From: [Pseudopropionibacterium] massiliense
GTDB lineage: Bacteria > Actinomycetota > Actinomycetes > Propionibacteriales > Propionibacteriaceae
Direction: 5' to 3'
NCBI RefSeq assembly: GCF_900607225.1
Contig: NZ_LR027842.1
Coordinates: forward strand, 1,867,617-1,931,616
DNA: 64,000 nt
The notes below the pieces were generated by a model that did no database searches, was not told the DNA's origin, and saw only the letters and a program-made list of their open reading frames with translations. Below, in pieces: positions 1-64,000 of the stretch (its first letter is position 1; each line of letters opens with the position of its first letter). The translations under genes and the position numbers were made by a program.

Positions 1-163
1 TCTTCCCGGCCAAACCACGGAAGTAACAGCAACCCTCGAAGGAAACAGCGGCCTGGTCGCCCTCCGCATCCCGAACCCCATGGAGGGCGGCGCCCCCCTG
101 AAGCTCGCAAACACAAAACAGGACACCCAATTCCCTGGATACCTGACCCTGGACTCCGTGTAG
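1..163 (+). CDS. 3' end of an unidentified protein gene (partial)
   Basis: The window opens inside a plus-strand reading frame (frame 2) that ends at a TAG at 161-163. About 53 residues are visible, ending in YLTLDSV. The visible part is rich in Thr, Gly and Leu and has no membrane segment. It reads like the beta-rich tail of a larger, possibly extracellular, protein. A strong hairpin-plus-T-run terminator follows about 80 bp downstream, which supports this as a real gene end. The family cannot be recognised from this fragment. Confidence 0.6.
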   Translation, partial: LPGQTTEVTATLEGNSGLVALRIPNPMEGGAPLKLANTKQDTQFPGYLTLDSV

Positions 164-242
164 ACGTAGGCACGGTGAACGGTTGCAGTCGACGAGCCCA
201 GCGCCACGGGTTTCCGGGGCCGGGCTGAGGCAAGGCTTTCCC

Positions 243-284
243 GGGCTGTGCTCCGTGGTCAGTTCCACGGAGCACAGCCCTTTT
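243..284 (+). terminator. Intrinsic terminator of the upstream plus-strand gene
   Basis: A perfect 16-bp inverted repeat (243-258 with 265-280) has a 6-nt loop and is followed by TTTT at 281-284 on the plus strand. The minus-strand reading has no T-run after the stem, so it mainly ends the plus-strand partial gene. It may also insulate dprA, which converges on it and stops at 297. Confidence 0.85.
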
Positions 285-296
285 CCATGCGGCTGG

Positions 297-1409
297 TCAT
301 CCCCCGCTGGGTAATCGCCATCCCTGGCCGGTGCCCTCGAGCCATCCCAGTTCGGTGAGCTCGGCAGCCGCGGCAATCACCTCGGGCATTGTCATCCCGG
401 TGGCGGCCGTCAGCTCGGCAACCCCTGATGTCCCACCCACCGGGATTGCCTCCCTGACGGATCTGAGTGGGGCCGGGAGAGAATCGATGGGCCGGTCCTC
501 ACCCCGCAACGGAAGCTCCTCCTGAACTCCCAGAGGGGACAACAGGGCCGTCACATCAGCGGCTGACGCGACGAGCGTGGCCATCGCGTCCCGGATCAGA
601 TGATGCGGGGTGACGGACAGCGAGGACGTGACCGGCCCGGGTACGGCCATGGTCACACGACCCAGTTCCGCCGCCCAGGAGATGGTATTCCGGGCTCCGG
701 AGCGGACTCCCGCCTCCACCACAACGGCGCCACCCCCGAGCGCCGCGATCAAGCGGTTGCGTGCCAGGAAACTGGCTCGCAACGGGTGGGTGCCCGGAGC
801 CATTTCCGTGATGACCGCGCCGTTGGTCTCGATCTGCTTCCGTAACCCGTGATGACTGACCGGATAGGTCTTGTCGATCCCCGTCGCCATCACCGCAAGG
901 GTCGGCCTACCTGCTCCGAGTGCACCACGATGAGCTGCGCTGTCGATCCCGAAGGCAAGCCCGGAGATCACCAGCCAACCTGATATGCCGAGGTCGGCTG
1001 CGAGTTCTCCCGCCACGTGCAGGCCGTAGCTGGTGGCCGATCGAGCCCCGACAATCGCGACTGCTCGCGGCATCGCCAGCACCGTGGGGTCCCCGGCGAC
1101 CCACAGCCCCAGCGGCTGACCTCCCTGGTCCCCCAGCTGGCACCTCCCGAGATCTGTGAGGCTGTCCGGCCAGAGCTCGTCCCCGGGAACCAGAAAACTG
1201 GCGCCGCTCCGGACCGTCACCGCTTCCAACTGCCCGGGATCGACGCCTCGTGCGCGACGCCCCAAGGATGTGGAATCCCCCTGTCGCTGAATGGTTTCCC
1301 ACACATCCAAGGCCCCGTAACTCTCGACGAGCTGGGTGAGCCGCGGATCCGCCGCCACCTGCAGTGCGCACAGAGCCATGCGGGCCCTACGTTCCCGAAC
1401 ATCCATCAT
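297..1409 (-). CDS. dprA: DNA-processing protein DprA
   Basis: The 370-aa product matches DprA/Smf, a cytoplasmic protein that binds incoming single-stranded DNA and loads RecA in natural transformation and recombination. The Rossmann-like core is visible: VGARSATSYG near residue 120, SGLAFGIDSAAHRGAL near 150, and a segment containing NRLIAALGGGAVVVEAG near 222. A C-terminal winged-helix-like region follows at about 315-365. The ATG at 1409 overlaps the comM stop in an ATGATG context, so dprA is the last gene of a coupled yraN-comM-dprA unit. This order is conserved in actinobacteria. dprA is common in species that are not known to be transformable, so competence should not be inferred from it. 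Confidence 0.95.
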   Translation of the reverse strand: MMDVRERRARMALCALQVAADPRLTQLVESYGALDVWETIQRQGDSTSLGRRARGVDPGQLEAVTVRSGASFLVPGDELWPDSLTDLGRCQLGDQGGQPLGLWVAGDPTVLAMPRAVAIVGARSATSYGLHVAGELAADLGISGWLVISGLAFGIDSAAHRGALGAGRPTLAVMATGIDKTYPVSHHGLRKQIETNGAVITEMAPGTHPLRASFLARNRLIAALGGGAVVVEAGVRSGARNTISWAAELGRVTMAVPGPVTSSLSVTPHHLIRDAMATLVASAADVTALLSPLGVQEELPLRGEDRPIDSLPAPLRSVREAIPVGGTSGVAELTAATGMTMPEVIAAAAELTELGWLEGTGQGWRLPSGG

Positions 1410-2941
1410 GCCGCCTCGTGGAACATACCCTGCCTCAGCTGCATGGCAACCCGCAGGGAAGCCGCCGAGATCCGGTCCTCACCGGCTAGATCTGCAACGG
1501 TCCATGCCAGTCGTAGCACCTTGTCCACCCCACGAGCGCTCAGCAGGCCGCGGTTCAAAGCCTTCTCCAGGGGGGACAGATCCTCCGGCAGGGGCAGGTG
1601 CGAGCGAAGCCACGGTCCGGCCACCTCGCCGTTGGTGCGCCAAGGCGTGCTTCGAAGCCGTCGAGCCTGCCTTTCCCGAGCCACGAGAACACGTGTTGCG
1701 ATCTCGGCGCTGGACTCGGGTTGCTCCAGTGAATCCCCCAGGAATGAACGAGACTGGGGCAACATGTGATGCCGAATGTCAATGCGGTCCATGATCGGCC
1801 CCGACAATCGTTCCTGATATCTCCGCACCACCATGGGAGAGCAGCGGCATTCGCGGCCCGTGACTCCGTGGAAACCACAGGGACACGGATTCGCCGCCAA
1901 CACCAGCTGGAATCGTGCCGGATACCGCACCTGGATCGCCGCTCTGCCTATGCTGACCCATCCAGATTCCAGTGGGGTGCGCAGTGCGTCAAGGACGCGC
2001 GTCCCGAACTCGGGTGCCTCATCGAGGAACAACACGCCACGGTGCGCCAAGGAAATCGACCCGGGACGCACCAGTCGCGCTCCCCCACCAATTATCGAGG
2101 CCGGTGAGGATGAGTGGTGAGGATCCGCATAGGGCGGATCGATCAACAACCCTCCGCTGAGGTCCAATCCGGCAAGCGAGTGCAAAGCGGAGACCTCAAC
2201 CGCTTCCTCACCATCGAGGGAAGGCAGGATGCTGGTCAACCGAGAGGCGAGCATGGTTTTCCCCACACCGGGTGCGCCGTGCAGGAACACGTGATGTCGT
2301 CCCGCTGCTGCCACCTCCATCACCCAGCGGCCTTCGATATGCCCCTTTACTTCCCGGAAATCCAGGGTAGGCCTGTGTCTGGAAGTCACATCTTCATCGG
2401 CCGGAGGTTCCCATCCACCCAGTGGCGGTTCCCCGTTGAGTACGGCGACGAGATCCTTCAGATGTCCGACGGCCCACACCGTGATCCCGGGCACCAGGGA
2501 TGCCTCGGCTTCCTGACTGGCCGGGACGATCACCTTGTCAAAGCCGCTCCTGACCGCAGCGAGTAGAGCCGGTAGGATTCCCGGGACTCGCCGCAATCTT
2601 CCGTCCAGCCCCAACTCACCCAGGCACACATGATTCCGAGCCGCGTCCTTCGGCACCTTGTCGATGGCCGCCAGGGCAGCCGTTGCTATGGCCAGGTCGT
2701 AGTGGGTTCCGGTCTTCGGCAGGTTGGCCGGAGAAAGATTGATGGTGACCAGCCCACTGGGCCACGGCAACTCAGCTCCCGTCACCGCTGCCCGAACCCG
2801 TTCCTTCGCCTGCGAGAGCGCCGCATCCGGCAGACCGACGAGCACGGTGCGGGGAAGACCGCCTCCCTCGGCCACCTCAACCTCGACCATCGCTCCTTCA
2901 ATCCCGTTGAGTGCCACGGACCAAGCTGACGCGGTGCTCAT
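1406..2941 (-). CDS. comM: YifB/ComM family Mg-chelatase-like AAA+ ATPase
   Basis: The product is 511 aa. An N-terminal ChlI/Lon-like domain begins with SAWSVALNGIEGAMVEVEV and contains LVGLPDAALSQAKERVRAAV. It is followed by an AAA+ module with Walker A GAPGVGKTM near residue 220 and Walker B VLFLDEAPEF. A Cys-rich CPCGFHG...CRCSP loop and a C-terminal Mg-chelatase region complete the family layout. ComM in Gram-negative bacteria is a branch-migration helicase; the role in actinobacteria is inferred. The start ATG at 2941 overlaps the yraN stop (ATGA). The open frame continues upstream into yraN, but the family N-terminus begins here. Confidence 0.92.
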   Translation of the reverse strand: MSTASAWSVALNGIEGAMVEVEVAEGGGLPRTVLVGLPDAALSQAKERVRAAVTGAELPWPSGLVTINLSPANLPKTGTHYDLAIATAALAAIDKVPKDAARNHVCLGELGLDGRLRRVPGILPALLAAVRSGFDKVIVPASQEAEASLVPGITVWAVGHLKDLVAVLNGEPPLGGWEPPADEDVTSRHRPTLDFREVKGHIEGRWVMEVAAAGRHHVFLHGAPGVGKTMLASRLTSILPSLDGEEAVEVSALHSLAGLDLSGGLLIDPPYADPHHSSSPASIIGGGARLVRPGSISLAHRGVLFLDEAPEFGTRVLDALRTPLESGWVSIGRAAIQVRYPARFQLVLAANPCPCGFHGVTGRECRCSPMVVRRYQERLSGPIMDRIDIRHHMLPQSRSFLGDSLEQPESSAEIATRVLVARERQARRLRSTPWRTNGEVAGPWLRSHLPLPEDLSPLEKALNRGLLSARGVDKVLRLAWTVADLAGEDRISAASLRVAMQLRQGMFHEAA

Positions 2942-3312
2942 TCCTCGATCCCCCGGACGTGATTGATCACGGGTTTCTCCCCGGGACGCAGCAGCACTCC
3001 TATGGCGTCGATGCGCACGAGGTCCGCTCGGATTCTGTGCTCGGCAAGCCACAGCCAACAGAGCTGTCGTAGTTTTTTGCGTTTGCGCCACGTGACCGCT
3101 TCGAGTGGGTCACCAAACCCGAGCCCCGAACGGCACTTCACCTCGATGAAAACCAGCGCCCCGGCATGTGGATCGTGAGCGATGATGTCGAGCTCACCCT
3201 CGTTGCACCTCCAGTTGCGGTCGAGCACCTGCCACCCGAGACCGGTCAGATGCTCGACGGCGTGCTCCTCCCCGATTCGCCCGATCGCCCGAGGTTTTCC
3301 ACGAACAACCAC
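2938..3312 (-). CDS. YraN/UPF0102 family nuclease-fold protein
   Basis: This 124-aa protein belongs to the UPF0102 (YraN) family, a small PD-(D/E)XK nuclease fold of unsettled function. The conserved IGRIGEEHAVEHL segment starts the domain. The motifs NEGELDIIA and VFIEVKCRSG carry the predicted metal-binding acidic residues and lysine. A GTG start at 3312 is chosen because AGGAGG stands 7 nt upstream. The open frame reaches an ATG at 3387, but the extra residues are unlike the family. The stop overlaps the comM start, giving a translationally coupled unit with comM and dprA. Confidence 0.88.
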   Translation of the reverse strand: MVVRGKPRAIGRIGEEHAVEHLTGLGWQVLDRNWRCNEGELDIIAHDPHAGALVFIEVKCRSGLGFGDPLEAVTWRKRKKLRQLCWLWLAEHRIRADLVRIDAIGVLLRPGEKPVINHVRGIEE

Positions 3313-3450
3313 AAGATCACCTCCTGCCACCACTCTGGGCAGAAGATGGCATCCGCGAGCAGTTTTCCACAGGAAAACTTTTCCCACGGACCTTTCAGAA
3401 GGTCGCGTCGGCAGGCCTGCAATATCCCAGCAGGACCGCCACGAGAACGC

Positions 3451-3762
3451 CTAGCCCTGGTTGGGAACCGGGAAGTCGGAGTGAGTGATCTCCTCGATCG
3501 AGACATCCCGGAAAGTCAGGACCTTCGCACTCTTCACGAATCGCGCAGGCCGGTACATGTCCCACACCCACGCATCGCCCATGGAGACCTCGTAGTAGAC
3601 ATCGCTTCCCTCGGTCCGCACCTTCAGATCGACGGCGTTGCACAGATAGAACCGCCTCTCGGTCTCCACTGCGTACGTGAAGATGCCGACTACGTCCTTG
3701 TATTCGTGGTAGAGGTCAAGCTCCAGCTTGCTCTCGTACTGTTCCAGATCTTCCGTGCTCAT
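3451..3762 (-). CDS. DUF2469 family protein
   Basis: This 103-aa acidic, aromatic-rich protein starts MSTEDLEQYESKLELDLYHEY and matches the actinobacterial DUF2469 family. The function is unknown. It has no signal peptide or membrane span. It sits 6 bp after rnhB, the position where this family is conserved in actinobacteria, and so is probably cotranscribed with lepB and rnhB. The 138-bp gap before yraN shows no clear hairpin. Confidence 0.88.
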   Translation of the reverse strand: MSTEDLEQYESKLELDLYHEYKDVVGIFTYAVETERRFYLCNAVDLKVRTEGSDVYYEVSMGDAWVWDMYRPARFVKSAKVLTFRDVSIEEITHSDFPVPNQG

Positions 3763-3768
3763 GGTGCA

Positions 3769-4383
3769 TCACACTCTAGCCGCATCGGGTACACAGGAGT
3801 AGCTGAGGCGGTGGATCGGGCTCGGCCCGAGCAGCTTCAGGGCCCTCTTGTGGGCGACGGTGCAGTATCCCTTGTGCACGGCAAGGCCGTAGCCGGGGTA
3901 CTCCCGTTCGTAGGCAACCATGATCGCATCGCGCTGGACCTTGGCGACGATGGAAGCGGCGCTGATGCACGCGGCAACCTTGTCTCCCTTCCAGATGCTC
4001 AACCCCGGTGCTCCCAGACCGCTCACCGGAAATCCGTCGGTCAGGACGAACCCCGGCCTGACGTGCAGCCGCGCCACGGCTCTGCGCAGTCCTTGAAGAT
4101 CGGCCTCATGCATCCCCAAGGTGTCGCAGTCAGCGGGTTCAACTCGTGCCCAAGCGACCGCGACGGCGTTTTCCAATATCACTGAGCAGAGCTCAACCCT
4201 GCGTTTCGGGGTCAAGGCCTTGGAGTCGTCGAGCCCTTCAACCGGGCGGGCAGGATCCAGGATCACCGCGGCAGCCACCAAGGGGCCGGCACAGGCCCCA
4301 CGCCCCGCTTCATCCGCCCCGGCAACCGGACCGAACCCAGCGGACGTCAGGACGTTCTCATAGACATGGACGTCTTTCAGCAC
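3769..4383 (-). CDS. rnhB: Ribonuclease HII
   Basis: RNase HII removes ribonucleotides and the RNA strand of RNA-DNA hybrids. The catalytic motif GADEAGRGACAGPLVAAAV near the N-terminus has the DEXGRG signature. Later segments LDDSKALTP and AASIVAKVQRDA supply the other family motifs. The most likely start is the GTG at 4383, which overlaps the lepB stop region and gives 204 aa. The frame is open up to 4587, but there it only shadows lepB. It is coupled to lepB upstream and DUF2469 downstream. Confidence 0.93.
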   Translation of the reverse strand: MLKDVHVYENVLTSAGFGPVAGADEAGRGACAGPLVAAAVILDPARPVEGLDDSKALTPKRRVELCSVILENAVAVAWARVEPADCDTLGMHEADLQGLRRAVARLHVRPGFVLTDGFPVSGLGAPGLSIWKGDKVAACISAASIVAKVQRDAIMVAYEREYPGYGLAVHKGYCTVAHKRALKLLGPSPIHRLSYSCVPDAARV

Positions 4384-5162
4384 CCGGCCGGGGCCTCGAT
4401 GATGGTGGGTTCCGCGGGAGCTTCCCGCTCGGGTTTGGGAATTCTCGCGAAGGTCTCCGGCACCCGGAAGGTCGACAATCTGTCCAGCGGAGCCACGATG
4501 GCCACAGCCGCACCCACCACTTTGTTCGTGGGGACGAAGGCCGCCGCTCCGGGTTTTCCTCCGACCCGCGTGTCCCTCAAATGGCATCGTGAATCCGCTG
4601 AGGCATTCCGGTGATCGCCCATCACGAAAATGTGATCAGCGGGAACGATGACATCGAAGGGTAGGTTCGACGGGGCGACCTGAACGCCATCCTCGGAGTA
4701 CAAGTACTGCGACTCGTCCAAGGCTGTTCCGTTCACGGTCACGGCTCCCTCAGCCGTACAGCAGGTCACCCGATCCCCCGGCATACCGATCGCGCGTTTT
4801 ATGAGATATCCCCCGCCGGGATTCGGAAGGACTCCTATGAACTCCAAGACCTGTTCCATCGGCGTGTGCGCCGGTTGGGGGCCCGAAAGCCAGTGCGCAG
4901 GATCCTCGAAGACCACCACGTCACCGCGCTGGAACCCTCCGAACTTGGCCACCAGAACCCTGTCCCCAACTTTCAGGGTGTTCTCCATACTGCCGCTCGG
5001 AATGCTGAACATCTGGGCGACGAACCCCCGCAGCAGGGTGGAGATCAGGAGCGCACCAACGAGAATGAGAGCGATCTCTCCCACTCCGCTGAAGAATCTT
5101 CGCGGGAAGGACCGCTCCTTCTCCTGTGTGGCTCCGGTGCCGGAATCATCGGTGCTTTCCAA
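4377..5162 (-). CDS. lepB: Signal peptidase I
   Basis: This 261-aa membrane-bound type I signal peptidase has one N-terminal transmembrane segment at about residues 27-47. The catalytic serine lies in SIPSGSMENT (Ser58), and the general-base lysine lies in YLIKRAIGMPGDRV (Lys122). A C-terminal box GDHRNASADSR is present. The enzyme cleaves signal peptides from exported proteins on the outer face of the membrane. It lies downstream of rplS and overlaps the rnhB start. Confidence 0.95.
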   Translation of the reverse strand: MESTDDSGTGATQEKERSFPRRFFSGVGEIALILVGALLISTLLRGFVAQMFSIPSGSMENTLKVGDRVLVAKFGGFQRGDVVVFEDPAHWLSGPQPAHTPMEQVLEFIGVLPNPGGGYLIKRAIGMPGDRVTCCTAEGAVTVNGTALDESQYLYSEDGVQVAPSNLPFDVIVPADHIFVMGDHRNASADSRCHLRDTRVGGKPGAAAFVPTNKVVGAAVAIVAPLDRLSTFRVPETFARIPKPEREAPAEPTIIEAPAGC

Positions 5163-5239
5163 CGCATTCGCCTTCCTGAGAAAAACAAGCGGCCCGCACC
5201 GCCGGGTTCACCCTACAGGCACGGGCCAAGCAGATGCCC

Positions 5240-5590
5240 TCAGGCTCGCTTTTCCTTGATCTTGGCGGCCTTGCCGCGCAGACCACGCAGGTAGTACAGC
5301 TTGGCGCGACGCACGTCACCCCGACGCTCCACCTCGATCTTCTCGATGATGGGGCTGTGGAGCGGGAAGGTGCGCTCGACGCCCACCCCAAAACTCACCT
5401 TCCGAACCGTGAATGCTTCCTGCACCCCGCTGGCGTTGCGGGCGATCACGACACCGGCGAACACCTGGACACGAGACCGACTACCTTCGATGACTCGCAC
5501 ATGCACGCGTACGGAGTCGCCGGGGCGAAAATCGGGAATGTCGGTTCGCAGAGCGGCCTGGTCGACGGCCTTGATCAAGGGATTGGTCAT
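5240..5590 (-). CDS. rplS: 50S ribosomal protein L19
   Basis: The product is a 116-aa L19. It contains [18 protein letters not shown], the [18 protein letters not shown] stretch and the basic tail of the family. The start ATG at 5590 begins [11 protein letters not shown]; the frame is open further upstream but without family similarity. It lies 77 bp upstream of lepB. The region 5591-5822 between it and sdhB must hold its promoter; a CATAAT hexamer stands on the minus strand at 5708-5713, but no convincing -35 was found. Confidence 0.95.
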
Positions 5591-5753
5591 GATGTCCTCG
5601 TCAGTGCCACAGGTCACCGCGGTCGTGGTTCTCTCGCCACACCCCGGTTGTCCCCCTGTGGCAGGAACCGGGTTCGGGCTGGCTGCCCGGTTGGGCAACG
5701 GCTGACAATTATGCCACAAAAGCACGGCATGACGCGCGTCCTCGGGAGCCGAC

Positions 5754-5781
5754 GTGGGGCGCCCGTTTCCGGACGCCCCAC
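5754..5781 (-). terminator. Hairpin downstream of sdhB
   Basis: An inverted repeat GTGGGGCG...CGCCCCAC (5754-5761 with 5774-5781, extendable by 2-3 bp with one mismatch) lies 40 bp after the sdhB stop. There is no T-run on the minus strand, so it may act as a U-less terminator or as an mRNA 3' end. The rest of the gap up to rplS contains no gene. Confidence 0.5.
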
Positions 5782-5822
5782 ACGGGTGGCCTTGGCGCGA
5801 TGGCGCGGAGACGCAGGGTCTC

Positions 5823-6568
5823 CTATTTGCCGTCGCCCTTGAACAGCGATTTGATGAGGTCGCGGTTCAGCTGGGAGATGGATTCCAGCGGGATACCCTT
5901 CGGGCAGACCGCGGCGCACTCCCCGATGTTGGTGCAGTTGCCGAACCCCTCCTGATCGTGCTGGGCAACCATCGACTTCACACGACGGTAGCGCTCCGGC
6001 TGTCCCTGCGGGAGCATCGCCAAGTGTGTGATCTTCGCCGATGTGAACAGCATCGCGGAGCTGTTCGGACAGGCAGCGACGCATGCGCCACAACCGATGC
6101 ATGTTGCGTTGTCGAACGCCTTGTCGGACTCCCGCTTCGGGGCGGGGGTTGCGTGGGCATCCGGAGCGGAGCCCGTGTTGGAGGAGATGTAACCACCGGA
6201 TTGGACGATCCGGTCCAACGCCGTGCGATCGACCGCGAGGTCCTTGAGCACCGGGAAGGCACCGGCCCGCCAAGGCTCGATCTCGATCGTCGCACCATCG
6301 GCGAAGGAACGCATGTGCAACTGGCAGGTGGTGGTGGCGGAACCGCCATGAGCGACGCCGTTGATCACGAGACCACACATGCCGCAGATACCCTCACGGC
6401 AATCATGATCGAATGCGACAGGTTCCTGGTTCGCATCCGTGAGCTGCTCGTTGAGCATGTCGAGCATCTCCAGGAAGGACATGTCCGGGGACACGCCATC
6501 GATGTCGTACTCGGCCATCGCGCCCCGGGCGTTGGGGCCGGCCTGGCGCCAGATGCGCAGCTTGAGCT

Positions 6569-6572
<4 letters not shown>
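5823..6572 (-). CDS. sdhB: Succinate dehydrogenase/fumarate reductase iron-sulfur subunit
   Basis: This 249-aa subunit carries electrons between the flavoprotein and the membrane anchor. The [2Fe-2S] motif is [13 protein letters not shown] with a later TTTCQLH cysteine. The C-terminal ferredoxin-like part has [15 protein letters not shown] and a second cysteine cluster in [16 protein letters not shown]. It is the last gene of sdhCAB, and its ATG overlaps the sdhA stop by 4 bp. Either direction of the reaction is possible; propionibacteria use both. Confidence 0.95.
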
Positions 6573-8572
<2,000 letters not shown>

Positions 8573-8580
8573 GGTGCTGC

Positions 8581-9300
8581 TCACTTCAGGATTCCGAACT
8601 GGACACACAGGGGCATGATCATGAATCCGGCGTAGAGCGCCACGGAAACGACCAGCGCGATGATGTTCAGCCACTTGCGGGAATTGGCGGACAGGTTTCC
8701 ACCCAGCGTCGCGAAAGCGCTCCACAGACCATGACGGATGTGCATGCACACGAACAGGATGGACACGGCGTACAGGGCGGTGATCCACCACTGCTGGAAT
8801 CCTGCGAGCACCATGGTGTGCGGTTCGGCGGCATGACCGCCCAGGATGCCGGGCACGATGGTGAACTGGACCAGGTGGAAGATCACGAAGAGAAGAATGA
8901 TCACACCACCCCAGCGCATCGTGCGGGACGAGTAGGTCTGGGCCTGACGCTTGGTGACCTGGTACTTGTCGCCGCGGTTCTTGATGGTCTTCGCCGACAA
9001 CGTCGCCGCGGACCAGATGTGGAGAGCGATGGCCAGAAGCAGCGCTGCCCTGAACACCCATATGAACTGCCCGGCCGGCATGATCGGAGCCATGATGCCA
9101 CCATCGTCGGTGGCGCCCTTCAGCCAGTGGGCGTAGTGGTCGAAGGCCTCGTAGCCGACAAACATCTTCAGGTTGCCGTACATGTGCACGAGCAGAAAGA
9201 CGATCAGGATCAGGCCGGTGACCGCCATCAGGGCCTTCCGCGCGACCGTGGACCGCAACGCTCGTTGATGGATAGTTAGTGATGTTGCCACGAGGGTCAC
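8581..9300 (-). CDS. sdhC: Succinate dehydrogenase cytochrome b subunit
   Basis: The protein is a polytopic membrane anchor of about 239 aa with five hydrophobic segments and several histidines suited to heme b. Examples are [31 protein letters not shown] and CMHIRHGLW. This is the single-subunit anchor type of Bacillus SdhC and epsilonproteobacterial FrdC. A GTG start at 9300 is chosen because GGAAGG lies 8 nt upstream; GTG at 9291 is an alternative. It is the first gene of sdhCAB. The 125 bp up to trmD should hold the operon promoter. Confidence 0.9.
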
Positions 9301-9425
9301 TCTAGCTGCCTTCCGGCGTAATTTCGCACACCGGGTCCGGTTAAGGGTCGCCCCGTCGCAAAAACGCGCCAAACCCTTGTCCAGAAGGGGTTTTACGCTA
9401 CCCGGAAGGGACGAAAATAGCCTCT

Positions 9426-10127
9426 TCAGACCCCCCTCTGGAACAGATCCGGGCGGCGTTGCCGGGTACGTTCCAGGGCCTGTTCCCGACGCCATGTCGC
9501 GATGGCCGCATGGTTGCCGGACAGCAGGACGGGGGGTACCTCCCGATCCCGCCAGACAGGGGGTTTCGTGTAGTTGGGATACTCCAGCAGCCGGTGCCCG
9601 GGAGCGTGTGATTCCTCCACCAGCGACTCCGGGTTCCCGAGCACTCCGGGGATGAGCCGCACCACCGCCTCGGTGATGGTCAGCACCGCCACCTCACCGC
9701 CGTTCAGCACATAGTCGCCAAGGCTTACCTCAATGAATTCGTAACTCTCCGCGCAGTGGTCCAGCACCCGCTGGTCGATGCCCTCGTAGCGTCCGCACGC
9801 GAACACCAGCCTTTCCCGCGTGCTCAAGTCGTGGGCCAGGTCCTGGTCCAGCACCCGGCCCGTCGGTGTCGGTACCACCACCGTCATGGGCGCAGGGCTG
9901 AGGTGTTCCATGGCGTCCAGGGCCTCACCCCAGGGTTCGGGTTTCATCACCATCCCTGCGCCCCCGCCGTAAGGGGTGTCGTCGGTGGTGTGGTGCCGGT
10001 CGTGTGTCCACCAGCGAAGATCGTGGACGGCCAGATCGACAATGCCCGCCTCGATGGCCTTCCCCACCAGCGACAACGACAACGGCGCCAAATAGTCGGG
10101 AAAGATCGTGATGACGTCGATTCTCAT
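9426..10127 (-). CDS. trmD: tRNA (guanine-N1)-methyltransferase
   Basis: The product is a 233-aa TrmD, which makes m1G at position 37 of tRNAs next to the anticodon and prevents frameshifting. The start [19 protein letters not shown] is typical. The knotted SAM site is visible as [13 protein letters not shown] and [15 protein letters not shown]. The ATG overlaps the rimM stop by 4 bp. It ends the rpsP-khpA-rimM-trmD operon. Confidence 0.95.
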
Positions 10128-10642
10128 TCGGTTTCCTCCAGCAGCCCGCCCACATCGGCGAACTGCACCTCCCCCGCCACGAGGTCGACCCGGGGCACCA
10201 GGGCCGACACGAAGGGAACCAGGCGCCTCCCGGAAGAGGTCTCGACCGCAAGGCAGTCCTGCGCCGGCAGATGCAGAACCTCCACGACCTCACCGACCTG
10301 CCGACCGTCGGCGCCCAACGCACGAAGCCCCACGAGCTGCCGGTCGAAGTACTCCTCCGGTTCGCTCGGGGTCTCGTCGGCGGGAACGTCGACGAACAGG
10401 CGCTCGCCACGAAGCGTCTCGACGACGGTTCTGTCCGGATACCCCCGGAAAGACGCCACCAGTCTCCCGCGGTGCCAGCGGATCCTTTCCAGAACCACCT
10501 TCTTCCCGGACGCGAGACGAAACCCGGACCCCGGCTGGAACCGGCGTCCGGGTTCGTCGGTACGCACATCGATGAACACGTCGCCGCGGATGCCGTGGGC
10601 GCGACCCACGACTCCGACGAGCACCTCAACCAGATCGGTCAA
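10124..10642 (-). CDS. rimM: Ribosome maturation factor RimM
   Basis: This 172-aa 16S rRNA processing factor binds S19 during 30S assembly. The N-terminal beta-barrel starts [18 protein letters not shown], and the C-terminal PRC-barrel part contains [13 protein letters not shown] and [11 protein letters not shown]. It is coupled to trmD downstream and lies 11 bp after khpA. Confidence 0.93.
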
Positions 10643-10653
10643 GGGGAACCCAT

Positions 10654-10902
10654 TCAGCGGCGACGGGGCCGGTCGACATCGACGAAGTCGACGCGGACCT
10701 GTTCGCTTCCCGCCAGCGCCCCGACCACGGTGCGCAGTGCACTCGCCGTACGGCCCTGCCGACCGATCACCTTTCCGATGTCCTCCGGGTGGACACGCAC
10801 CTCCAGAAGCCGACCGCGGCGCAGGTCCTTGTCCCGCACGGTCACGTCATCGGGGTTGGAAACGATCCCAGCGACCAAGTGCTCGAGAGCGTCGGCGAGC
10901 AC
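10654..10902 (-). CDS. khpA: KH-domain RNA-binding protein KhpA
   Basis: This 82-aa protein is made of a single KH domain with the signature GKVIGRQGRTASALR. It binds RNA and is found between rpsP and rimM in most Gram-positive bacteria. It begins 3 bp after the rpsP stop, so it is translated from the same message. The basic tail DVDRPRRR is usual. Confidence 0.9.
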   Translation of the reverse strand: MLADALEHLVAGIVSNPDDVTVRDKDLRRGRLLEVRVHPEDIGKVIGRQGRTASALRTVVGALAGSEQVRVDFVDVDRPRRR

Positions 10903-10905
10903 GGC

Positions 10906-11346
10906 TCAGGCCTCCTGCTCGGTGGCCTCGTCCCCGGCGGGGGTCTCGGTGGCAGCTTCTTCCTCGGCCTTCTTCTTCGCCCTCGAGATGGCGGGGGCGA
11001 CGGCACTGCCATCCTCGGCCAGGGCCTTCGCGAACTCGGCCTCGCGGTCTCGCGGCTCGGGTTGCGGAAGGATTCCGGAGGGGGTGTCCTCTCCCGTGAA
11101 CTTCTGCCAGTCGCCGGAACGCTTGAAGATGGCGACCACTGCCTCAGTCGGCTGGGCGCCCACGGACAGCCAGTACTGGGCGCGCTCGGAGTTGACGCGG
11201 ATCAACGAAGGATCGTTCTTGGGGTGGTAGAGACCGATCTCCTCAATGGCCTGCCCGTCCCGCTTGGAACGGGAATCCATGACGACGATGCGGTAGTGGG
11301 GGGAGCGAATCTTGCCGAGACGCTTCAGACGAATCTTGGTAGCCAA
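10906..11346 (-). CDS. rpsP: 30S ribosomal protein S16
   Basis: The 146-aa product has the S16 core in its first 80 residues ([20 protein letters not shown], then [10 protein letters not shown]). It carries an extended acidic and Ala/Glu-rich tail common in actinobacteria. The start is a TTG at 11346 with AGGAG 9 nt upstream; the frame continues open to 11430 without family similarity. It is the first gene of the rpsP-khpA-rimM-trmD operon. Its promoter lies in the 194-bp divergent gap to the metallopeptidase gene. Confidence 0.92.
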
Positions 11347-11527
11347 GTTCGGAATCTCCTGTTGCTTGTGGGTCTGTGACCAGACGAGTTGGATGACCAA
11401 TGAACGGTGCGTGTGGGGCACGCCCGGCATTGACCGGTTGAACCGTGCTCGCCGGAGTTAGAGGGCGCCAGCGACAGGTGCGGATGTATTCTGCCAGATT
11501 TCTCCGTACAGTCCCAACAAATCCCCG

Positions 11528-11533
11528 TAGGAT
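11528..11533 (+). promoter_or_regulatory. Candidate -10 element of a leaderless transcript
   Basis: TAGGAT ends exactly 7 nt before the GTG at 11541, so transcription would begin at or next to the start codon. No Shine-Dalgarno-like run precedes the GTG. The same spacing recurs in front of four other genes in the window. Confidence 0.5.
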
Positions 11534-11540
11534 CGGTATC

Positions 11541-11885
11541 GTGGACATCGGCGAGGAAGACTTCTACGCGTTGGTCGAGGAGGCCTTTGACGCCCTCCCG
11601 GAGGAGTTGCTCAGCGCTCTGGACAACGTGGCCATCGTGGTGGAGGACGAACCGGAGGACGGTTCCGACACCCTGGGGGTGTACGAGGGAACCGCCCTGA
11701 CCGAGCGTGACTCCTCGTGGTTCGGAACCTTGCCCGACCGGGTGGTGCTGTTCCGTGGCCCCCTGTCACGCATGTGTGAGGACGAGGACGAACTGTTCGA
11801 GGAGATCGCCATCACCTTGGTCCACGAGATCGGGCACTACCACGGCATCGGTGAGGAGCGGCTCCACGAGCTGGGTTGGGGTTGA
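11541..11885 (+). CDS. Metallopeptidase family (zincin-like) protein
   Basis: This 114-aa acidic protein belongs to the small minigluzincin-like family formerly called DUF1025. The zinc motif HEIGHYHGIGEERLH gives HExxH with a downstream histidine, and LFRGPL precedes it. Substrates are unknown. The GTG at 11541 is chosen because the family begins at VDIGEEDFYALVEEA and a TAGGAT box sits 7 nt upstream. The frame is open to 11445 without similarity. It is divergent from rpsP and convergent with the amidohydrolase gene. Confidence 0.85.
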   Translation: MDIGEEDFYALVEEAFDALPEELLSALDNVAIVVEDEPEDGSDTLGVYEGTALTERDSSWFGTLPDRVVLFRGPLSRMCEDEDELFEEIAITLVHEIGHYHGIGEERLHELGWG

Positions 11886-11957
11886 GCCCTGCCCCGACCC
11901 GGCGCGGCTTTTACGCGTGCGCGTGGTCTCCGCCCCTTCGCTGATGCTGACCATGGG

Positions 11958-11984
11958 CCCGGATCCCCGTTTGAGGGGCCGGGA
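11958..11984. terminator. Weak hairpin between convergent genes
   Basis: A CCCGG...CCCC/GGGG...CCGGG imperfect inverted repeat lies in the 108-bp gap between the convergent metallopeptidase and amidohydrolase genes. There is no T-run on either strand. It could serve as a bidirectional 3' end. Nothing else is seen in this gap. Confidence 0.3.
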
Positions 11985-11993
11985 ACTTCCGAA

Positions 11994-13082
11994 TCAGGAC
12001 ACCACTCGCCCCCGCAGGACCCGGGCCACGGGATCCCGGAGAACCCCGGTGTCGGCGCGCGGATCGGTATTGGTGACGATCAGGTCCGCGCTGGCCCCTT
12101 CCGTGAGGGAGTCCGCACCGAGCCATGATCTGGCTCCCCAACTCGAGGCCTCGATGGCGAACGCGCCACCACCGAGCGAGGCCAGCTCCGCGACCTCGGA
12201 GAGGATTTCTCCGTGGGGCACGACGGTGCCCGCGTCGGTGCCCGAGTGCACCTCGATCCCGGCTTCGATGGCCTTGCCGATGGTTTCCCGGCGGCGTGCG
12301 TACAGGGCCATCATGTGGTCGGCGAACACCGGGTACTTGTCGCGTCCCGGCTCCGCGTACTGGGGGAACCTGTTCAGGTTGATCATGGTCGGCACCAGGG
12401 CGACACCGCCGTCGGCCATCTGCTGGATCACCTCATCGCTCATGCCGGTGCCGTGTTCGATGCAGTCGATCCCGGCCGCCACCAGCTCGGCGACGGACTG
12501 TTCCCCGAAGCAGTGGGCGGTGACTCGGGCGCCCTCCTCGTGGGCCACCGCGATCGCCTCGGCCGCCAGAGCGGCCGGGAAGGAGGGTTCGAGATCACCC
12601 GTTGAACGGTCGATCCAGTCGCCGACGAGCTTCACCCAGCCGTCGCCGTCGCGGGCCTCATGGCGTATCTGCTCGATGAGGGCCTCGGGCTCCACCTCGA
12701 CCGCCAGGTGACGGATGTAGCGGCGGGTGCGGGCAACGTGCCTGCCCGCGCGGATCAGCCTCGGCAAGGTTTCGTCCCCCTGCACCCATCGGGTGTCGCA
12801 GGGGGATCCCGCATCGCGAACCAACATGGTCCCGGCGGCCAGATCGGCGCGCGCCTGACGGCGTGTCTCCTCGACGCTGACGGCCCCCTCCACCCCCAGT
12901 CCGATGTGGCAGTGGGCATCCACCAGCCCGGGGATGATGTAGGCGTCCCGGGCCAGGGTCCTCGCCCCGGAGACGGGTTCAGCGGTGAGTCTGCCGTCGA
13001 CCACCCAGAGGTCCCGGGGTTCCTCGTCGGGCAGGAAGGTGCCGTGTATGTGCATGGGCTCCGCAGTCATGAGCGAAAGCAT
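11994..13082 (-). CDS. Amidohydrolase family protein
   Basis: This 362-aa metal-dependent hydrolase has the amidohydrolase beta-barrel layout. An N-terminal beta-sandwich part is followed by IIPGLVDAHCHIGLG with the HxH metal ligands, then RVTAHCFGEQSV and EHGTGMSD, and SGTDAGTVVPHGE with the catalytic Asp. It resembles imidazolonepropionase-like hydrolases, but the substrate cannot be read from sequence. Two ATG codons, at 13082 and 13070, are possible starts; GGAG 5 nt before the first favours 13082. It lies 24 bp after ffh. From memory, mycobacteria also have an amidohydrolase-type gene next to ffh, which suggests a conserved but unexplained link. Confidence 0.82.
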   Translation of the reverse strand: MLSLMTAEPMHIHGTFLPDEEPRDLWVVDGRLTAEPVSGARTLARDAYIIPGLVDAHCHIGLGVEGAVSVEETRRQARADLAAGTMLVRDAGSPCDTRWVQGDETLPRLIRAGRHVARTRRYIRHLAVEVEPEALIEQIRHEARDGDGWVKLVGDWIDRSTGDLEPSFPAALAAEAIAVAHEEGARVTAHCFGEQSVAELVAAGIDCIEHGTGMSDEVIQQMADGGVALVPTMINLNRFPQYAEPGRDKYPVFADHMMALYARRRETIGKAIEAGIEVHSGTDAGTVVPHGEILSEVAELASLGGGAFAIEASSWGARSWLGADSLTEGASADLIVTNTDPRADTGVLRDPVARVLRGRVVS

Positions 13083-13106
13083 AGGGACTCCGGGGCCAGG
13101 AATGGA

Positions 13107-14645
13107 CTATTTCTTCTGCTGCTGGTCGAACATCTTCTGCAGTTCGGGGGGCAGCTGGAAGTCGTCGATCGTCTGGGGGAAGGCCTGCGCGGCCCCGGGT
13201 TTGACGCCGAGGGCGCGCTCGGCCTCCTGCTGCTTGCGTTTGGCGGGGTTTCCGGAGATCTTCCGTCCGCGCTTCTTGGACTTGCCCTGCTGTTTGCGTG
13301 CCGCGCGTCCTCCACCCACGCCCGGCATTCCGGGCATTTTCCCACCGGCCAGTTGTTCCATCATCTTGCGGGCCTCGACGAATCGCTTGACGAGGTTGTT
13401 GACATCCGAGACCTGCACCCCGGCACCCTTGGCGATCCGCGCCCTGCGGGAGCCGTTGAGGATACCGACGTCATCGCGTTCCGTCGGGGTCATCGAGAAG
13501 ATGATCGCCTCGATCCGGTCGACCTCCTTCTCGTCGATGGAGTTGATGGCGTCCTTGAACTGGCCTGCGCCCGGCAGCATTCCGAAGATCTTGCTCAGTG
13601 GTCCCAGCTTCCGCAGCTGCTGCATCTGGGCCAGGAAGTCCTGCAGCCCGAAGCTTCCCTTGCCTGCGCTGAGCTTCTCGGCCGCCTTACGGGAGGATTC
13701 CGCGTCGAAGTTCTTCTCGGCCTGCTCGATCAGGGTCAGCACGTCACCCATGCCGAGGATGCGGGAGGCCATCCGGTCGGGGTGGAAAACGTCGAAGTCT
13801 GCCAGGCCCTCGCCGTTCGAGGCGAACATGATGGGTTTGCCGATGACCCGGGCGATGGACAGGGCCGCGCCGCCGCGGGCGTCGCCGTCGAGTTTGGTGA
13901 GGACCACCCCGTCGAAGCCGATGCCCTCGTTGAATGCCTTGGCGGTGTTGACGGCGTCCTGGCCGATCATGGCGTCGACGACGAACAGCACCTCGTCGGG
14001 GCGTGTGGCGGCCTTGATGTCGGAGGCCTGTTGCATCAGCACCTCGTCGATGCCCAACCGGCCTGCGGTATCGATGACCACCACGTCGTAGAGATTGCGT
14101 TCAGCGTGTTCGAGCGCTGCACGGGCCACGTGAACCGGGTCGCCGACGCCGTTTCCGGGTTCCGGCGCAAAGACGTGCACCCCGGCCCGTTCCCCCACGA
14201 TCTGGAGCTGGTTCACCGCGTTGGGGCGCTGCAGGTCGCAGGCCACCAGCAGGGGGCTGTGTTTCTCGGATCTCAGCCAGCGACCCAGTTTCCCGGCAAG
14301 GGTGGTCTTGCCCGCGCCCTGCAGACCGGCGAGCATGATCACCGTCGGCGGTTTCTTGGCGAATCGGATGGGACGATCCCGCCCGCCCAGGATTCCGATG
14401 AGTTCCTCGTTGACGATCTTGATGATCTGCTGTGACGGGTTGAGGGCGCGGCTGATCTCAACGCCGAGGCAGCGCTCCTTGACGGCGGCGACGAACTGCT
14501 TGACCACCCCGAGGTTGACATCCGCTTCCAGCAGGGCGATGCGGATCTCCCGCATCGTGGCGTCGATGTCCGTCTGTGTGAGTCGTCCCTTGGCCCTGAG
14601 GCCCTTGAACGTCTCTGCCAAGCGTTCCTGAAGTGTGTCGAACAA
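13107..14645 (-). CDS. ffh: Signal recognition particle protein Ffh
   Basis: The 512-aa SRP54 GTPase binds 4.5S RNA and signal sequences and docks to FtsY. The NG domain has G1 LQGAGKTTLAGKLGRWL near residue 107, VVVIDTAGRLGID and TKLDGDARGGAAL. The Met-rich M domain follows from about 300, with GSRRARIAKGAGV and LAGGKMPGMPG. The tail is Lys/Gln-rich. FtsY is encoded 3.6 kb away in the same window. Confidence 0.96.
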   Translation of the reverse strand: MFDTLQERLAETFKGLRAKGRLTQTDIDATMREIRIALLEADVNLGVVKQFVAAVKERCLGVEISRALNPSQQIIKIVNEELIGILGGRDRPIRFAKKPPTVIMLAGLQGAGKTTLAGKLGRWLRSEKHSPLLVACDLQRPNAVNQLQIVGERAGVHVFAPEPGNGVGDPVHVARAALEHAERNLYDVVVIDTAGRLGIDEVLMQQASDIKAATRPDEVLFVVDAMIGQDAVNTAKAFNEGIGFDGVVLTKLDGDARGGAALSIARVIGKPIMFASNGEGLADFDVFHPDRMASRILGMGDVLTLIEQAEKNFDAESSRKAAEKLSAGKGSFGLQDFLAQMQQLRKLGPLSKIFGMLPGAGQFKDAINSIDEKEVDRIEAIIFSMTPTERDDVGILNGSRRARIAKGAGVQVSDVNNLVKRFVEARKMMEQLAGGKMPGMPGVGGGRAARKQQGKSKKRGRKISGNPAKRKQQEAERALGVKPGAAQAFPQTIDDFQLPPELQKMFDQQQKK

Positions 14646-14697
14646 GTCCGTGCTCCTTGGATTCCGAGGCGGTGCCTGCCAAGAATACAGGGGCTCC

Positions 14698-17025
14698 TCA
14701 GCGCATGTGGCTGCTCGGCCCTCCGACGGACTCCGCTTCGCTCCCCCGGTTGGGAATTTCCACCGTCACCACCCACTGGCCCCCTTCGGGTCCCGCGGTG
14801 AACCGCCCTCCGGAGAGATCAATGCGTTCCTGGATTCCTGAAAGCCCGTAGCCGAGCGACAGCTTGGATTCTCGCTTTTTCTTCGGCATTTCGTTGCAGA
14901 TGCGAAGCACGGTGGTGGTCTCCCCCACATCCAGCTCCACCAGGCATTTACCTCCGGGATCCGCGTAGCGGATGATGTTGGTGACCCCCTCCTGCATGGC
15001 GCGGGTGAGGGTGCGTCGTGTGATCGGGGGCAGATCGTCAGATGCCGGGTCTATCCTGAAGTCGGCGTGGATGTAGGAGTTCTTGAGGGTGCCCTGCAGG
15101 CGGCCGGCCACGGTGAGGGGCCGCACCAGAGCGGGCAGCTTTCCCTCCTCCCCCTCGGACATGACGTCGGTGAGCAGGAAGAGCTCGCCATCCGCCGCTT
15201 CGAGCGATCCCGCGATCCGATCCAAAGCGAATCGAACCTCCGTTGGGTCATCGCTCTCCCCGTATGCCATGCACTGCAGCAGGATCACGGAGAAGTGGTG
15301 GGCGAGCACGTCGTGGAGTTCACGGGCGAGAAGGTTGCGTTCCTCCGTGCGGGCGGCCTCGATGGCCTCCATGAGAGCGGCTGCCCGTTCGCTCTGTTCC
15401 GCCCGGATCCTTTCGTACTGCCCGTTCAGAGCGGAATAGACCAATCCGACGAATGAAATCGACGCGCCCGCAAGGAATTCCGGTCTGCTTTCCACACCGC
15501 TGACGACGAGCCCCCACATGCCAATGAAGACCGCCAAGCCCATACCGAGAATCCAGTAGGGCTTCTGGGTTCGGCCAAATTTCCAGCACGCCATCAGGAG
15601 CACGATGGACAGCGCGACGGGGGTCTGTTCGGGGGTGATCAGCATGCCCGCCGCTGCCGCGGCGGCCACGGCCCCACCGGTGAGCGGCCACCGGAGCATG
15701 ACGGCACTGCTCACGTACCCGAGGAGGGGCCACGCCAAGGCCCATCCCAGCGGTTGGGTCAGGTAAGTCCGAAGAGCCATGATCCCCATGAAGAGCAAGG
15801 GCACGGCGGTGCCGAGGATTTTCCTCCCGAGTGATTTCTTCTTCCCCTTGACGGCGGCCGCGTCATCCACTTCCCCGTATCGGGATTCCGGGAGGCGGAT
15901 CTCGAACAGGTGTCCTCTGCCGGTGAATCCCTTGGAGAACTGTCCCCCCAGCGATTGAACCCGCTCCCGGATTCGCTCGAATGCCGATTTGTCCTCCGAG
16001 CGGAGTTTGTTGGGGGTGACGAGTTCCACCATCATGCGGGTGGTGTGGCTGGAGGGGCATTCCACCTTGAGGCGCAAGGGATCGGGGCGCAGGGCGTCGG
16101 AGGATTTCAGCACCAGCTGCGCCACCCGGGTGGCGGTGAGCTGGGTGAGCACGCTTCTTCGGTCGAGCTCTTCATCGACCTTCAGGTCCACGTGGAGACC
16201 TTGCAGGCGCAGGGCCTCCGCCGCGCTGGAGAGTATCTGGACCGATCCGATGATGGATTTCGACTCGTCGCTGCCATCGGCCACGGGATCCTCGCGCAGC
16301 ATCCCGACCAGGGCCCGGACGCGGGTGACCGCATCGAGGCAGACGGTCTGCACTCTTTCGATGGCGTCCCGAAGGGCCCAGGTGTCGGATGTGCGGCGCG
16401 GGGCCTTGTGGCCCTTCCACGCCTCCTCGAGGCGTTCGCCCACGACCCGGCGGAGCTCCCCCGCCAGCCGCAGGCGTTCGCCGCTGCGAATCTCGACGAT
16501 ATCCCCGGCCAGGATGGCAAGGCGCACCTCCCGGCGCTCAAGAACGGCGAGAACGCCTTTGAAGGCCAGTCCCAGGAAGACGCCGAAAACGGTCAGGAAA
16601 GTGTAGTCGAACATCTGCCCGACCAAGCCCTCAAGACCCCTCATGGCGCTGAGGCTGCGAATCCCCCCGTAGCCTGTTCCCAAGAGAACGACCATGGAGA
16701 TCGGCCGCACGCCGTAGCGGAAGGCGAAAGTGGCCGATGCCAGCACGAAGAACACGGGGTCGGCTCCGGCGTCCCCGGTGACCATCACGAATACCAAGGG
16801 CAGCAGCCCGATGCACAGTCCGATCCACGGCCACCAGAGCAGCACGAAGGAAGCCACCGCGATCGAGACGTGGGTCAGGACAACCAAGGGACGTATCTCG
16901 GCCCCTTCGATGAAAAGCTCCAGAATATTGGAAATGAACTGAAAACCTACGGCGAACAGGACGAACCAGCGCCCGAGGTCGACCAGAGCGACCGTCGGGC
17001 TCTTCTCCTCAGCTTCCTGGCTCAT
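14698..17025 (-). CDS. Tandem-module sensor histidine kinase with a degenerate first kinase half
   Basis: The protein is 775 aa and reads as two successive NarX/DesK-type kinase modules. Module 1 has about five membrane segments (17-155), then GERLRLAGELRRVVGERLEE (182-201), which aligns with a dimerisation/phosphoacceptor helix but has Arg192 where His is expected, and a worn ATPase-like part ending ERIRERVQSLGGQF (350-363). Module 2 has further membrane segments (405-535), then RNLLARELHDVLAHHFSV with His571, an N-box QEGVTNIIRYA (Asn683) and LGYGLSGIQERIDLSGG (724-740). Only module 2 looks able to bind ATP and phosphorylate. The partner is probably the response regulator encoded divergently at 17534. 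A small secreted-peptide gene lies 67 bp upstream on the same strand. The start ATG at 17025 is usual. Confidence 0.85.
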   Translation of the reverse strand: MSQEAEEKSPTVALVDLGRWFVLFAVGFQFISNILELFIEGAEIRPLVVLTHVSIAVASFVLLWWPWIGLCIGLLPLVFVMVTGDAGADPVFFVLASATFAFRYGVRPISMVVLLGTGYGGIRSLSAMRGLEGLVGQMFDYTFLTVFGVFLGLAFKGVLAVLERREVRLAILAGDIVEIRSGERLRLAGELRRVVGERLEEAWKGHKAPRRTSDTWALRDAIERVQTVCLDAVTRVRALVGMLREDPVADGSDESKSIIGSVQILSSAAEALRLQGLHVDLKVDEELDRRSVLTQLTATRVAQLVLKSSDALRPDPLRLKVECPSSHTTRMMVELVTPNKLRSEDKSAFERIRERVQSLGGQFSKGFTGRGHLFEIRLPESRYGEVDDAAAVKGKKKSLGRKILGTAVPLLFMGIMALRTYLTQPLGWALAWPLLGYVSSAVMLRWPLTGGAVAAAAAAGMLITPEQTPVALSIVLLMACWKFGRTQKPYWILGMGLAVFIGMWGLVVSGVESRPEFLAGASISFVGLVYSALNGQYERIRAEQSERAAALMEAIEAARTEERNLLARELHDVLAHHFSVILLQCMAYGESDDPTEVRFALDRIAGSLEAADGELFLLTDVMSEGEEGKLPALVRPLTVAGRLQGTLKNSYIHADFRIDPASDDLPPITRRTLTRAMQEGVTNIIRYADPGGKCLVELDVGETTTVLRICNEMPKKKRESKLSLGYGLSGIQERIDLSGGRFTAGPEGGQWVVTVEIPNRGSEAESVGGPSSHMR

Positions 17026-17092
17026 GTCCCCCCGCTCAGATCAGCTCACTTCCCGATTCGGAAACCATGCATTCTTCTCTTTCAAGCCATCA

Positions 17093-17296
17093 TTACCTTT
17101 TGCACCAAGTAGTCGTCTTGAAGAGCCACCAAATGATACAGCCAACGCCGCCACGGTTGGCCTCGTTGCCTTTCACCACGGAGATGGAGTTCTGATTGGC
17201 GACCGGCTCGGTGGTGTTGGCGGTCGCGGGAACCGCACCAAGGGCCAAGCAGGATCCCAACACGAGAGCAGCTGCCGCAAGGCGCATCTTTTTCAT
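17093..17296 (-). CDS. Small secreted two-cysteine peptide
   Basis: A 67-aa protein starts at the ATG at 17296, which follows GGAGGAAGCA. Residues 1-26 form a clear Sec signal (KKMR, then an Ala/Leu core, then AVPATA before Asn27). The predicted mature part is about 41 aa. It ends in GGVGCIIWWLFKTTTWCKR, with Cys53 and Cys65 enclosing 11 mostly hydrophobic and aromatic residues. This suggests a disulfide or otherwise cyclised loop and membrane affinity. A signal-peptide cysteine (LGSC16) makes a lipoprotein a less likely alternative. The gene is upstream of, and codirectional with, the sensor kinase, so a signalling peptide or bacteriocin-like product is possible. No family is recognised. Confidence 0.7.
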   Translation of the reverse strand: MKKMRLAAAALVLGSCLALGAVPATANTTEPVANQNSISVVKGNEANRGGVGCIIWWLFKTTTWCKR

Positions 17297-17520
17297 TGCT
17301 TCCTCCGTTTTTTCACGCGATCCACCACCTCCTACTCCCAGCAACGCTCAGATCTTACACACCGCGTCGCCGCGGCCGCACTCCTCGGGGCGGGTCACCC
17401 ACAGACAAACCGGCCGGCTTCGCGCCACCATCGAGGCATTCCGTCCGCCTCGCGTCTCCGGGAAGACACGTCCTTCCGCGTGGCGCGGCGGTTGATGGGG
17501 CAAAACCCGGTTCCGTGGAT

Positions 17521-17526
17521 TATGGT
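17521..17526 (+). promoter_or_regulatory. Candidate -10 element of the response-regulator gene
   Basis: TATGGT ends 7 nt before the ATG at 17534, consistent with a leaderless mRNA. The 237-bp gap 17297-17533 between the peptide gene and this gene holds both divergent promoters. On the minus strand a TAAGAT at 17352-17357 is a possible -10 for the peptide gene. Confidence 0.45.
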
Positions 17527-17533
17527 TTTCATC

Positions 17534-18217
17534 ATGACCGAGCTCTGCCGTGTACTAGTCGCTGATGATGATCCCATGGTCCGCGAGGCCTACCGCATGT
17601 TCCTGGCGCGACACGACGATCACGAGGTGGTTGGTGAGGCCCGCAACGGGCGGGAGGCCGTGGAGGCCTACGAAGAACTGAAGCCGGACGTGGTGCTCAT
17701 GGATCTTCAGATGCCCGACATGTCAGGGGTTGATGCCATTCGCGAGATCAATCGGAAACATCGCGGGGCCTGCATAGTTGCCCTGACCACCTTCGGCACT
17801 CAGGAGTACATCATTTCCGCTCTGCGCGCCGGCGCCTCCGGATACCTGATGAAGGATTGCGGCGGCCCCGCCCTGCTGAACGGTATTCAGCAGGCCCGTG
17901 ACGGCGACATGCCGCTGGCGCCGGGGGTTCGGCGCGAGCTGGTCGCCGATCTTCTGACGGGACACCCCAAGATCCTGACCGACGAGGCGGCAGCCGCCGG
18001 GCTCGCCCCCCGTGAGAAGGAATTGCTGATCTGGCTCGGCCAAGGAATGACGAATGCGCAGATCGCAGCCAAGATGTTCATCTCCGAGGGTTCCGTGAAA
18101 CAGTATCTGTCCCACATCGGTGACAAGATGGGGCTGAAGTCCCGCACCCAGATCCTGGTGCGGGCCATTCAGCTGGGTCTCGTCGATCCGACGCTCATGA
18201 CTCCCGGACTGTCCTGA
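17534..18217 (+). CDS. NarL/FixJ family response regulator
   Basis: This 227-aa two-domain regulator has a receiver with the acidic pocket at Asp11-Asp13, the phosphorylation site Asp57 in VVLMDLQMPDMSG, the ALTT threonine and the KDCGG lysine. The C-terminal LuxR-type DNA-binding domain starts LAPREKELLIWLGQGMTN and contains QIAAKMFISEGSVKQYLSHI. The ATG at 17534 begins the receiver; an in-frame ATG at 17522 is the alternative. It is encoded divergently from the peptide and tandem kinase genes and is the obvious partner of that kinase. It converges on ftsY with a 15-bp gap and no evident terminator. Confidence 0.92.
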   Translation: MTELCRVLVADDDPMVREAYRMFLARHDDHEVVGEARNGREAVEAYEELKPDVVLMDLQMPDMSGVDAIREINRKHRGACIVALTTFGTQEYIISALRAGASGYLMKDCGGPALLNGIQQARDGDMPLAPGVRRELVADLLTGHPKILTDEAAAAGLAPREKELLIWLGQGMTNAQIAAKMFISEGSVKQYLSHIGDKMGLKSRTQILVRAIQLGLVDPTLMTPGLS

Positions 18218-18232
18218 AGTATATTTCCGCGT

Positions 18233-19396
18233 TCATTCCCCGAGGATTCCGGCAACGAATCCCTCGGGGTCGAAGGGCGCAAGGTCGTCCACGCCTTCCC
18301 CGAGGCCGACGAGCTTGACCGGAACCCCGAGTTCGCGTTGCACCTGAATGACGATGCCGCCCTTCGCGGAACCGTCCAGCTTGGTGAGCACGATTCCGGT
18401 GACATCCACCACGTCGGAGAAGATCCGGGCCTGCGTCATTCCGTTCTGGCCCGTGGTGGCATCGAGGACCAGCAGGACCTCGGTGACGGGTGCCTTCTTC
18501 TCGATGACGCGCTTGACCTTGCCGAGTTCGTCCATCAGCCCAACCTTGGTGTGCAGCCGTCCGGCGGTGTCGACGAGCACCACGTCGGTTTCCTCTTCCT
18601 TGCCCTTGGCGACCGCGTCGAAGGCGACGGACGCGGGGTCACTGCCCTCGGCGGAGCTCACCGTCTCGACACCGACCCGCTCCCCCCATGTGGCGAGTTG
18701 TTCGGCGGCGGCGGCCCGGAAGGTGTCGGCCGCGCCAAGCATCACGGAGCGCCCCTCGGCCACCAGCACCCGGGCCAGCTTGCCAACGGTGGTGGTCTTG
18801 CCCGTCCCGTTGACCCCGACCACCATCACGACGGCGGGGTCGCCATCGGCCGCTGTCAGGTTCAGGCTCCGGTCGAGATCTGGCTCGACCAGCTTCAGGA
18901 GTTCGGCGCGCAGCACCTGACGGGCGCGTTCGGGATCGGAGATCCCGTCGATGCTCAGTTCCCGGCGCAACGCCTCGGTGAGTTCCGTGGTGGGTCCAAC
19001 ACCCAGGTCGGAGGCGATCAGGGTGGCCTCGAAATCGTCCCAGGTCTCGGAATCGATCCGATCGACGCTCAGCAGTTCACCGAGCGCCCGGGCCAGCGCA
19101 TTGTTGCTCGAGGCCAGGCGGCGACGCAGCCGGGCAAACCGGGAACGCGGCTCCTCGGGCTGATCCAGTTCGGGCCTCGCCGGTTCAGGCTCAGCGATCT
19201 CACCCGCCGGCTCGTCATCCGATGCATCCTCGGGTACCGGCTTCTCCTCGACAACGGCTCCCTCCTCAGGGGCCTCGATCGCCTCGGGCTTCTCACCGGG
19301 GGGCAGTTCCTTCTTGCCGTACCTGATGACGAGCGCTGCGGCCACCAGCCCGGCCCCGACGATCGCGACGACCAACCAGAAAATCAAATCTCCCAC
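18233..19396 (-). CDS. ftsY: SRP receptor FtsY
   Basis: This 387-aa GTPase receives SRP-ribosome complexes at the membrane. An N-terminal transmembrane segment (IFWLVVAIVGAGLVAAALVI) precedes an acidic linker of about 70 residues. The NG domain then shows GVNGTGKTTTVGKLARVL, DTFRAAAAEQL, VVLVDTAGRLHTK and TKLDGSAKGG. The membrane-anchored type is typical of actinobacteria. It lies 85 bp after smc. Confidence 0.96.
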   Translation of the reverse strand: MGDLIFWLVVAIVGAGLVAAALVIRYGKKELPPGEKPEAIEAPEEGAVVEEKPVPEDASDDEPAGEIAEPEPARPELDQPEEPRSRFARLRRRLASSNNALARALGELLSVDRIDSETWDDFEATLIASDLGVGPTTELTEALRRELSIDGISDPERARQVLRAELLKLVEPDLDRSLNLTAADGDPAVVMVVGVNGTGKTTTVGKLARVLVAEGRSVMLGAADTFRAAAAEQLATWGERVGVETVSSAEGSDPASVAFDAVAKGKEEETDVVLVDTAGRLHTKVGLMDELGKVKRVIEKKAPVTEVLLVLDATTGQNGMTQARIFSDVVDVTGIVLTKLDGSAKGGIVIQVQRELGVPVKLVGLGEGVDDLAPFDPEGFVAGILGE

Positions 19397-19481
19397 GGGG
19401 CAATCCTAGGACCTGTTGCGGAAGTCATGCCCGGTTTCATCGCTCCGGGGCGAACGGAACCGGACGTGACACGCCACCGGG

Positions 19482-22400
19482 TCATGGTTGCTGGAGTCGC
19501 TGGCTGACCACGGTGGAGATGCCGTCGCCGCGCATGGTCACACCGTAGAGGCTGTCCGCAATCTCCATGGTGCGTTTCTGATGGGTGATCACGAGCAGCT
19601 GGGAGCTCTGCCTCAGTTCCTCGTAGATTCCGAGCAGGCGACCCAGGTTGGCGTCGTCCAGGGCCGCCTCCACCTCGTCAAGGATGTAGAAGGGGCTCGG
19701 GCGGGCGATGAACAGGCTGACGAGGAAAGTCACGGCCACCAGCGAACGTTCCCCTCCCGAGAGCAGCGAGAGCCGTTTGACCTGCTTGCCCGCGGGCCTG
19801 GCCTCGACGTCCACCCCGGTTTCCAGCCAGTTCCCGGGCTCGGTGAGTAGTAGCTTGCCCTCGCCCCCGGGGAAGAGCCGCTGAAAAACCTCCCCGAAGG
19901 TGCGTTCGACATCGCGATAGGCCGCTTCGAAGACCTCTTGCACCCTCCGGTCGACGTCGTCGATCAGCGCGAGCAGGTCGGCACGGGTTTGCTTCAGGTC
20001 GGCGAGTTGCTCAGCCAGGAAGGCGTGCCGGATCTTGAGCGCCTCGAACTCCTCCAGCGCCAGCGGATTGACCCGGCCCAGGGCCGCCAGCCCCCGCTCG
20101 GCGCGTCGCAGGCGTTTCTCCTGCTCCACGCGCACGTAGGGAACTGGCTCGGGAGCCTCGTCGTCGGGGCCGAGGGCGGTGCCGTCGGGCCAGGTGATGA
20201 CCGGGACGAGCTGCTCCGGACCGTATTCGGCGACGAGTTGGTCGCCTTCCAGGCCCAATTCGGTCAGGCTTTTCTCCTCCAGCTGTTCGATCCGCATCCG
20301 GCGTTCGATCCGGGCCAGCTCGTCCCGGTGGGCGCCCCGCATGAGTTCTTCAAGGCGTTGAGCGGCCGCCCGAGAGGCCTGCCTGGCCGTGACCGTGGCA
20401 GCTTCAGCGGCCCGCCTGCGGGCCTCCGCGGTGTCCCGGCTGGCGGCGGCCCGTCCCATGGTGGCGTCGGTCATCCTCGCCAGTTGAAGGGATGCGTCGT
20501 ACACCGCCCGGCCCACCGCGGCCTCGCGGCGAAGTTGTTCCGCCCGGGCACGGGCCTTGGCGCGCGACTGGCGTTCCGCGGCCGCGGCCCGCAACAGGCC
20601 ATCGGCCCTGCCCGCCAGCGAACGGGCCTGTTCCTCGGCCGTTCGCAGCAGCAGCCTGGCCTCCATCTCCGCCTGCCGGGACAGTCTTGCGACCACGGCC
20701 AGTTCATCGCGGCTGGTGGGGTCGGGTTCGAGGATCTCCTCCCCACTGGCCGCGGCGAGCCGGGCCTCCAGTTCGCCCAGCCGGGTTTCGTGCCCGGCCC
20801 GGCCCTGGCGGGCGGTCTCGATGGCCGAGGCCAACCGATCGGCCTCACGGGTGGCGGCCACCTGCGCCTGCCGATGGGCGCCGAGGGCATCCGAGATGGC
20901 TGTGAACTGCGCGTCGGATTCGTGCAGGGCCGCCAGGGCCGCGGCCTCCTCGTCGCGTGCCTGCTGCAGCGTGGCCCGTGCAGTTTCCAGGGCGAAGCGC
21001 TGCCGGTCCACCTCGGCGGCGATCCGCGCCAGCTGCTCCTCGGTCTCGGCCAGGTCCGCGTTCAGGGCGAGCAGCGAGGGTTTGGCGGTCGATCCACCCT
21101 CGACCAGCCAACTGGAGACCCGGTCGCCCGCCCGGGTCACGGCGATCAGCGACGGGTCGGCCTCGATCGCCCCCCTGGCCGCGGACAGATCCTCCACTGC
21201 CACGATCCCGGCCGACAGCCGGGCCAGCGCCCCCGTCAGCTCCCGGGACGCGGTGATGAGATCGAGCAGCGGGGTCTGCTCCTCCGCCGCCGCGCCGGCG
21301 ACCATCACGTGGGAGCGTCCGAGGTCCTCCCCGGCCAGGTGTGCAACGGCCGAGAGGGCATCATCGAGTCCGGTGGCGACGACCGCCTCGGCCGCCGCTC
21401 CGAGACCCGCGGCCACGGCTTGTTCCCAGCCGGGAGCCACCTGGATGAGGTCCCCCAGTCGCCCCAGCACACCGGGACGTCCCAGCAGGTCGCTGGAGCC
21501 GTCGCGCTGCCGGGTGGCCAACCGCAGTGCCTCCACCCGCGCGGTGAGAGCGGCTTTCTCCTTCGCGAGGCGGGTCTCCTCCGCCGCGATCCACGCCACC
21601 TCGGTCTCGTATTCCGTCACGGCGCTGTTCGCGGCCTCCCACGCGGCGTCCAGACTCGACTCGTCGGTTCCCAACCCGGCGAGGGTGTTCTCGGCCTGCC
21701 GGTACTGGTCGGCGGCTTCCCGGGCCCGGGTGAGGGCCTCCTCCCGCCGTGCGGACAGGCGTTCCTCCTCCCCCTGTGCGGCTTCCAGCCGGGAAAGGAC
21801 GGAGGCCACCTCTCCTTTGAGGCGGGCCAACCCTTCCCTGCGGTCGGCCACTGCGCGCAGGGCGGCCGCGTAGAGCTGTTCGGCCTCGGCGTGCCGGGTC
21901 TCGGCCTCGTTTCGCCGAGCGGATGCGTCGTTGAGATCTGACCGGGCCTGTTCGATGTCGTCGGCCAGTTCGGCCTCGCGTTGCCTGATCCCGCGCGCCT
22001 CGGCCTCCAGGGAATCGGGATCCCGGCCGGAGGCATCGATGACTGGCTGGGCGTCACCGTGTCTCATGCGTTCGGCCGCCACCGAGCTCGTCGAGGAGAC
22101 CCGTTCCTTCAGAGCAGCCAGTGCATACCAGCGTTCCTGACAGCGATCGAAGTCCCGCGATGCCTCCTTCAGCTCCACCTCCGCCACCTCTTCAGCGACC
22201 ATCGCGGACCGGACCTCGGCCTCCGCGCGTTCCTTCGCCTCGGTGGCCGCGGCCTCGTCGGCCAGGTCAGCCGCCAGTTCATCCCGGGCAGCACGGAGGT
22301 CGTCGGCCAGCAGTCGGGCTTTCGCGTCACGTTGCTCAGCCTGGATGACGGCGGCACGACGAGCTGTCTCTGCTTGGCGTCCGAGTGGTTTGAGCTGACG

Positions 22401-22997
22401 CTGCAGCTCCCCTATGAGATCTTGGAGCCGCTCCAGGTTTGCCCTGGTGCCCTCCAGCTTCCGGGCTGCTTTTTCCTTGCGTTTGCGGTGCTTGAGCACC
22501 CCGGCCGCCTCCTCGATGAATCCCCTGCGGGACTCGGGGGTGGCCTGGAGGATGGCGTCGAGCTGACCCTGGCCGACGATCACGTGCATCTCCCGTCCGA
22601 TCCCGGAGTCGCTGAGCAGCTCCGTGACGTCCAGCAGACGGGAAGGAACACCGTTGATGGCATATTCGGACCCGCCACTGCGGAACATAGTTCGGGTGAT
22701 GGTCACCTCCGCGTATTCGATGGGCAGAGCGCCGTCGGAGTTGTCGATGGTCAACTGCACCTCGGCGCGTCCCAGCGGTGCGCGCTTCGATGTGCCCGCG
22801 AAGATGACGTCCTCCATCTTCCCTCCACGCAGGCTCTTGGCGCCCTGCTCCCCCATGACCCAGCTCAAGGCATCCACGACATTGGATTTCCCGGATCCGT
22901 TGGGCCCGACGATGCATGTGATACCCGGCTCGAAAGTGAGAGTGGTAGCCGAGGCGAAGGACTTGAATCCCCTGAGGATCAGCTGTTTGAGGTACAT
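19482..22997 (-). CDS. smc: Chromosome segregation protein SMC
   Basis: The product is a 1171-aa condensin ATPase. The N-terminal half-head has MYLKQLILRGFKSFA and Walker A GPNGSGKSNVVDAL near residue 32. Two long Ala/Glu/Arg-rich coiled coils flank a hinge at about 500-640. The C-terminal half-head has the signature LSLLSGGERSLVAVTFLVSL and Walker B FYILDEVEAALDD. It overlaps the end of the GtrA-family gene by 19 bp. Long open frames on the opposite strand here are artefacts of GC-rich coding. Confidence 0.97.
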   Translation of the reverse strand: MYLKQLILRGFKSFASATTLTFEPGITCIVGPNGSGKSNVVDALSWVMGEQGAKSLRGGKMEDVIFAGTSKRAPLGRAEVQLTIDNSDGALPIEYAEVTITRTMFRSGGSEYAINGVPSRLLDVTELLSDSGIGREMHVIVGQGQLDAILQATPESRRGFIEEAAGVLKHRKRKEKAARKLEGTRANLERLQDLIGELQRQLKPLGRQAETARRAAVIQAEQRDAKARLLADDLRAARDELAADLADEAAATEAKERAEAEVRSAMVAEEVAEVELKEASRDFDRCQERWYALAALKERVSSTSSVAAERMRHGDAQPVIDASGRDPDSLEAEARGIRQREAELADDIEQARSDLNDASARRNEAETRHAEAEQLYAAALRAVADRREGLARLKGEVASVLSRLEAAQGEEERLSARREEALTRAREAADQYRQAENTLAGLGTDESSLDAAWEAANSAVTEYETEVAWIAAEETRLAKEKAALTARVEALRLATRQRDGSSDLLGRPGVLGRLGDLIQVAPGWEQAVAAGLGAAAEAVVATGLDDALSAVAHLAGEDLGRSHVMVAGAAAEEQTPLLDLITASRELTGALARLSAGIVAVEDLSAARGAIEADPSLIAVTRAGDRVSSWLVEGGSTAKPSLLALNADLAETEEQLARIAAEVDRQRFALETARATLQQARDEEAAALAALHESDAQFTAISDALGAHRQAQVAATREADRLASAIETARQGRAGHETRLGELEARLAAASGEEILEPDPTSRDELAVVARLSRQAEMEARLLLRTAEEQARSLAGRADGLLRAAAAERQSRAKARARAEQLRREAAVGRAVYDASLQLARMTDATMGRAAASRDTAEARRRAAEAATVTARQASRAAAQRLEELMRGAHRDELARIERRMRIEQLEEKSLTELGLEGDQLVAEYGPEQLVPVITWPDGTALGPDDEAPEPVPYVRVEQEKRLRRAERGLAALGRVNPLALEEFEALKIRHAFLAEQLADLKQTRADLLALIDDVDRRVQEVFEAAYRDVERTFGEVFQRLFPGGEGKLLLTEPGNWLETGVDVEARPAGKQVKRLSLLSGGERSLVAVTFLVSLFIARPSPFYILDEVEAALDDANLGRLLGIYEELRQSSQLLVITHQKRTMEIADSLYGVTMRGDGISTVVSQRLQQP

Positions 22998-23572
22998 GCA
23001 GGCTTTTCCCCCTGTCCCTTGGAGGGTTCGCGGGCGGCCCGGAAGGTCCAGAACTTGTTCACCAGGAAATTCACCGGGATGGTACAGACGATGGAGATCA
23101 GATTCGCCCAGTACTGGCGGCTCCGCAGACCAGAGGAACCATCAAAGATGCTGTCGGGCAGCGCAACCGGGGAGTGAGGATGCATCAGAGCCGTGATGAT
23201 CACCTGCCCAAAAGCCAGCGCGACCAGTCCGACAAACAGGAATGGCCAGTACTCCCGAAACCATCCGGCCAGTTTGTGGGACTTGAAGGTCCACCAGCGG
23301 TTGAGTTGGAAATTGAACAGGTTCGCCACCAGGAACGCGATGGTGGACATGACGTGGTACCAGCGGATGTTGAACTCGGTACCCGGGATAGCGAGCCACA
23401 CGCCTTCACCCTCCGGGACACCTGCGCTGGCCCAGAACAGCGGGAACAGCTTCCGGCAGGCGATGAGCGCCCCCATGTTCACCAGGACGCCGAGGCCACC
23501 GACGACCCCGAACCGGATGAACTGCCACAGGGAATCCTTGTTGTTTCGGAGCAATTGACCGATCGCGCTCAT
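22979..23572 (-). CDS. GtrA family membrane protein
   Basis: The 197-aa product has four hydrophobic segments and the GtrA pattern FIRFGVVGGLGVLVNMGAL at the N-terminus and VNFLVNKFWTFR at the C-terminus. GtrA-like proteins are thought to move lipid-linked sugars across the membrane for cell-wall or O-antigen glycosylation. The stretch NLFNFQLNRWWTFKS is the second conserved hallmark. No glycosyltransferase gene is adjacent. It lies 9 bp upstream of the mutM stop side and overlaps smc by 19 bp, an unexpected companion for DNA-maintenance genes. Confidence 0.85.
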   Translation of the reverse strand: MSAIGQLLRNNKDSLWQFIRFGVVGGLGVLVNMGALIACRKLFPLFWASAGVPEGEGVWLAIPGTEFNIRWYHVMSTIAFLVANLFNFQLNRWWTFKSHKLAGWFREYWPFLFVGLVALAFGQVIITALMHPHSPVALPDSIFDGSSGLRSRQYWANLISIVCTIPVNFLVNKFWTFRAAREPSKGQGEKPACTSNS

Positions 23573-23581
23573 GTACCATCC

Positions 23582-24415
23582 TCACGGCTTGGGCAGCCGC
23601 TGGCATCGTGGGCACAGAAAGCTGCTTCGGTTGGCGAATCGTCGACGCACCACGAGTGTCGCGCAGCGCCGACATGGTTGGGCCTCACGCCCATAGGCGT
23701 CAAGTCCACGTTCAAAATACCCTGATTCACCATTGATATTGACATAGAGCGAGTCAAAAGACGTGCCACCAGCGGTCAGCGCCTCCGACATGACGTCACG
23801 GGCATGCCCCAGCAGAGCGACAGCACGTTTCTGGGTGAGGTGTTGTGTGGGATGCTCGAAGTGCAGCCTCGCACGCCACAGACATTCGTCAGCGTAAATG
23901 TTGCCGATTCCGGAAACGAGTTTCTGATCGAGGATGGCGCGCTTGACCGTGGTTCGTCTTCCCCGCATCCGTTTGGCAACCGCGACGGGATCGAACCTCG
24001 GATCGAAAGGATCGAGAGCAATGTGTGGGACCGGGCACTCGCCGCTTCGTGAGACGAACTCGAGTCCGCCGAACATGCGCTGGTCGACGAAACGCAGCTG
24101 GGTGCCGTCATCGAGATCGAACAGGACCCGCGTGTTGCGCAGCTGCGGATCGTGGGGCCGGTTTATCCGAAACTGCCCGCTCATCCCCAGGTGAGCGATC
24201 ATGGCGTCGTCGCCCAGGACCAGCCAGAGGTACTTGCCGCGACGGGCGACCGCCTTGATTCCGCGCCCCGTGAGATCGGAGGCGAAGCCTTCCGGGCCAC
24301 CGGGGTGAGAACGCACGGGACGGCGATGCAGGACCGTGACCGCTTCGATGGTGCGTCCGAGCACGTGTTTCTCCAGCCCCCGACGCACCACTTCAACCTC
24401 GGGAAGCTCAGGCAT
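23582..24415 (-). CDS. mutM: Formamidopyrimidine-DNA glycosylase
   Basis: This 277-aa base-excision repair enzyme removes oxidised purines such as 8-oxoguanine and nicks the abasic site. The start [16 protein letters not shown] places the catalytic Pro2 and Glu3. A helix-two-turn-helix region includes [15 protein letters not shown]. The C-terminal zinc finger has CRRC and CPRC pairs. The ATG at 24415 overlaps the rnc stop by 8 bp; the open frame upstream is not used. Confidence 0.95.
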
Positions 24416-25148
24416 CCGGGGACAGATTCCGGTAGGCCTCGTGGGCGGCCAGCTGCTCGGCACGTTTCTTGCTGGATGCGACCCCCGCTCCGACGGCCTT
24501 CCCGTCGACCATGGCAGTGGCGGTGAAAACACGCTGATGGTCGGGTCCCTCCCCGACGATCTCGTACCGGGGCGGTTCCAACCCGTTGTGGGCGCAGTAT
24601 TCCTGCAGAGCCGTCTTGTAATCGGTGTAATGTCCCTGCAGCTCGCTGGAGGCGATTCGTTCGTCGAGGAGTGCGTGCACGAAGCGTGCCGAAGCTCCCG
24701 CTCCACAGGACATGTGAATGGCTCCGATCACCGCTTCCATGGTGTCGGCGAGGATGGAGGTCTTGTCCGCCCCTCCGGTGTTGATCTCCCCCTGCCCCAA
24801 CCGAATCAGCTCTCCCAGTTGCAGGTCACGTGCCACCTCGGCCAGGGCATGGGAACTGACCACCGACGCGCGCAGCTTCGCCAACTGGCCTTCGGCCAAG
24901 TTCGGGAAGGACGTGAAGATGTGCTCGGTCACCACGATCTGCAGCACTGCGTCGCCCAGGAACTCCAGCCTCTCGTTGCTGGGGATGCGCCCGTGCTCGA
25001 AGGCGAAACTGCGATGCGTGAAGGCGAGCTCGAACAGCTGGGCGTCCACTTGGACACCCAGCTCGTCAAGGAGAGCGGTTAGCTTGTTCAGGCCTCGACG
25101 ACCTGACGACGGGCACCCTTGGCACCGTACTGGCCACAGGAAGGGCAT
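24408..25148 (-). CDS. rnc: Ribonuclease III
   Basis: RNase III cleaves double-stranded RNA in rRNA and mRNA processing. The catalytic signature [13 protein letters not shown] and a second acidic site [11 protein letters not shown] are present. A C-terminal dsRNA-binding domain contains [20 protein letters not shown] and [18 protein letters not shown]. The only conventional start codon in frame is the ATG at 25148, which runs 61 bp into rpmF. Family members normally begin near [10 protein letters not shown], which here follows a CTG at 25091 overlapping the rpmF stop. That shorter 227-aa form is also plausible. Confidence 0.9.
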
Positions 25149-25279
25149 GCGGTGTGGGACAGGTGCGGTTCACGGCAAGCCGGGTTCACGCAGATGACGG
25201 TGGGGACGACGGAAGTCTTCCACTGCGCACGACGCGAACGGGTGTTGCTGCGCGACATCTTGCGCTTCGGAACGGCCAC
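25088..25279 (-). CDS. rpmF: 50S ribosomal protein L32
   Basis: The 63-aa L32 starts VAVPKRKMSRSNTRSRRAQ at a GTG (25279) preceded by GGAGAAGATC. It keeps its zinc-ribbon cysteines (CVNPAC and CPSC), so it is a zinc-containing form. It lies 81 bp after yceD, the usual partner, and its end overlaps rnc. Confidence 0.93.
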   Translation of the reverse strand: MAVPKRKMSRSNTRSRRAQWKTSVVPTVICVNPACREPHLSHTACPSCGQYGAKGARRQVVEA

Positions 25280-25360
25280 GATCTTCTCCTCGGACTTGTT
25301 AGCCGCTGATTGGTCCAGTCCCGCACGGGACCACACTGACCAGCGACTCCTTTTCTGGTC

Positions 25361-25909
25361 TCAGTTCTCGCCGCCGAGGTCAAGCCCCGCCAGTTTCTCC
25401 CATCGCGGGTCAACCTTCTCCTCGTGCCCGTGGTTCGGGTCGTCGTTCAGGTTGAACCCACATTCCTGGCACAAGCCGAGACAGTCGGGATCACACAAGG
25501 GCGTGAACGGCAGCTCCAGCACCACAGAATCACGCAGGGCCTCCTCGAGGTCGACGGCGTCGTCAACGACGACACTCTCGTCCTCATCCACCTCGTTCCC
25601 GGGGTAGAAATAGAGTTCCTGCAGCTCAAAGGACTTCTCGCCCTCTATCGGACTCAGGCATCGGGCGCACTCGCCACGAACCTGCGCGCGAGCCGTTCCC
25701 GTGACCAGCACCCCTTCGACGACCGCCTCGAGCCTGAGGTCGAGATCGACTCCGGAGCCCTGTGGCACCGAGATCACGTCGTAGCCCAGATCGACCGGAG
25801 CCGGAACATCAACCTGAATTTCCTTCATCGCTCCCGGCCGCCGCCCCAACTCCAACACGTCGAAGACGTAAGGTGAGCGACGGTCCACATGGTGATGCAC
25901 GGAGTTCAT
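25361..25909 (-). CDS. YceD/DUF177 family protein
   Basis: This 182-aa protein belongs to the DUF177 (YceD) family that sits upstream of rpmF in most bacteria and has been linked to 23S rRNA or ribosome assembly. It has a CARC pair and a later DPDCLGLCQECG cluster, giving a probable zinc site. The ATG at 25909 is chosen because GAAGGGA stands 9 nt upstream; ATG codons at 25918 and 25945 are alternatives. It is first in a yceD-rpmF-rnc-mutM-gtrA-smc-ftsY succession on one strand. Confidence 0.88.
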   Translation of the reverse strand: MNSVHHHVDRRSPYVFDVLELGRRPGAMKEIQVDVPAPVDLGYDVISVPQGSGVDLDLRLEAVVEGVLVTGTARAQVRGECARCLSPIEGEKSFELQELYFYPGNEVDEDESVVVDDAVDLEEALRDSVVLELPFTPLCDPDCLGLCQECGFNLNDDPNHGHEEKVDPRWEKLAGLDLGGEN

Positions 25910-25962
25910 GGCAGGCATTCCCTTCGTCCGATCGACCATGACCACGTCATGACCGAGGATCT

Positions 25963-25991
25963 ATCCTACCGAGCCGGCGAAGATTCACCAA
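25963..25991 (-). promoter_or_regulatory. Promoter of the yceD-rpmF-rnc run
   Basis: On the minus strand TTGGTG (25986-25991) and TAGGAT (25963-25968) are separated by exactly 17 nt and lie 54 bp upstream of the yceD start. This is a good housekeeping-sigma type promoter. Confidence 0.6.
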
Positions 25992-26095
25992 AACATCCCA
26001 ACGACACCCGGGTGTCGCCCCGACGCAACATACAAGGTACCCACAGGAGGGCAGTGAAAACAGGCACCCGGTCACCTGTTACCCTTGACAAATAG

Positions 26096-26108
26096 TTCGA
26101 TACTCGAA
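26096..26108. promoter_or_regulatory. Palindromic operator before the marR gene
   Basis: TTCGA-N3-TCGAA lies immediately after a TTGACA hexamer (26085-26090) and 21 bp before the MarR start codon. The same palindrome, within a shared AATAGTTCGA context, occurs at 26638-26650 before the first arsA gene. A MarR dimer site and autoregulation are inferred. Confidence 0.65.
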
Positions 26109-26129
26109 GCATCCGGGCGGGAGGGGATC

Positions 26130-26597
26130 ATGGATCCACAGGGCATGCTGTTCGACTACGTGGACCGCTTCCGCTCCCTCCTGCCACCGAGCGCCTGGCA
26201 GGGCATCGCCCGGGACTTGACCAAGAACGACGCGTTGACCCTGCTCCACCTCCACCGCGAACGATCCTCGCGGATGAGCGACCTGGCCGCCTACCTGGAC
26301 GCCCCCCTCAACACGGCGACGGGGGTGGTCGCCCGGCTGCAGCGGCGCGGCTTGGTGGAGCGCAGGCACAGCCCTGACGACAAGCGCATCGTGTTGATCT
26401 CCCTGACAGAGAGGGGCCGCAGGCTCATCGCCCAGGGCATCAGGGACGGCGTCTCGCTGATCGGGCGTCTCTTCGAGGAACTGACCCCCGAGGAGACCGA
26501 GGTGGTGCTGCGGGTCATCAACCGGATCCCGGGTCTGTTGGCCGAACGCCCGGCGGAGAACGGACCCCGAACCATCCGACGAATCCCCATCGAGTGA
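26130..26597 (+). CDS. MarR family transcriptional regulator
   Basis: The 155-aa regulator has the MarR winged-helix fold. Recognition region LAAYLDAPLNTATGVVARLQ is followed by RRGLVERRHSPDDKRIVLISLTERG, the DDKR wing. The ATG at 26130 has GGGAGGGG just upstream. It is the first gene of a plus-strand island and probably represses itself and the arsA operon through the paired palindromes. The ligand is unknown; no cysteine-based sensing site is evident. Confidence 0.92.
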   Translation: MDPQGMLFDYVDRFRSLLPPSAWQGIARDLTKNDALTLLHLHRERSSRMSDLAAYLDAPLNTATGVVARLQRRGLVERRHSPDDKRIVLISLTERGRRLIAQGIRDGVSLIGRLFEELTPEETEVVLRVINRIPGLLAERPAENGPRTIRRIPIE

Positions 26598-26637
26598 CCC
26601 CGGCCAACCGCCGAACGGGCAGACCCACGCCCAATAG

Positions 26638-26650
26638 TTCGACTTTCGAA
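26638..26650. promoter_or_regulatory. Palindromic operator before the arsA operon
   Basis: A second TTCGA-N3-TCGAA copy lies 25 bp before the start of the first ArsA-like gene and 40 bp after the MarR stop. It shares the flanking AATAG with the site at 26096. A T/A-rich stretch TAATTC follows at 26651 and could be a -10 element covered by the repressor. Confidence 0.65.
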
Positions 26651-26675
26651 TAATTCTCAGATAGAAGGAGCAACC

Positions 26676-27845
26676 ATGGAGCGAATGATCCTGCTGACCG
26701 GGAAAGGGGGTGTCGGCAAGACATCGCTGGCGGCCGCCCACGCCGTCGTCTCGGCCGGGAGCGGAAAACGCACGCTCCTGGCGAGCATGGATGCCGCCCA
26801 CAACCTCTCGGACCTGTTCGGCTGTCCCCCGGCGCCCGAACCCACCGAGGTGGCCACGAACCTGGAGATCACCGAGGTGGATGCGAGACGCGTCGCCGAG
26901 GAGGAGTTCGCCGATATCACCGCCGCCCTGTCCGCCCTCATCACCCAGAGCGACGATGACCAGGTGCTGGACCTCCCCGGCTTCGACCCGCTGTTCTTCC
27001 TGCTACGGGTCCACCAGCTGGCCCATACCGGCAACTACGACCGCATCATCCTGGACATGGCCCCCACCGGCGAGACCTTGTCGCTGCTCCAATTCCCGGA
27101 ACTGCTCACCTGGTGGATGGAGCGGATCTTCCCGGTGCAGAAGCTCGCGGTCAGGGCGCTGCGCCCCGTCGCCAAGGGGGTGTGGCGGATCGAGCTGCCC
27201 AACGCCGCCGCCATGAACGACATCGAACGGCTCTTCCAGCGCCTCCAGGAGATCCAGGCGCTGTTGAAGGATCCCGCCATCACGTCGGTGCGCCTGGTCA
27301 CCCTGCCGGAGCGGATGGTGATCGAGGAGACCCGCCGCAGCTACCTCTATCTCAACCTGTTCGGCTACAGCGTCGACCACGTCTTCGTCGGCGGGCTGTA
27401 CCCCACCGGGGAGGTGGGTGCGTTCTTCAGCACCTGGGTGGAGCACCAGCGGCAGCACCTGTCCGAGATCCGCTCGTCATTCGCTCATCTTCCGATCACC
27501 GAGGTGCCACGGTTCCGCAAGGATCTCACCGGTTGGGGTGACTTCGCCCGCCTGGCCGAGGTAGCCATCGACGCCCACGCCTTCGACGTCGTGCCGGACC
27601 TGGCCCACGAATGCTACGTCAACGCCGACGACGGTTACGACCTCCAGATCCCGCTGCCGGGAACCACCGCCGAGAAGGTCGACCTCAAGCTGGCCGCCAC
27701 CGACCTCGCGGTTCGCATCGGCAACTTCCAGCGCAACATCCCCCTGCCCAGCACCCTGCTGGGCCATGACGTCGCCGGCGCGAAACTCCGCGACGATGTC
27801 CTGACCATCCGATTCCGCCCCACCCCACAGAAGGTCCCGTCATGA
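26676..27845 (+). CDS. ArsA/Get3-like ATPase with C-terminal HSP20-like domain (copy 1)
   Basis: This 389-aa SIMIBI-class ATPase has the deviant Walker A TGKGGVGKTS at residues 8-17, the switch-I segment MDAAHNLSD (family consensus DPAHSLSD), and LDMAPTGETLSLLQFPELL. From about residue 322 a small beta-rich segment (LQIPLPGTTAEKVDLKL, then NIPLPSTLLGHDVAGAKL) matches the ArsA-associated HSP20-like domain. No arsenite-binding Cys triad is seen, so arsenite transport is unlikely. Known relatives handle tail-anchored or other client proteins. AGAAGGAG precedes the ATG. It overlaps the next small gene (ATGA), and a paralogue follows, so the two may form a heterodimer. Confidence 0.85.
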   Translation: MERMILLTGKGGVGKTSLAAAHAVVSAGSGKRTLLASMDAAHNLSDLFGCPPAPEPTEVATNLEITEVDARRVAEEEFADITAALSALITQSDDDQVLDLPGFDPLFFLLRVHQLAHTGNYDRIILDMAPTGETLSLLQFPELLTWWMERIFPVQKLAVRALRPVAKGVWRIELPNAAAMNDIERLFQRLQEIQALLKDPAITSVRLVTLPERMVIEETRRSYLYLNLFGYSVDHVFVGGLYPTGEVGAFFSTWVEHQRQHLSEIRSSFAHLPITEVPRFRKDLTGWGDFARLAEVAIDAHAFDVVPDLAHECYVNADDGYDLQIPLPGTTAEKVDLKLAATDLAVRIGNFQRNIPLPSTLLGHDVAGAKLRDDVLTIRFRPTPQKVPS

Positions 27846-28057
27846 ACCGCGAATTCGTTCGTCATCTGCTGCACGCCCGCCGTCATCTCCGTGAGGCCAC
27901 CCTGAGCCTGCTTCCTCCCGCCCCCAGGAAACGGCTTCGCACCATCGACCGCGAGTGGCGGGCGCTGATCGCCGAGTGCCTGTCCGAGGATCCGGCCGCG
28001 GCCGCCGAGGAACCGACCGGCCCGTCGGGACCCAGGCGAATCGACATCGAGGAGTGA
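27842..28057 (+). CDS. Small hypothetical protein between two ArsA-like genes
   Basis: The 71-aa product is Arg/Leu-rich in its first 45 residues (REFVRHLLHARRHLREATLS) and Glu/Pro-rich in its tail. Its ATG overlaps the stop of the first arsA-like gene (ATGA), and its stop is 2 bp before the second, so its translation is tightly coupled to both. There is no signal peptide, membrane span or cysteine. No family is recognised. An adaptor or client of the ATPase pair is a guess from position only. Confidence 0.65.
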   Translation: MNREFVRHLLHARRHLREATLSLLPPAPRKRLRTIDREWRALIAECLSEDPAAAAEEPTGPSGPRRIDIEE

Positions 28058-28059
28058 GC

Positions 28060-29220
28060 ATGCGGATCATCCTGCACACCGGCAAGGGCGGGGTCGGCAA
28101 GACCACCGTCGCCGCCGCAACGGCCCTGCACCTGGCGGATCAGGGAAACCGGATCCTGGTGATGAGCACCGACCCGGCGCATTCCCTGGGGGACGCACTG
28201 GGCATGTCACTGACCGGCGAACCGACCCGAGTCGTCCCCGGCCTGGATGCCCTGGAGATCGACGCCCTGGTGGAGAACGACCGGGCGTGGGCGGGTCTGC
28301 GTGACTACCTGGCCCGCCTCATGGTCCGGGAAGGTGAGGTGACGCTCGCCACCCAGGAGGCGCTGCTGCTGCCCGGGCTGGGTGAATTGTTCAGCCTGCT
28401 GCGGGTCCTCGACCACGCATCCTCCGGGCGTTACGACGTCCTGGTGGTGGACTGCGCGCCGACCGGCGAAACCCTGTCGCTGCTGAAGTACCCGGAACGC
28501 CTCGACCAGCTGTTCCGCACCGCGCTGCCGACGAAACGGGCGCTGGTGCGGATCCTCGGCGGGCCGTTCGAGAAGCTGACCCGGATCCCGATGCCCGAGG
28601 ATCGTCTCTTCGACGACGTGCTCGGGCTGCTGGACCGGCTCAAGCGGCTGGGCGAGCTGCTCCACGACGGGGAGGTCACCACACTCAGGCTGGTCACCAC
28701 CCCGGAGCACGTGGTCATCGCCGAGACCCGGCGCGCCCACACCTGGCTGACGATGTACGGCTTCGTCGTCGACGCCGTGGTGCTCAACCGTGTCTACCCC
28801 GCCTCGGCCCTCGGCGGCTACTTCGAGCCGTGGGCCGAGGCGCAGGCAGCGGGCATCCAGCGGATCGAGGAGAGCTTCGCACACCTGCCGGTCCACCGTC
28901 TGCCGCTCCAGGACCGGGAGATCGCCGGGCTGGAAGCCCTCAGGGACCTGGCCCGGACGATGTACGGCGACGACAACCCGGCCGCGGTCAACTACCGGGG
29001 CGACTACCTGCGCATCACCCGCGATGAGGGATCCCTGCGGCTCCACATCAGCCTGCCCCACGCGGACCGGACCGACCTCGACCTCCACCAGGACGGCGAC
29101 GACCTGCTGCTCACGCACCGGAACGAACATCGCCGGATCGCGATGCCGGACTCGCTGCACGGCCGCCAGGTCAGCGGCGCCAGGTTCCTCCACGACGAGC
29201 TGGTCCTCACGATGACCTGA
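28060..29220 (+). CDS. ArsA/Get3-like ATPase with C-terminal HSP20-like domain (copy 2)
   Basis: The 386-aa paralogue of the product encoded at 26676 has the canonical TGKGGVGKTT at residues 7-16, STDPAHSLGD (switch I) and VDCAPTGETLSLLKYPERL. The C-terminal HSP20-like part begins near residue 325 (LRLHISLPHADRTDLDLH) and ends VSGARFLHDELVLTM. Its switch I is closer to the family consensus than that of copy 1. AGGAG precedes the ATG at 28060; the in-frame upstream extension lies inside the 71-aa gene and is not used. The arsenite Cys triad is absent. Confidence 0.85.
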   Translation: MRIILHTGKGGVGKTTVAAATALHLADQGNRILVMSTDPAHSLGDALGMSLTGEPTRVVPGLDALEIDALVENDRAWAGLRDYLARLMVREGEVTLATQEALLLPGLGELFSLLRVLDHASSGRYDVLVVDCAPTGETLSLLKYPERLDQLFRTALPTKRALVRILGGPFEKLTRIPMPEDRLFDDVLGLLDRLKRLGELLHDGEVTTLRLVTTPEHVVIAETRRAHTWLTMYGFVVDAVVLNRVYPASALGGYFEPWAEAQAAGIQRIEESFAHLPVHRLPLQDREIAGLEALRDLARTMYGDDNPAAVNYRGDYLRITRDEGSLRLHISLPHADRTDLDLHQDGDDLLLTHRNEHRRIAMPDSLHGRQVSGARFLHDELVLTMT

Positions 29221-29279
29221 CCCCATCCCGGCCACGGCCGCCGGGTCGAAGTTGGGTGAACCCAGTTCTCGTTTCCGGC

Positions 29280-29308
29280 TTGGCGGTCCTTGGCGAAAAG
29301 TTTATGAT
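29280..29308 (+). promoter_or_regulatory. Promoter of the peptide/metal ABC importer operon
   Basis: TTGGCG (29280-29285), 17 nt and TATGAT (29303-29308) form a good sigma-70-type promoter. About 130 nt of GC-rich leader then precede the first ABC gene. The leader (29309-29439) has runs of CCCC/GGGG able to fold, but no known riboswitch pattern was recognised. Confidence 0.65.
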
Positions 29309-29439
29309 CCTTTCGAGGAATCTGCCCAGGAGACCTTGCCTCCCGCCCCGCCCCGGGGCCGGGGTGCACGGTCCCCCCGCTCCGGGGCCAGGGTCCTGAC
29401 CCAGCTGTGCCATGCCCAGGAACCGGAGGAGCGACAGGA

Positions 29440-31104
29440 ATGTCCAGACCAACCACCCCGAAACCGACTCGCCGAACCGTTCTGGCCGGATTGTCAGGCG
29501 CTGCCGCGCTGACCGCAGCCCTCACACTGCCGGGCTGCTCGTCGCAGAACGGTCCCTCGGGAACCGAAACCGTTCCGCTCCCCGAGCGGCTCACGAACCG
29601 CCAGGAAGTCGTGATCGCCATGGATCCGTCCACGGTCAGGGCTCCGTTCGACCCGGTCATGGGTTTCGGCGAGACGGGGGTGCTGCTCTTCAACAGCGCC
29701 CTTCTGACCGCGGATGAGAAGAACCAAATCGTCAACGACGTGGCGACCGGCTACGAGGTGAACCCCGACGGCCTGGTGTGGACCTTCAAGATCCGCACGG
29801 ACATCAAGTTCACCGACGGCACCGCCCTGACCGCCGAGGATGTCGCCTTCACCTACAACCAGGCGAAGGCGGCCGCCAAGGTCAGCATGCCCGGCTTCGA
29901 CACCGCCGTCGCGACCGAAACGGACACCGTGGAGCTCCGGCTCACAGCCCCCTCCTCCACCCTGCTGTACACGGCGGCGACTCTGGGCATCGTCCCGAAG
30001 AGCACCTACTCCGACGGTTTCGGGGACAGCCCGATCGGCTCGGGTCCGTGGAAGTTCGGCCACTACACCCAGGGTCAGCAGCTGATCCTGGAACGCAACG
30101 ACACCTACCACGGAACCAAGGCGAAGTTCGCCAAGGCCACCCTGCTGTTGATGGAATCCGACGCGGCGCTCGCAGCGGCCCAGTCGGGGCAGGTCGACCT
30201 CGCCTGCGTCTACCCGGCGCTCTCCTCCCAGCAGGTCCCCGGTTTCTCCCTGACCAGCCTGCCCACCTTCGGTTACCGGGTGATTTCCCTGCCGTGCGAG
30301 ACCCCCGGGGCCTATGAGGTGGAGGGGCAGAGCGTCGGCAACGCGGTCACCAGCGACCCGGTGATCCGCAGGGCGATGGCAACCGCCCTGAACCGGGACC
30401 AGATCGTGAAGGACTGCCTGCTGGGTTACGGTGAGGTGGCCTTCGATCTCTTCGACGCCTTCCCCTGGGGCATCAAACAGGAGACGGCAGGCCTGAAGGA
30501 CGGCGATGTCGCCGGGGCCGAGGCGATGCTGGACCAGGCGGGCTGGTCGAAGGGAGAGGGCGGAACCCGCGAGAAGAACGGCACCAAGGCGAGCTTCACC
30601 CTGATGTACCCGCCCAACGACTCCGGCCGTCAGGCCATCGCGGAGGCCTTCAAGGCCCAGATGACGCAGATCGGAATCGACGTGGAACTCCACGGCACGG
30701 ACTTCACCTCGATGCAGGACCGCAACCGCAAGGACGCCGTGGTGCTGGGTGGTGGGCGCCTCAACCCCTACCACGAGTACAACATGCTTTCCGGGACGCT
30801 GGCCCGCAGGAAGGGCTGGTCGAACATCGCCTGCTATTCGAACGAGCATGTGCAGGCCAATCTCGACGCGGCCCTGGCCGCCATCGACCAGGAGAGCGCG
30901 AACAAGCTCTGGCACGCCGCCCTGTGGGACGGCACCAACGGCGGCAGCATCCTCGGGGACAGCCCCTACCTGGTGGTCGGCTACATCCACCACAACTACT
31001 TCGTGCGCAACGGACTGGACATCGGAACCCAGCGGGTGCATCCCCACGACCACTTCCTCCAGGTGATCAACAACCTGAACACCTGGGATGTCAAGGCCTC
31101 CTGA
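29440..31104 (+). CDS. ABC importer substrate-binding lipoprotein (SBP family 5)
   Basis: This 554-aa extracytoplasmic binding protein is of the peptide/nickel class. The N-terminus has TRRTVLAGLSG, a hydrophobic core and the lipobox LPGC, so it is probably a Tat- or Sec-exported lipoprotein. Family segments include VWTFKIRTDIKFTDGTALTAEDVAFT and IGSGPWKFGHY. The last 45 residues are unusually His-rich (YIHHNYF, then VHPHDHF), which could bind a metal. GGAGGAG precedes the ATG at 29440. Together with two permeases and two short ATPases it forms a five-gene Nik/Opp-type importer. The substrate is unknown: nickel, a metal chelate or peptides. Confidence 0.85.
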   Translation: MSRPTTPKPTRRTVLAGLSGAAALTAALTLPGCSSQNGPSGTETVPLPERLTNRQEVVIAMDPSTVRAPFDPVMGFGETGVLLFNSALLTADEKNQIVNDVATGYEVNPDGLVWTFKIRTDIKFTDGTALTAEDVAFTYNQAKAAAKVSMPGFDTAVATETDTVELRLTAPSSTLLYTAATLGIVPKSTYSDGFGDSPIGSGPWKFGHYTQGQQLILERNDTYHGTKAKFAKATLLLMESDAALAAAQSGQVDLACVYPALSSQQVPGFSLTSLPTFGYRVISLPCETPGAYEVEGQSVGNAVTSDPVIRRAMATALNRDQIVKDCLLGYGEVAFDLFDAFPWGIKQETAGLKDGDVAGAEAMLDQAGWSKGEGGTREKNGTKASFTLMYPPNDSGRQAIAEAFKAQMTQIGIDVELHGTDFTSMQDRNRKDAVVLGGGRLNPYHEYNMLSGTLARRKGWSNIACYSNEHVQANLDAALAAIDQESANKLWHAALWDGTNGGSILGDSPYLVVGYIHHNYFVRNGLDIGTQRVHPHDHFLQVINNLNTWDVKAS

Positions 31105-32130
31105 ATGACCGCCGCAACCCGTTTCGAGCAGTCGCGGCGCGACCTCAGGGAAAGCTCCTTGATGGGCTATGCGGTGGCCCAGCTGGCCAAGGCGGCCTCC
31201 CTGATCTTCGCGGTCAGCGTCATCACGTTCTTCCTGGCGAAGGTCTCCGGGTTCAACCCGGTCGACGCCTACTTCGGCAGCGAACTGACCGCCAGCCCCG
31301 AGCAGAGGGCCGCCCTGGCCGCCAAGTGGGGTCTGGACCAGCCCGTCATCGTGCAGTTCGGCCTGTGGTGGTGGAACCTCCTGCACGGGGACCTGGGGAC
31401 CTCGCTGGTTTTCGAGAGGCCCGTGGCCGCGGTGATCGGGGACGCCCTGGCCAACTCGTCCCTGCTTCTGTTCATCGCATGGCTGGCCTCCGGGTTGCTG
31501 GGGGCCGGCCTCGGGATAGTCGCGGGAAAGAACCGAGGGCGTTTCCTCGACCGGGTCATCAGCACCGTCTGCTACGTGTTCGCAGCCATCCCCACCTTCT
31601 GGTTCGGGATAGTGCTGCTGCTGATCTTCGCCGTGTGGTTGAAGTGGTCCCCGATCGGTTTGTCGGCCCCCATCGGCAAAACCCTCGCCGAGGCAACCCT
31701 CGCCGAGCGTCTCAACCATCTGGTGCTGCCAGCCGCCACCCTGAGCCTGGTCGGGATCTCCACCATCACGATGCAGACCCGGACCAGGCTCATCGAGGAA
31801 CAGAACTCCGACTATGCCCTGTTCGCCCGCAGCCGCGGGGAGACCTCGTGGCAGTTCGTCTGGCGGCACGGCCTGCGGAACTCCCTGATGCCCTTCGTGA
31901 CGTTGCAGTTCGGTTCCATAAGCGAAATCATCGGCGGCTCCGTGCTGGCCGAGAGCGTTTTCAGCTACGCCGGGCTGGGGGCGGTCACGGTCACGGCCGG
32001 CACCAAGGGGGATCTCCCCCTGCTGATCGGCATCACCGTCATCAGTTCCGCGATCGTGTTCCTCGGGAACCTGTGCGCCAACCTCCTGTATCCGCTGATC
32101 GATCCCAGAATCAAGGAGACCTGGTCATGA
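31105..32130 (+). CDS. ABC importer permease, DppB/NikB type
   Basis: The 341-aa membrane protein has about six transmembrane segments. The DppB-type N-terminal half includes KWGLDQPVIVQFGLWWWNLLHGDLGTS and the EAA-like loop ARSRGETSWQFVWRHGLRNSLMP. It starts directly at the stop of the binding-protein gene (TGAATG) and overlaps the next permease gene by 4 bp. Confidence 0.9.
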   Translation: MTAATRFEQSRRDLRESSLMGYAVAQLAKAASLIFAVSVITFFLAKVSGFNPVDAYFGSELTASPEQRAALAAKWGLDQPVIVQFGLWWWNLLHGDLGTSLVFERPVAAVIGDALANSSLLLFIAWLASGLLGAGLGIVAGKNRGRFLDRVISTVCYVFAAIPTFWFGIVLLLIFAVWLKWSPIGLSAPIGKTLAEATLAERLNHLVLPAATLSLVGISTITMQTRTRLIEEQNSDYALFARSRGETSWQFVWRHGLRNSLMPFVTLQFGSISEIIGGSVLAESVFSYAGLGAVTVTAGTKGDLPLLIGITVISSAIVFLGNLCANLLYPLIDPRIKETWS

Positions 32131-32984
32131 CGGCCCTGCTGATCGGTTCCGAGGAACTGACCGAACGCTGGAACGGCCGCAAGTCGGCGACGGTGGTGTT
32201 CGCCGCGAGCCTCGTCGTCCTCGTCGCCGCCGCCCTGGGTGGAACCCTGATCCCGGAGACGGCATACCAGCCGTCCTTCGGGCGAACCAACCTGCCGCCG
32301 GGCGCCGGTGGGCTGTTCGGCACGGACTGGCTCGGGCGCGACATGCTGGCCCGGACGCTGAAGGGCCTGTCCATCAGCATCTGGATCGGGTTGTTCGCCT
32401 CCGTGGTGAGCTCCGTGATCGCGCTGCTGCTGGGCATCGGGGCAGCGGTCCTGGGAGGCCGGTTCGACCGTTTCGTGCTGTGGCTGGTGGACCTGATGCA
32501 GGGCATGCCTCACCTGATCCTGCTGATCTTCATAGCCATCCTGTCGGGGCGCGGGATCGCGGGCGTGATGATCGGCGTGGCCGTGACCCACTGGGTGAGC
32601 CTGTGCCGGATCGTCCGCGCCGAGACCATCCACCTGCACACCAGCGCCTACGTGATCGCGTCCCGGCAGATGGGCAGGAGCAGGTGGTTCATAGCGGTGA
32701 ACCACTACATGCCCTACATCCTCCCCCAGACGATCGTCGCCACCGTGCTGATGTTCCCGCACGCCATCCTGCACGAATCCGGACTGACCTTCCTCGGTTT
32801 CGGGATCCCCCAGCAGCTGCCCGCCATCGGCGTGATCCTCTCCGAGTCCATGCGCTACCTGAGCACGGGCCAGTGGTGGCTGGCGCTGTTTCCGGGGCTC
32901 ACCCTGCTGGCCCTGGTGCTGCTGATAGACCGTTGCGGCCAGTCCCTGTCGGCCCTGATCAATCCCCGGACCTCCCAGAAGTAG
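32127..32984 (+). CDS. ABC importer permease, DppC/NikC type
   Basis: The 285-aa inner permease has an N-terminal segment LVVLVAAALGG, the family motif FGTDWLGRDMLARTLKG near residue 65, and the coupling loop ASRQMGRSRWFIAVNHYMPYI. The ATG at 32127 overlaps the preceding permease stop. The long upstream open frame is a shadow of the previous two genes. Confidence 0.9.
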   Translation: MTALLIGSEELTERWNGRKSATVVFAASLVVLVAAALGGTLIPETAYQPSFGRTNLPPGAGGLFGTDWLGRDMLARTLKGLSISIWIGLFASVVSSVIALLLGIGAAVLGGRFDRFVLWLVDLMQGMPHLILLIFIAILSGRGIAGVMIGVAVTHWVSLCRIVRAETIHLHTSAYVIASRQMGRSRWFIAVNHYMPYILPQTIVATVLMFPHAILHESGLTFLGFGIPQQLPAIGVILSESMRYLSTGQWWLALFPGLTLLALVLLIDRCGQSLSALINPRTSQK

Positions 32985-32990
32985 GCACAG

Positions 32991-33803
32991 ATGTCGCTGC
33001 TCGAAGTACGCAATCTGTACGTCGGTTTCGCGATGTACCACACCTTCTACCGGCGCCGGATCGGCTACGGGGTGGAGGACCTGACCCTGACGGCCGAGCC
33101 GGGCGAGATCCTCGGGTTAGTGGGGGCCTCCGGATCGGGCAAGAGCCTGCTGGCCCACGCGATCATGGACCTGTTGCCGAGGAACGCCGTGCGGCACGGC
33201 GAGATCCTCTTCAAGGGTGAACCCGTCGCCGGGAAGCGCGTTCTCGAACTCAGGCGGAAGAGCTTCGCGCTCGTTCCGCAGTCGATCAGTTTCCTCGACC
33301 CGCTGCTCAAGGTCAAACACCAGTTGCGTACGGGACCCACCCCCGACGAGGAGGAGCTGGCGCACATCGCCGAACGCCTCGACCTGTCGCCGCGCGATCT
33401 GGAGAAGTATCCCTTCCAGTTGTCGGGGGGCATGGCCCGTCGGATCCTCTTGGCGACCGCGATCCTCAGCCCTGCGGAGCTGATAATCGCCGACGAGCCG
33501 ACGCCGGGGCTGAGCGTGAAACTCGCGGAACAGCTGCTCGCGGACTTCAGGTCGCTCGCGGATCAGGGACGCTGCGTGCTCATCATCTCCCACGACGTGG
33601 ACCTGATCAGCGCGGTGGCCGACCGGGTGGCCGTCCTGAACCGGGGAAGGCTGGTGGCCTGCATGCCGACCCACGAGTTCACCCATCCCGACGACTTCGA
33701 CCGGCCTCCCTACGTCAAAGCGCTGTGGAAGGCGTTGCCGCAGAACGAGTTCTGCACGGAAATCCCCGATTCCCGGGAGGAGCCGACACGTGCTGACAGC
33801 TGA
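32991..33803 (+). CDS. ABC importer ATPase, NikD/DppD type
   Basis: This 270-aa ATPase has Walker A GASGSGKS, Q-loop VPQSIS, signature QLSGGMARR, Walker B LIIADEP and the switch histidine in ISHD. It lacks the C-terminal oligopeptide (HPY) extension of the Opp/Dpp ATPases, so it resembles the shorter NikD/CntD type. It overlaps the next ATPase gene by 14 bp. Confidence 0.88.
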   Translation: MSLLEVRNLYVGFAMYHTFYRRRIGYGVEDLTLTAEPGEILGLVGASGSGKSLLAHAIMDLLPRNAVRHGEILFKGEPVAGKRVLELRRKSFALVPQSISFLDPLLKVKHQLRTGPTPDEEELAHIAERLDLSPRDLEKYPFQLSGGMARRILLATAILSPAELIIADEPTPGLSVKLAEQLLADFRSLADQGRCVLIISHDVDLISAVADRVAVLNRGRLVACMPTHEFTHPDDFDRPPYVKALWKALPQNEFCTEIPDSREEPTRADS

Positions 33804-34395
33804 ACACATCACCTTCGGTTACCGTCACGGCCAGCCGATCCTGAACGACGTCTCGGCCCGGCTCGAAGCCGGGCAGGTGCTGGGGTTGGTGGCGCCGTCG
33901 GGGTTCGGGAAGAGCACCTTGGGCAAGATCATGGCCGGGTGGATCAACCGGTTCCGGGGAACCGTCGCCCTGGACGGGGAGCCACTGCGGACCCACCGGC
34001 CCTGCCGGGTGCAGTACATCAACCAGAACCCCGAGGTCAGCGTCAATCCCCGCTGGCGGATGGGCCGCATCCTGACCGAGTGCTGGCCCGTGGACGAGGA
34101 CACCAGGCATCAGCTGGGTATCGAGGAGGCCTGGCTGGGTCGTTTCCCGAGCGAACTCAGCGGGGGTGAGCTGCAGCGTTTCTGCATAGCGCGGGTGCTG
34201 CACCCCGAGCTCCGTTACCTGATCGCCGACGAGATGACGACGATGCTGGATCCCCTGACCCAGGCGCAGATCTGGACCGAGTTGACGGGACTGACCCGGA
34301 AACGGGGCATCGGGTTGCTCATGATCACCCACAATCCGGCGCTGGTGTCCCGGTTGTGCGATGACGCGATCCACCTGGACCGTCTGGATCCTTGA
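33790..34395 (+). CDS. ABC importer ATPase, NikE/DppF type (short)
   Basis: At 201 aa this is one of the shortest complete ABC ATPases. Walker A is APSGFGKST (Ala replaces the usual first Gly), the Q-loop is INQNPE, the signature ELSGGELQR, Walker B YLIADEM and the H-loop ITHN. The catalytic Glu after Walker B is present. It has no C-terminal extension and ends just past the H-loop strand. It pairs with the 270-aa ATPase. The gene converges on coaD with a 20-bp gap. Confidence 0.88.
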   Translation: MLTAEHITFGYRHGQPILNDVSARLEAGQVLGLVAPSGFGKSTLGKIMAGWINRFRGTVALDGEPLRTHRPCRVQYINQNPEVSVNPRWRMGRILTECWPVDEDTRHQLGIEEAWLGRFPSELSGGELQRFCIARVLHPELRYLIADEMTTMLDPLTQAQIWTELTGLTRKRGIGLLMITHNPALVSRLCDDAIHLDRLDP

Positions 34396-34415
34396 GCCCG
34401 AGGGGCCGGACGGTA

Positions 34416-34895
34416 CTACCGCGCCTCCCGCAGCCGGGCGGCGGCCTCGGCCACGCACGGCGGCACGTGGGGTGAGACGTCGCCGCCGAGTTTGATCACC
34501 TCCCGGGTGATGGTGCTGGAGAGGGTGACGTGCTGGGCCGCCGCGGGAAACAGGACCGTCTCCAGGCCCGTGAGCGAGTGGTTCATGTTGGCCAGCTGGA
34601 GCTCGAAGTCGAAGTCGGCGCCGAATCTCAGGCCCTTGACCACGGTGGTTATGCCGTGTTCCCTCGCGAAATCGACCAGCAGCCCGTCCATCTCCTCCAC
34701 CGTGACCCCGTCGAGGTGGGCGGTGGCCTCCCTCACCAGGCCGGCGCGCTGCTCCCCGAACAGGTAACCGGCCTTCAGGCTGTTGCGTCCCACGGCGACC
34801 AGCACCTCCCCGAAGAGGTTTCGGGCCCGGGTGATGATGTCCAGGTGGCCGTTGGTGATGGGGTCGAAGGAGCCGGGGCACAGCACCTTGGTCAT
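34416..34895 (-). CDS. coaD: Phosphopantetheine adenylyltransferase
   Basis: The 159-aa enzyme makes dephospho-CoA from 4'-phosphopantetheine and ATP, the fourth step of CoA synthesis. The nucleotidyltransferase motif is CPGSFDPITNGHLDII, followed by KGLRFGADFDFELQLANMN. STITREVIKLGGDVSPHVP near the C-terminus is typical. Its ATG overlaps the rsmD stop by 4 bp. Confidence 0.96.
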   Translation of the reverse strand: MTKVLCPGSFDPITNGHLDIITRARNLFGEVLVAVGRNSLKAGYLFGEQRAGLVREATAHLDGVTVEEMDGLLVDFAREHGITTVVKGLRFGADFDFELQLANMNHSLTGLETVLFPAAAQHVTLSSTITREVIKLGGDVSPHVPPCVAEAAARLREAR

Positions 34896-35470
34896 GATTC
34901 TCCTGCCGGTTTCGTGGCTGCGAAGTAGAGGCTCGTCTCACCGTAGTCCCGGCGCCAGTCGTCGTCGAGCCCGCCCGGCCACACCGGGGGGAGGCAGCGT
35001 TTCGAGCGCTCGACCACCACGAGGGCCTGCGGGTTCAGCATTCCGGGGGCGAACAGCGGGGCCAAGGTCCTGTCGAGGAGCGCCGAGTCCATCTCGTAGG
35101 GCGGATCCACGAAGACGAGGTCCCAGGGGCCGGCGGGAATCCGGCCCTCGGCTCTTCCGCCCCGCGCCTCGATGCGCAGCCCGGCCCTGCGGGCGTTCCC
35201 CGCGATCAGGTTCGATGTGTGGGAGTCGAGGGCCACCACCCGGGTGGCCCCCCGGCTGGCGGCCTCCAGCGCGACCGCCCCGGTGCCGGCGTAGAGGTCC
35301 AGCACCGCGACCCCGGTCAGGTGTTTCTCCGCAGGTTCCCCGACGGTGCCGAACCATGTGACGAGGGTGGAGAACAGCGCCTCCCGGACCCTGTCGCTGG
35401 TGGGGCGGGTTCCGCAGCGGGGCGCCGTCAGTTGTGTTCCCTTCGCGCGTCCCGCGATGATGCGGGTCAT
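34892..35470 (-). CDS. rsmD: 16S rRNA (guanine966-N2)-methyltransferase
   Basis: This 192-aa RsmD methylates G966 of 16S rRNA. It has the entry motif IIAGRAKGTQL, the SAM site VLDLYAGTGAVALEAASRGA and the N-methylase motif LVFVDPPYE. The ATG at 35470 overlaps the recG stop (ATGA), and the stop overlaps coaD, giving a coupled recG-rsmD-coaD unit. The longer open frame upstream is a shadow of recG. Confidence 0.94.
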   Translation of the reverse strand: MTRIIAGRAKGTQLTAPRCGTRPTSDRVREALFSTLVTWFGTVGEPAEKHLTGVAVLDLYAGTGAVALEAASRGATRVVALDSHTSNLIAGNARRAGLRIEARGGRAEGRIPAGPWDLVFVDPPYEMDSALLDRTLAPLFAPGMLNPQALVVVERSKRCLPPVWPGGLDDDWRRDYGETSLYFAATKPAGES

Positions 35471-37677
35471 CCCTTCTCCAGCCATTCGCCGGCGGCGAGC
35501 TGTTCGGCCTGGTCGATCAGGTCGGCGAGCAGTGGGTCCTCGGCGGCGCGGGGATCGGAGAGCACCTCGCAGGCCAGGTCCTTGGCCTGTTCGATGACGT
35601 CGCGGTCCCCCAGCACCCGCAGCAGTTTCAGCGACGAGGCCCCGGACTGCGCCGCGCCCAGGACGTCTCCCTCGCGCCGCAGTTCCAGGTCCCGTTCCGC
35701 CAGTTCGAAACCGTCGGTGGAGGCCACCAGCGCGTGGAGCCTGTCGACGGCGGTGAGGGCGTCCGGGGCGGGGGCCGCGAGCAGCAGGCACAGGCCGGGA
35801 TGCCTGCCCCGGCCGATCCTTCCGCGGAGCTGGTGGAGCTGGGCGATTCCGAACCGGTCGGCGTCGAGAACAACCATCACGGATGCGTTCGGGATGTCCA
35901 CCCCCACCTCGATGACCGTGGTGGACACCAGCACGTCCAGTTTCCCGGCGGTGAACGCCCGCATGGTCCGGTCCCGCTCGGCGGTGGCCTGCCTGCCGTG
36001 GACCATCCCGACGCGCAGCCCCTTCAGCGGCCCCTCGGCGAGCATGGGGGTGATCTCCGTCACCGCGCTCAACCCGGCCCCGGCCTCCAGGTCCCCCTCC
36101 GTCTTGTTGCCGGAAATGGCGGGGCAGACCACGAAGGCCTGGCGTCCCTGCGCCACCTCCTCGCGGATGCGTTCCCAGGCCCGGTCCACCCAGTGCGGGT
36201 TGCGGGCTGTGTCCACGAAGACGGTCTTCACATCCGCGCGTCCCGCGGGACGGTCCCGCAGTTCGATGGTTTCCAGGTCGCCGAAAACCGTCATGGCCAC
36301 CGAGCGGGGGATGGGGGTGGCGGTCATCACCAGCGTGTGGGGTTGACGCTCGGATTTCGCTGCCAGCGCGGCCCGTTGCTCCACGCCGAAGCGGTGTTGC
36401 TCGTCCACCACCACGAAACCGAGATCCGCGAACCCGACGTCCTCCGACAGCAGCGCATGGGTGCCGATGACGATTCCCGCTTCCCCGGATGCGACGGCCT
36501 CCCGTGCCCGGCGGCGGTTGGCTGCGGTAAGAGCTCCCGTCAGCAGCGCCACCTGCGTGGCGTGCGGATGGGCCTCCAGGGTTCCGGCCGCCCCGAGATC
36601 ACCGAGCAGCGAGGTGATGGACGCGTGATGCTGCTTGGCCAGCACCTCGGTGGGAGCCAGCAACGCCGCCTGACCTCCCGCGTCGACGACCGCGAGCATG
36701 GCGCGCAGGGCGACGAGGGTCTTTCCCGAACCGACCTCCCCCTGCAGCAGGCGGTGCATCGGGCGTTCACCGGCCAGTTCCTCGAAAAGGGTCTCCCCCA
36801 CTTCTTCCTGACCGGCGGTCAGCCGGTACGGCAAGGATGCGTCGAAGGCGGCGAGGATCCCGTCGTCGCGGCGGGGCCTGGGCGTGGTGGCGCGCCCGGC
36901 CAGGGCGGCCCTGCGCGCGGCCATGGCCAGTTGCATCCCGAAGGCCTCGTCGAACTTCAACCGGGCGATCCCGCGTTCCGCGTCGAACACGTTGACGGGT
37001 TCGTGAACCTCACGCAGGGCATCCGGGAGACCGATCACCCGGGCGCGTTCCACCACCCAACCGGGCAGCGTGTCTCCCAGCGGCAGCACATGGGGCAGGG
37101 CGAGCGCTATCGCATCCGCGATCTTCCAGGTGACCATCTTCGCGGTGGCCGGGTAGAGACCTACCAGCCGGGCCCGCTGGATCACCTTGACCATCGTGGC
37201 CTTCGCGTTGGCCTTGCGGCCCGTGATGGCGCCGAACTCGTCGATGATGACGTAATCGGGATGGGTGAGCTGGAGCTGCCCCCGGAACTCCCGCACCTTG
37301 CCGACGAAGATGCCGCGTGCGCCCGGGGTGAGCTGACCGGCCCAGTACTTCGCGTAGTTCGGGCGTTTGTCGGGAACGAAGAAGGCCGCTTGCAGCTCCC
37401 CGTGGCCGTCGGTCAGCACGGTCGCCACCCGGGTGGTGCGGCCGTCCACGATCCTGGTGGACACCACCCTGGCGACAACGGCGACGTCCTCACCGGGCTG
37501 CAGGGTCCGGAAGTCGCTCATCTCGGTGCCCGAGAGGTACCGGCGCGGCACGTGTCTCAGGAGATCACCCAGGGTGAACAGTCCGAGCCTGGCAAGTTCC
37601 GAGGCGGAATCCGCCCCGACGACGTCACGCAGTCCGCGGTTCAACTCGCGATGGATCGGGGTCCGGAATCGGCTCAT
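35467..37677 (-). CDS. recG: ATP-dependent DNA helicase RecG
   Basis: This 736-aa branch-migration helicase rescues stalled replication forks. An N-terminal OB/wedge domain (about 1-200) precedes the superfamily-2 motor. The motor contains GEVGSGKTLVALRAM (motif I), VVVDEQHRFGVEQ (motif II, DEQH), MTATPIPRS (III), and QLHQLRGRIGRG with the final motif. The C-terminal TRG-type region is present. It is the first gene of recG-rsmD-coaD. Confidence 0.96.
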   Translation of the reverse strand: MSRFRTPIHRELNRGLRDVVGADSASELARLGLFTLGDLLRHVPRRYLSGTEMSDFRTLQPGEDVAVVARVVSTRIVDGRTTRVATVLTDGHGELQAAFFVPDKRPNYAKYWAGQLTPGARGIFVGKVREFRGQLQLTHPDYVIIDEFGAITGRKANAKATMVKVIQRARLVGLYPATAKMVTWKIADAIALALPHVLPLGDTLPGWVVERARVIGLPDALREVHEPVNVFDAERGIARLKFDEAFGMQLAMAARRAALAGRATTPRPRRDDGILAAFDASLPYRLTAGQEEVGETLFEELAGERPMHRLLQGEVGSGKTLVALRAMLAVVDAGGQAALLAPTEVLAKQHHASITSLLGDLGAAGTLEAHPHATQVALLTGALTAANRRRAREAVASGEAGIVIGTHALLSEDVGFADLGFVVVDEQHRFGVEQRAALAAKSERQPHTLVMTATPIPRSVAMTVFGDLETIELRDRPAGRADVKTVFVDTARNPHWVDRAWERIREEVAQGRQAFVVCPAISGNKTEGDLEAGAGLSAVTEITPMLAEGPLKGLRVGMVHGRQATAERDRTMRAFTAGKLDVLVSTTVIEVGVDIPNASVMVVLDADRFGIAQLHQLRGRIGRGRHPGLCLLLAAPAPDALTAVDRLHALVASTDGFELAERDLELRREGDVLGAAQSGASSLKLLRVLGDRDVIEQAKDLACEVLSDPRAAEDPLLADLIDQAEQLAAGEWLEKG

Positions 37678-37752
37678 GGGGCGAGCCTACCGAGGGGAAA
37701 CGACGAAAACGGCTCACGGCCCCAGCCGCGAGCCGTTGCCCGGACCCCTCGT

Positions 37753-37938
37753 TCAGCGGGTGACCTTGCCGGCCTTGAGGCAGGAGGTGCACACGTTGAG
37801 ACGCTTGGGGGCACCGTTGACGGTCGCACGGACACGCTGGATGTTCGGGCTCCAGCGACGGTTGGTCTTCTTCTTCGACCAGGGCACGTTGTGACCGAAG
37901 CCGGGTCCCTTGGCGCAGACATCACAAACGGCAGCCAC
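37753..37938 (-). CDS. rpmB: 50S ribosomal protein L28
   Basis: The 61-aa L28 starts at a GTG (37938) with AAGGAG upstream. It keeps its four zinc cysteines (CDVC and CTSC), so it is the zinc-containing form. The basic core KKTNRRWSPNIQRVRATVNG is diagnostic. It stands alone between recG and rnj. The 143-bp gap upstream (37939-38081) shows no gene. Confidence 0.94.
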   Translation of the reverse strand: MAAVCDVCAKGPGFGHNVPWSKKKTNRRWSPNIQRVRATVNGAPKRLNVCTSCLKAGKVTR

Positions 37939-38081
37939 TGGAATCTCCTTGTTGCTTGGGCCAGACGCGCCAAAGCAACGCCTGGTTCGATCATCGGGAT
38001 CGCCCGCCGAAGCGGGCAACCTGTAGATGATAACCCGATACACCAACAATCCTCAAGCCGCGATTCCCGGAACGCATCTCT

Positions 38082-39758
38082 TCAGGTGGCGACCACCACG
38101 GGAACGATCATGGGGCGGCGCCGCAGCCTCCGCGACACCCATGCGCCAATGGTGCGGCGGATCACCTGCTGCAGACGGTAGACGTCGTCCACGCCCTCCA
38201 CCAAGGCATGATGAAGATCGGTGAGGATCTGTTCCCGGACCGCGTCGAAGACCGACGGGTCCTCGGCGAAGCCCCTCGCGTTGATGTCCAGGGTACCGAT
38301 GACGGACCTGGTGTGGAGATTGACCACGGCCACCACCGAGATGAATCCCTCCTCGCCGAGGATGAGCCGGTCGCTGATCGATTCGGTGATGTCGCCCACG
38401 GTCGAACCGTCCACGAAGATGTAGGAGGCGTCGACGCGCCCAACCTTGCGGGCTCTGCCGTCCACCAGGTCAACCACGTCACCGTCCTCGCACACCACGG
38501 TGTTCTCCGCCGGAACCCCGGTGGATATCGCGAGCTTCGCGTTGGCGATCAGGTGCCGGATCTCACCGTGGACCGGCATGACGTTGCGCGGTTTCAGGAT
38601 GTTGTAGCAGTACAACAGTTCACCGGCCGATGCGTGCCCGGAGACATGAACGAAGGCGTTGCCCTTGTGCACCACCTGCGCCCCCAGTTTCGTCAATCCG
38701 TTGATTACCCGGTAGACGGAGTTCTCGTTCCCGGGGATCAGGGAGCTCGCCAGCAGCACGATATCGCCGGGGCCCAGTTCGATGACGGGGTGTTCCCGGT
38801 TCGCGATCCGGCTCAGCGCGGCGAGCGGTTCGCCCTGGGAGCCGGTGGAGATGATGACCACCTCGTCGTCGCGGTACTTGTCGATGTCCTTCATCTCGAT
38901 CAGGACGTTCGCCGGGACGTGCAGGTATCCGAGGTCCCGTGCGGTGGCCATGTTGCGCACCATGGAACGTCCCACGTAGGCCACCTTGCGACCGTGCTTG
39001 ACGGCCAGGTTGAGCACCTGCTGTACGCGGTGCACGTGTGAGGCGAAACACGCGACGATCAGTTTCTTGTCCGCCTGGTCGAAGACACGGGCGATGGAGG
39101 GCTCGATGTCCTTCTCCAAGGGCGTGAATCCCGGGGTCTCCGCGTTGGTGGAGTCGGGCATGAACAGGTCCACCCCTTCGTCCGCGAGACGCGCGAAGCC
39201 GCGCAGGTCGGTGATGCGCCCGTCGAGGGGAAGCTGGTCCATCTTGAAATCCCCGGTGTGCAGGACCGTGCCCGCCGAGGTACGCAGGGCAACCGCCAAA
39301 CCGTCGGGGATGGAATGGTTGACCGCGAAGAACTCGAGCTCGAAGTTTCCCGCCCGGTGCCGTTCACCCTCCTTCACCTCTATCAAACGATAGCCGCGGA
39401 TGCGGTGCTCCTTCAGCTTGTTCGCCACCAGGGCGAGAGTCAGTTTGGAACCATAAACAGGAATATCCGCTCTCTGTTTCAGTAGATAGGGCACAGCCCC
39501 TATGTGGTCCTCGTGACCGTGGGTGAGCACCAGGGCGCGGATGTCGTCGAGACGAGCCGACAGCAGGTCCAGAGCGGGAAGGATGAGGTCGACACCCGGG
39601 TGGCGGTCCTCGGGGAAGAGCACGCCGCAGTCGACCAGGACCATTTCGCCGTCGATCTCGAAGGATGCGCTGTTCCGTCCCACATCACCGAGTCCTCCCA
39701 AGGGTGTGACACGAAGGGTTCCGGGTTGCAGGGGCGGAGGCGTACGCAGTTCACTCAC
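38082..39758 (-). CDS. rnj: Ribonuclease J
   Basis: The 558-aa metallo-beta-lactamase/beta-CASP ribonuclease does RNA maturation and decay, with both 5'-exo and endo activity in known members. The zinc motif LTHGHEDHIGAVPYLLK and the later HVSGHASAGELLY are present, with MPVHGE in the beta-CASP part. The GTG at 39758 lies 7 nt after a TAGCCT box and has no ribosome-binding site, so the mRNA is probably leaderless. The frame is open to 39920 but only across the divergent gene. It is divergent from the GNAT gene. Confidence 0.93.
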   Translation of the reverse strand: MSELRTPPPLQPGTLRVTPLGGLGDVGRNSASFEIDGEMVLVDCGVLFPEDRHPGVDLILPALDLLSARLDDIRALVLTHGHEDHIGAVPYLLKQRADIPVYGSKLTLALVANKLKEHRIRGYRLIEVKEGERHRAGNFELEFFAVNHSIPDGLAVALRTSAGTVLHTGDFKMDQLPLDGRITDLRGFARLADEGVDLFMPDSTNAETPGFTPLEKDIEPSIARVFDQADKKLIVACFASHVHRVQQVLNLAVKHGRKVAYVGRSMVRNMATARDLGYLHVPANVLIEMKDIDKYRDDEVVIISTGSQGEPLAALSRIANREHPVIELGPGDIVLLASSLIPGNENSVYRVINGLTKLGAQVVHKGNAFVHVSGHASAGELLYCYNILKPRNVMPVHGEIRHLIANAKLAISTGVPAENTVVCEDGDVVDLVDGRARKVGRVDASYIFVDGSTVGDITESISDRLILGEEGFISVVAVVNLHTRSVIGTLDINARGFAEDPSVFDAVREQILTDLHHALVEGVDDVYRLQQVIRRTIGAWVSRRLRRRPMIVPVVVAT

Positions 39759-39765
39759 TCGCCAC

Positions 39766-39771
39766 AGGCTA
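39766..39771 (-). promoter_or_regulatory. Candidate -10 element of rnj
   Basis: TAGCCT on the minus strand ends exactly 7 nt before the GTG start of rnj, in the same arrangement as four other genes here. It lies within the 46-bp divergent gap, so the two promoters must be interleaved. Confidence 0.45.
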
Positions 39772-39791
39772 GTGCAAACAGCCACCATCAC

Positions 39792-39797
39792 TACACT
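39792..39797 (+). promoter_or_regulatory. Candidate -10 element of the GNAT-family gene
   Basis: TACACT ends 7 nt before the ATG at 39805. No Shine-Dalgarno-like sequence is seen, consistent with a leaderless mRNA. Confidence 0.45.
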
Positions 39798-39804
39798 GAC
39801 GGGC

Positions 39805-40353
39805 ATGCCCATTCCCGACTCCGTGCGTCTCGCCATGCCCGCCGAGGCCGTGGACATCGCCAGGCTCCAGCGGAAGGCCTGGTCCCGGCGCCCCGGCACG
39901 GCTGCGGCTCTCGCGGCCATTCCTACGGATCAGGCGGTGCGCACCTGGCACGAGGCCATCGTCAAACCCCCGCTCGCCCACTGCCGGGTGCTGGTGGCAC
40001 TGTCCCGGGGGCAGGTCGCGGGCTTCGTGGTGACCGGACCGAGCAACGACCCGGACGCCGATGTGGCCGACGGCATGATCGCCGAGTTCGTCACCGACGC
40101 GGACGAACTCGGCGACCACGCCTCGCGCCTGGTGAACGCCGCGGTGGACACGTTGCGCGCCGATGGTTACGAGACCGCCACCTGGTGGATCGGCAGCGAC
40201 GACGACGCCCTGCGTGGTTTCCTGGTCGAGTGCGGCTGGGCCGCTGACGGCGCCCACCGCAGCCTCGGGACCGAGGACGGGGCGGCCGCCGTCAAGCAGA
40301 TCAGGTTGATGACCCGGATCTCGGATCAGGGCTCCGTCACGAACGCCCGCTGA
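39805..40353 (+). CDS. GNAT-like acetyltransferase family protein
   Basis: The 182-aa protein has the outline of a GNAT N-acetyltransferase: an N-terminal RLAMPAEAVDIARLQRKAW segment, the central strand CRVLVALSRGQVAGFVVTGP, and a C-terminal AVDTLRADGYETATWWIGSDDDALRGFLVECGW half. The acetyl-CoA loop (Q/R-x-x-G-x-G/A) is not clear, so activity is uncertain. The acceptor is unknown. It is divergent from rnj and converges on dapB with an 18-bp gap. Confidence 0.7.
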   Translation: MPIPDSVRLAMPAEAVDIARLQRKAWSRRPGTAAALAAIPTDQAVRTWHEAIVKPPLAHCRVLVALSRGQVAGFVVTGPSNDPDADVADGMIAEFVTDADELGDHASRLVNAAVDTLRADGYETATWWIGSDDDALRGFLVECGWAADGAHRSLGTEDGAAAVKQIRLMTRISDQGSVTNAR

Positions 40354-40371
40354 TCCGCATGTCCTCTTCTC

Positions 40372-41112
40372 TCAAAGCCCGATGACCGTTTCGATGCCCT
40401 CGGTCAGGCCCGGGTGATCGATCACCCACCGCACTCCCGCCAGCACTCCCGGCATGAAACTGGCGCGGTCGAAGCTGTCGTGCCGGATGGTGAGCGTCTC
40501 ACCGTGGGCGCCGAGCAGCACCTCCTGGTGGGCGACGAGCCCCTGCAGCCGCACCCCGTGGATGTGGATGCCGTCGACGACGGCACCACGGGCCCCTGCG
40601 TCGTGCACCGTTGCGTCCGGGACCGGCCCCATGCCGGCGGCGGCCCGGGCGGCAGCGATCCTTCCGGCCGTGGTCGCGGAGGTTCCCGACGGGGCGTCCG
40701 CCTTGTTCGGGTGGTGCAGTTCGACGATCTCGGCGCTCGGGTAGAACGGGGCCGCCTTGGCGGCGAACTGCATCATGAGAACCGCTCCGATGGAGAAGTT
40801 CGAGGCGATCAGTACCCCCACCCCCGGGTTGGCCGCGCACAGCTCCCGGGCCCGCGCGAGTCTCTCCTCGTTGAACCCGGTGGTGCCGATCACCATGTTG
40901 ATTCCCCGCGGAACACACCATTCGATGTTGTCCATGACCGCGTCGGGGTGGGTGAAGTCCACCGCCACGGCGGCCTCCCCGATCCGTTCCCGCGGTTCAC
41001 CGAGGTCGACTCCCCCGGTGACCTCCATGTCGTCAGCGGCCGTCACCGCACGGCGCACCTCGCTGCCCATCTTCCCGCCGATACCGAAGATACCGACCCC
41101 AAGAGTGCTCAT
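40372..41112 (-). CDS. dapB: 4-hydroxy-tetrahydrodipicolinate reductase
   Basis: The 246-aa NAD(P)H-dependent reductase of the lysine/diaminopimelate pathway feeds peptidoglycan. The cofactor site is GIFGIGGKMGSEV, the active-site region is ELHHPNKADAPSGTS, and the Lys is retained. GVDLGEP and IGTTGFNEE are also conserved. The ATG at 41112 follows AAAGGGAGTTGAGG. It lies downstream of pnp, separated by a terminator-like hairpin. Confidence 0.95.
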   Translation of the reverse strand: MSTLGVGIFGIGGKMGSEVRRAVTAADDMEVTGGVDLGEPRERIGEAAVAVDFTHPDAVMDNIEWCVPRGINMVIGTTGFNEERLARARELCAANPGVGVLIASNFSIGAVLMMQFAAKAAPFYPSAEIVELHHPNKADAPSGTSATTAGRIAAARAAAGMGPVPDATVHDAGARGAVVDGIHIHGVRLQGLVAHQEVLLGAHGETLTIRHDSFDRASFMPGVLAGVRWVIDHPGLTEGIETVIGL

Positions 41113-41166
41113 CCTCAACTCCCTTTCGTCCTTCCCCATCAGTTCTACCGGACCGGTGAAAACCGA

Positions 41167-41197
41167 AGGGGCCGACCCGCGCAACGGATCGACCCCT
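41167..41197 (-). terminator. Terminator after pnp
   Basis: A 12-bp stem (41167-41178 with 41186-41197) is complete only in the minus-strand RNA, where two G-U pairs replace what would be C-A mismatches on the other strand. It is followed by a T-rich TTCGGTTTTC. It lies 20 bp after the pnp stop and so probably ends the rpsO-pnp message before dapB. Confidence 0.65.
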
Positions 41198-41217
41198 CCC
41201 CGGCTTCATGGCTCAGT

Positions 41218-43428
41218 TCAGGCCTCGTCTGCCTCGTTGTTCTCCTCCAACACGGGGATCAGGCTCAGCTTGCCACGGTCGTCGATCTCGGAGATCTCCA
41301 CCTGGAGTTTCTGCCCCACGGAGACCACGTCCTCGACGTCCTCGACGCGTTTGCCACCGGCCAGCGCGCGCAGCTTGCTGATGTGCAGCAGGCCGTCCTT
41401 GCCGGGCAGCAGGGAGACGAAGGCCCCGAAGGTGGTGATTTTCACGACGGTGCCGAGGAACCGCTCACCCTTCTCCGGCATGTGCGGGTTGGCGATGGCG
41501 TTGATGGCGGAAACCGCGGCATCCGAGGCCTCCCCGGTCTCGGCTCCCACGTAGATGGTGCCGTCGTCCTCGATGGTGATGTTGGCGCCGGTGTCGTCCT
41601 GGATCTGGTTGATGACCTTGCCCTTGGGGCCGATGACCTCACCGATCTTGTCGACGGGGATGCGCAGTGTGACGATCCGGGGAGCGTACGGGCTCATCTC
41701 GTCGGGAACGTCGATGGCCTCGCCCATCACCTCGAGCAGGGTGTGGCGGGCCTCGCGGGCCTGCAGCAGCGCCTTCTGCAGCTCCACGGCGGGGATGCCG
41801 TTCAGTTTGGTGTCGAGCTGGAGGGCCGTGACGAAATCGCGGGTGCCGGCCACCTTGAAGTCCATGTCGCCGAGGGCGTCCTCGGCCCCCAGGATGTCGG
41901 TGAGCGCCACGTAGCGGGTCTCACCGTCGATCTCCTCGCTCATCAACCCCATGGCGATGCCCGCGACGGGGGCCTTCAGCGGCACGCCGGCGTTCAGCAG
42001 CGCCAGGGTGGAGGCACACACCGAACCCATCGAGGTGGAACCGTTCGAACCGATGGCCTCGGAAACCTGGCGGATCGCGTAGGGGAATTCCTCCCGGGTG
42101 GGCAGCACTGGGACGATGGCGCGTTCCGCGAGCGCCCCGTGGCCGATCTCGCGGCGCTTCGGGGAGCCGACGCGCCCGGTCTCGCCGGTGGAGAACGGCG
42201 GGAAGTTGTAGTTGTGCATGTATCGCTTGGTCGACTCCGGGGAGAGGGTGTCGATCTTCTGTTCCATGTCCAGCATGTTCAGGGTGGAGACCCCCAGGAT
42301 CTGGGTCTCGCCCCGCTGGAACAGAGCCGACCCGTGGACGCGTGGGATCACCGCGACCTCGGCGGACAGGGTACGGATATCGCGTGTGCCCCGGCCGTCG
42401 ATGCGCACGCCCTCGGTCAGGGTGCGGTGGCGGACGATCTTCTTGGTCAGCGATTTCAGGGCGGCCGCGATCTCGTTTCCGCGGCCATCGAAGCGCTCCG
42501 CGAGGGCCTCGGTGATGTCCTGGCGGATGGTGTGGGTGGCGTCGTCGCGGTCCTGTTTGCCTGGGATCCGCATCGCCTCGGAGACCCGGTCGGTGGCCAG
42601 TTCCTCGACGGCGGCGTAGACGTCGTCCTCGTAGTCGCGGAAGACGGGGAAGTCGAAGGTTTCCTTGGGCAGCTTGGCCTTCAGCTCGGACTGGGCGTCG
42701 CACAGGGTCTTGATGAAGGGTTTCGCGGCCTCCAGGCCCTGCCCGACGACCTCCTCGGTGGGGGCGGTCCGGCCGGAACGCACGTTTTCCCATGTGGATT
42801 CGGTGCCGCCGGCCTCGACCATCATGATCGCGACATCCCCGTCGGGCAGGACACGTCCGGCGACGACCATCTGGAACGAGGACCTGGCGACCTGCTCGAC
42901 GGTCGGGAAACACACCCAGGTCTCGTCGATCAGGGCGACGCGAACACCACCGATGGGACCGGAGAAGGGCAGCCCGGCCAGGGTGGTGGCCATGGATGCG
43001 GCGTTGATCGCGACCACGTCGTAGTAGTGGGCCGGGTTGAGGGAGAGGACATCGACGATCACCTGCACCTCGTTGCGCAGCCCCTTAACGAAGGCCGGGC
43101 GCAGCGGGCGGTCGATCAGCCGGGCGGCCAGGATGGCGCCCTCCCCGGGGCGTCCCTCGCGGCGGAAGAAGGAGCCGGGGATGCGTCCCGCGGCATACAT
43201 CCGCTCCTCGATGTCAACGGTGAGCGGGAAGAAGTCGATGGCGTCCCGCGGAGTCTTCGCTGCGGTGGTGGCGGCCAGCAGCATGGTGTCGCCGTCGAGG
43301 TAGACCGCGGCCGAGCCGTCCGCCTGCTGAGCGAGGATGCCGGATTCGAAACGGATGGTGTGTCGGCCGTACTTGCCGTTGTCGATGACGGCTTCGGAGA
43401 ATTCGAGACCAGGTCCTTCCATGGACAA
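41218..43428 (-). CDS. pnp: Polyribonucleotide nucleotidyltransferase
   Basis: The 736-aa PNPase degrades RNA 3' to 5' by phosphorolysis and is a degradosome partner of RNase J. Two RNase PH domains are seen: the first from residue 15 and the second from about 330, with [21 protein letters not shown] and [16 protein letters not shown] domain [18 protein letters not shown] and a C-terminal S1 domain complete it. A TTG at 43428 lies 6 nt after AAGGAG; the ATG at 43422 is the alternative. Confidence 0.95.
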
Positions 43429-43627
43429 GGCTGGCTCCTTTCGGTGGGTTGGCTGCCCGCAGGGCGCGGCACGCCGCCAGTACCACCGGTCTTCGATCGA
43501 GACCCGCGGGGGTTGCAACTACCCGAAGGCCACTACCGAGGACCAGGTGAGACCCCCTGGCAGGCAGGAAAACGTTGTGGTGATTGAGTTTTGCGCCAAT
43601 CCTACCGGCTGGGGCCCGGACAGGCGC

Positions 43628-43661
43628 GGAGGACAGCCTCGCGTGTGCGGGGCTGTCCTCC
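43628..43661 (-). terminator. Stable hairpin between rpsO and pnp
   Basis: A perfect 11-bp inverted repeat GGAGGACAGCC (43628-43638 with 43651-43661) has a 12-nt loop and lies 28 bp after the rpsO stop. There is no T-run. It may be a partial terminator or processing site, the position where E. coli has an RNase III site. The remaining gap to pnp holds nothing else. Confidence 0.6.
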
Positions 43662-43689
43662 GATCAGATCGTGTGGATGACGACGCCGG

Positions 43690-43953
43690 TCAGCGACGCA
43701 GACCGAGCCTCGCGATGAGTTCGCGGTAGTGCTCGATGTCCTGGCGGGCGACGTAGTTGAGCAGACGGCGGCGCTGGCCGACCATCAGCATCAGGCCGCG
43801 ACGGCTGTGGTGATCCCCCTTGTGAACCTTGAGGTGCTCGGTCAGGTGAGCGATCCGCTTGGTCAGCAGAGCGATCTGCACGTCCGGCGAACCGGTGTCG
43901 CCCGGCTTCGTGGCGTACTCCTCGATGATCCTTGTCTTCTCGGCAGCATCCAT
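43690..43953 (-). CDS. rpsO: 30S ribosomal protein S15
   Basis: The 87-aa S15 has the family pattern [18 protein letters not shown], then [20 protein letters not shown]. The ATG at 43953 follows GAAGGAG. It sits between ribF and pnp in the usual ribF-rpsO-pnp order. Confidence 0.95.
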
Positions 43954-44093
43954 GTCTGGACTCCTTCCGGTTCGCTGCACGGCGCCCCGGTGGCGGGTGC
44001 GGTTGGGGCTCTTGGTGGTCCGTGGCCGATCGACGGCAACTGTGGGACCCTATCACCGGTTCCGCCGAGGAGCCAAACCCACCGCCGCCGGAA

Positions 44094-44987
44094 TCAACTC
44101 CGCCGCGTGAGGATGCGGCGGCAGTCCTCGATGTCCTGGTCCATCTGGGCTATCAGGTCCTCGACGCCCTCGAAACGCACCTGCCCGCGCAGCCTCTCCA
44201 CGAAGTCGACGTCGATCTGAACCCCGTACAGCTCCAGGTCGTTGCGGTCCAGCACATGGGTCTCGACCCGCCGGTCCGCCCCGTCGAAGGTCGGGTTGGA
44301 GCCCACGGAGATGGCCGCGGGCATCGGCTTCCCCCCGGCCGGTGTGAGCCACCCCGCGTAAACCCCGTCCGCGGGAACGGCCAGTTCCGCGGGAACGATC
44401 AGGTTCGCGGTCGGGAATCCCAGTTCGCGTCCCCGCTGGTCCCCCACCACCACGACGCCGCTGAATCTGAAGTCGCGGCCGAGGTGCTGTGAGGCCAGTC
44501 GCACGTCACCGCGGTCCAGGGCCTCCCTGATGAGGGTGGAGCAGGTGGTCCGGGTGTCGACGGCCGACAGTTCGAGCGTCCGCACGTCGAAACGCCCAGC
44601 GGCCAGTTCCCTGAGGGTTCCGACGTCCCCCGACGCGCGATGCCCGAAACGGAAGTTCTCCCCCACCACGACCACCCGCGGGGCGAGCGGCACGACGAAA
44701 CGCTCGACGAACTCGGTGGGGCTCATGGCCGCCACCTTCCTGTCGAACCGTACCACCCGCACCTCGCGGGCCCCCGCTCGTTTGAGCAGGTCGATCCGGG
44801 TGGGCAGGTCGCTCAACAGGCGCGGGGCGTGTTCCGGGGCCAGCACCGACAACGGGTGGGGCCAGAAGGTGATCACCGCGAGTTCACCGTCGCCCCGCTC
44901 GGCCTGCAGCACGCGCTGATGCCCGAGATGCACTCCGTCGAAGTTGCCGATGGCCACTACCCTGGTTCCGCTGTTCACGACGGACAA
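44094..44987 (-). CDS. ribF: Bifunctional riboflavin kinase/FAD synthetase
   Basis: The 297-aa enzyme makes FMN and FAD. The N-terminal nucleotidyltransferase half begins VAIGNFDGVHLGHQRVL; the C-terminal kinase half contains GRELGFPTANLI and VSVGSNPTF with a VETHVLD strand. The start is a TTG at 44987; a GTG at 44978, 8 nt after a TACCCT box, is an equally possible leaderless start. truB normally lies just upstream, but here a 10.6-kb accessory segment intervenes. Confidence 0.93.
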   Translation of the reverse strand: MSVVNSGTRVVAIGNFDGVHLGHQRVLQAERGDGELAVITFWPHPLSVLAPEHAPRLLSDLPTRIDLLKRAGAREVRVVRFDRKVAAMSPTEFVERFVVPLAPRVVVVGENFRFGHRASGDVGTLRELAAGRFDVRTLELSAVDTRTTCSTLIREALDRGDVRLASQHLGRDFRFSGVVVVGDQRGRELGFPTANLIVPAELAVPADGVYAGWLTPAGGKPMPAAISVGSNPTFDGADRRVETHVLDRNDLELYGVQIDVDFVERLRGQVRFEGVEDLIAQMDQDIEDCRRILTRRS

Positions 44988-45026
44988 GGGTAGCGACGGG
45001 CGACGCGGCGCGCATCCGTCGGAGAG

Positions 45027-45075
45027 ACAACCACCCGGGACCGGACCCGTCGCGGGGCCGGCACCGGGTGGTTGT
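45027..45075 (-). terminator. Terminator after lutC
   Basis: A 12-bp perfect repeat ACAACCACCCGG/CCGGGTGGTTGT (45027-45038 with 45064-45075) encloses a smaller GC-rich hairpin. It begins 12 bp after the lutC stop. There is no T-run on the minus strand. It probably ends the lldP-lutABC message before ribF. Confidence 0.6.
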
Positions 45076-45086
45076 GCTCCTGGTCG

Positions 45087-45740
45087 TCAGTCCTCTTCGA
45101 GGATCACGAACAGCTTCCGGGGGCCGTGCACACCCTCCACGCGGGACAGCTCGATGTCGCTGGTCGCGGAGCCACCGCTGATCCAGGTGATGGGCCGTCC
45201 GGCCTGCACCGAGGCCTTGAGCCGGTGCACCGCCTCCGGCACGTCGGAGACGACGCTGTCGGCGGTGACCACGCACACGTGGCGGTCGGGAACCAGGGTC
45301 AGGGCGCGTCGTCCCTGGTCCTCGGCGTGGTCCAGGCAGATGGTGCCCGTCTCGGCCATCGACACCCGCGAGCCCGTGAGGACCGCGTCGATGGAATTCA
45401 ACTGCTGGTGGCTGAGGTTCTCGTCACGAATCACCTCGAGACCACCCGCGGTCACCGCGGTCACCCAGGCCGTGGGTGCCCCGTCGGGCACGACCACGGT
45501 CTGCGCGCCGAGTTCCTTCAGGGCGGCGACGATCGCCTCCCCGGTCGCGGTCGCCGGGGTGCGCACGATCTTGGCCTTGTAGTCGAGGATGTTCTCCACG
45601 AAGGTTTCGAGCACGTCGTCCAGTGGAGTGGGCTGGTTGTACGCCCACGTGATGGGCACGTCCTTGGCCGGGTCCTTCTCCTGGATGTCCTCGGTGGCGG
45701 CCCGAACGCGGGCCAGGATGTCGTCGCGGGCGCTGCTCAC
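45087..45740 (-). CDS. lutC: Lactate utilization protein C
   Basis: This 217-aa LUD-domain protein is the third subunit of the LutABC lactate oxidation complex. It contains LGAQTVVVPDGAP, SMAETGTICLDHAEDQGRRAL and the end motif WISGGSATSDIELSRVEGVHGP, a LUD-family hallmark. The GTG at 45740 overlaps the lutB stop (GTGA). Confidence 0.92.
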   Translation of the reverse strand: MSSARDDILARVRAATEDIQEKDPAKDVPITWAYNQPTPLDDVLETFVENILDYKAKIVRTPATATGEAIVAALKELGAQTVVVPDGAPTAWVTAVTAGGLEVIRDENLSHQQLNSIDAVLTGSRVSMAETGTICLDHAEDQGRRALTLVPDRHVCVVTADSVVSDVPEAVHRLKASVQAGRPITWISGGSATSDIELSRVEGVHGPRKLFVILEED

Positions 45741-47227
45741 TTGGAGGCCTCCTCTTTCTCTCGCTTGGCCCACCACTTCCGGAAGGACTCCTTCGGCGGC
45801 ACGGGAAGGTCACGGGACCGGCTCCAGGCGGATGCCGGGAACGGCATCGGGCCGAAATGGGTGCGTTTCTTGAAGATCCGCCCCGCGAGACGGGAGAAGA
45901 ACTGCACGAACGCCAGGTTGCGGCCGCGAGCCATGACCCAACCGACCACCTTGAAGATGACGGACTCGATGGTGGGGCGGTGCGCGGTCTTCTTCTGCAC
46001 CACCTTGTTGCGCATGTGCACCAGGATGTCCGAGATCGGGATCTTGACGGGACACACGTCGTTGCAGGCGCCGCAGAGACTGGATGCGTAGGGCAGCGAC
46101 TTGTCGACCTTCGACGCGACGCCCCGCAGCTGCGGGGTCAGGATGGCGCCGATCGGCCCGGGATAGACGGACCCGTAGGTGTGGCCGCCGACCCGTTCGT
46201 AGACGGGGCACACGTTCATGCAGGCGGAGCAGCGGATGCAGCGCAGCGCCTCGCGGCCAACCGGGTCGGACAGCACCTTGGAGCGCCCGTTGTCCAGCAG
46301 GACGACGTGCAGGTCCTGTGGGCCGTCGCCGGGGGTGACACCGGTCCAGATGGAGGTGTACGGGTTCATCCGCTCCCCCGTGGAGCTACGGGGAAGCAGC
46401 CGCAGGAAGACCTCGAGGTCCTCCCATGTGGGCACCAGTTTCTCGATGCCGACCACGGAGATGAGGGTCTCGGGCAGGGTCAGGCACATGCGTCCGTTGC
46501 CCTCGGACTCGACGATCACGAGGGAACCGGTTTCCGCGACGATGAAGTTGCCGCCGGAAACCGCCACCTTGGCGCGCAGGAACTTCTCGCGAAGGTGGAC
46601 ACGGGCCGCGCCTGCGAGTTCCGGCGGGTTGTCGCTGATGCCATCGGGGGCGGGAGCACCCCACAGCCCCATCTCCTCCTTGAAGATCTCCCGGACCTCC
46701 GAGCGGTTCCGGTGGATGGCGGGAACGAGGATGTGGGAGGGGCGGTCGTGGCCGAGCTGGACGATGAGCTCTGCGAGGTCGGTCTCCCACGCCGCGATCC
46801 CCGCGTCCTCGAGGGCCTCGTTGAGGTCGATCTCCTGGGTGGCCATCGACTTGATCTTCACGACCTCCTTGGTGCCCTTGGAACGGGCGAGGTCGATCAC
46901 GATCTTGTTGGCCTCCTCGGCGTTCCGGGCCCAGTGGACGGTGATCCCGGCCGCGGTCATGGCCTTCTCGGCCTGGATGAGGTACTGATCCAGGTGCCTG
47001 CCGAGGCGGTTCTTGATCTGTTCACCGGCGACCCGCAGTTCCTCCCAGTTCCTCACCTCGGAGGCCCGGATGGCCCGCTTGCCGCGGATCACGGTGGTGG
47101 CGTGACGCAGGTTGCGGCGCAGCTGCTGGTTCTGCAGGGCTCCCTTGGCCGCCTTGGGGAAGGCGGGCATCCCGAGGTAGGTGCCGGTGGGGGGAGCCGG
47201 GGTCAGGCGTTCGCGCGTGGCGGTCAT
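45737..47227 (-). CDS. lutB: Lactate utilization iron-sulfur protein B
   Basis: This 496-aa protein has an N-terminal LUD domain (AEKAMTAAGITVHWARNAEEA, MATQEIDLNEALEDAGI) and a C-terminal part with two [4Fe-4S] clusters, CIRCSACMNVCPVYERVGG and CGACNDVCPVKIP. It carries electrons from L-lactate oxidation. The ATG at 47227 overlaps the lutA stop, and the stop overlaps lutC. The open frame above 47227 belongs to lutA on another phase. Confidence 0.93.
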   Translation of the reverse strand: MTATRERLTPAPPTGTYLGMPAFPKAAKGALQNQQLRRNLRHATTVIRGKRAIRASEVRNWEELRVAGEQIKNRLGRHLDQYLIQAEKAMTAAGITVHWARNAEEANKIVIDLARSKGTKEVVKIKSMATQEIDLNEALEDAGIAAWETDLAELIVQLGHDRPSHILVPAIHRNRSEVREIFKEEMGLWGAPAPDGISDNPPELAGAARVHLREKFLRAKVAVSGGNFIVAETGSLVIVESEGNGRMCLTLPETLISVVGIEKLVPTWEDLEVFLRLLPRSSTGERMNPYTSIWTGVTPGDGPQDLHVVLLDNGRSKVLSDPVGREALRCIRCSACMNVCPVYERVGGHTYGSVYPGPIGAILTPQLRGVASKVDKSLPYASSLCGACNDVCPVKIPISDILVHMRNKVVQKKTAHRPTIESVIFKVVGWVMARGRNLAFVQFFSRLAGRIFKKRTHFGPMPFPASAWSRSRDLPVPPKESFRKWWAKREKEEASK

Positions 47228-47982
47228 GCTGCGGCCTCCTCGGTGTGGGCCAGGATCTCGGCCAGGTGAATGGTTTTCACGCCCATGTTCATGCGGTGCA
47301 TGATTCCGCCGATGTGCATCAGGCAGGCGTTGTCGCCGGTGACGAGGTACTCGGCCCCGGTCGACATCACGTTGCGGGCCTTGTCCGCACCCATCGCCAC
47401 GGAAACGTCGGAGTTCTTCACGCAGAAGGTGCCGCCGAAACCGCAACACTGGTCGGAGTCGGGAAGCGGCACCAGGTCGATGCCCCGCACGGCCTTCAGC
47501 AGCTTGTAGGGCCGGTCACCCACGTGTGCGATCCGCACGGAGTGGCAGGTGGGATGGTAGGTGACGCGGTGCGGGAAGTAGGCCCCGACATCCGTCAGTC
47601 CCAGCACGTCCACGACGAACTCGGTGAAATCGTAGGTGCGTTTCACCAGCTCCTCGGAGGCCGCCTTGAGGCCCTTGTCCCCGACGTGCTCGGCAAGCAT
47701 CGGGTGCTGGTGGCGGACCGCACCGATGCAGGACCCGGAGGGGCCGACGATGTAGTCGTACTTCTCGAAGGCCCGCACGTAGCTCTTGACGGTCGGCACG
47801 GCCTCCTTGAAATATCCGGTGTTGGTCAGCATCTGGCCGCAACAGGTCTGTTCCTTGGGGAACACCACCTTGCAGCCCAGCCGTTCCAGCACCTTGACCA
47901 CCGCGATGGGGGTGCCGGGGAACATGGTGTCATTGATACAGGTGGCGAACAACGCCACCGTCTTACCCGTTCCGGGTGCCAT
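47224..47982 (-). CDS. lutA: Lactate utilization protein A
   Basis: This 252-aa (Fe-S)-binding protein is built of two CCG (cysteine-rich) domains. The motifs are EQTCCGQMLTNTGY and DQCCGFGGTFCVKN, and GPSGSCIGAVRH is typical of the family. AAGGAG precedes the ATG at 47982. It is the first lut gene and follows lldP with an 88-bp gap that holds an inverted repeat. Confidence 0.93.
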   Translation of the reverse strand: MAPGTGKTVALFATCINDTMFPGTPIAVVKVLERLGCKVVFPKEQTCCGQMLTNTGYFKEAVPTVKSYVRAFEKYDYIVGPSGSCIGAVRHQHPMLAEHVGDKGLKAASEELVKRTYDFTEFVVDVLGLTDVGAYFPHRVTYHPTCHSVRIAHVGDRPYKLLKAVRGIDLVPLPDSDQCCGFGGTFCVKNSDVSVAMGADKARNVMSTGAEYLVTGDNACLMHIGGIMHRMNMGVKTIHLAEILAHTEEAAA

Positions 47983-48017
47983 ATCTCTCTCCTTCAAACA
48001 AGATGAGGCAGTCCTGT

Positions 48018-48050
48018 GGTTGGCCGACCCTGCCACCGGATCGGCCAACC
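48018..48050. repeat. Inverted repeat between lldP and lutA
   Basis: A perfect 10-bp repeat GGTTGGCCGA/TCGGCCAACC (48018-48027 with 48041-48050) has a 13-nt spacer. There is no T-run on the minus strand. It could be an mRNA hairpin that lowers read-through from lldP into lutABC or protects the lutABC message. Confidence 0.6.
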
Positions 48051-48070
48051 GTGATTCATTTGTGGAGCTG

Positions 48071-49798
48071 TCAGCCCAACATCGGCGAGACCAGCCAGCT
48101 CAGCACCGGGGTGGACATCAGCCCGGCGAGCAGGCAGAGCAGGAACAGCAGGATGAAGCTCCACGCGATGATCCTCCGCAGAATGGCCGATTCGCTCCCC
48201 GCCAATCCGATGGCGCTCGAGGCGATGGCCAGGGACTGGGGCGAGATCATCTTGCCCACGACACCGCCGGCGGCATTGGAGCCCACCAGCAGCTGCCGCA
48301 TGCCATCCACGCCGAGGGCGGAGGCCTCCCCGATCTGCTGGCCGACGTTCGACTGGAGCCCGGAGAAGAGAATGTTGGCGGAGGTGTCCGACCCGGTCAC
48401 GTAGGTGCCGATCCAGCCGAGCACCGGGGCCAGGAATGGATAGATGGCGCCGGCTCCGGCAATGAACATGCCAAGTGCGAGGGTCTGGCCGGAGTCGCCC
48501 ATGACGTAGGCCAGGGCCACCACCGCTCCGATGGTGAGCATGGCGAACTTCATCTTCTTGACGTTGACCCACAGCTCCTTGAAGGCGTCCTTCATGGAGA
48601 CCTTGTAGACCAGGGCGGTCAGAATGGCCACCAGCGCCAGCAGGATGCCCGGGGTGGAGGCCCACGGGAAGGCGAAGGTCTGGTGGGAGGCGGGCGCACC
48701 GGAAGCGCTCAGCATCTCGGAGAGTCCCGGCCACTGGAGCCTGGCCCAACCGGTCTTGCCGCTGCCGTCGAGGGAGACGAAGAAATCCTTCACCGCGGGA
48801 ATGGCTGCGATCCCGAAGACCACGATGACCATGAGGTAGGGCACGAGGGCCATGAAGATGCGGCCACCGGTGAGCTTGGAGGTGTCGGCGGCCTCCGTCG
48901 TGGCTGTCTCGGGCTCGAGTTCGGGGTCCACCGGACGACCGATGCGTGCCACGACCTCTGAGTCACCTCCCGGCTTCCAGACCCGGGTGAAGGCGATGGC
49001 CACCGCGACGCTGACCACCGCGGCGATGAGTTCGGTCAGGTTGTACAGCGGGGTGGCGGAGACGATCCACTTGACGATGCCGAAGGTCACGCCCACCACC
49101 AGGCCGAAGGGCCAGCACTCCATGATCCCCTTCTTGCCGTCCATGACCGCGAGGAGCAGGAAGGGCACCACGAGACACAGCATGGCGGTCAGCCGCCCCG
49201 TGATCGGGGAAATGGAGAGCACGTTCTCGAATCCACCTACCGCTGCCGCCTGGATGACGGGCAGCCCGACCGCACCGAATGCCACGGGAACCGTGTTGGC
49301 GAGCAGCGCGATGAGTGCCGCGCGAATCGGCGAGAAGCCGACCGCCACAAGCATCGCGGCCGCGATGGCGACCGGGGCTCCGAAACCGGCGAGGGCCTCG
49401 AGGAGACCGCCGAAGCAGAAGGCGATCAGCAGACCGAGCACACGAGGATCGTCGCTGATCAGGAAGAAGGTGTTGCGCAGGTCCTCGAACCGGCCCGAGA
49501 TCACGGTCACCTGGTACATCCAGATGGCCATCAGCAGGATCCACACGATCGGGAACAGACCGTAGACGAATCCCTGGAGGCTCGATGAGATGGCCATCGT
49601 GACGGGCATCTTGAACGCCAGGATGGCCACGACGAAGGCCAGGGCCCAGGACACGGCTCCGGCGATGTGTGCCTTCCAACGCAGCGCTCCGAGGGTGACG
49701 AGCATGCACACGATGGGGATGACGGCCACCAGGGCCGAGAGCCACTGCGACCCGAGTGGATCAGCAGAAGGCTGAAATACCTCTAGGAGGGATGACAT
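48071..49798 (-). CDS. lldP: L-lactate permease
   Basis: The 575-aa membrane transporter is of the LctP family, with some 12-14 hydrophobic segments. Family segments include FGGLLEALAGFGAPVAIAAA and a C-terminal NVGQQIGEASALGVDGMRQL loop. It probably takes up lactate by proton symport. The ATG at 49798 follows GGAG at 8 nt. It heads the lldP-lutABC group. A palindrome at 49847, matching the FadR-type operator form, overlaps the likely -10. Confidence 0.93.
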   Translation of the reverse strand: MSSLLEVFQPSADPLGSQWLSALVAVIPIVCMLVTLGALRWKAHIAGAVSWALAFVVAILAFKMPVTMAISSSLQGFVYGLFPIVWILLMAIWMYQVTVISGRFEDLRNTFFLISDDPRVLGLLIAFCFGGLLEALAGFGAPVAIAAAMLVAVGFSPIRAALIALLANTVPVAFGAVGLPVIQAAAVGGFENVLSISPITGRLTAMLCLVVPFLLLAVMDGKKGIMECWPFGLVVGVTFGIVKWIVSATPLYNLTELIAAVVSVAVAIAFTRVWKPGGDSEVVARIGRPVDPELEPETATTEAADTSKLTGGRIFMALVPYLMVIVVFGIAAIPAVKDFFVSLDGSGKTGWARLQWPGLSEMLSASGAPASHQTFAFPWASTPGILLALVAILTALVYKVSMKDAFKELWVNVKKMKFAMLTIGAVVALAYVMGDSGQTLALGMFIAGAGAIYPFLAPVLGWIGTYVTGSDTSANILFSGLQSNVGQQIGEASALGVDGMRQLLVGSNAAGGVVGKMISPQSLAIASSAIGLAGSESAILRRIIAWSFILLFLLCLLAGLMSTPVLSWLVSPMLG

Positions 49799-49846
49799 GT
49801 CGGGAACTCCATCGTCCAGTTTTCTGGGCCCGGGCGGGCCCGTGGT

Positions 49847-49857
49847 TGGTCCGACCA
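49847..49857. promoter_or_regulatory. GntR/FadR-type operator over the lldP promoter
   Basis: TGGTCCGACCA is a perfect palindrome and fits TNGTNNNACNA, the known operator form of FadR-subfamily GntR regulators such as LldR. It overlaps a minus-strand TATGGT (49854-49859), a likely -10. A TGGACA lies 19 nt further upstream, a rather long spacing. Lactate-relieved repression is inferred. Confidence 0.6.
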
Positions 49858-49946
49858 TAGCACATTGTCGCGACGGGGTGTCCAGTCATTTTCGTCCCGT
49901 TTTCAGGGGGTAAATCTCCTCCGGTAAGCAGCGATTCCGGCGCTCC

Positions 49947-50702
49947 TCAGGGCAGCCGCGCGAACACCACCACGTCGTCGAACCAGCGGAAGATGTGGGT
50001 GGTCTCGACGAAACCGGCGGCCCGGAGGGCGCTCAGGTGGAACTCCAGGCTGACCTTCACGGTCGGGGATTTGTCGGACCAGCGTTCCTCCCATTGCCTG
50101 GCCTCGGCCTCCCACCCGGGCATGGAGCGCGCCGCCTCCCACCAGGCATCCCAGGTCATGGCGCCGGAGTCGAGGGCGGCCAGGCGGAACTCCTCCCGCT
50201 GCGCCTCCGCGACCCCCTTCAGGAACGGTTCGGTGGCTCCGTCGAAGTAGAGGTGATCGGCGTTCAGGAACACCGCTCCCGGGTTCAGGACCTGTGGGAG
50301 GGCGACATAGAGGCCCGCCAGCTTGTCGGGGCTGAGCCAGTGCAGGGCGGTCGCGCTGACCACGGCGTCGAAGCGTTCCCGGCCCACCTCGTGGATCCAG
50401 CCCGGATCGGTGAGGTCGAGGTCGATCAGTCTCATCCGTTCGCCGTGCCGGTTGGTCTCCCGCCCCAGGCGCAGCAGGATCGGGTCGCGGTCGACGCCAA
50501 TCACCTCGGCATCGGGAAACCGATCGGCCACGGCGTCGCAGAGGGAACCGGGACCGCATCCCAGGTCCAGAACCCGCAGGGGCCGTTCCCCGGGGCGGAC
50601 GGCGGCCAGCATCTCCAGCATTGCCCTGACGCGTTGGTCACGGAACTCTATGAAAGCGGTCTGCTGGACGTGCCAGGCGGCGAGCAGTTCCTCCGGGGTC
50701 AT
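49947..50702 (-). CDS. Class I SAM-dependent methyltransferase
   Basis: This 251-aa methyltransferase has motif I RVLDLGCGPGSLCDAVA, the acidic VIGVDRDP loop and motif IV-like FDAVVSATALHWL. It resembles trans-aconitate/ubiquinone-type small-molecule methyltransferases; the substrate is unknown. Its ATG overlaps the stop of the ABC ATPase gene (ATGA), so it is the last gene of the riboswitch-controlled cobalamin importer operon. A role with corrinoids is possible but rests on position only. Confidence 0.82.
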   Translation of the reverse strand: MTPEELLAAWHVQQTAFIEFRDQRVRAMLEMLAAVRPGERPLRVLDLGCGPGSLCDAVADRFPDAEVIGVDRDPILLRLGRETNRHGERMRLIDLDLTDPGWIHEVGRERFDAVVSATALHWLSPDKLAGLYVALPQVLNPGAVFLNADHLYFDGATEPFLKGVAEAQREEFRLAALDSGAMTWDAWWEAARSMPGWEAEARQWEERWSDKSPTVKVSLEFHLSALRAAGFVETTHIFRWFDDVVVFARLP

Positions 50703-51475
50703 TCGTTCTCCTTCGAGTCGGTCTCAGGGCTGAAGATCAGGTGGGGCAGGCCCTCGTGCACGAGGCGGTGCACCCGCAGGTGGTAGATGGGCTCGAGGAT
50801 TTCGGGGGTGAGGACCTCGTCCGGGGTGCCGCTGGCCACGACCTCCCCGTGGTTGATCACGAGCAGCCGGGTGCAGAATCGCGCTGCCAGGTTCAGGTCG
50901 TGCAGTACCATCACGACCGCACAGCCGAGTTCCGTGACCAGGCCGAGCAGGGAGAACTGGTGGTGCAGGTCGAGATGGTTGGTCGGCTCGTCCAGGAGCA
51001 GGTGGCTGGCCCGCTGGGCGATGGCCCGGGCCACCAGCACCCGCTGGCGTTCACCGCCGGAGAGCTGGGTGATGAGCCGGTCCGCCAGGTGGGTGGCCTC
51101 CACCTGTTCGAGGGCGTCGTTGATGATCACCCGGTCGGAGGCGTCTCCGTAGGCCATGAGGGTGCGGCTCGCGAGCCGGCCGAGACCAACGGCGTCACGG
51201 ACCTTCAACGGCAGGGCCGTCTCGGTGTCCTGGGCGACCACGGCTATTCGGCGCGCGATCTCCCGACGTGGGAGCCGGGAGAGGTCGTCCCCGTCGATCA
51301 CGACGGTGCCCCCGCTGGCGCGGAGGGCCCGGTTCAGGGCAAGAAGGAGAGTAGTCTTCCCTGAACCGTTCGGGCCCACCACCCCGACGACCTCACCCGG
51401 CTCAGCGGTCAGGTGGGCCCCCGCGAGCACCACCCGACCGCCACGGGCCACGCTGAGCTGATCGGCTTGAATCAC
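50699..51475 (-). CDS. btuD: Cobalamin-type ABC importer ATPase
   Basis: The 258-aa FecE/BtuD-type ATPase has Walker A GPNGSGKTTLL, signature QLSGGERQRVLVARA, Walker B HLLLDEPTNHLDLHHQ and the H-loop VLHDLN. It overlaps the binding-protein gene upstream and the methyltransferase gene downstream by 4 bp each. The cobalamin assignment comes from the riboswitch at the head of the operon. By sequence alone, siderophore or heme import would be equally likely. Confidence 0.85.
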   Translation of the reverse strand: MIQADQLSVARGGRVVLAGAHLTAEPGEVVGVVGPNGSGKTTLLLALNRALRASGGTVVIDGDDLSRLPRREIARRIAVVAQDTETALPLKVRDAVGLGRLASRTLMAYGDASDRVIINDALEQVEATHLADRLITQLSGGERQRVLVARAIAQRASHLLLDEPTNHLDLHHQFSLLGLVTELGCAVVMVLHDLNLAARFCTRLLVINHGEVVASGTPDEVLTPEILEPIYHLRVHRLVHEGLPHLIFSPETDSKENE

Positions 51476-52479
51476 TTGTTCGCCGTCTTCTCCGCCAGCG
51501 TGGCAGCGCCCTCGACAGAGAGCACGTTCGGTGGATCCGTCAGCACGAACGGGATCACGACGACGTGGTCATTGGCCACCGCCTTGAGTTGTTCCGCCCC
51601 GCTGAAGGATTTGAAGGTCTGGATCGTCTCCTCGTCGCTGGCCCCCGACGAGAGCAGCACGATCCAGTCGGGGTTGCGGGCCAGGAGGTCCTCCATGGAA
51701 CCGTCGAACACCCTGGTGGTGTTGTCCCCGTAGACATTGGTGATGCCGTTCGCGTCGAGAATGGACTGGCTCATCGACGAGCTGCCGTAGGCGCTGAACC
51801 GGGTGGATCCCGCGGTGATGTAGAGAGCCGCTCCCGTTCCCCGGCCCGAGGGGGCGTCGGCCTTCAGTTTGCTGGTTTTCGCGTGGATGTCCGCGATGAC
51901 GGACTTCGCCTTGTCCTCGACCCCGAAGATCCTGGCCAGGTTGTTGATCTCGTTGTCGATCAGATCCCAGGATGCCTTCTCGACGGAGTACTCGGGGCAG
52001 TAGGCCTCGGGAGAGTAGAGCTGGACCCCGGCCTTGGCCACCTGCTCCCGTTCGACTCCCTTGTCGTAGCCGATCACCAGATCCACGTGCGAGTTCAGAA
52101 TCGTCTCGGTGGCGAGTTTCACCCCGCCGGTGTCGGTTTTGCCCGCCTCCACCGATTCGATGGCGTCGAACTTCGCCTGGAGTTCCGGAGCGGCCGAGTC
52201 GAAGTGGGCGCTTCCCGCCCGCAGGTTGATCCTGTCCATCAGTCCGAGAGCGTCCAGGTTCGAGACGCTGGTGTCGCCGAGAACGAGCACCCTGGATGGC
52301 GGGGCGTCGAAGTGGAGTGTCTGCCCGCAGCTGACGATGTCGACGGAATGGCCACCACCCTCGGATGCGGCAACGCTGTTGCCGGCGCTCGGGCTCTGGG
52401 CGGCGCGTTCGGCGGCTGATGTGCCGCAGGCGGTCAACAGGAGGGCTGCGGCGCCCGCGAGAGCGAGAAATCGTCTCAT
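51472..52479 (-). CDS. Corrinoid/iron-type substrate-binding lipoprotein (second copy)
   Basis: This 335-aa periplasmic-type binding protein of the BtuF/FepB class has the signal MRRFLALAGAAALLLTACG with lipobox LTAC. The two-lobe fold shows SNLDALGLMDRI, VDLVIGYDKG and the end ALSV-like PPNVLSVEGAATLAEK. It is clearly paralogous to the neighbouring 52578-53591 product: both share GTSAAERA, YSPEAYCPEYSVE-like and NTTRVFDGSMEDLL segments. AAAGGGAAG precedes the ATG at 52479. It is coupled to the ATPase gene. Confidence 0.85.
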   Translation of the reverse strand: MRRFLALAGAAALLLTACGTSAAERAAQSPSAGNSVAASEGGGHSVDIVSCGQTLHFDAPPSRVLVLGDTSVSNLDALGLMDRINLRAGSAHFDSAAPELQAKFDAIESVEAGKTDTGGVKLATETILNSHVDLVIGYDKGVEREQVAKAGVQLYSPEAYCPEYSVEKASWDLIDNEINNLARIFGVEDKAKSVIADIHAKTSKLKADAPSGRGTGAALYITAGSTRFSAYGSSSMSQSILDANGITNVYGDNTTRVFDGSMEDLLARNPDWIVLLSSGASDEETIQTFKSFSGAEQLKAVANDHVVVIPFVLTDPPNVLSVEGAATLAEKTANK

Positions 52480-52521
52480 GGCTTCCCTTTCAAGGCTGTG
52501 CATTCGGTTGTTTGCCCCCGG

Positions 52522-52556
52522 GTTGTGGCCGGAAGCCCCGCTCATCCGGCCACAAC
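52522..52556 (-). terminator. Intercistronic hairpin between the two binding-protein genes
   Basis: A perfect 11-bp inverted repeat GTTGTGGCCGG/CCGGCCACAAC (52522-52532 with 52546-52556) sits in the 98-bp gap between two binding-protein genes of the same operon. There is no T-run. It may be a partial terminator or a 3' stabiliser that gives more of the first binding protein than of the rest. Confidence 0.6.
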
Positions 52557-52577
52557 GCTTTGTCGCCCGGCCCCGGG

Positions 52578-53591
52578 TCAGCTGCCCGCGATCTCCTGGG
52601 ACAGCTGGGTGGCGCCCTTGACGGAGAGGGTCGTCGGCGGGTCGGTCAGTGAGAACGGCAGCACCACCACCTGGTTGCTCGTCACCGCCTTGAGCCGGTC
52701 GGCGCCGTTGAAGGCCTTGAACGCCTCCAGGGTCTGCTCCTTCGTCGCATCAAGGGAGAGCAGCACGATCCAGTCGGGGTTCCGTTTCAGGATGTCCTCC
52801 ATGGATCCGTCGAAGACGCGGGTGGTGTTGTCCTCGTACGAGTTCTTCAGCCCGTTGGCCTCGAAGATCGGCTGGACCATCGAGGAGGTTCCGTAGGCGT
52901 AGAAGTTGCTCTGCCCGGGCGTGATGTAGAGAGCAATCCCGGTGGCACCTGCGGCCTTTCCCTTCGCGTCGAGGGCGGCGACATCCGTCTTGCGCTTCTC
53001 GATCACGGATACCGCCTTGTCCTGGACGCCGAAGATCGAGGCGAGGTTGTTGACCTCGGTGTCGATGAGATCCCAGGTGGCGTGCTTGACCGAGTAGTTG
53101 GGGCAGAAGGCCGCCGGGGAATACAACTGCACCCCGGCCTTCTTCAAGGCCTCCCGGTCAACGCCCTCCTCGTAGCCGATCACCAGGTCGACCTTGTTCT
53201 GCAGGACGACTTCGGTGGAGACCTTGACGCCACCGGTTTCGATCTCGCTGGAGGCGACCGCCTGGATGGCGTCGTACTTGGCCTGCAGCTCCTCCTGACC
53301 GGTGCCGAAGTTCTTGTCCCCGGCCCGCAGGGACAGCTTGTCCACCACCCCGAGGGCGTCGAGGTTCGGCAGGCCGGTGCCGTTGAGGATCAGGACCTTA
53401 TTCGGCGCGGCATCGAAGTGGAGTTTCTCCCCACAGCTGTCCACCTCGGCGGGGAAACCACCCTGCTGGGCGGCACCCGGGGATGCCGTGGCGGAGGCAC
53501 TGGCGCTCTGGGATGCCCGTTCGGCCGCGGATGTGCCGCAGGCGGTCAGGGCGAGGGCCATCGCGGCGATCGGGACAAGGAGTTTTCTCAT
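52578..53591 (-). CDS. btuF: Cobalamin-type substrate-binding lipoprotein (first copy)
   Basis: This 337-aa lipoprotein has the signal MRKLLVPIAAMALALTACG with lipobox LTAC, then a Ser/Ala linker. The binding fold contains LPNLDALGVVDKL, VDLVIGYEEGVD and NTTRVFDGSMEDILKRNPDW. It is paralogous to the second copy downstream. The ATG at 53591 follows AGGAA, and it lies 22 bp after the permease gene. Cobalamin as ligand is inferred from the riboswitch upstream. Confidence 0.85.
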   Translation of the reverse strand: MRKLLVPIAAMALALTACGTSAAERASQSASASATASPGAAQQGGFPAEVDSCGEKLHFDAAPNKVLILNGTGLPNLDALGVVDKLSLRAGDKNFGTGQEELQAKYDAIQAVASSEIETGGVKVSTEVVLQNKVDLVIGYEEGVDREALKKAGVQLYSPAAFCPNYSVKHATWDLIDTEVNNLASIFGVQDKAVSVIEKRKTDVAALDAKGKAAGATGIALYITPGQSNFYAYGTSSMVQPIFEANGLKNSYEDNTTRVFDGSMEDILKRNPDWIVLLSLDATKEQTLEAFKAFNGADRLKAVTSNQVVVLPFSLTDPPTTLSVKGATQLSQEIAGS

Positions 53592-53613
53592 GAATTTCCT
53601 GTTCTTTCCGGAT

Positions 53614-54654
53614 TCACAGGCTGTGGCCCTGACGGCGGACCAGCAGCACGAGCCACGGGGCGCCGACGAGCCCCGTGACCACACCAATCGGGACCTCGGC
53701 CGGGGCGAACGCGAGGCGCGCGAACGCATCGGCCCAGACGAGGAAGAGGCCGGCCGCCAGCGCGGAACCGAGCACCAGGAAGCGGTGGGCGGGGCCTATG
53801 AAGGACCTGACCAGGTGGGGCACCACGAGGCCGACGAAACCGATGCCGCCCGCGGTGGCCACGGCCAGCGCGATGGCCGCGGACACCGGGATCAGCAGCA
53901 GGATGCGGGCCCGGGCCGGCTCGACACCCACGGCCTGGGCGGTACGGTCGCCGCTGGCCAGGGCATCGAGAATCGGGCCGCACAACACCATCAGCACCGT
54001 GAGCAGCAGCGCCGCGATCGTGATCACGGGTACCGACTCCCAGCCGACCCGGGCCAGTGACCCGAGGGTCCAGAACATGACCGAGCGGGCGGTTTCCGGC
54101 GAGTCGGAGGAGAAGATGATGAGATTGGTCAGGGCCTGGAATCCGAAGCCCACACCCAGGCCTCCGAGGATCAGCTGCAGCGGCGACTGGGTGCGTCCCG
54201 CGATCGCCAGGACCAGCAGGGTGGCCAGCAACGCCCCGACGAAGGCCATCACCCCGACGACGGTGGCAACAGAAGTGCCGACGATGATGATGGCGAAGGC
54301 GGCGCCGGAGGACGCTCCCGCGCTGACCCCCAGCACGTAGGGTTCGGCCAGGGCGTTGCGAACCACGGCCTGCAGCACCACGCCCGATACCCCGAGGATC
54401 GCGGCGACCGCCACCCCTGCGATGATCCGGGGCAGCCGCGTGTCCCAGACGATGGCGTCGATGGAACGATCCCAGGTGATCTGGACGTCGAGTCCCGGTA
54501 TGTGACTCGCCAGGACACCGACGACCTCGTCCAAGGGCACGGCAGCCGCCCCGATGACAACCGTGAAGGCCGGCGTGAGCAGCAGCGCCAGGGCCAGCAG
54601 GGCAAGACGCACTCCAACCCCGGTACGAGACCGGAAGCGGGCGGTGCGAGACAT
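53614..54654 (-). CDS. btuC: Cobalamin-type FecCD/BtuC family permease
   Basis: The 346-aa permease has about ten transmembrane segments. Family motifs are PRIIAGVAVAAILGVSGVVLQ and the coupling region RAQ-like SGDRTAQAVGVEPARAR, followed by GGIGFVGLVVPHLVRSFIG. It is the first gene after the cobalamin riboswitch and heads the permease-binding protein-binding protein-ATPase-methyltransferase operon. Confidence 0.9.
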   Translation of the reverse strand: MSRTARFRSRTGVGVRLALLALALLLTPAFTVVIGAAAVPLDEVVGVLASHIPGLDVQITWDRSIDAIVWDTRLPRIIAGVAVAAILGVSGVVLQAVVRNALAEPYVLGVSAGASSGAAFAIIIVGTSVATVVGVMAFVGALLATLLVLAIAGRTQSPLQLILGGLGVGFGFQALTNLIIFSSDSPETARSVMFWTLGSLARVGWESVPVITIAALLLTVLMVLCGPILDALASGDRTAQAVGVEPARARILLLIPVSAAIALAVATAGGIGFVGLVVPHLVRSFIGPAHRFLVLGSALAAGLFLVWADAFARLAFAPAEVPIGVVTGLVGAPWLVLLVRRQGHSL

Positions 54655-54689
54655 TGGGATGGCTTTCCGTCAAGGGCCGTTGCGCGCGG

Positions 54690-54800
54690 CCGGGTCGCTC
54701 GTCCCAGCCAGCATTCGGACTTGGGATCTTCCCTCACCGTTGCGCGTCAGTCCCGGATTCCCACCGGGTTCCCTGCCTGGAACGGATTGATCGTAACAGA
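54690..54800 (-). promoter_or_regulatory. Cobalamin (adenosylcobalamin-type) riboswitch
   Basis: The minus-strand leader of the btuC-type gene carries the conserved B12-box core GGGAACCCGGTGGGAATCCG followed by GGGACTGACGCGCAACGGTG (54734-54773), then AGTCCGAATGC (54711-54721). This is the actinobacterial form of the cobalamin element. The 5' and 3' limits are approximate. It should turn the importer off when cobalamin is sufficient. The 36 nt after it hold the ribosome-binding region, and a competing hairpin was not resolved. Confidence 0.85.
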
Positions 54801-54889
54801 AACCGTGAACGGCGGATATCCCGGGGTGCCTTGATCCGACCCATCGCCCGGTCCGATCACCGGAGCGTGTCCGGTGAGACAATGGCTCC

Positions 54890-55591
54890 ATGTTGCAGGG
54901 AGACGACCGCAAGGCGCATCGGATAGCGCTGGATCACATCGAGGCGTCGCTGCTCAACGGGAAGTACAAGGTGGGGGCGAAGCTACCCCCGGAACGCGAT
55001 CTGGCCCGGGAACTGGGTGTGAGTCGTGGCGCGGTCAGGGAAGCCATCCGTGTGCTGCAGGCTCAGGGAATCCTGGAATCCCACCCGGGACCGGGGCGCG
55101 GCACCCGCATCATCGCCGGCCACACGGAGGCCTTGGGCCGCCTGTTCCGGCTGCACCTGGCGCTGTCCTCCACGTCCGCGATCGACCTGACCGACACCCG
55201 GGTGGCCCTGGAGCGTTCGACGGCGACGCTCGCATCCCGACACTGGAATGACGAGGCGCTGAGCCGGCTGGGTGACCTGGTGGACCGCATGGACGAGGAA
55301 ACCACTCTGGATGAGTTCAACACCCTCGACACCGACTTCCACGTGGAGATCGCGTTGACGGCCCACAACCCCTTCATCGGGGATCTCAGTTCCGCCATCC
55401 GGCAGGCCATGCGTGCCCCGATCCGGGACGCATCCATGGCAGTGAACGACTGGCAGGCGCTCAGGAACACCCTGTGCAGACAACACCGACAGATCTTCGA
55501 GGCCATCGAGCAACGCGACGGCGACCGGGCCGCAGCCCTGATGGAGGAGCACATCCGAACCGCCTACCGGGCCCTCAAACTGGGAATCTGA
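54890..55591 (+). CDS. GntR family (FadR/FCD) transcriptional regulator
   Basis: The 233-aa regulator has an N-terminal winged helix with KLPPERDLARELGVSRGAVR and EAIRVLQAQGILES, and an all-helical FCD ligand domain from about residue 95 with metal-type residues (DTDFHVEIALTAHN and RQHRQIFEAIEQRD). FCD regulators of this kind sense small organic acids, including lactate. It lies between the cobalamin operon and truB. An operator fitting its subfamily sits before lldP 5 kb away, so it could be the lactate regulator; that is inference. A GACAAT box 6 nt before the ATG suggests a leaderless mRNA. Confidence 0.88.
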   Translation: MLQGDDRKAHRIALDHIEASLLNGKYKVGAKLPPERDLARELGVSRGAVREAIRVLQAQGILESHPGPGRGTRIIAGHTEALGRLFRLHLALSSTSAIDLTDTRVALERSTATLASRHWNDEALSRLGDLVDRMDEETTLDEFNTLDTDFHVEIALTAHNPFIGDLSSAIRQAMRAPIRDASMAVNDWQALRNTLCRQHRQIFEAIEQRDGDRAAALMEEHIRTAYRALKLGI

Positions 55592-55596
55592 GACGT

Positions 55597-56460
55597 TCAC
55601 ACCAGCACGGCGACGGGCCGTGCTCCAGCACTGTCGGGACGGTAGAGGGCGAGCAACTCACCCGTCGGGGAAAGAATCCCTGTCACATCGGCAGGCACGG
55701 ACATGTCCAGGCGGCGTCCGAAACCGACATCCGCGGCCACTCGGGGATCCACCGTGACGCAGACGAAGCTTCGTCTGGCCGCCTCCGCCATGGACATCAT
55801 CTCGAGGGGATCCTCACCCAGCTCGACGGCCATGGACAGGTCGTAGTTGCCGATCCGCGTGCGCCGGAGGGCTGTGAGGTGACCGCCGACTTCGAGGGCT
55901 TTCCCCAGGTCGCGGGCGATGGCGCGCACGTAGGTTCCGGAGGAACACTCCACGTCGATGTCCACGTCGAGGACTCCCTCCCCCGGACGGGAGGCCAGCA
56001 CGTCCAGGCGGGTCACCTCCACCTCACGCGCCTTCAGCTCCACCTCCACCCCGCGCCTCGCCAGGTCGTAGGCGCGTCTGCCGTTCACCTTGATCGCGGA
56101 GACCGCCGAGGGAACCTGGTGAATCCTGCCGCGCAGCGAGGCCAGCGCCGGTTCCAGGGCACCCGGAATGATTCCGGATGCGTCCGCCACCGCGGTGACC
56201 TCACCGTCGGCGTCATCGGTGGTGGATCCCTGACCGAGACGAACGGTCGCCAGGTAGCGCTTGTCGTGCAGGGCGAGGTACCCCAGCAACCGGGTGGCCC
56301 GGTTCACACCGAGGATCAACACCCCGGTTGCCATGGGGTCGAGGGTCCCGGCGTGCCCGATTTTCCGGGTACCGAGCAACCGGCGGAGGCGCCCCACCAC
56401 CTGGTGGGAGGTCGCCCCCGCCGGTTTGTCGACCACGACGACACCGGATTCGGCGCTCAC
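55597..56460 (-). CDS. truB: tRNA pseudouridine(55) synthase
   Basis: The 287-aa enzyme makes pseudouridine 55 in the T-loop of tRNAs. The catalytic segment is KIGHAGTLDPMATGVLI, containing the active Asp. VVDKPAGATSHQVV begins the family core, and SSGTYVRAIARDLG is conserved. A C-terminal PUA-like domain is present. The ATG overlaps the rbfA stop by 4 bp. It converges with the GntR gene, 5 bp apart. Confidence 0.95.
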   Translation of the reverse strand: MSAESGVVVVDKPAGATSHQVVGRLRRLLGTRKIGHAGTLDPMATGVLILGVNRATRLLGYLALHDKRYLATVRLGQGSTTDDADGEVTAVADASGIIPGALEPALASLRGRIHQVPSAVSAIKVNGRRAYDLARRGVEVELKAREVEVTRLDVLASRPGEGVLDVDIDVECSSGTYVRAIARDLGKALEVGGHLTALRRTRIGNYDLSMAVELGEDPLEMMSMAEAARRSFVCVTVDPRVAADVGFGRRLDMSVPADVTGILSPTGELLALYRPDSAGARPVAVLV

Positions 56461-56891
56461 TCGTCCTCGTCGTTCGTGCGCGATTTCCTGTAGGGATCGG
56501 CGTCCCCCGCGAAGGACTTCCCCACCGCCTCGGCTGCGGCCTCGGCGTCCCGGGCCTGCGCCTTGGCGAGCAGGTCCTCGATGCTGCGGGCCGCCTCCGG
56601 GGTGGCGTCCAGCACGAAGGCAAGCGTGGGGGTGTGCCGCAGCTGGAGTTGCGAACCCACCGCCGTGCGAAGCATGCCCGTGGCCGACGCCAGGGCCGCT
56701 GCCGTCCCGGCCCTGGCCGATTCGTCACCCATGACCGTGTAGAACACGGTGGCCTCCCGGTTGTCGCCGGTGAGCCGCACGTCCGTGACGGTGACGAATC
56801 CCAGTCTGGGGTCCTTGACCCGTCTTTCCAGAGTGGAGGCGAGAATCACCTTGATCTGGTCCGCCAGCTTGGCGTTCCTGGGGTTTGGCAT
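56457..56891 (-). CDS. rbfA: Ribosome-binding factor A
   Basis: This 144-aa KH-like 30S maturation factor has the family pattern LADQIKVILASTLERRVKDPRLGFVTVTDV and later LRHTPTLAFVLD. The tail is acidic and Lys/Arg-rich. It is translationally coupled to truB and lies 13 bp after infB. Confidence 0.93.
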   Translation of the reverse strand: MPNPRNAKLADQIKVILASTLERRVKDPRLGFVTVTDVRLTGDNREATVFYTVMGDESARAGTAAALASATGMLRTAVGSQLQLRHTPTLAFVLDATPEAARSIEDLLAKAQARDAEAAAEAVGKSFAGDADPYRKSRTNDEDE

Positions 56892-56904
56892 CTGTCAGCT
56901 CCTG

Positions 56905-59726
56905 TCAGGACCGCTCGCGCTCGACCATCTCGAAGGTTTCGATGACGTCGCCGATGCGGATGTCGTTGTAGTTGCTCAGCGTCATGCCGCACTCGAAGCC
57001 CTCACGCACCTCGGTGACGTCATCCTTCTCGCGCCGCAGCGATGCGATGGAGGTTTCCGCCACCACCACGCCGTCGCGCAGCAGCCGGGCCTGCTGGTTC
57101 CGTTTGATGGAACCGTCGGTGATCATGCAGCCCGCGATGTTGCCGAACTTGGAGGAACGGAAGATCTCGCGGATCTCGGCCTGACCACGGACCTCCTCGG
57201 CGAAGATCGGTTTGAGCATGCCCTTGAGTGCGGATTCGATCTCGTCGATGGCGGAGTAGATGACCGAGTGGTAACGGATGTCCACGTTCTCGCGGTCGGC
57301 GAGCTGGGCGGCATGGGCCGTGGCGCGGACGTTGAAGCCGATGATGACGGCCTTCGACGCAGCTGCCAGTGACACGTTGGTCTCGGTGATGGCGCCGACC
57401 CCGCGGTCGATGACACGCAGGCTGACCTCTTCGCCGACGTCGATCTGCGAGAGTGCGTCCTCCAAGGCCTCGACGGAGCCTGCCCCGTCGCCCTTGAGGA
57501 TGAGCAGCAGTTCCTGGGTCTCGCCCTTCTGCAGCTCGTCGAACAGCTGATCGAGGGTCTTGCGGCGGCTGGTCTTCGCCTGCTGCGCGGCACGCATGCG
57601 CGCCTCACGCTTGTCGGCGATCTGCCGGGCCATCCGGTCATCCTCGACGACCAAGAAGTTGTCCCCGGCCCCGGGCACCGAGGTCAACCCCAGCACCTGC
57701 ACGGGCATCGACGGCAGCGCCTCGGTGACGTTGCCGCCCTGGTCGTCGATGAGGGCACGCACGCGGCCGTGTGCCGAACCGGCGACGATGGAATCCCCGA
57801 TCCGGAGCGTTCCACGATGCACTAGCACGGTTGCGACCGGACCACGCCCCTTATCGAGGTGCGCCTCGATGGCCACACCCTGAGCGGGCATGTCCGGGTT
57901 GGCGCGCAGGTCGAGCGCCGCGTCGGCGGTCAGGATGATGGCCTCGAGGAGGTTGTCCAGGCCTTGATGGGTGACGGCGGAGACGTCGACGAACTGCGTC
58001 TCGCCGCCGTATTCCTCGGGCACCAGCCCGAACTCGGAGAGCTGACCCCGGACCCTGACCGGGTCGGCGGCGGGCTTGTCGATCTTGTTGACCGCAACCA
58101 CGATGGGGACATCGGCCGCCTTGGCGTGGTTGAGGGCCTCGATGGTCTGCGGCATCACACCGTCATCGGCCGCGATGACGAGCACCGCGATGTCGGTGGA
58201 CTTGGCTCCTCGGGCACGCATGGCGGTGAAGGCCTCGTGGCCGGGGGTGTCGATGAAAGTGATGGCGCGCTCCTCGCCGTCGACCTCGGTCTCGACCTGA
58301 TAGGCGCCGATGGCCTGCGTGATGCCGCCGGCCTCCCCCGCCACCACGTTGGTGTGGCGCAGAGCGTCGAGAAGCTTCGTCTTGCCGTGATCGACGTGGC
58401 CCATGACGGTGACGACCGGCGGACGGGCCCTGAGGTCCTCCTCGCCGCCGATGTTCTCCCCGAACTCCAGGTCGAAGGACTCGAGCAGTTCACGGTCCTC
58501 GTCCTCGGGTGAGACCACCTCGATGTTGTAGTCCAGTTCGGCGCCAAGCACCTCGAGGGTGTCGTCGGCAACCGACTGGGTGGCGGTGACCATCTCCCCC
58601 AGGTGGAACAGCACCTGAACCAGTGCAGCGGGTTCGACACCGATCTTCTCGGCGAGATCCGTCAGGGAGGCACCACGACGCAGCCGCACGGTCTGCCCGT
58701 CACCCTTTCGGAGCCGCACGCCACCGATGGTGGGCGCCTCCATCTGGTCGAATTCCTGCCTGCGCTGCTTCTTGGACTTGCGCCCACGCCTACCGCCTGC
58801 ACCGCCACGACCGAAGGCACCCTGGGTGCCACCGCCGCGACCGCGACCGCCGCCACGACCCGGGCCACCCGCGGGACCACCCATCGGTGGCCCGCCGAAC
58901 GCACCGCCGCCGGGACGTCCCTGGGCACCGGGACGACCACGCCCTGAGCCGCCGGAGCGACCCGAACCGCGAACGGCTGCCTGACCGAGGGTGGAGTTCT
59001 GCGTCTTCGGCATCATCGCGGGATTGGGGCGGGGCAGGCCCCCGGTGCCGCCGGGACGCGGCATCCGCTGTTCACCGCCCTGCCGGCTTCCCGGGTCACG
59101 TCGTTGCGTCCCGGAACGTCCGACACCCATTCCCTGGGAAACCGCGAATGGGTTGTTGCCGGGACGCGGAGCGCCGGAACGACGCACATTTGATCCCGGG
59201 GTGGTTGCGGAACCACCCGGCAGAACGGGCGGGCGCTGGGACGGGGTGGGCCGTCGGCCTTGGGCCGGGCTTGTTCCTCCGGGGCGTGAACCGCTCCGGG
59301 CGCGGGCTCCGCCAGGACGGGCCGGCAGTTTAGGGGCAGCCGCCCGGGCGAGACGCTCGGGCTTGGGACCCGGGCGGGCGGGATGGTTTGGGGCGGGCAC
59401 GGACTCTGCGGACTGGCCGGAGCAGCCGGGGTTGGCGCTCCAGGAGTTGCCACCGGTTTCGACGGAGCCGGCTCCGATGGGGCTTTGCTCTTGCCGCCCG
59501 TGGGACGCGGCACAGGTTTCGCGGGGGAAGGTTTGGGGGCTGCCGGTTTGGCGGCAGTGGTTTCGGCTTTCGGTGCGTATGCCTCACGCACCCTGCGCAC
59601 CACCGGTGCTTCCAAGGTCGATGAGGCGCTGGAAACGTACTCGCCCATTTCCGTGAGCTTCTTCAAGAGCTCCTTGCTTGTGATCCCGATCTCTTTTGCG
59701 ATCTCGTGGACGCGGGGCTTGGCCAC
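56905..59726 (-). CDS. infB: Translation initiation factor IF-2, with a reading-frame break in the linker
   Basis: IF-2 delivers initiator tRNA to the ribosome. The N-terminal IF2N domain starts at the ATG at 59726 ([20 protein letters not shown]) and continues into a Pro/Ala/Lys-rich linker. The rest of the protein, with [13 protein letters not shown], the GTPase core ([28 protein letters not shown]) and the C-terminal domains, lies in the -1 frame. Both frames are open between 59013 and 59585, and composition suggests that the switch is near 59400. A one-base loss is needed to explain this. The factor is essential, so a sequence error is most likely. A GTG at 59400 could start an 831-aa short form. 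Confidence 0.85.
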
Positions 59727-59844
59727 TACTCTCCTTCGTATAGGGCCATGAACGCACGCGCACGCCAGTGGCCCACTAGCTGGTTTGCTGGGTCATCTCA
59801 TGTACTCATCGAGTGGTCATGAGCGTTAACTCACTTTCTGAGGG

Positions 59845-59867
59845 GACGCGACCGGAGGTCGCGCGTC
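59845..59867 (-). terminator. Hairpin between rnpM and infB
   Basis: GACGCGACC and GGTCGCGCGTC (59845-59853 with 59857-59867) pair with a short bulge and a 3-nt loop in the 197-bp gap after rnpM. There is no T-run. The rest of the gap should contain the infB promoter or leader; no clear -10/-35 pair was found. Confidence 0.45.
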
Positions 59868-59923
59868 AGGAACAGCCTCGTGGATGCACGAAGGCCACCG
59901 AGGATGTTACCGCGACCGCTGCA

Positions 59924-60178
59924 TCAGATGCCAACTGGCGGGTTCTGCGACAACCGGCTGCGCAGAGATCCTGTCAGCCGCGCACCGGCCCCGAACACGC
60001 GCCGCAGGGCCTGACGTTTCTCCGCAGCCCGGAGACACCCCACATGCAGGTAGGCGCCACGCCCGGGAAGGCGAGGACGAGTCGCGTCCACGATCTCGTC
60101 ACCGATGCGCACCAGACGCACCATGCGGGACTGGAGATCACGGTTTCGACAGCCGATGCAGGTACGTTCCGGTTCCAC
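59924..60178 (-). CDS. rnpM: YlxR/RnpM family RNA-binding protein
   Basis: This 84-aa protein of the DUF448/YlxR family has RTCIGCRNRDLQSRMVRLVR and the PGRGAYLHVGC signature. Relatives bind RNase P RNA and modulate it. It usually sits between nusA and infB on the same message. Here a plus-strand gene separates it from nusA, so it needs its own promoter in 60179-60300. Confidence 0.9.
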   Translation of the reverse strand: MEPERTCIGCRNRDLQSRMVRLVRIGDEIVDATRPRLPGRGAYLHVGCLRAAEKRQALRRVFGAGARLTGSLRSRLSQNPPVGI

Positions 60179-60300
60179 ATCCCAAGCCTGTCACACCATC
60201 TCCTACGGTACCCGCAGGTTCGCCACAGCCTCCCGACAGTCGGCCGCCCAAACCTTGTCAGGTGTGGCCGGAGGAGCCGGCCCGGAAAGGGAAACCAACG

Positions 60301-60936
60301 ATGAAGAAGCTTGTCATCGGGGGCGCCGCCGTCCTCGCGACCGCAGGAATCGGCCTGGGTCTGACGCAGCTGGCCAACGCGGACTCGAACTCTTCGAACC
60401 CGACCGAGAGCTCGAGTGTCTCCGTGGCGACGGGACAGGCAACCGCCCAGCAGGGCGGCCCCGCGGATGGACAGCGCGGCGGTCCGGGCGGTGGCCCGTT
60501 GGGGCTGCGGGGCGTCGAAACCGCGGCCTTGGCCCAGAAACTCGGCGTCGAGGAGTCCACGTTGAACGATGCGCTCCAGGGCATCCACCAGTCCCGCGGC
60601 CCCGGAAGTGCGCCCGACCAGGGCGGACCCTCCGGCAACGGCTCCGGGCAGGCAACCGAGGAAGGCCAGGGCCAACCCCCGGCCGCTCCCGCCGGCGAAC
60701 CGGAATCGGGCGACAGGGACGCGGAGATCGCGAAGGCCCTGGCCCAGGCGTTGGGAATCGACGAGTCGACGGTGACCACCGCCATTCAGGAGGTCAGGAC
60801 CGAGGCGAACAAGAAGGTCCTCGACCAGGCCGTCTCCGATGGGAAGATCACCCAGGAGGAGGCCGATGCGATCACGAAGGCCGCTGCCTCCGGAATCGTC
60901 GAGGTCCGCGGCACGGGTGGCGACGGACCACGGTGA
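60301..60936 (+). CDS. Secreted protein with two helical repeats, function unknown
   Basis: The 211-aa protein has an N-terminal signal (KKLVIGGAAVLATAGIGLGL, cleavage near ANA-DS at residue 27). The mature part is Gly/Gln/Pro-rich and contains two copies of a helical unit: LAQKLGVEESTLNDALQGI (77-95) and LAQALGIDESTVTTAIQEV (147-165). It then has VLDQAVSDGKITQEEADAI, which resembles calcium-free helical repeats in uncharacterised cell-wall proteins (DUF2680-like). The ATG at 60301 follows GGAAAGGG. It is the only plus-strand gene inside the nusA-rnpM-infB cluster. Confidence 0.75.
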   Translation: MKKLVIGGAAVLATAGIGLGLTQLANADSNSSNPTESSSVSVATGQATAQQGGPADGQRGGPGGGPLGLRGVETAALAQKLGVEESTLNDALQGIHQSRGPGSAPDQGGPSGNGSGQATEEGQGQPPAAPAGEPESGDRDAEIAKALAQALGIDESTVTTAIQEVRTEANKKVLDQAVSDGKITQEEADAITKAAASGIVEVRGTGGDGPR

Positions 60937-60945
60937 TCCAGACGG

Positions 60946-61923
60946 TCAGGAATCGGCGGACTCGACATCGGGCTGGATGTCGATGCGCCAACCCGTGAGT
61001 CGCGCGGCCAGCCGCGCATTCTGTCCTTCGCGCCCGATTGCCAGCGAGAGCTGGTAATCGGGCACGACGGCACGGCAGGCGTGGGCGGCTTCGTTGGTTA
61101 CCGTGACCGACAGCACCTTGGCCGGCGACAGCGCCGCTGCCACGAAATGCCGAGGATCCTCCGACCAGTCGACGATGTCGATCTTCTCGTCGTTGAGTTC
61201 GTTCGTGACGGCCCTGACCCGCTGTCCCATGGGACCTATGCAGGCCCCCTTGGCAGAGACATCCGGATTCTTGCTCGCCACCGCGATCTTTGATCGGTGC
61301 CCGGCCTCGCGCGCCACTTCCTTGATCTCCACCACGCCCTGGGCGATCTCCGGCACCTCCAGGGCGAAGAGCTTGCGCACCAGGTTCGGATGCGTACGCG
61401 ACACGACCACCTGCGGGCCCCGCAGCTCGCGCCTGACGGAGACCACGTAGACCTTGATGCGTTTGCCGTGCGCATACTCCTCCCCCGGCACCTGCTCCGC
61501 CTGGGGCATGATGGCTTCGAGCGAACCGAGATCGACCCGAACGGTGCGGGAGTCACGATCGGCCTGGATGACACCGGTCAGGATGTCTCCCTCCGCCCCG
61601 GAGAAATGGCCGTATTTCTGGTCATCCTCCGCCTCCCGAATTCGCTGGAAGATCACCTGACGGGCCGTCGAGGCAGCCACTCGCCCGAAATCAGCAGGAG
61701 TGTCGTCGTAGAAGCCGATGACGTTGTCGTCGTCGTCGAACTCAGGTGCCAGGACCGCTACCCGCCCCGTCTTGCGGTCTATCTCGACCTTTACCCCGCG
61801 AAGAGGGTTGTCGGTCTTCTGATAAGCATTCAGCAATGCATCCTCAAGGGTTTTGATGAGGTAGTCCATCGAAATTTCCTTGTCGCGCTCGATGGTGCGC
61901 AGAGCTGCCAGATCGATGTCCAT
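60946..61923 (-). CDS. nusA: Transcription termination/antitermination protein NusA
   Basis: The 325-aa NusA binds RNA polymerase and nascent RNA. The N-terminal domain is followed by an S1 domain ([20 protein letters not shown]) and two KH domains ([31 protein letters not shown]). The acidic C-terminal repeats of proteobacteria are absent, as usual in actinobacteria. The ATG at 61923 lies 1 bp after the rimP stop; the frame above it is a shadow of rimP. Confidence 0.95.
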
Positions 61924-61924
61924 G

Positions 61925-62431
61925 TCAGGCCTCCTCCTCGTTCTCGGCCTCCTCGCCCGGCAGGGCGAATTCCTTCGGGGGGTTGAGTTCCACCTGCACC
62001 TGCGCCTTGCGCACCTGCGCGAACGACACCTCACGTTCTGCGCCGTCGACGTCCAGTTCCACCCCGGTGTCGGTCACGCGCAGGACACGTCCGGTGCACT
62101 CCCCCTCCTCCAGGCTCAGGCGGACGAGTCGGCCACGGTTGCGGCGATAGTGCTTGGCCTCGGTCAGAGGTTTTCCCACACCTCGACTGGTGACTTCCAA
62201 GGTGTAGGGCGCGTTGCCCACGACGTCCGAGGCGTCAAGAACCGCCGATATCCGTGCCGACGCGGTGGAGATGTCATCCAGCAGCGGGCCACGCCCGTGC
62301 GGTCCATCGCCATCAACAGTGATGCGCAGCAGGCGTCGCTTTCCGATTGGGATCACTTCGAGGCTGTCCAACTCCAGCCCGGTTTCTGCCAGGATGGGCT
62401 CGACGAGCACCGCGAGCTGTTGTTCTTGCAT
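61925..62431 (-). CDS. rimP: Ribosome maturation factor RimP
   Basis: This 168-aa 30S assembly factor has the N-terminal alpha/beta domain ([30 protein letters not shown]) and the SVLDASDVV-like and [15 protein letters not shown] segments of the family. GGAG precedes the ATG. It is the first gene of rimP-nusA and is divergent from a lipoprotein gene. A minus-strand TAGGAT at 62471-62476 is a possible -10. Confidence 0.93.
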
Positions 62432-62490
62432 GAAGGCTCCGATTCGGTTGTGAGCTCGGTTGTGGAAGCAATCCTACGTGGCGCGGAGGC

Positions 62491-62496
62491 TAGAAT
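62491..62496 (+). promoter_or_regulatory. Candidate -10 element of the lipoprotein gene
   Basis: TAGAAT ends exactly 7 nt before the ATG at 62504, again suggesting a leaderless mRNA. It lies in the 72-bp divergent gap to rimP. Confidence 0.45.
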
Positions 62497-62503
62497 TCGG
62501 GCC

Positions 62504-63400
62504 ATGTCGCTGACCCGCCGTCATCTGTTTGCAGGACTGGGCGCTCTGACACTCACTGCCTGCGCTCCCGGGCCGGTGGTGGATGAGCTTCCCGTCCCCC
62601 CTCCCAAACCCACCCAGGACCCGGGCGTGTCGACGCTCTCCTCGGCCGTGACGAAGCTTTCCGGAGTGCTCTCGGAGCAGCCCGATCCGTGGCGCACCGC
62701 CGCCCTGGCACAGACCTCCGCCTGGCAGGCACGCCTGCTGGCCGCAGATCCCCTCATCGGTGGTGAACCCGTTTTCCCGGAGACCTCCGCCTCCCCCTCC
62801 GCCCCGCAGAACAGTGATCCGGCTGCTGCTTCAACGGATGCCACGCAGCTGGTGCTGGATGCTGCCACGAAAGCACTCGAGGAGGCACCCAACCAGCCGA
62901 TGAGGTTGTTCCACGTGTCGATTCTCCTGGCCACGACAGGCCTGAGGAATCCTGCCTCGGTTCCCGACGAGACCGTGAGCGAGCCATATCGATACGCGGA
63001 GACCACGGACAAGGCAGCGCTCGGCGCTGCGCTCACCCATGTGTGGGCGCTGCTGCAGGCACTCGAAAAGGGCTTGGGAATCACGACTCCCAAAGACCCC
63101 CTGCACGCGACACTGCAAGGGCGACACACCGAACTGAAAAGGCTCCGCGATCGGTTGATCTCCGCGCTGGGCAGTGACCGGCCCCGTCAGGACGGCCACT
63201 ACGACCTACCTGCCATCACCGATGTCGCTTCCTTCCAGACCACTGAGCTGGAGCTGGAGTCGAAACTGCTGAACGGCCTCGCCGGCGTGGTGGCCGCGGC
63301 CGGTGAAAAGGACTGGCTGGGCGAGGCCCTGGCCCAGGTTCCCCGCCTCCAGGCGCTGGGCGGGCGGCTTCCGGCCTGGCCGGGCTGGGTGAACTCCTGA
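62504..63400 (+). CDS. Putative lipoprotein, possibly DUF4439-like
   Basis: The 298-aa product starts MSLTRRHLFAGLGALTLTAC: a twin-arginine-like signal with lipobox LTAC, so it is probably an exported lipoprotein. The mature part is Ala/Leu/Pro-rich and mostly helical, with a Pro-rich linker after the cysteine. Its position between rimP and proS matches a poorly characterised ferritin-like gene pair in mycobacteria, but ferritin metal residues are not evident here. Function is unknown. It converges on proS with an 11-bp gap. Confidence 0.7.
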   Translation: MSLTRRHLFAGLGALTLTACAPGPVVDELPVPPPKPTQDPGVSTLSSAVTKLSGVLSEQPDPWRTAALAQTSAWQARLLAADPLIGGEPVFPETSASPSAPQNSDPAAASTDATQLVLDAATKALEEAPNQPMRLFHVSILLATTGLRNPASVPDETVSEPYRYAETTDKAALGAALTHVWALLQALEKGLGITTPKDPLHATLQGRHTELKRLRDRLISALGSDRPRQDGHYDLPAITDVASFQTTELELESKLLNGLAGVVAAAGEKDWLGEALAQVPRLQALGGRLPAWPGWVNS

Positions 63401-63411
63401 GCCGGGCGCGT

Positions 63412-64000
63412 TCAGTCTCCGGTGAGCTCCCGGACCGCAGCGACGGCGTCGGCCACCAGCACCTCGCGTTTCTCCCCGGTGCGGCGGTTGCGGATCTCGA
63501 CCAGACCATTGGCCAGGCCACGCCCGATCACGACGGCGACGGGCATTCCGAGCAGTTCCGCATCGGTGAACTTCACGCCCGGGCTGGCCTTGCGGTCATC
63601 GTAGAGGACGTCGAATCCGAGCCCTGAGAGCTTCTCCGCCAGATCATCGGCGGCCTGGAACATGTCCTGTCCCTTGCCGGTGACCATCACCTGTACCTGG
63701 TAGGGGGCCAGCTCAGCCGGCCACGCGAGACCCTTGTCATCGCAGGTGGCCTCCGCGACGGCGGCGACCAGGCGGGAAACCCCTATTCCGTAGGATCCCA
63801 TGGTCACGGTGACGAGTTTGCCGTTCCGGTCGAGGACCTTCAGGCCGAGCGCCTCGGCGTACTTGCGACCGAGCTGGAAGATGTGACCCACCTCCATGCC
63901 CCGCTCCAGGCTGAGGGGACCGGAACCGTCGGGTGCGGGATCTCCCTCGCGCACCTCGGCCACGTCGATGAAACCGTCGGGGGTGAAGTCGCGGCCGGCG
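63412..64000 (-). CDS. proS: Prolyl-tRNA synthetase, C-terminal part (runs off the window)
   Basis: The visible 196 or so residues are the end of a bacterial-type class II prolyl-tRNA synthetase. They include [15 protein letters not shown], the class II motif 3 [14 protein letters not shown], and the anticodon-binding domain with [21 protein letters not shown]. The reading frame is open to the window edge (preceded by [10 protein letters not shown]), so the N-terminus lies beyond 64000. Confidence 0.93.

Follow-up and report, generated by a model that had tools for sequence, protein, structure and literature searches.

A candidate peptide-pheromone locus in Propionibacteriaceae with a double histidine kinase whose first module is a predicted pseudokinase

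The locus lies in the window, by which we mean the whole 64,000-nucleotide stretch of [Pseudopropionibacterium] massiliense DNA that was analysed, and is set between ffh and ftsY (Table 1). The interval between these two genes (14646-18232) contains only a NarL/LuxR-type response regulator, a small gene encoding a 67-aa peptide and, directly downstream of the small gene and on the same strand, a 775-aa histidine kinase. The regulator is divergent from the other two genes; its start at 17534 was set by homology, the open frame itself starting at 17024.

Table 1. Features of the peptide-kinase-regulator locus, in window coordinates
Feature	Position	Strand	Basis
ffh, left cassette flank	13107..14645	minus	by inspection
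Double-module histidine kinase, 775 aa	14698..17025	minus	ORF and translation; HMM and hhalign
Module 2 DHp and ATPase domain, residues 541-760	14746..15405	minus	HisKA_3 and HATPase_c
Asn683 codon, N-box	14977..14979	minus	translation; N in 14/14 core
His571 codon, predicted phosphoacceptor	15313..15315	minus	translation; H in 14/14 core
Linker and module 2 membrane region, residues 384-540, six helices	15406..15876	minus	AlphaFold model
Divergence hot spot, residues 488-524 (TM5-loop-TM6, module 2), candidate ligand-specificity region	15454..15564	minus	G004 comparison
Module 1 degenerate DHp and ATPase domain (predicted pseudokinase), residues 161-383	15877..16545	minus	hhalign, Foldseek
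Arg192 codon, replaces phosphoacceptor His	16450..16452	minus	R in 14/14 core homologues
Module 1 membrane region, residues 10-165, six helices	16531..16998	minus	low-confidence AlphaFold model
Small gene, 67 aa, GGAGG ahead of ATG	17093..17296	minus	directly upstream of kinase, same strand
Peptide core, residues 50-67, predicted mature signal	17096..17149	minus	dN vs G004
Divergent promoter region, peptide/response regulator	17297..17533		
NarL/LuxR-type response regulator, 227 aa	17534..18217	plus	Response_reg 1.7e-27, GerE 1.8e-15
ftsY, right cassette flank	18233..19396	minus	by inspection

The first-pass annotation had described the kinase as two fused modules, each with a membrane region, a DHp helix region and an ATPase domain, the first module being degenerate. 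The 775-aa ORF is present, on the minus strand, and its double architecture is borne out by HMM searches and hhalign. Module 2 is matched by Pfam HisKA_3 (3e-10) and, under the Pfam cut-off, by HATPase_c (2.9e-4); no histidine-kinase Pfam match was obtained for module 1. Aligned with each other by hhalign, the two modules match with an E value of 2.1e-26 over 324 columns that span the whole module, part of its membrane region included, and in profile comparison the kinase cores alone give an E value of 7.4e-21 and the membrane regions alone a weak 1.4e-4 over 36 columns. A histidine kinase core at residues 160-380 of module 1, as had been proposed, was found both in this core alignment and by Foldseek, for which the top match of the module 1 model was DesK-H188V (E 1.5e-7, TM 0.46-0.52); in that model the DHp helices are weak (mean pLDDT 61) and the ATPase part reaches about 80. 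In a low-confidence model of the full-length protein (pLDDT 64.6, pTM 0.36), each half starts with six helices, followed by DHp and ATPase elements. The further claim that known kinases of this kind have one module went uncontradicted in the available parts of the literature searched, but double kinases occur in several Propionibacteriaceae genera.

To define the family, a profile of single and double kinases mixed (A4) was tried and rejected: it matched 268 of 394 genomes of the class, reached up to 156 bits outside the family and gave no clade separation. It was replaced by a profile of the core (A5), with which 59 rows scored at least 121.7 bits before a gap to 110.3; these rows are a lower bound, the best 15 candidates per genome having been scored, and the division of clade from other kinases by subset HMM was set at this gap after the scores had been seen. 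The core itself consists of 14 double kinases of the same genus, the window included, with scores of at least 349 bits, and is carried by at least 14 of 198 genomes of the family. Relatives that carry a core kinase bear the names Arachnia propionica (two strains) and Propionibacteriaceae MAGs. Over 293 genomes of the order (best 10 candidates each), the core profile matched at least 29 at 1e-33, all of them in its own genus or family, and none outside the family.

By sequence, module 1 is a pseudokinase in the core clade. Arg192 aligns with His571 of module 2, as the first reading had it, and Arg occupies this position in all 14 core homologues. The N-box Asn of module 1 is kept in none of the 14, the column being A, S, I or D; in the window the residue is indeed not Asn, but its proposed identity, Lys307, holds only in a gapped hhalign alignment, and MAFFT places Ser308 there. 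The glycine boxes are gone from module 1 across the 14 core homologues. Module 2, by contrast with module 1, keeps His571 and Asn683, and H, N and both G2 glycines are conserved in 14/14 core kinases; among all module-2 and single-module domains of the clade the H-box His and the N-box Asn are each present in 59/59. The description of its Gly-rich box as intact holds for the G2 glycines but not for the G1 box, which reads N-E-M where D-x-G is expected, with Asn713 at the Asp position. Since this position is Asn or Ser in 58 of the 59 domains (F in the remaining one) and Asn in 2 of 6 outgroup kinases, we regard the substitution as a feature of the subfamily.

Outside the core the degeneration of module 1 is graded. 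In nine non-core module-1 domains the acceptor residue is S in six, A in two and H in one, the last being L086, a distant homologue from another genus of the same family whose module 1 has both the His and the N-box Asn. A search for homologues that keep both residues thus returned one distant case and none in the core, so that the degenerate first half stands for the core clade and not for every double kinase; module 1 was probably once active, given that L086 retains both catalytic residues. At the other extreme, the first modules of L046, L092 and L099 retain a DHp-like stretch and have no alignable ATPase domain, and that of L104 has lost its ATPase domain or diverged beyond alignment.

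A tree of 88 domains places 23 first modules in one group (support 0.988) and the second modules of the double kinases in another (support 0.944), the latter also including L052, L174, L175 and L181, which are short or cut by contig ends; the survey of first modules was made without frames L176 and L179, and long branches could mislead such a tree. Because first and second modules group separately, the tree suggests that the fusion took place once, long ago, and that catalysis was lost afterwards. In genome G028 the modules lie in different frames (L049:5615-8068 and a 387-aa frame), and the double kinase looks split or frameshifted.

The 67-aa peptide has a signal-peptide-like N-terminus, a polar spacer and a C-terminal end reading GCIIWWLFKTTTWCKR, in which 11 residues separate two cysteines. 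Positional homologues of its gene are found upstream of 13/13 other core kinases, that of G002 having a doubtful start (TTG without a good ribosome site). The core tails, such as FCLFRIPRLC, FCVWRIRTFC and ICQLFPSFPIC, carry loops of 4 to 11 residues between the cysteines (13 tabulated), and tails in the rest of the clade are often C-x-x-x-P-x-x-C, as in ICWWLPIAC, MCYYLPWLC, VCYYLPFLC and LCRIMPWFC; ICWWLPIACA, MCYYLPWLC, VCYYLPFLCGK and LCRIMPWFCDWS exemplify the common tail. No Pfam or NCBIfam family matched the peptides over cut-off (10 tested per library, 9 in both sets). Elsewhere the window genome encodes another system of this kind, with a single kinase and a separate peptide that ends in DLCGYFLYLFCR (L050:5372-5533, G000:C1, near 3.213 Mb); it adjoins PALP, ornithine-cyclodeaminase-like (OCD) and MFS genes, a neighborhood that may resemble a natural-product cluster. 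A similar secreted Cys-pair peptide, ending in YCLVFPILPQCRYLLN, is encoded at L102:7989-8156; there the kinase does not belong to the clade, and the peptide gene lies downstream of it instead of upstream.

Under a uniform rule, a peptide gene was found upstream of 14/14 core double kinases and 21/45 other clade kinases, compared with a candidate in 1 of 31 other HisKA_3 frames and on 2 of 60 opposite strands. The sole match among the control frames (L084) looks spurious; some control loci had less than 1 kb of upstream sequence, two of them less than 300 bases. The rule as applied returned 40 positives among 60 clade frames, the 60th being a separate first-module fragment in L049, and the number fell to 35 on removal of four double kinases that share the peptide of a preceding single kinase and of the spurious-looking L184 (G112). 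A weak TTG candidate in G124 was left out of the count, and the third locus of G069 (L179), with a GTG start about 1.1 kb upstream, was included. An earlier, stricter rule found 33 candidates in 1.22 million strand-bases, 25 of them beside clade kinases and eight elsewhere, with none beside lower-scoring kinases. Five double kinases among the 59 (in G134, G137, G146, G148 and G150) come immediately after a single kinase that has a peptide. Counting against a pheromone role, 18 of the 59 have neither an upstream peptide under the rule nor a peptide-bearing kinase ahead of them, four of these beginning within 3 bases of a contig end; one further kinase, that of L184, has the spurious-looking candidate. 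In other genera (L086, L087, L088, L089 and L093) the peptide, a single kinase and a double kinase stand in a row, so that single and double kinase may respond to a common signal.

The cassette lies between ftsY and ffh in 12/14 core loci, the window counted, with the other two cut by contig ends, and a divergent NarL-type regulator, 66-99% identical, accompanies the kinase in 13/13 other core loci. When the 14 intergenic stretches ahead of the peptide genes were aligned, no convincing motif common to the core loci emerged, and a promoter scan returned one site, at 18197, and none at the expected place. In a core subclade (L041, L043, L044 and L045), ABC-transporter-like genes lie beside the regulator within the ftsY-ffh interval, with Pfam ABC_tran matches in L041, L044 and L045. 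Three single-module loci have lanthipeptide genes as neighbors. In G017 and G004 the single-kinase system follows genes for a LanM-type synthetase and a C39 transporter, and in G069 one such system follows LANC_like and C39 transporter genes. By locus, a LanM (DUF4135 and LANC_like) and a C39 peptidase transporter adjoin the peptide at L051 and L053, and LANC_like and C39 transporter genes adjoin the peptide-kinase pair at L172. It is possible that the peptide-kinase pairs at L051, L053 and L172 regulate lanthipeptides.

These neighborhoods bear on whether the small gene product is a signal at all. It could instead be bacteriocin-like, with the kinase and regulator sensing the cell's own peptide or a rival's and switching on protection by an ABC transporter. 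Small hydrophobic peptides closed by cysteines can be antimicrobial, and ABC transporter genes adjoin clade loci L172, L044, L045, L041, L054 and L177. We nonetheless consider this unlikely, as the ftsY-ffh interval of the window holds no transporter, immunity or processing gene, and at L051 and L053 the full lanthipeptide synthetase beside the peptide suggests that the peptide there is regulatory.

A second question is whether module 1 is simply being lost, the kinase being an ordinary sensor with a duplicated first module drifting to extinction and the small gene a neighbor with another job. The lost or unalignable first-module ATPase domains of L046, L092, L099 and L104 would fit such a history. 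However, between the window genome (G000) and its sister species (G004), the closest pair, dN/dS is 0.02 in the kinase part of module 1 versus 0.04 in that of module 2, with 0.16 and 0.25 in the respective membrane parts. Module 1 is therefore preserved under purifying selection and is not a decaying relic. In more distant pairs dN/dS is 0.25-0.43 for module 1 versus 0.14-0.25 for module 2, indicating that module 1 is freer over longer times; the constraint on it is real and overall not stronger than that on the active domain. With Arg192 invariant in 14/14 and peptide linkage far above controls, drift to loss is disfavoured and, in our view, highly improbable. As for the peptide being a lanthipeptide precursor, the LanM and C39 transporter genes at L051 and L053 and the LANC_like and C39 genes at L172 speak for it, but its N-terminus resembles a Sec signal and not a double-glycine leader, and the window has no LANC_like match, the three in the genome lying at 0.36, 2.86 and 3.12 Mb, which leaves the idea with a negligible claim.

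Divergence between the sister species is concentrated in one part of the receptor. The G000 and G004 kinases differ at 48 amino acids, and 18 of these differences lie within 37 residues, 488-524, a segment that the model assigns to TM5, the loop and the first part of TM6 in module 2. Because this segment was picked after the data had been seen, the random test took the best segment anywhere in each placing; none of 200000 placings gave 18 differences in any 37-residue segment, and this held both for the entire protein and when only the membrane parts were considered. The synonymous rate there is not unusual (dS 0.37 at residues 471-540, compared with 0.27-0.34 in the four main regions). In the peptide, the same genomes show a dN of 0.179 for the core, compared with 0.075 for the signal region and 0.019 for the spacer. 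The single-kinase pair G017/G004 has an identity of 0.50 at -90 to -51 from the His, the same distance as the hot spot, and its N-terminal end is also at 0.50. Against this, three pairs among G192-G194 do not have the same hot spot, their lowest identity lying nearer the N-terminus. Clustered change in the kinase together with change in the peptide core is what would be expected of a ligand and its receptor, here in a handful of pairs that do not amount to proof.

We favor the reading, at a probability of about 0.7, that the locus encodes a peptide-pheromone two-component system whose receptor carries a fused pseudokinase half. The secreted-peptide gene directly upstream, absent from the first-pass annotation, makes it most likely that the kinase is a peptide receptor, and the 67-aa gene product is probably the ligand of the double kinase. 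The small gene product would be a precursor exported by the Sec route and then cleaved, its C-terminal part acting as the signal, with a ring probably closed by a disulfide between the two cysteines. The double kinase would serve as the membrane receptor, with specificity set in part by the outer portion of module 2 (TM5-loop-TM6). Module 2 is predicted to autophosphorylate on His571 and to act as phosphodonor for the divergent NarL-type regulator, whose targets probably include its own locus along with other genes. Module 1, presumably unable to accept phosphate or bind ATP normally, may have been retained as a partner without catalytic activity, fixing the geometry of the dimer and gating module 2; a role as built-in regulator or dimer partner, as first suggested, would fit its strong conservation (dN/dS 0.02). 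More tentatively, and with the odds somewhat against it, the locus may represent an undescribed family of actinobacterial pheromone systems, found so far only in Propionibacteriaceae, in which the receptor arose by fusion of two whole receptor kinases, one remaining a catalytic peptide-reader and the other becoming a conserved pseudokinase that pairs with it in the same chain and gates it.

If correct, this would be an unrecognised type of peptide signalling in Actinobacteria, one whose signal needs neither a dedicated exporter nor a modifying enzyme encoded at the locus. It would also be a natural example of a kinase joined to a pseudokinase in one protein. Relatives form a graded series in which module 1 has both catalytic residues (L086), has them substituted (the core and others) or has lost its ATPase domain (L046, L092 and L099), and through this series the role of the dead kinase half is directly testable. 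The family may also help to wake silent antibiotic clusters, since three single-module relatives lie beside lanthipeptide genes. The available parts of the open-licence PMC literature yielded no report of this peptide-kinase system.

Among known systems, ComX-ComP-ComA of Bacillus is similar in layout: a small gene for a signalling peptide lies upstream of one for a polytopic kinase, together with a NarL-type regulator; ComP is likewise a HisKA_3 (HPK7) kinase. According to PMC8895600, ComP senses a modified 10-residue ComX. No ComQ prenyltransferase is present in the window locus, and the ftsY-ffh interval (14646-18232) has no room for one, so the window system is ComXPA-like in layout and is not classed as a member. 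Unlike ComX, the precursor looks Sec-exported and has a Cys pair, and its host is an actinobacterium; the regulator is divergent and the kinase is double with a predicted pseudokinase half, also unlike ComXPA.

In Agr and double-glycine (C39) systems a cyclic or processed peptide is read by a polytopic kinase, but the window cassette has neither AgrB nor a C39 transporter and its kinase is of the HisKA_3 type. DesK, a membrane-fluidity sensor, is the nearest relative with a solved structure, for module 2 by sequence (3gig, 3.4e-8) and for module 1 by fold (3ehj), and differs in having one module and no peptide. For the pseudokinase half the closest parallels in function may be RocA (acting on CovS), DivL (on CckA) and a ChrS pseudokinase variant, which are described as non-catalytic kinase-like proteins that control true kinase systems. 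These are separate polypeptides, whereas the predicted pseudokinase of the window forms a single chain with the active kinase and brings a membrane domain of its own.
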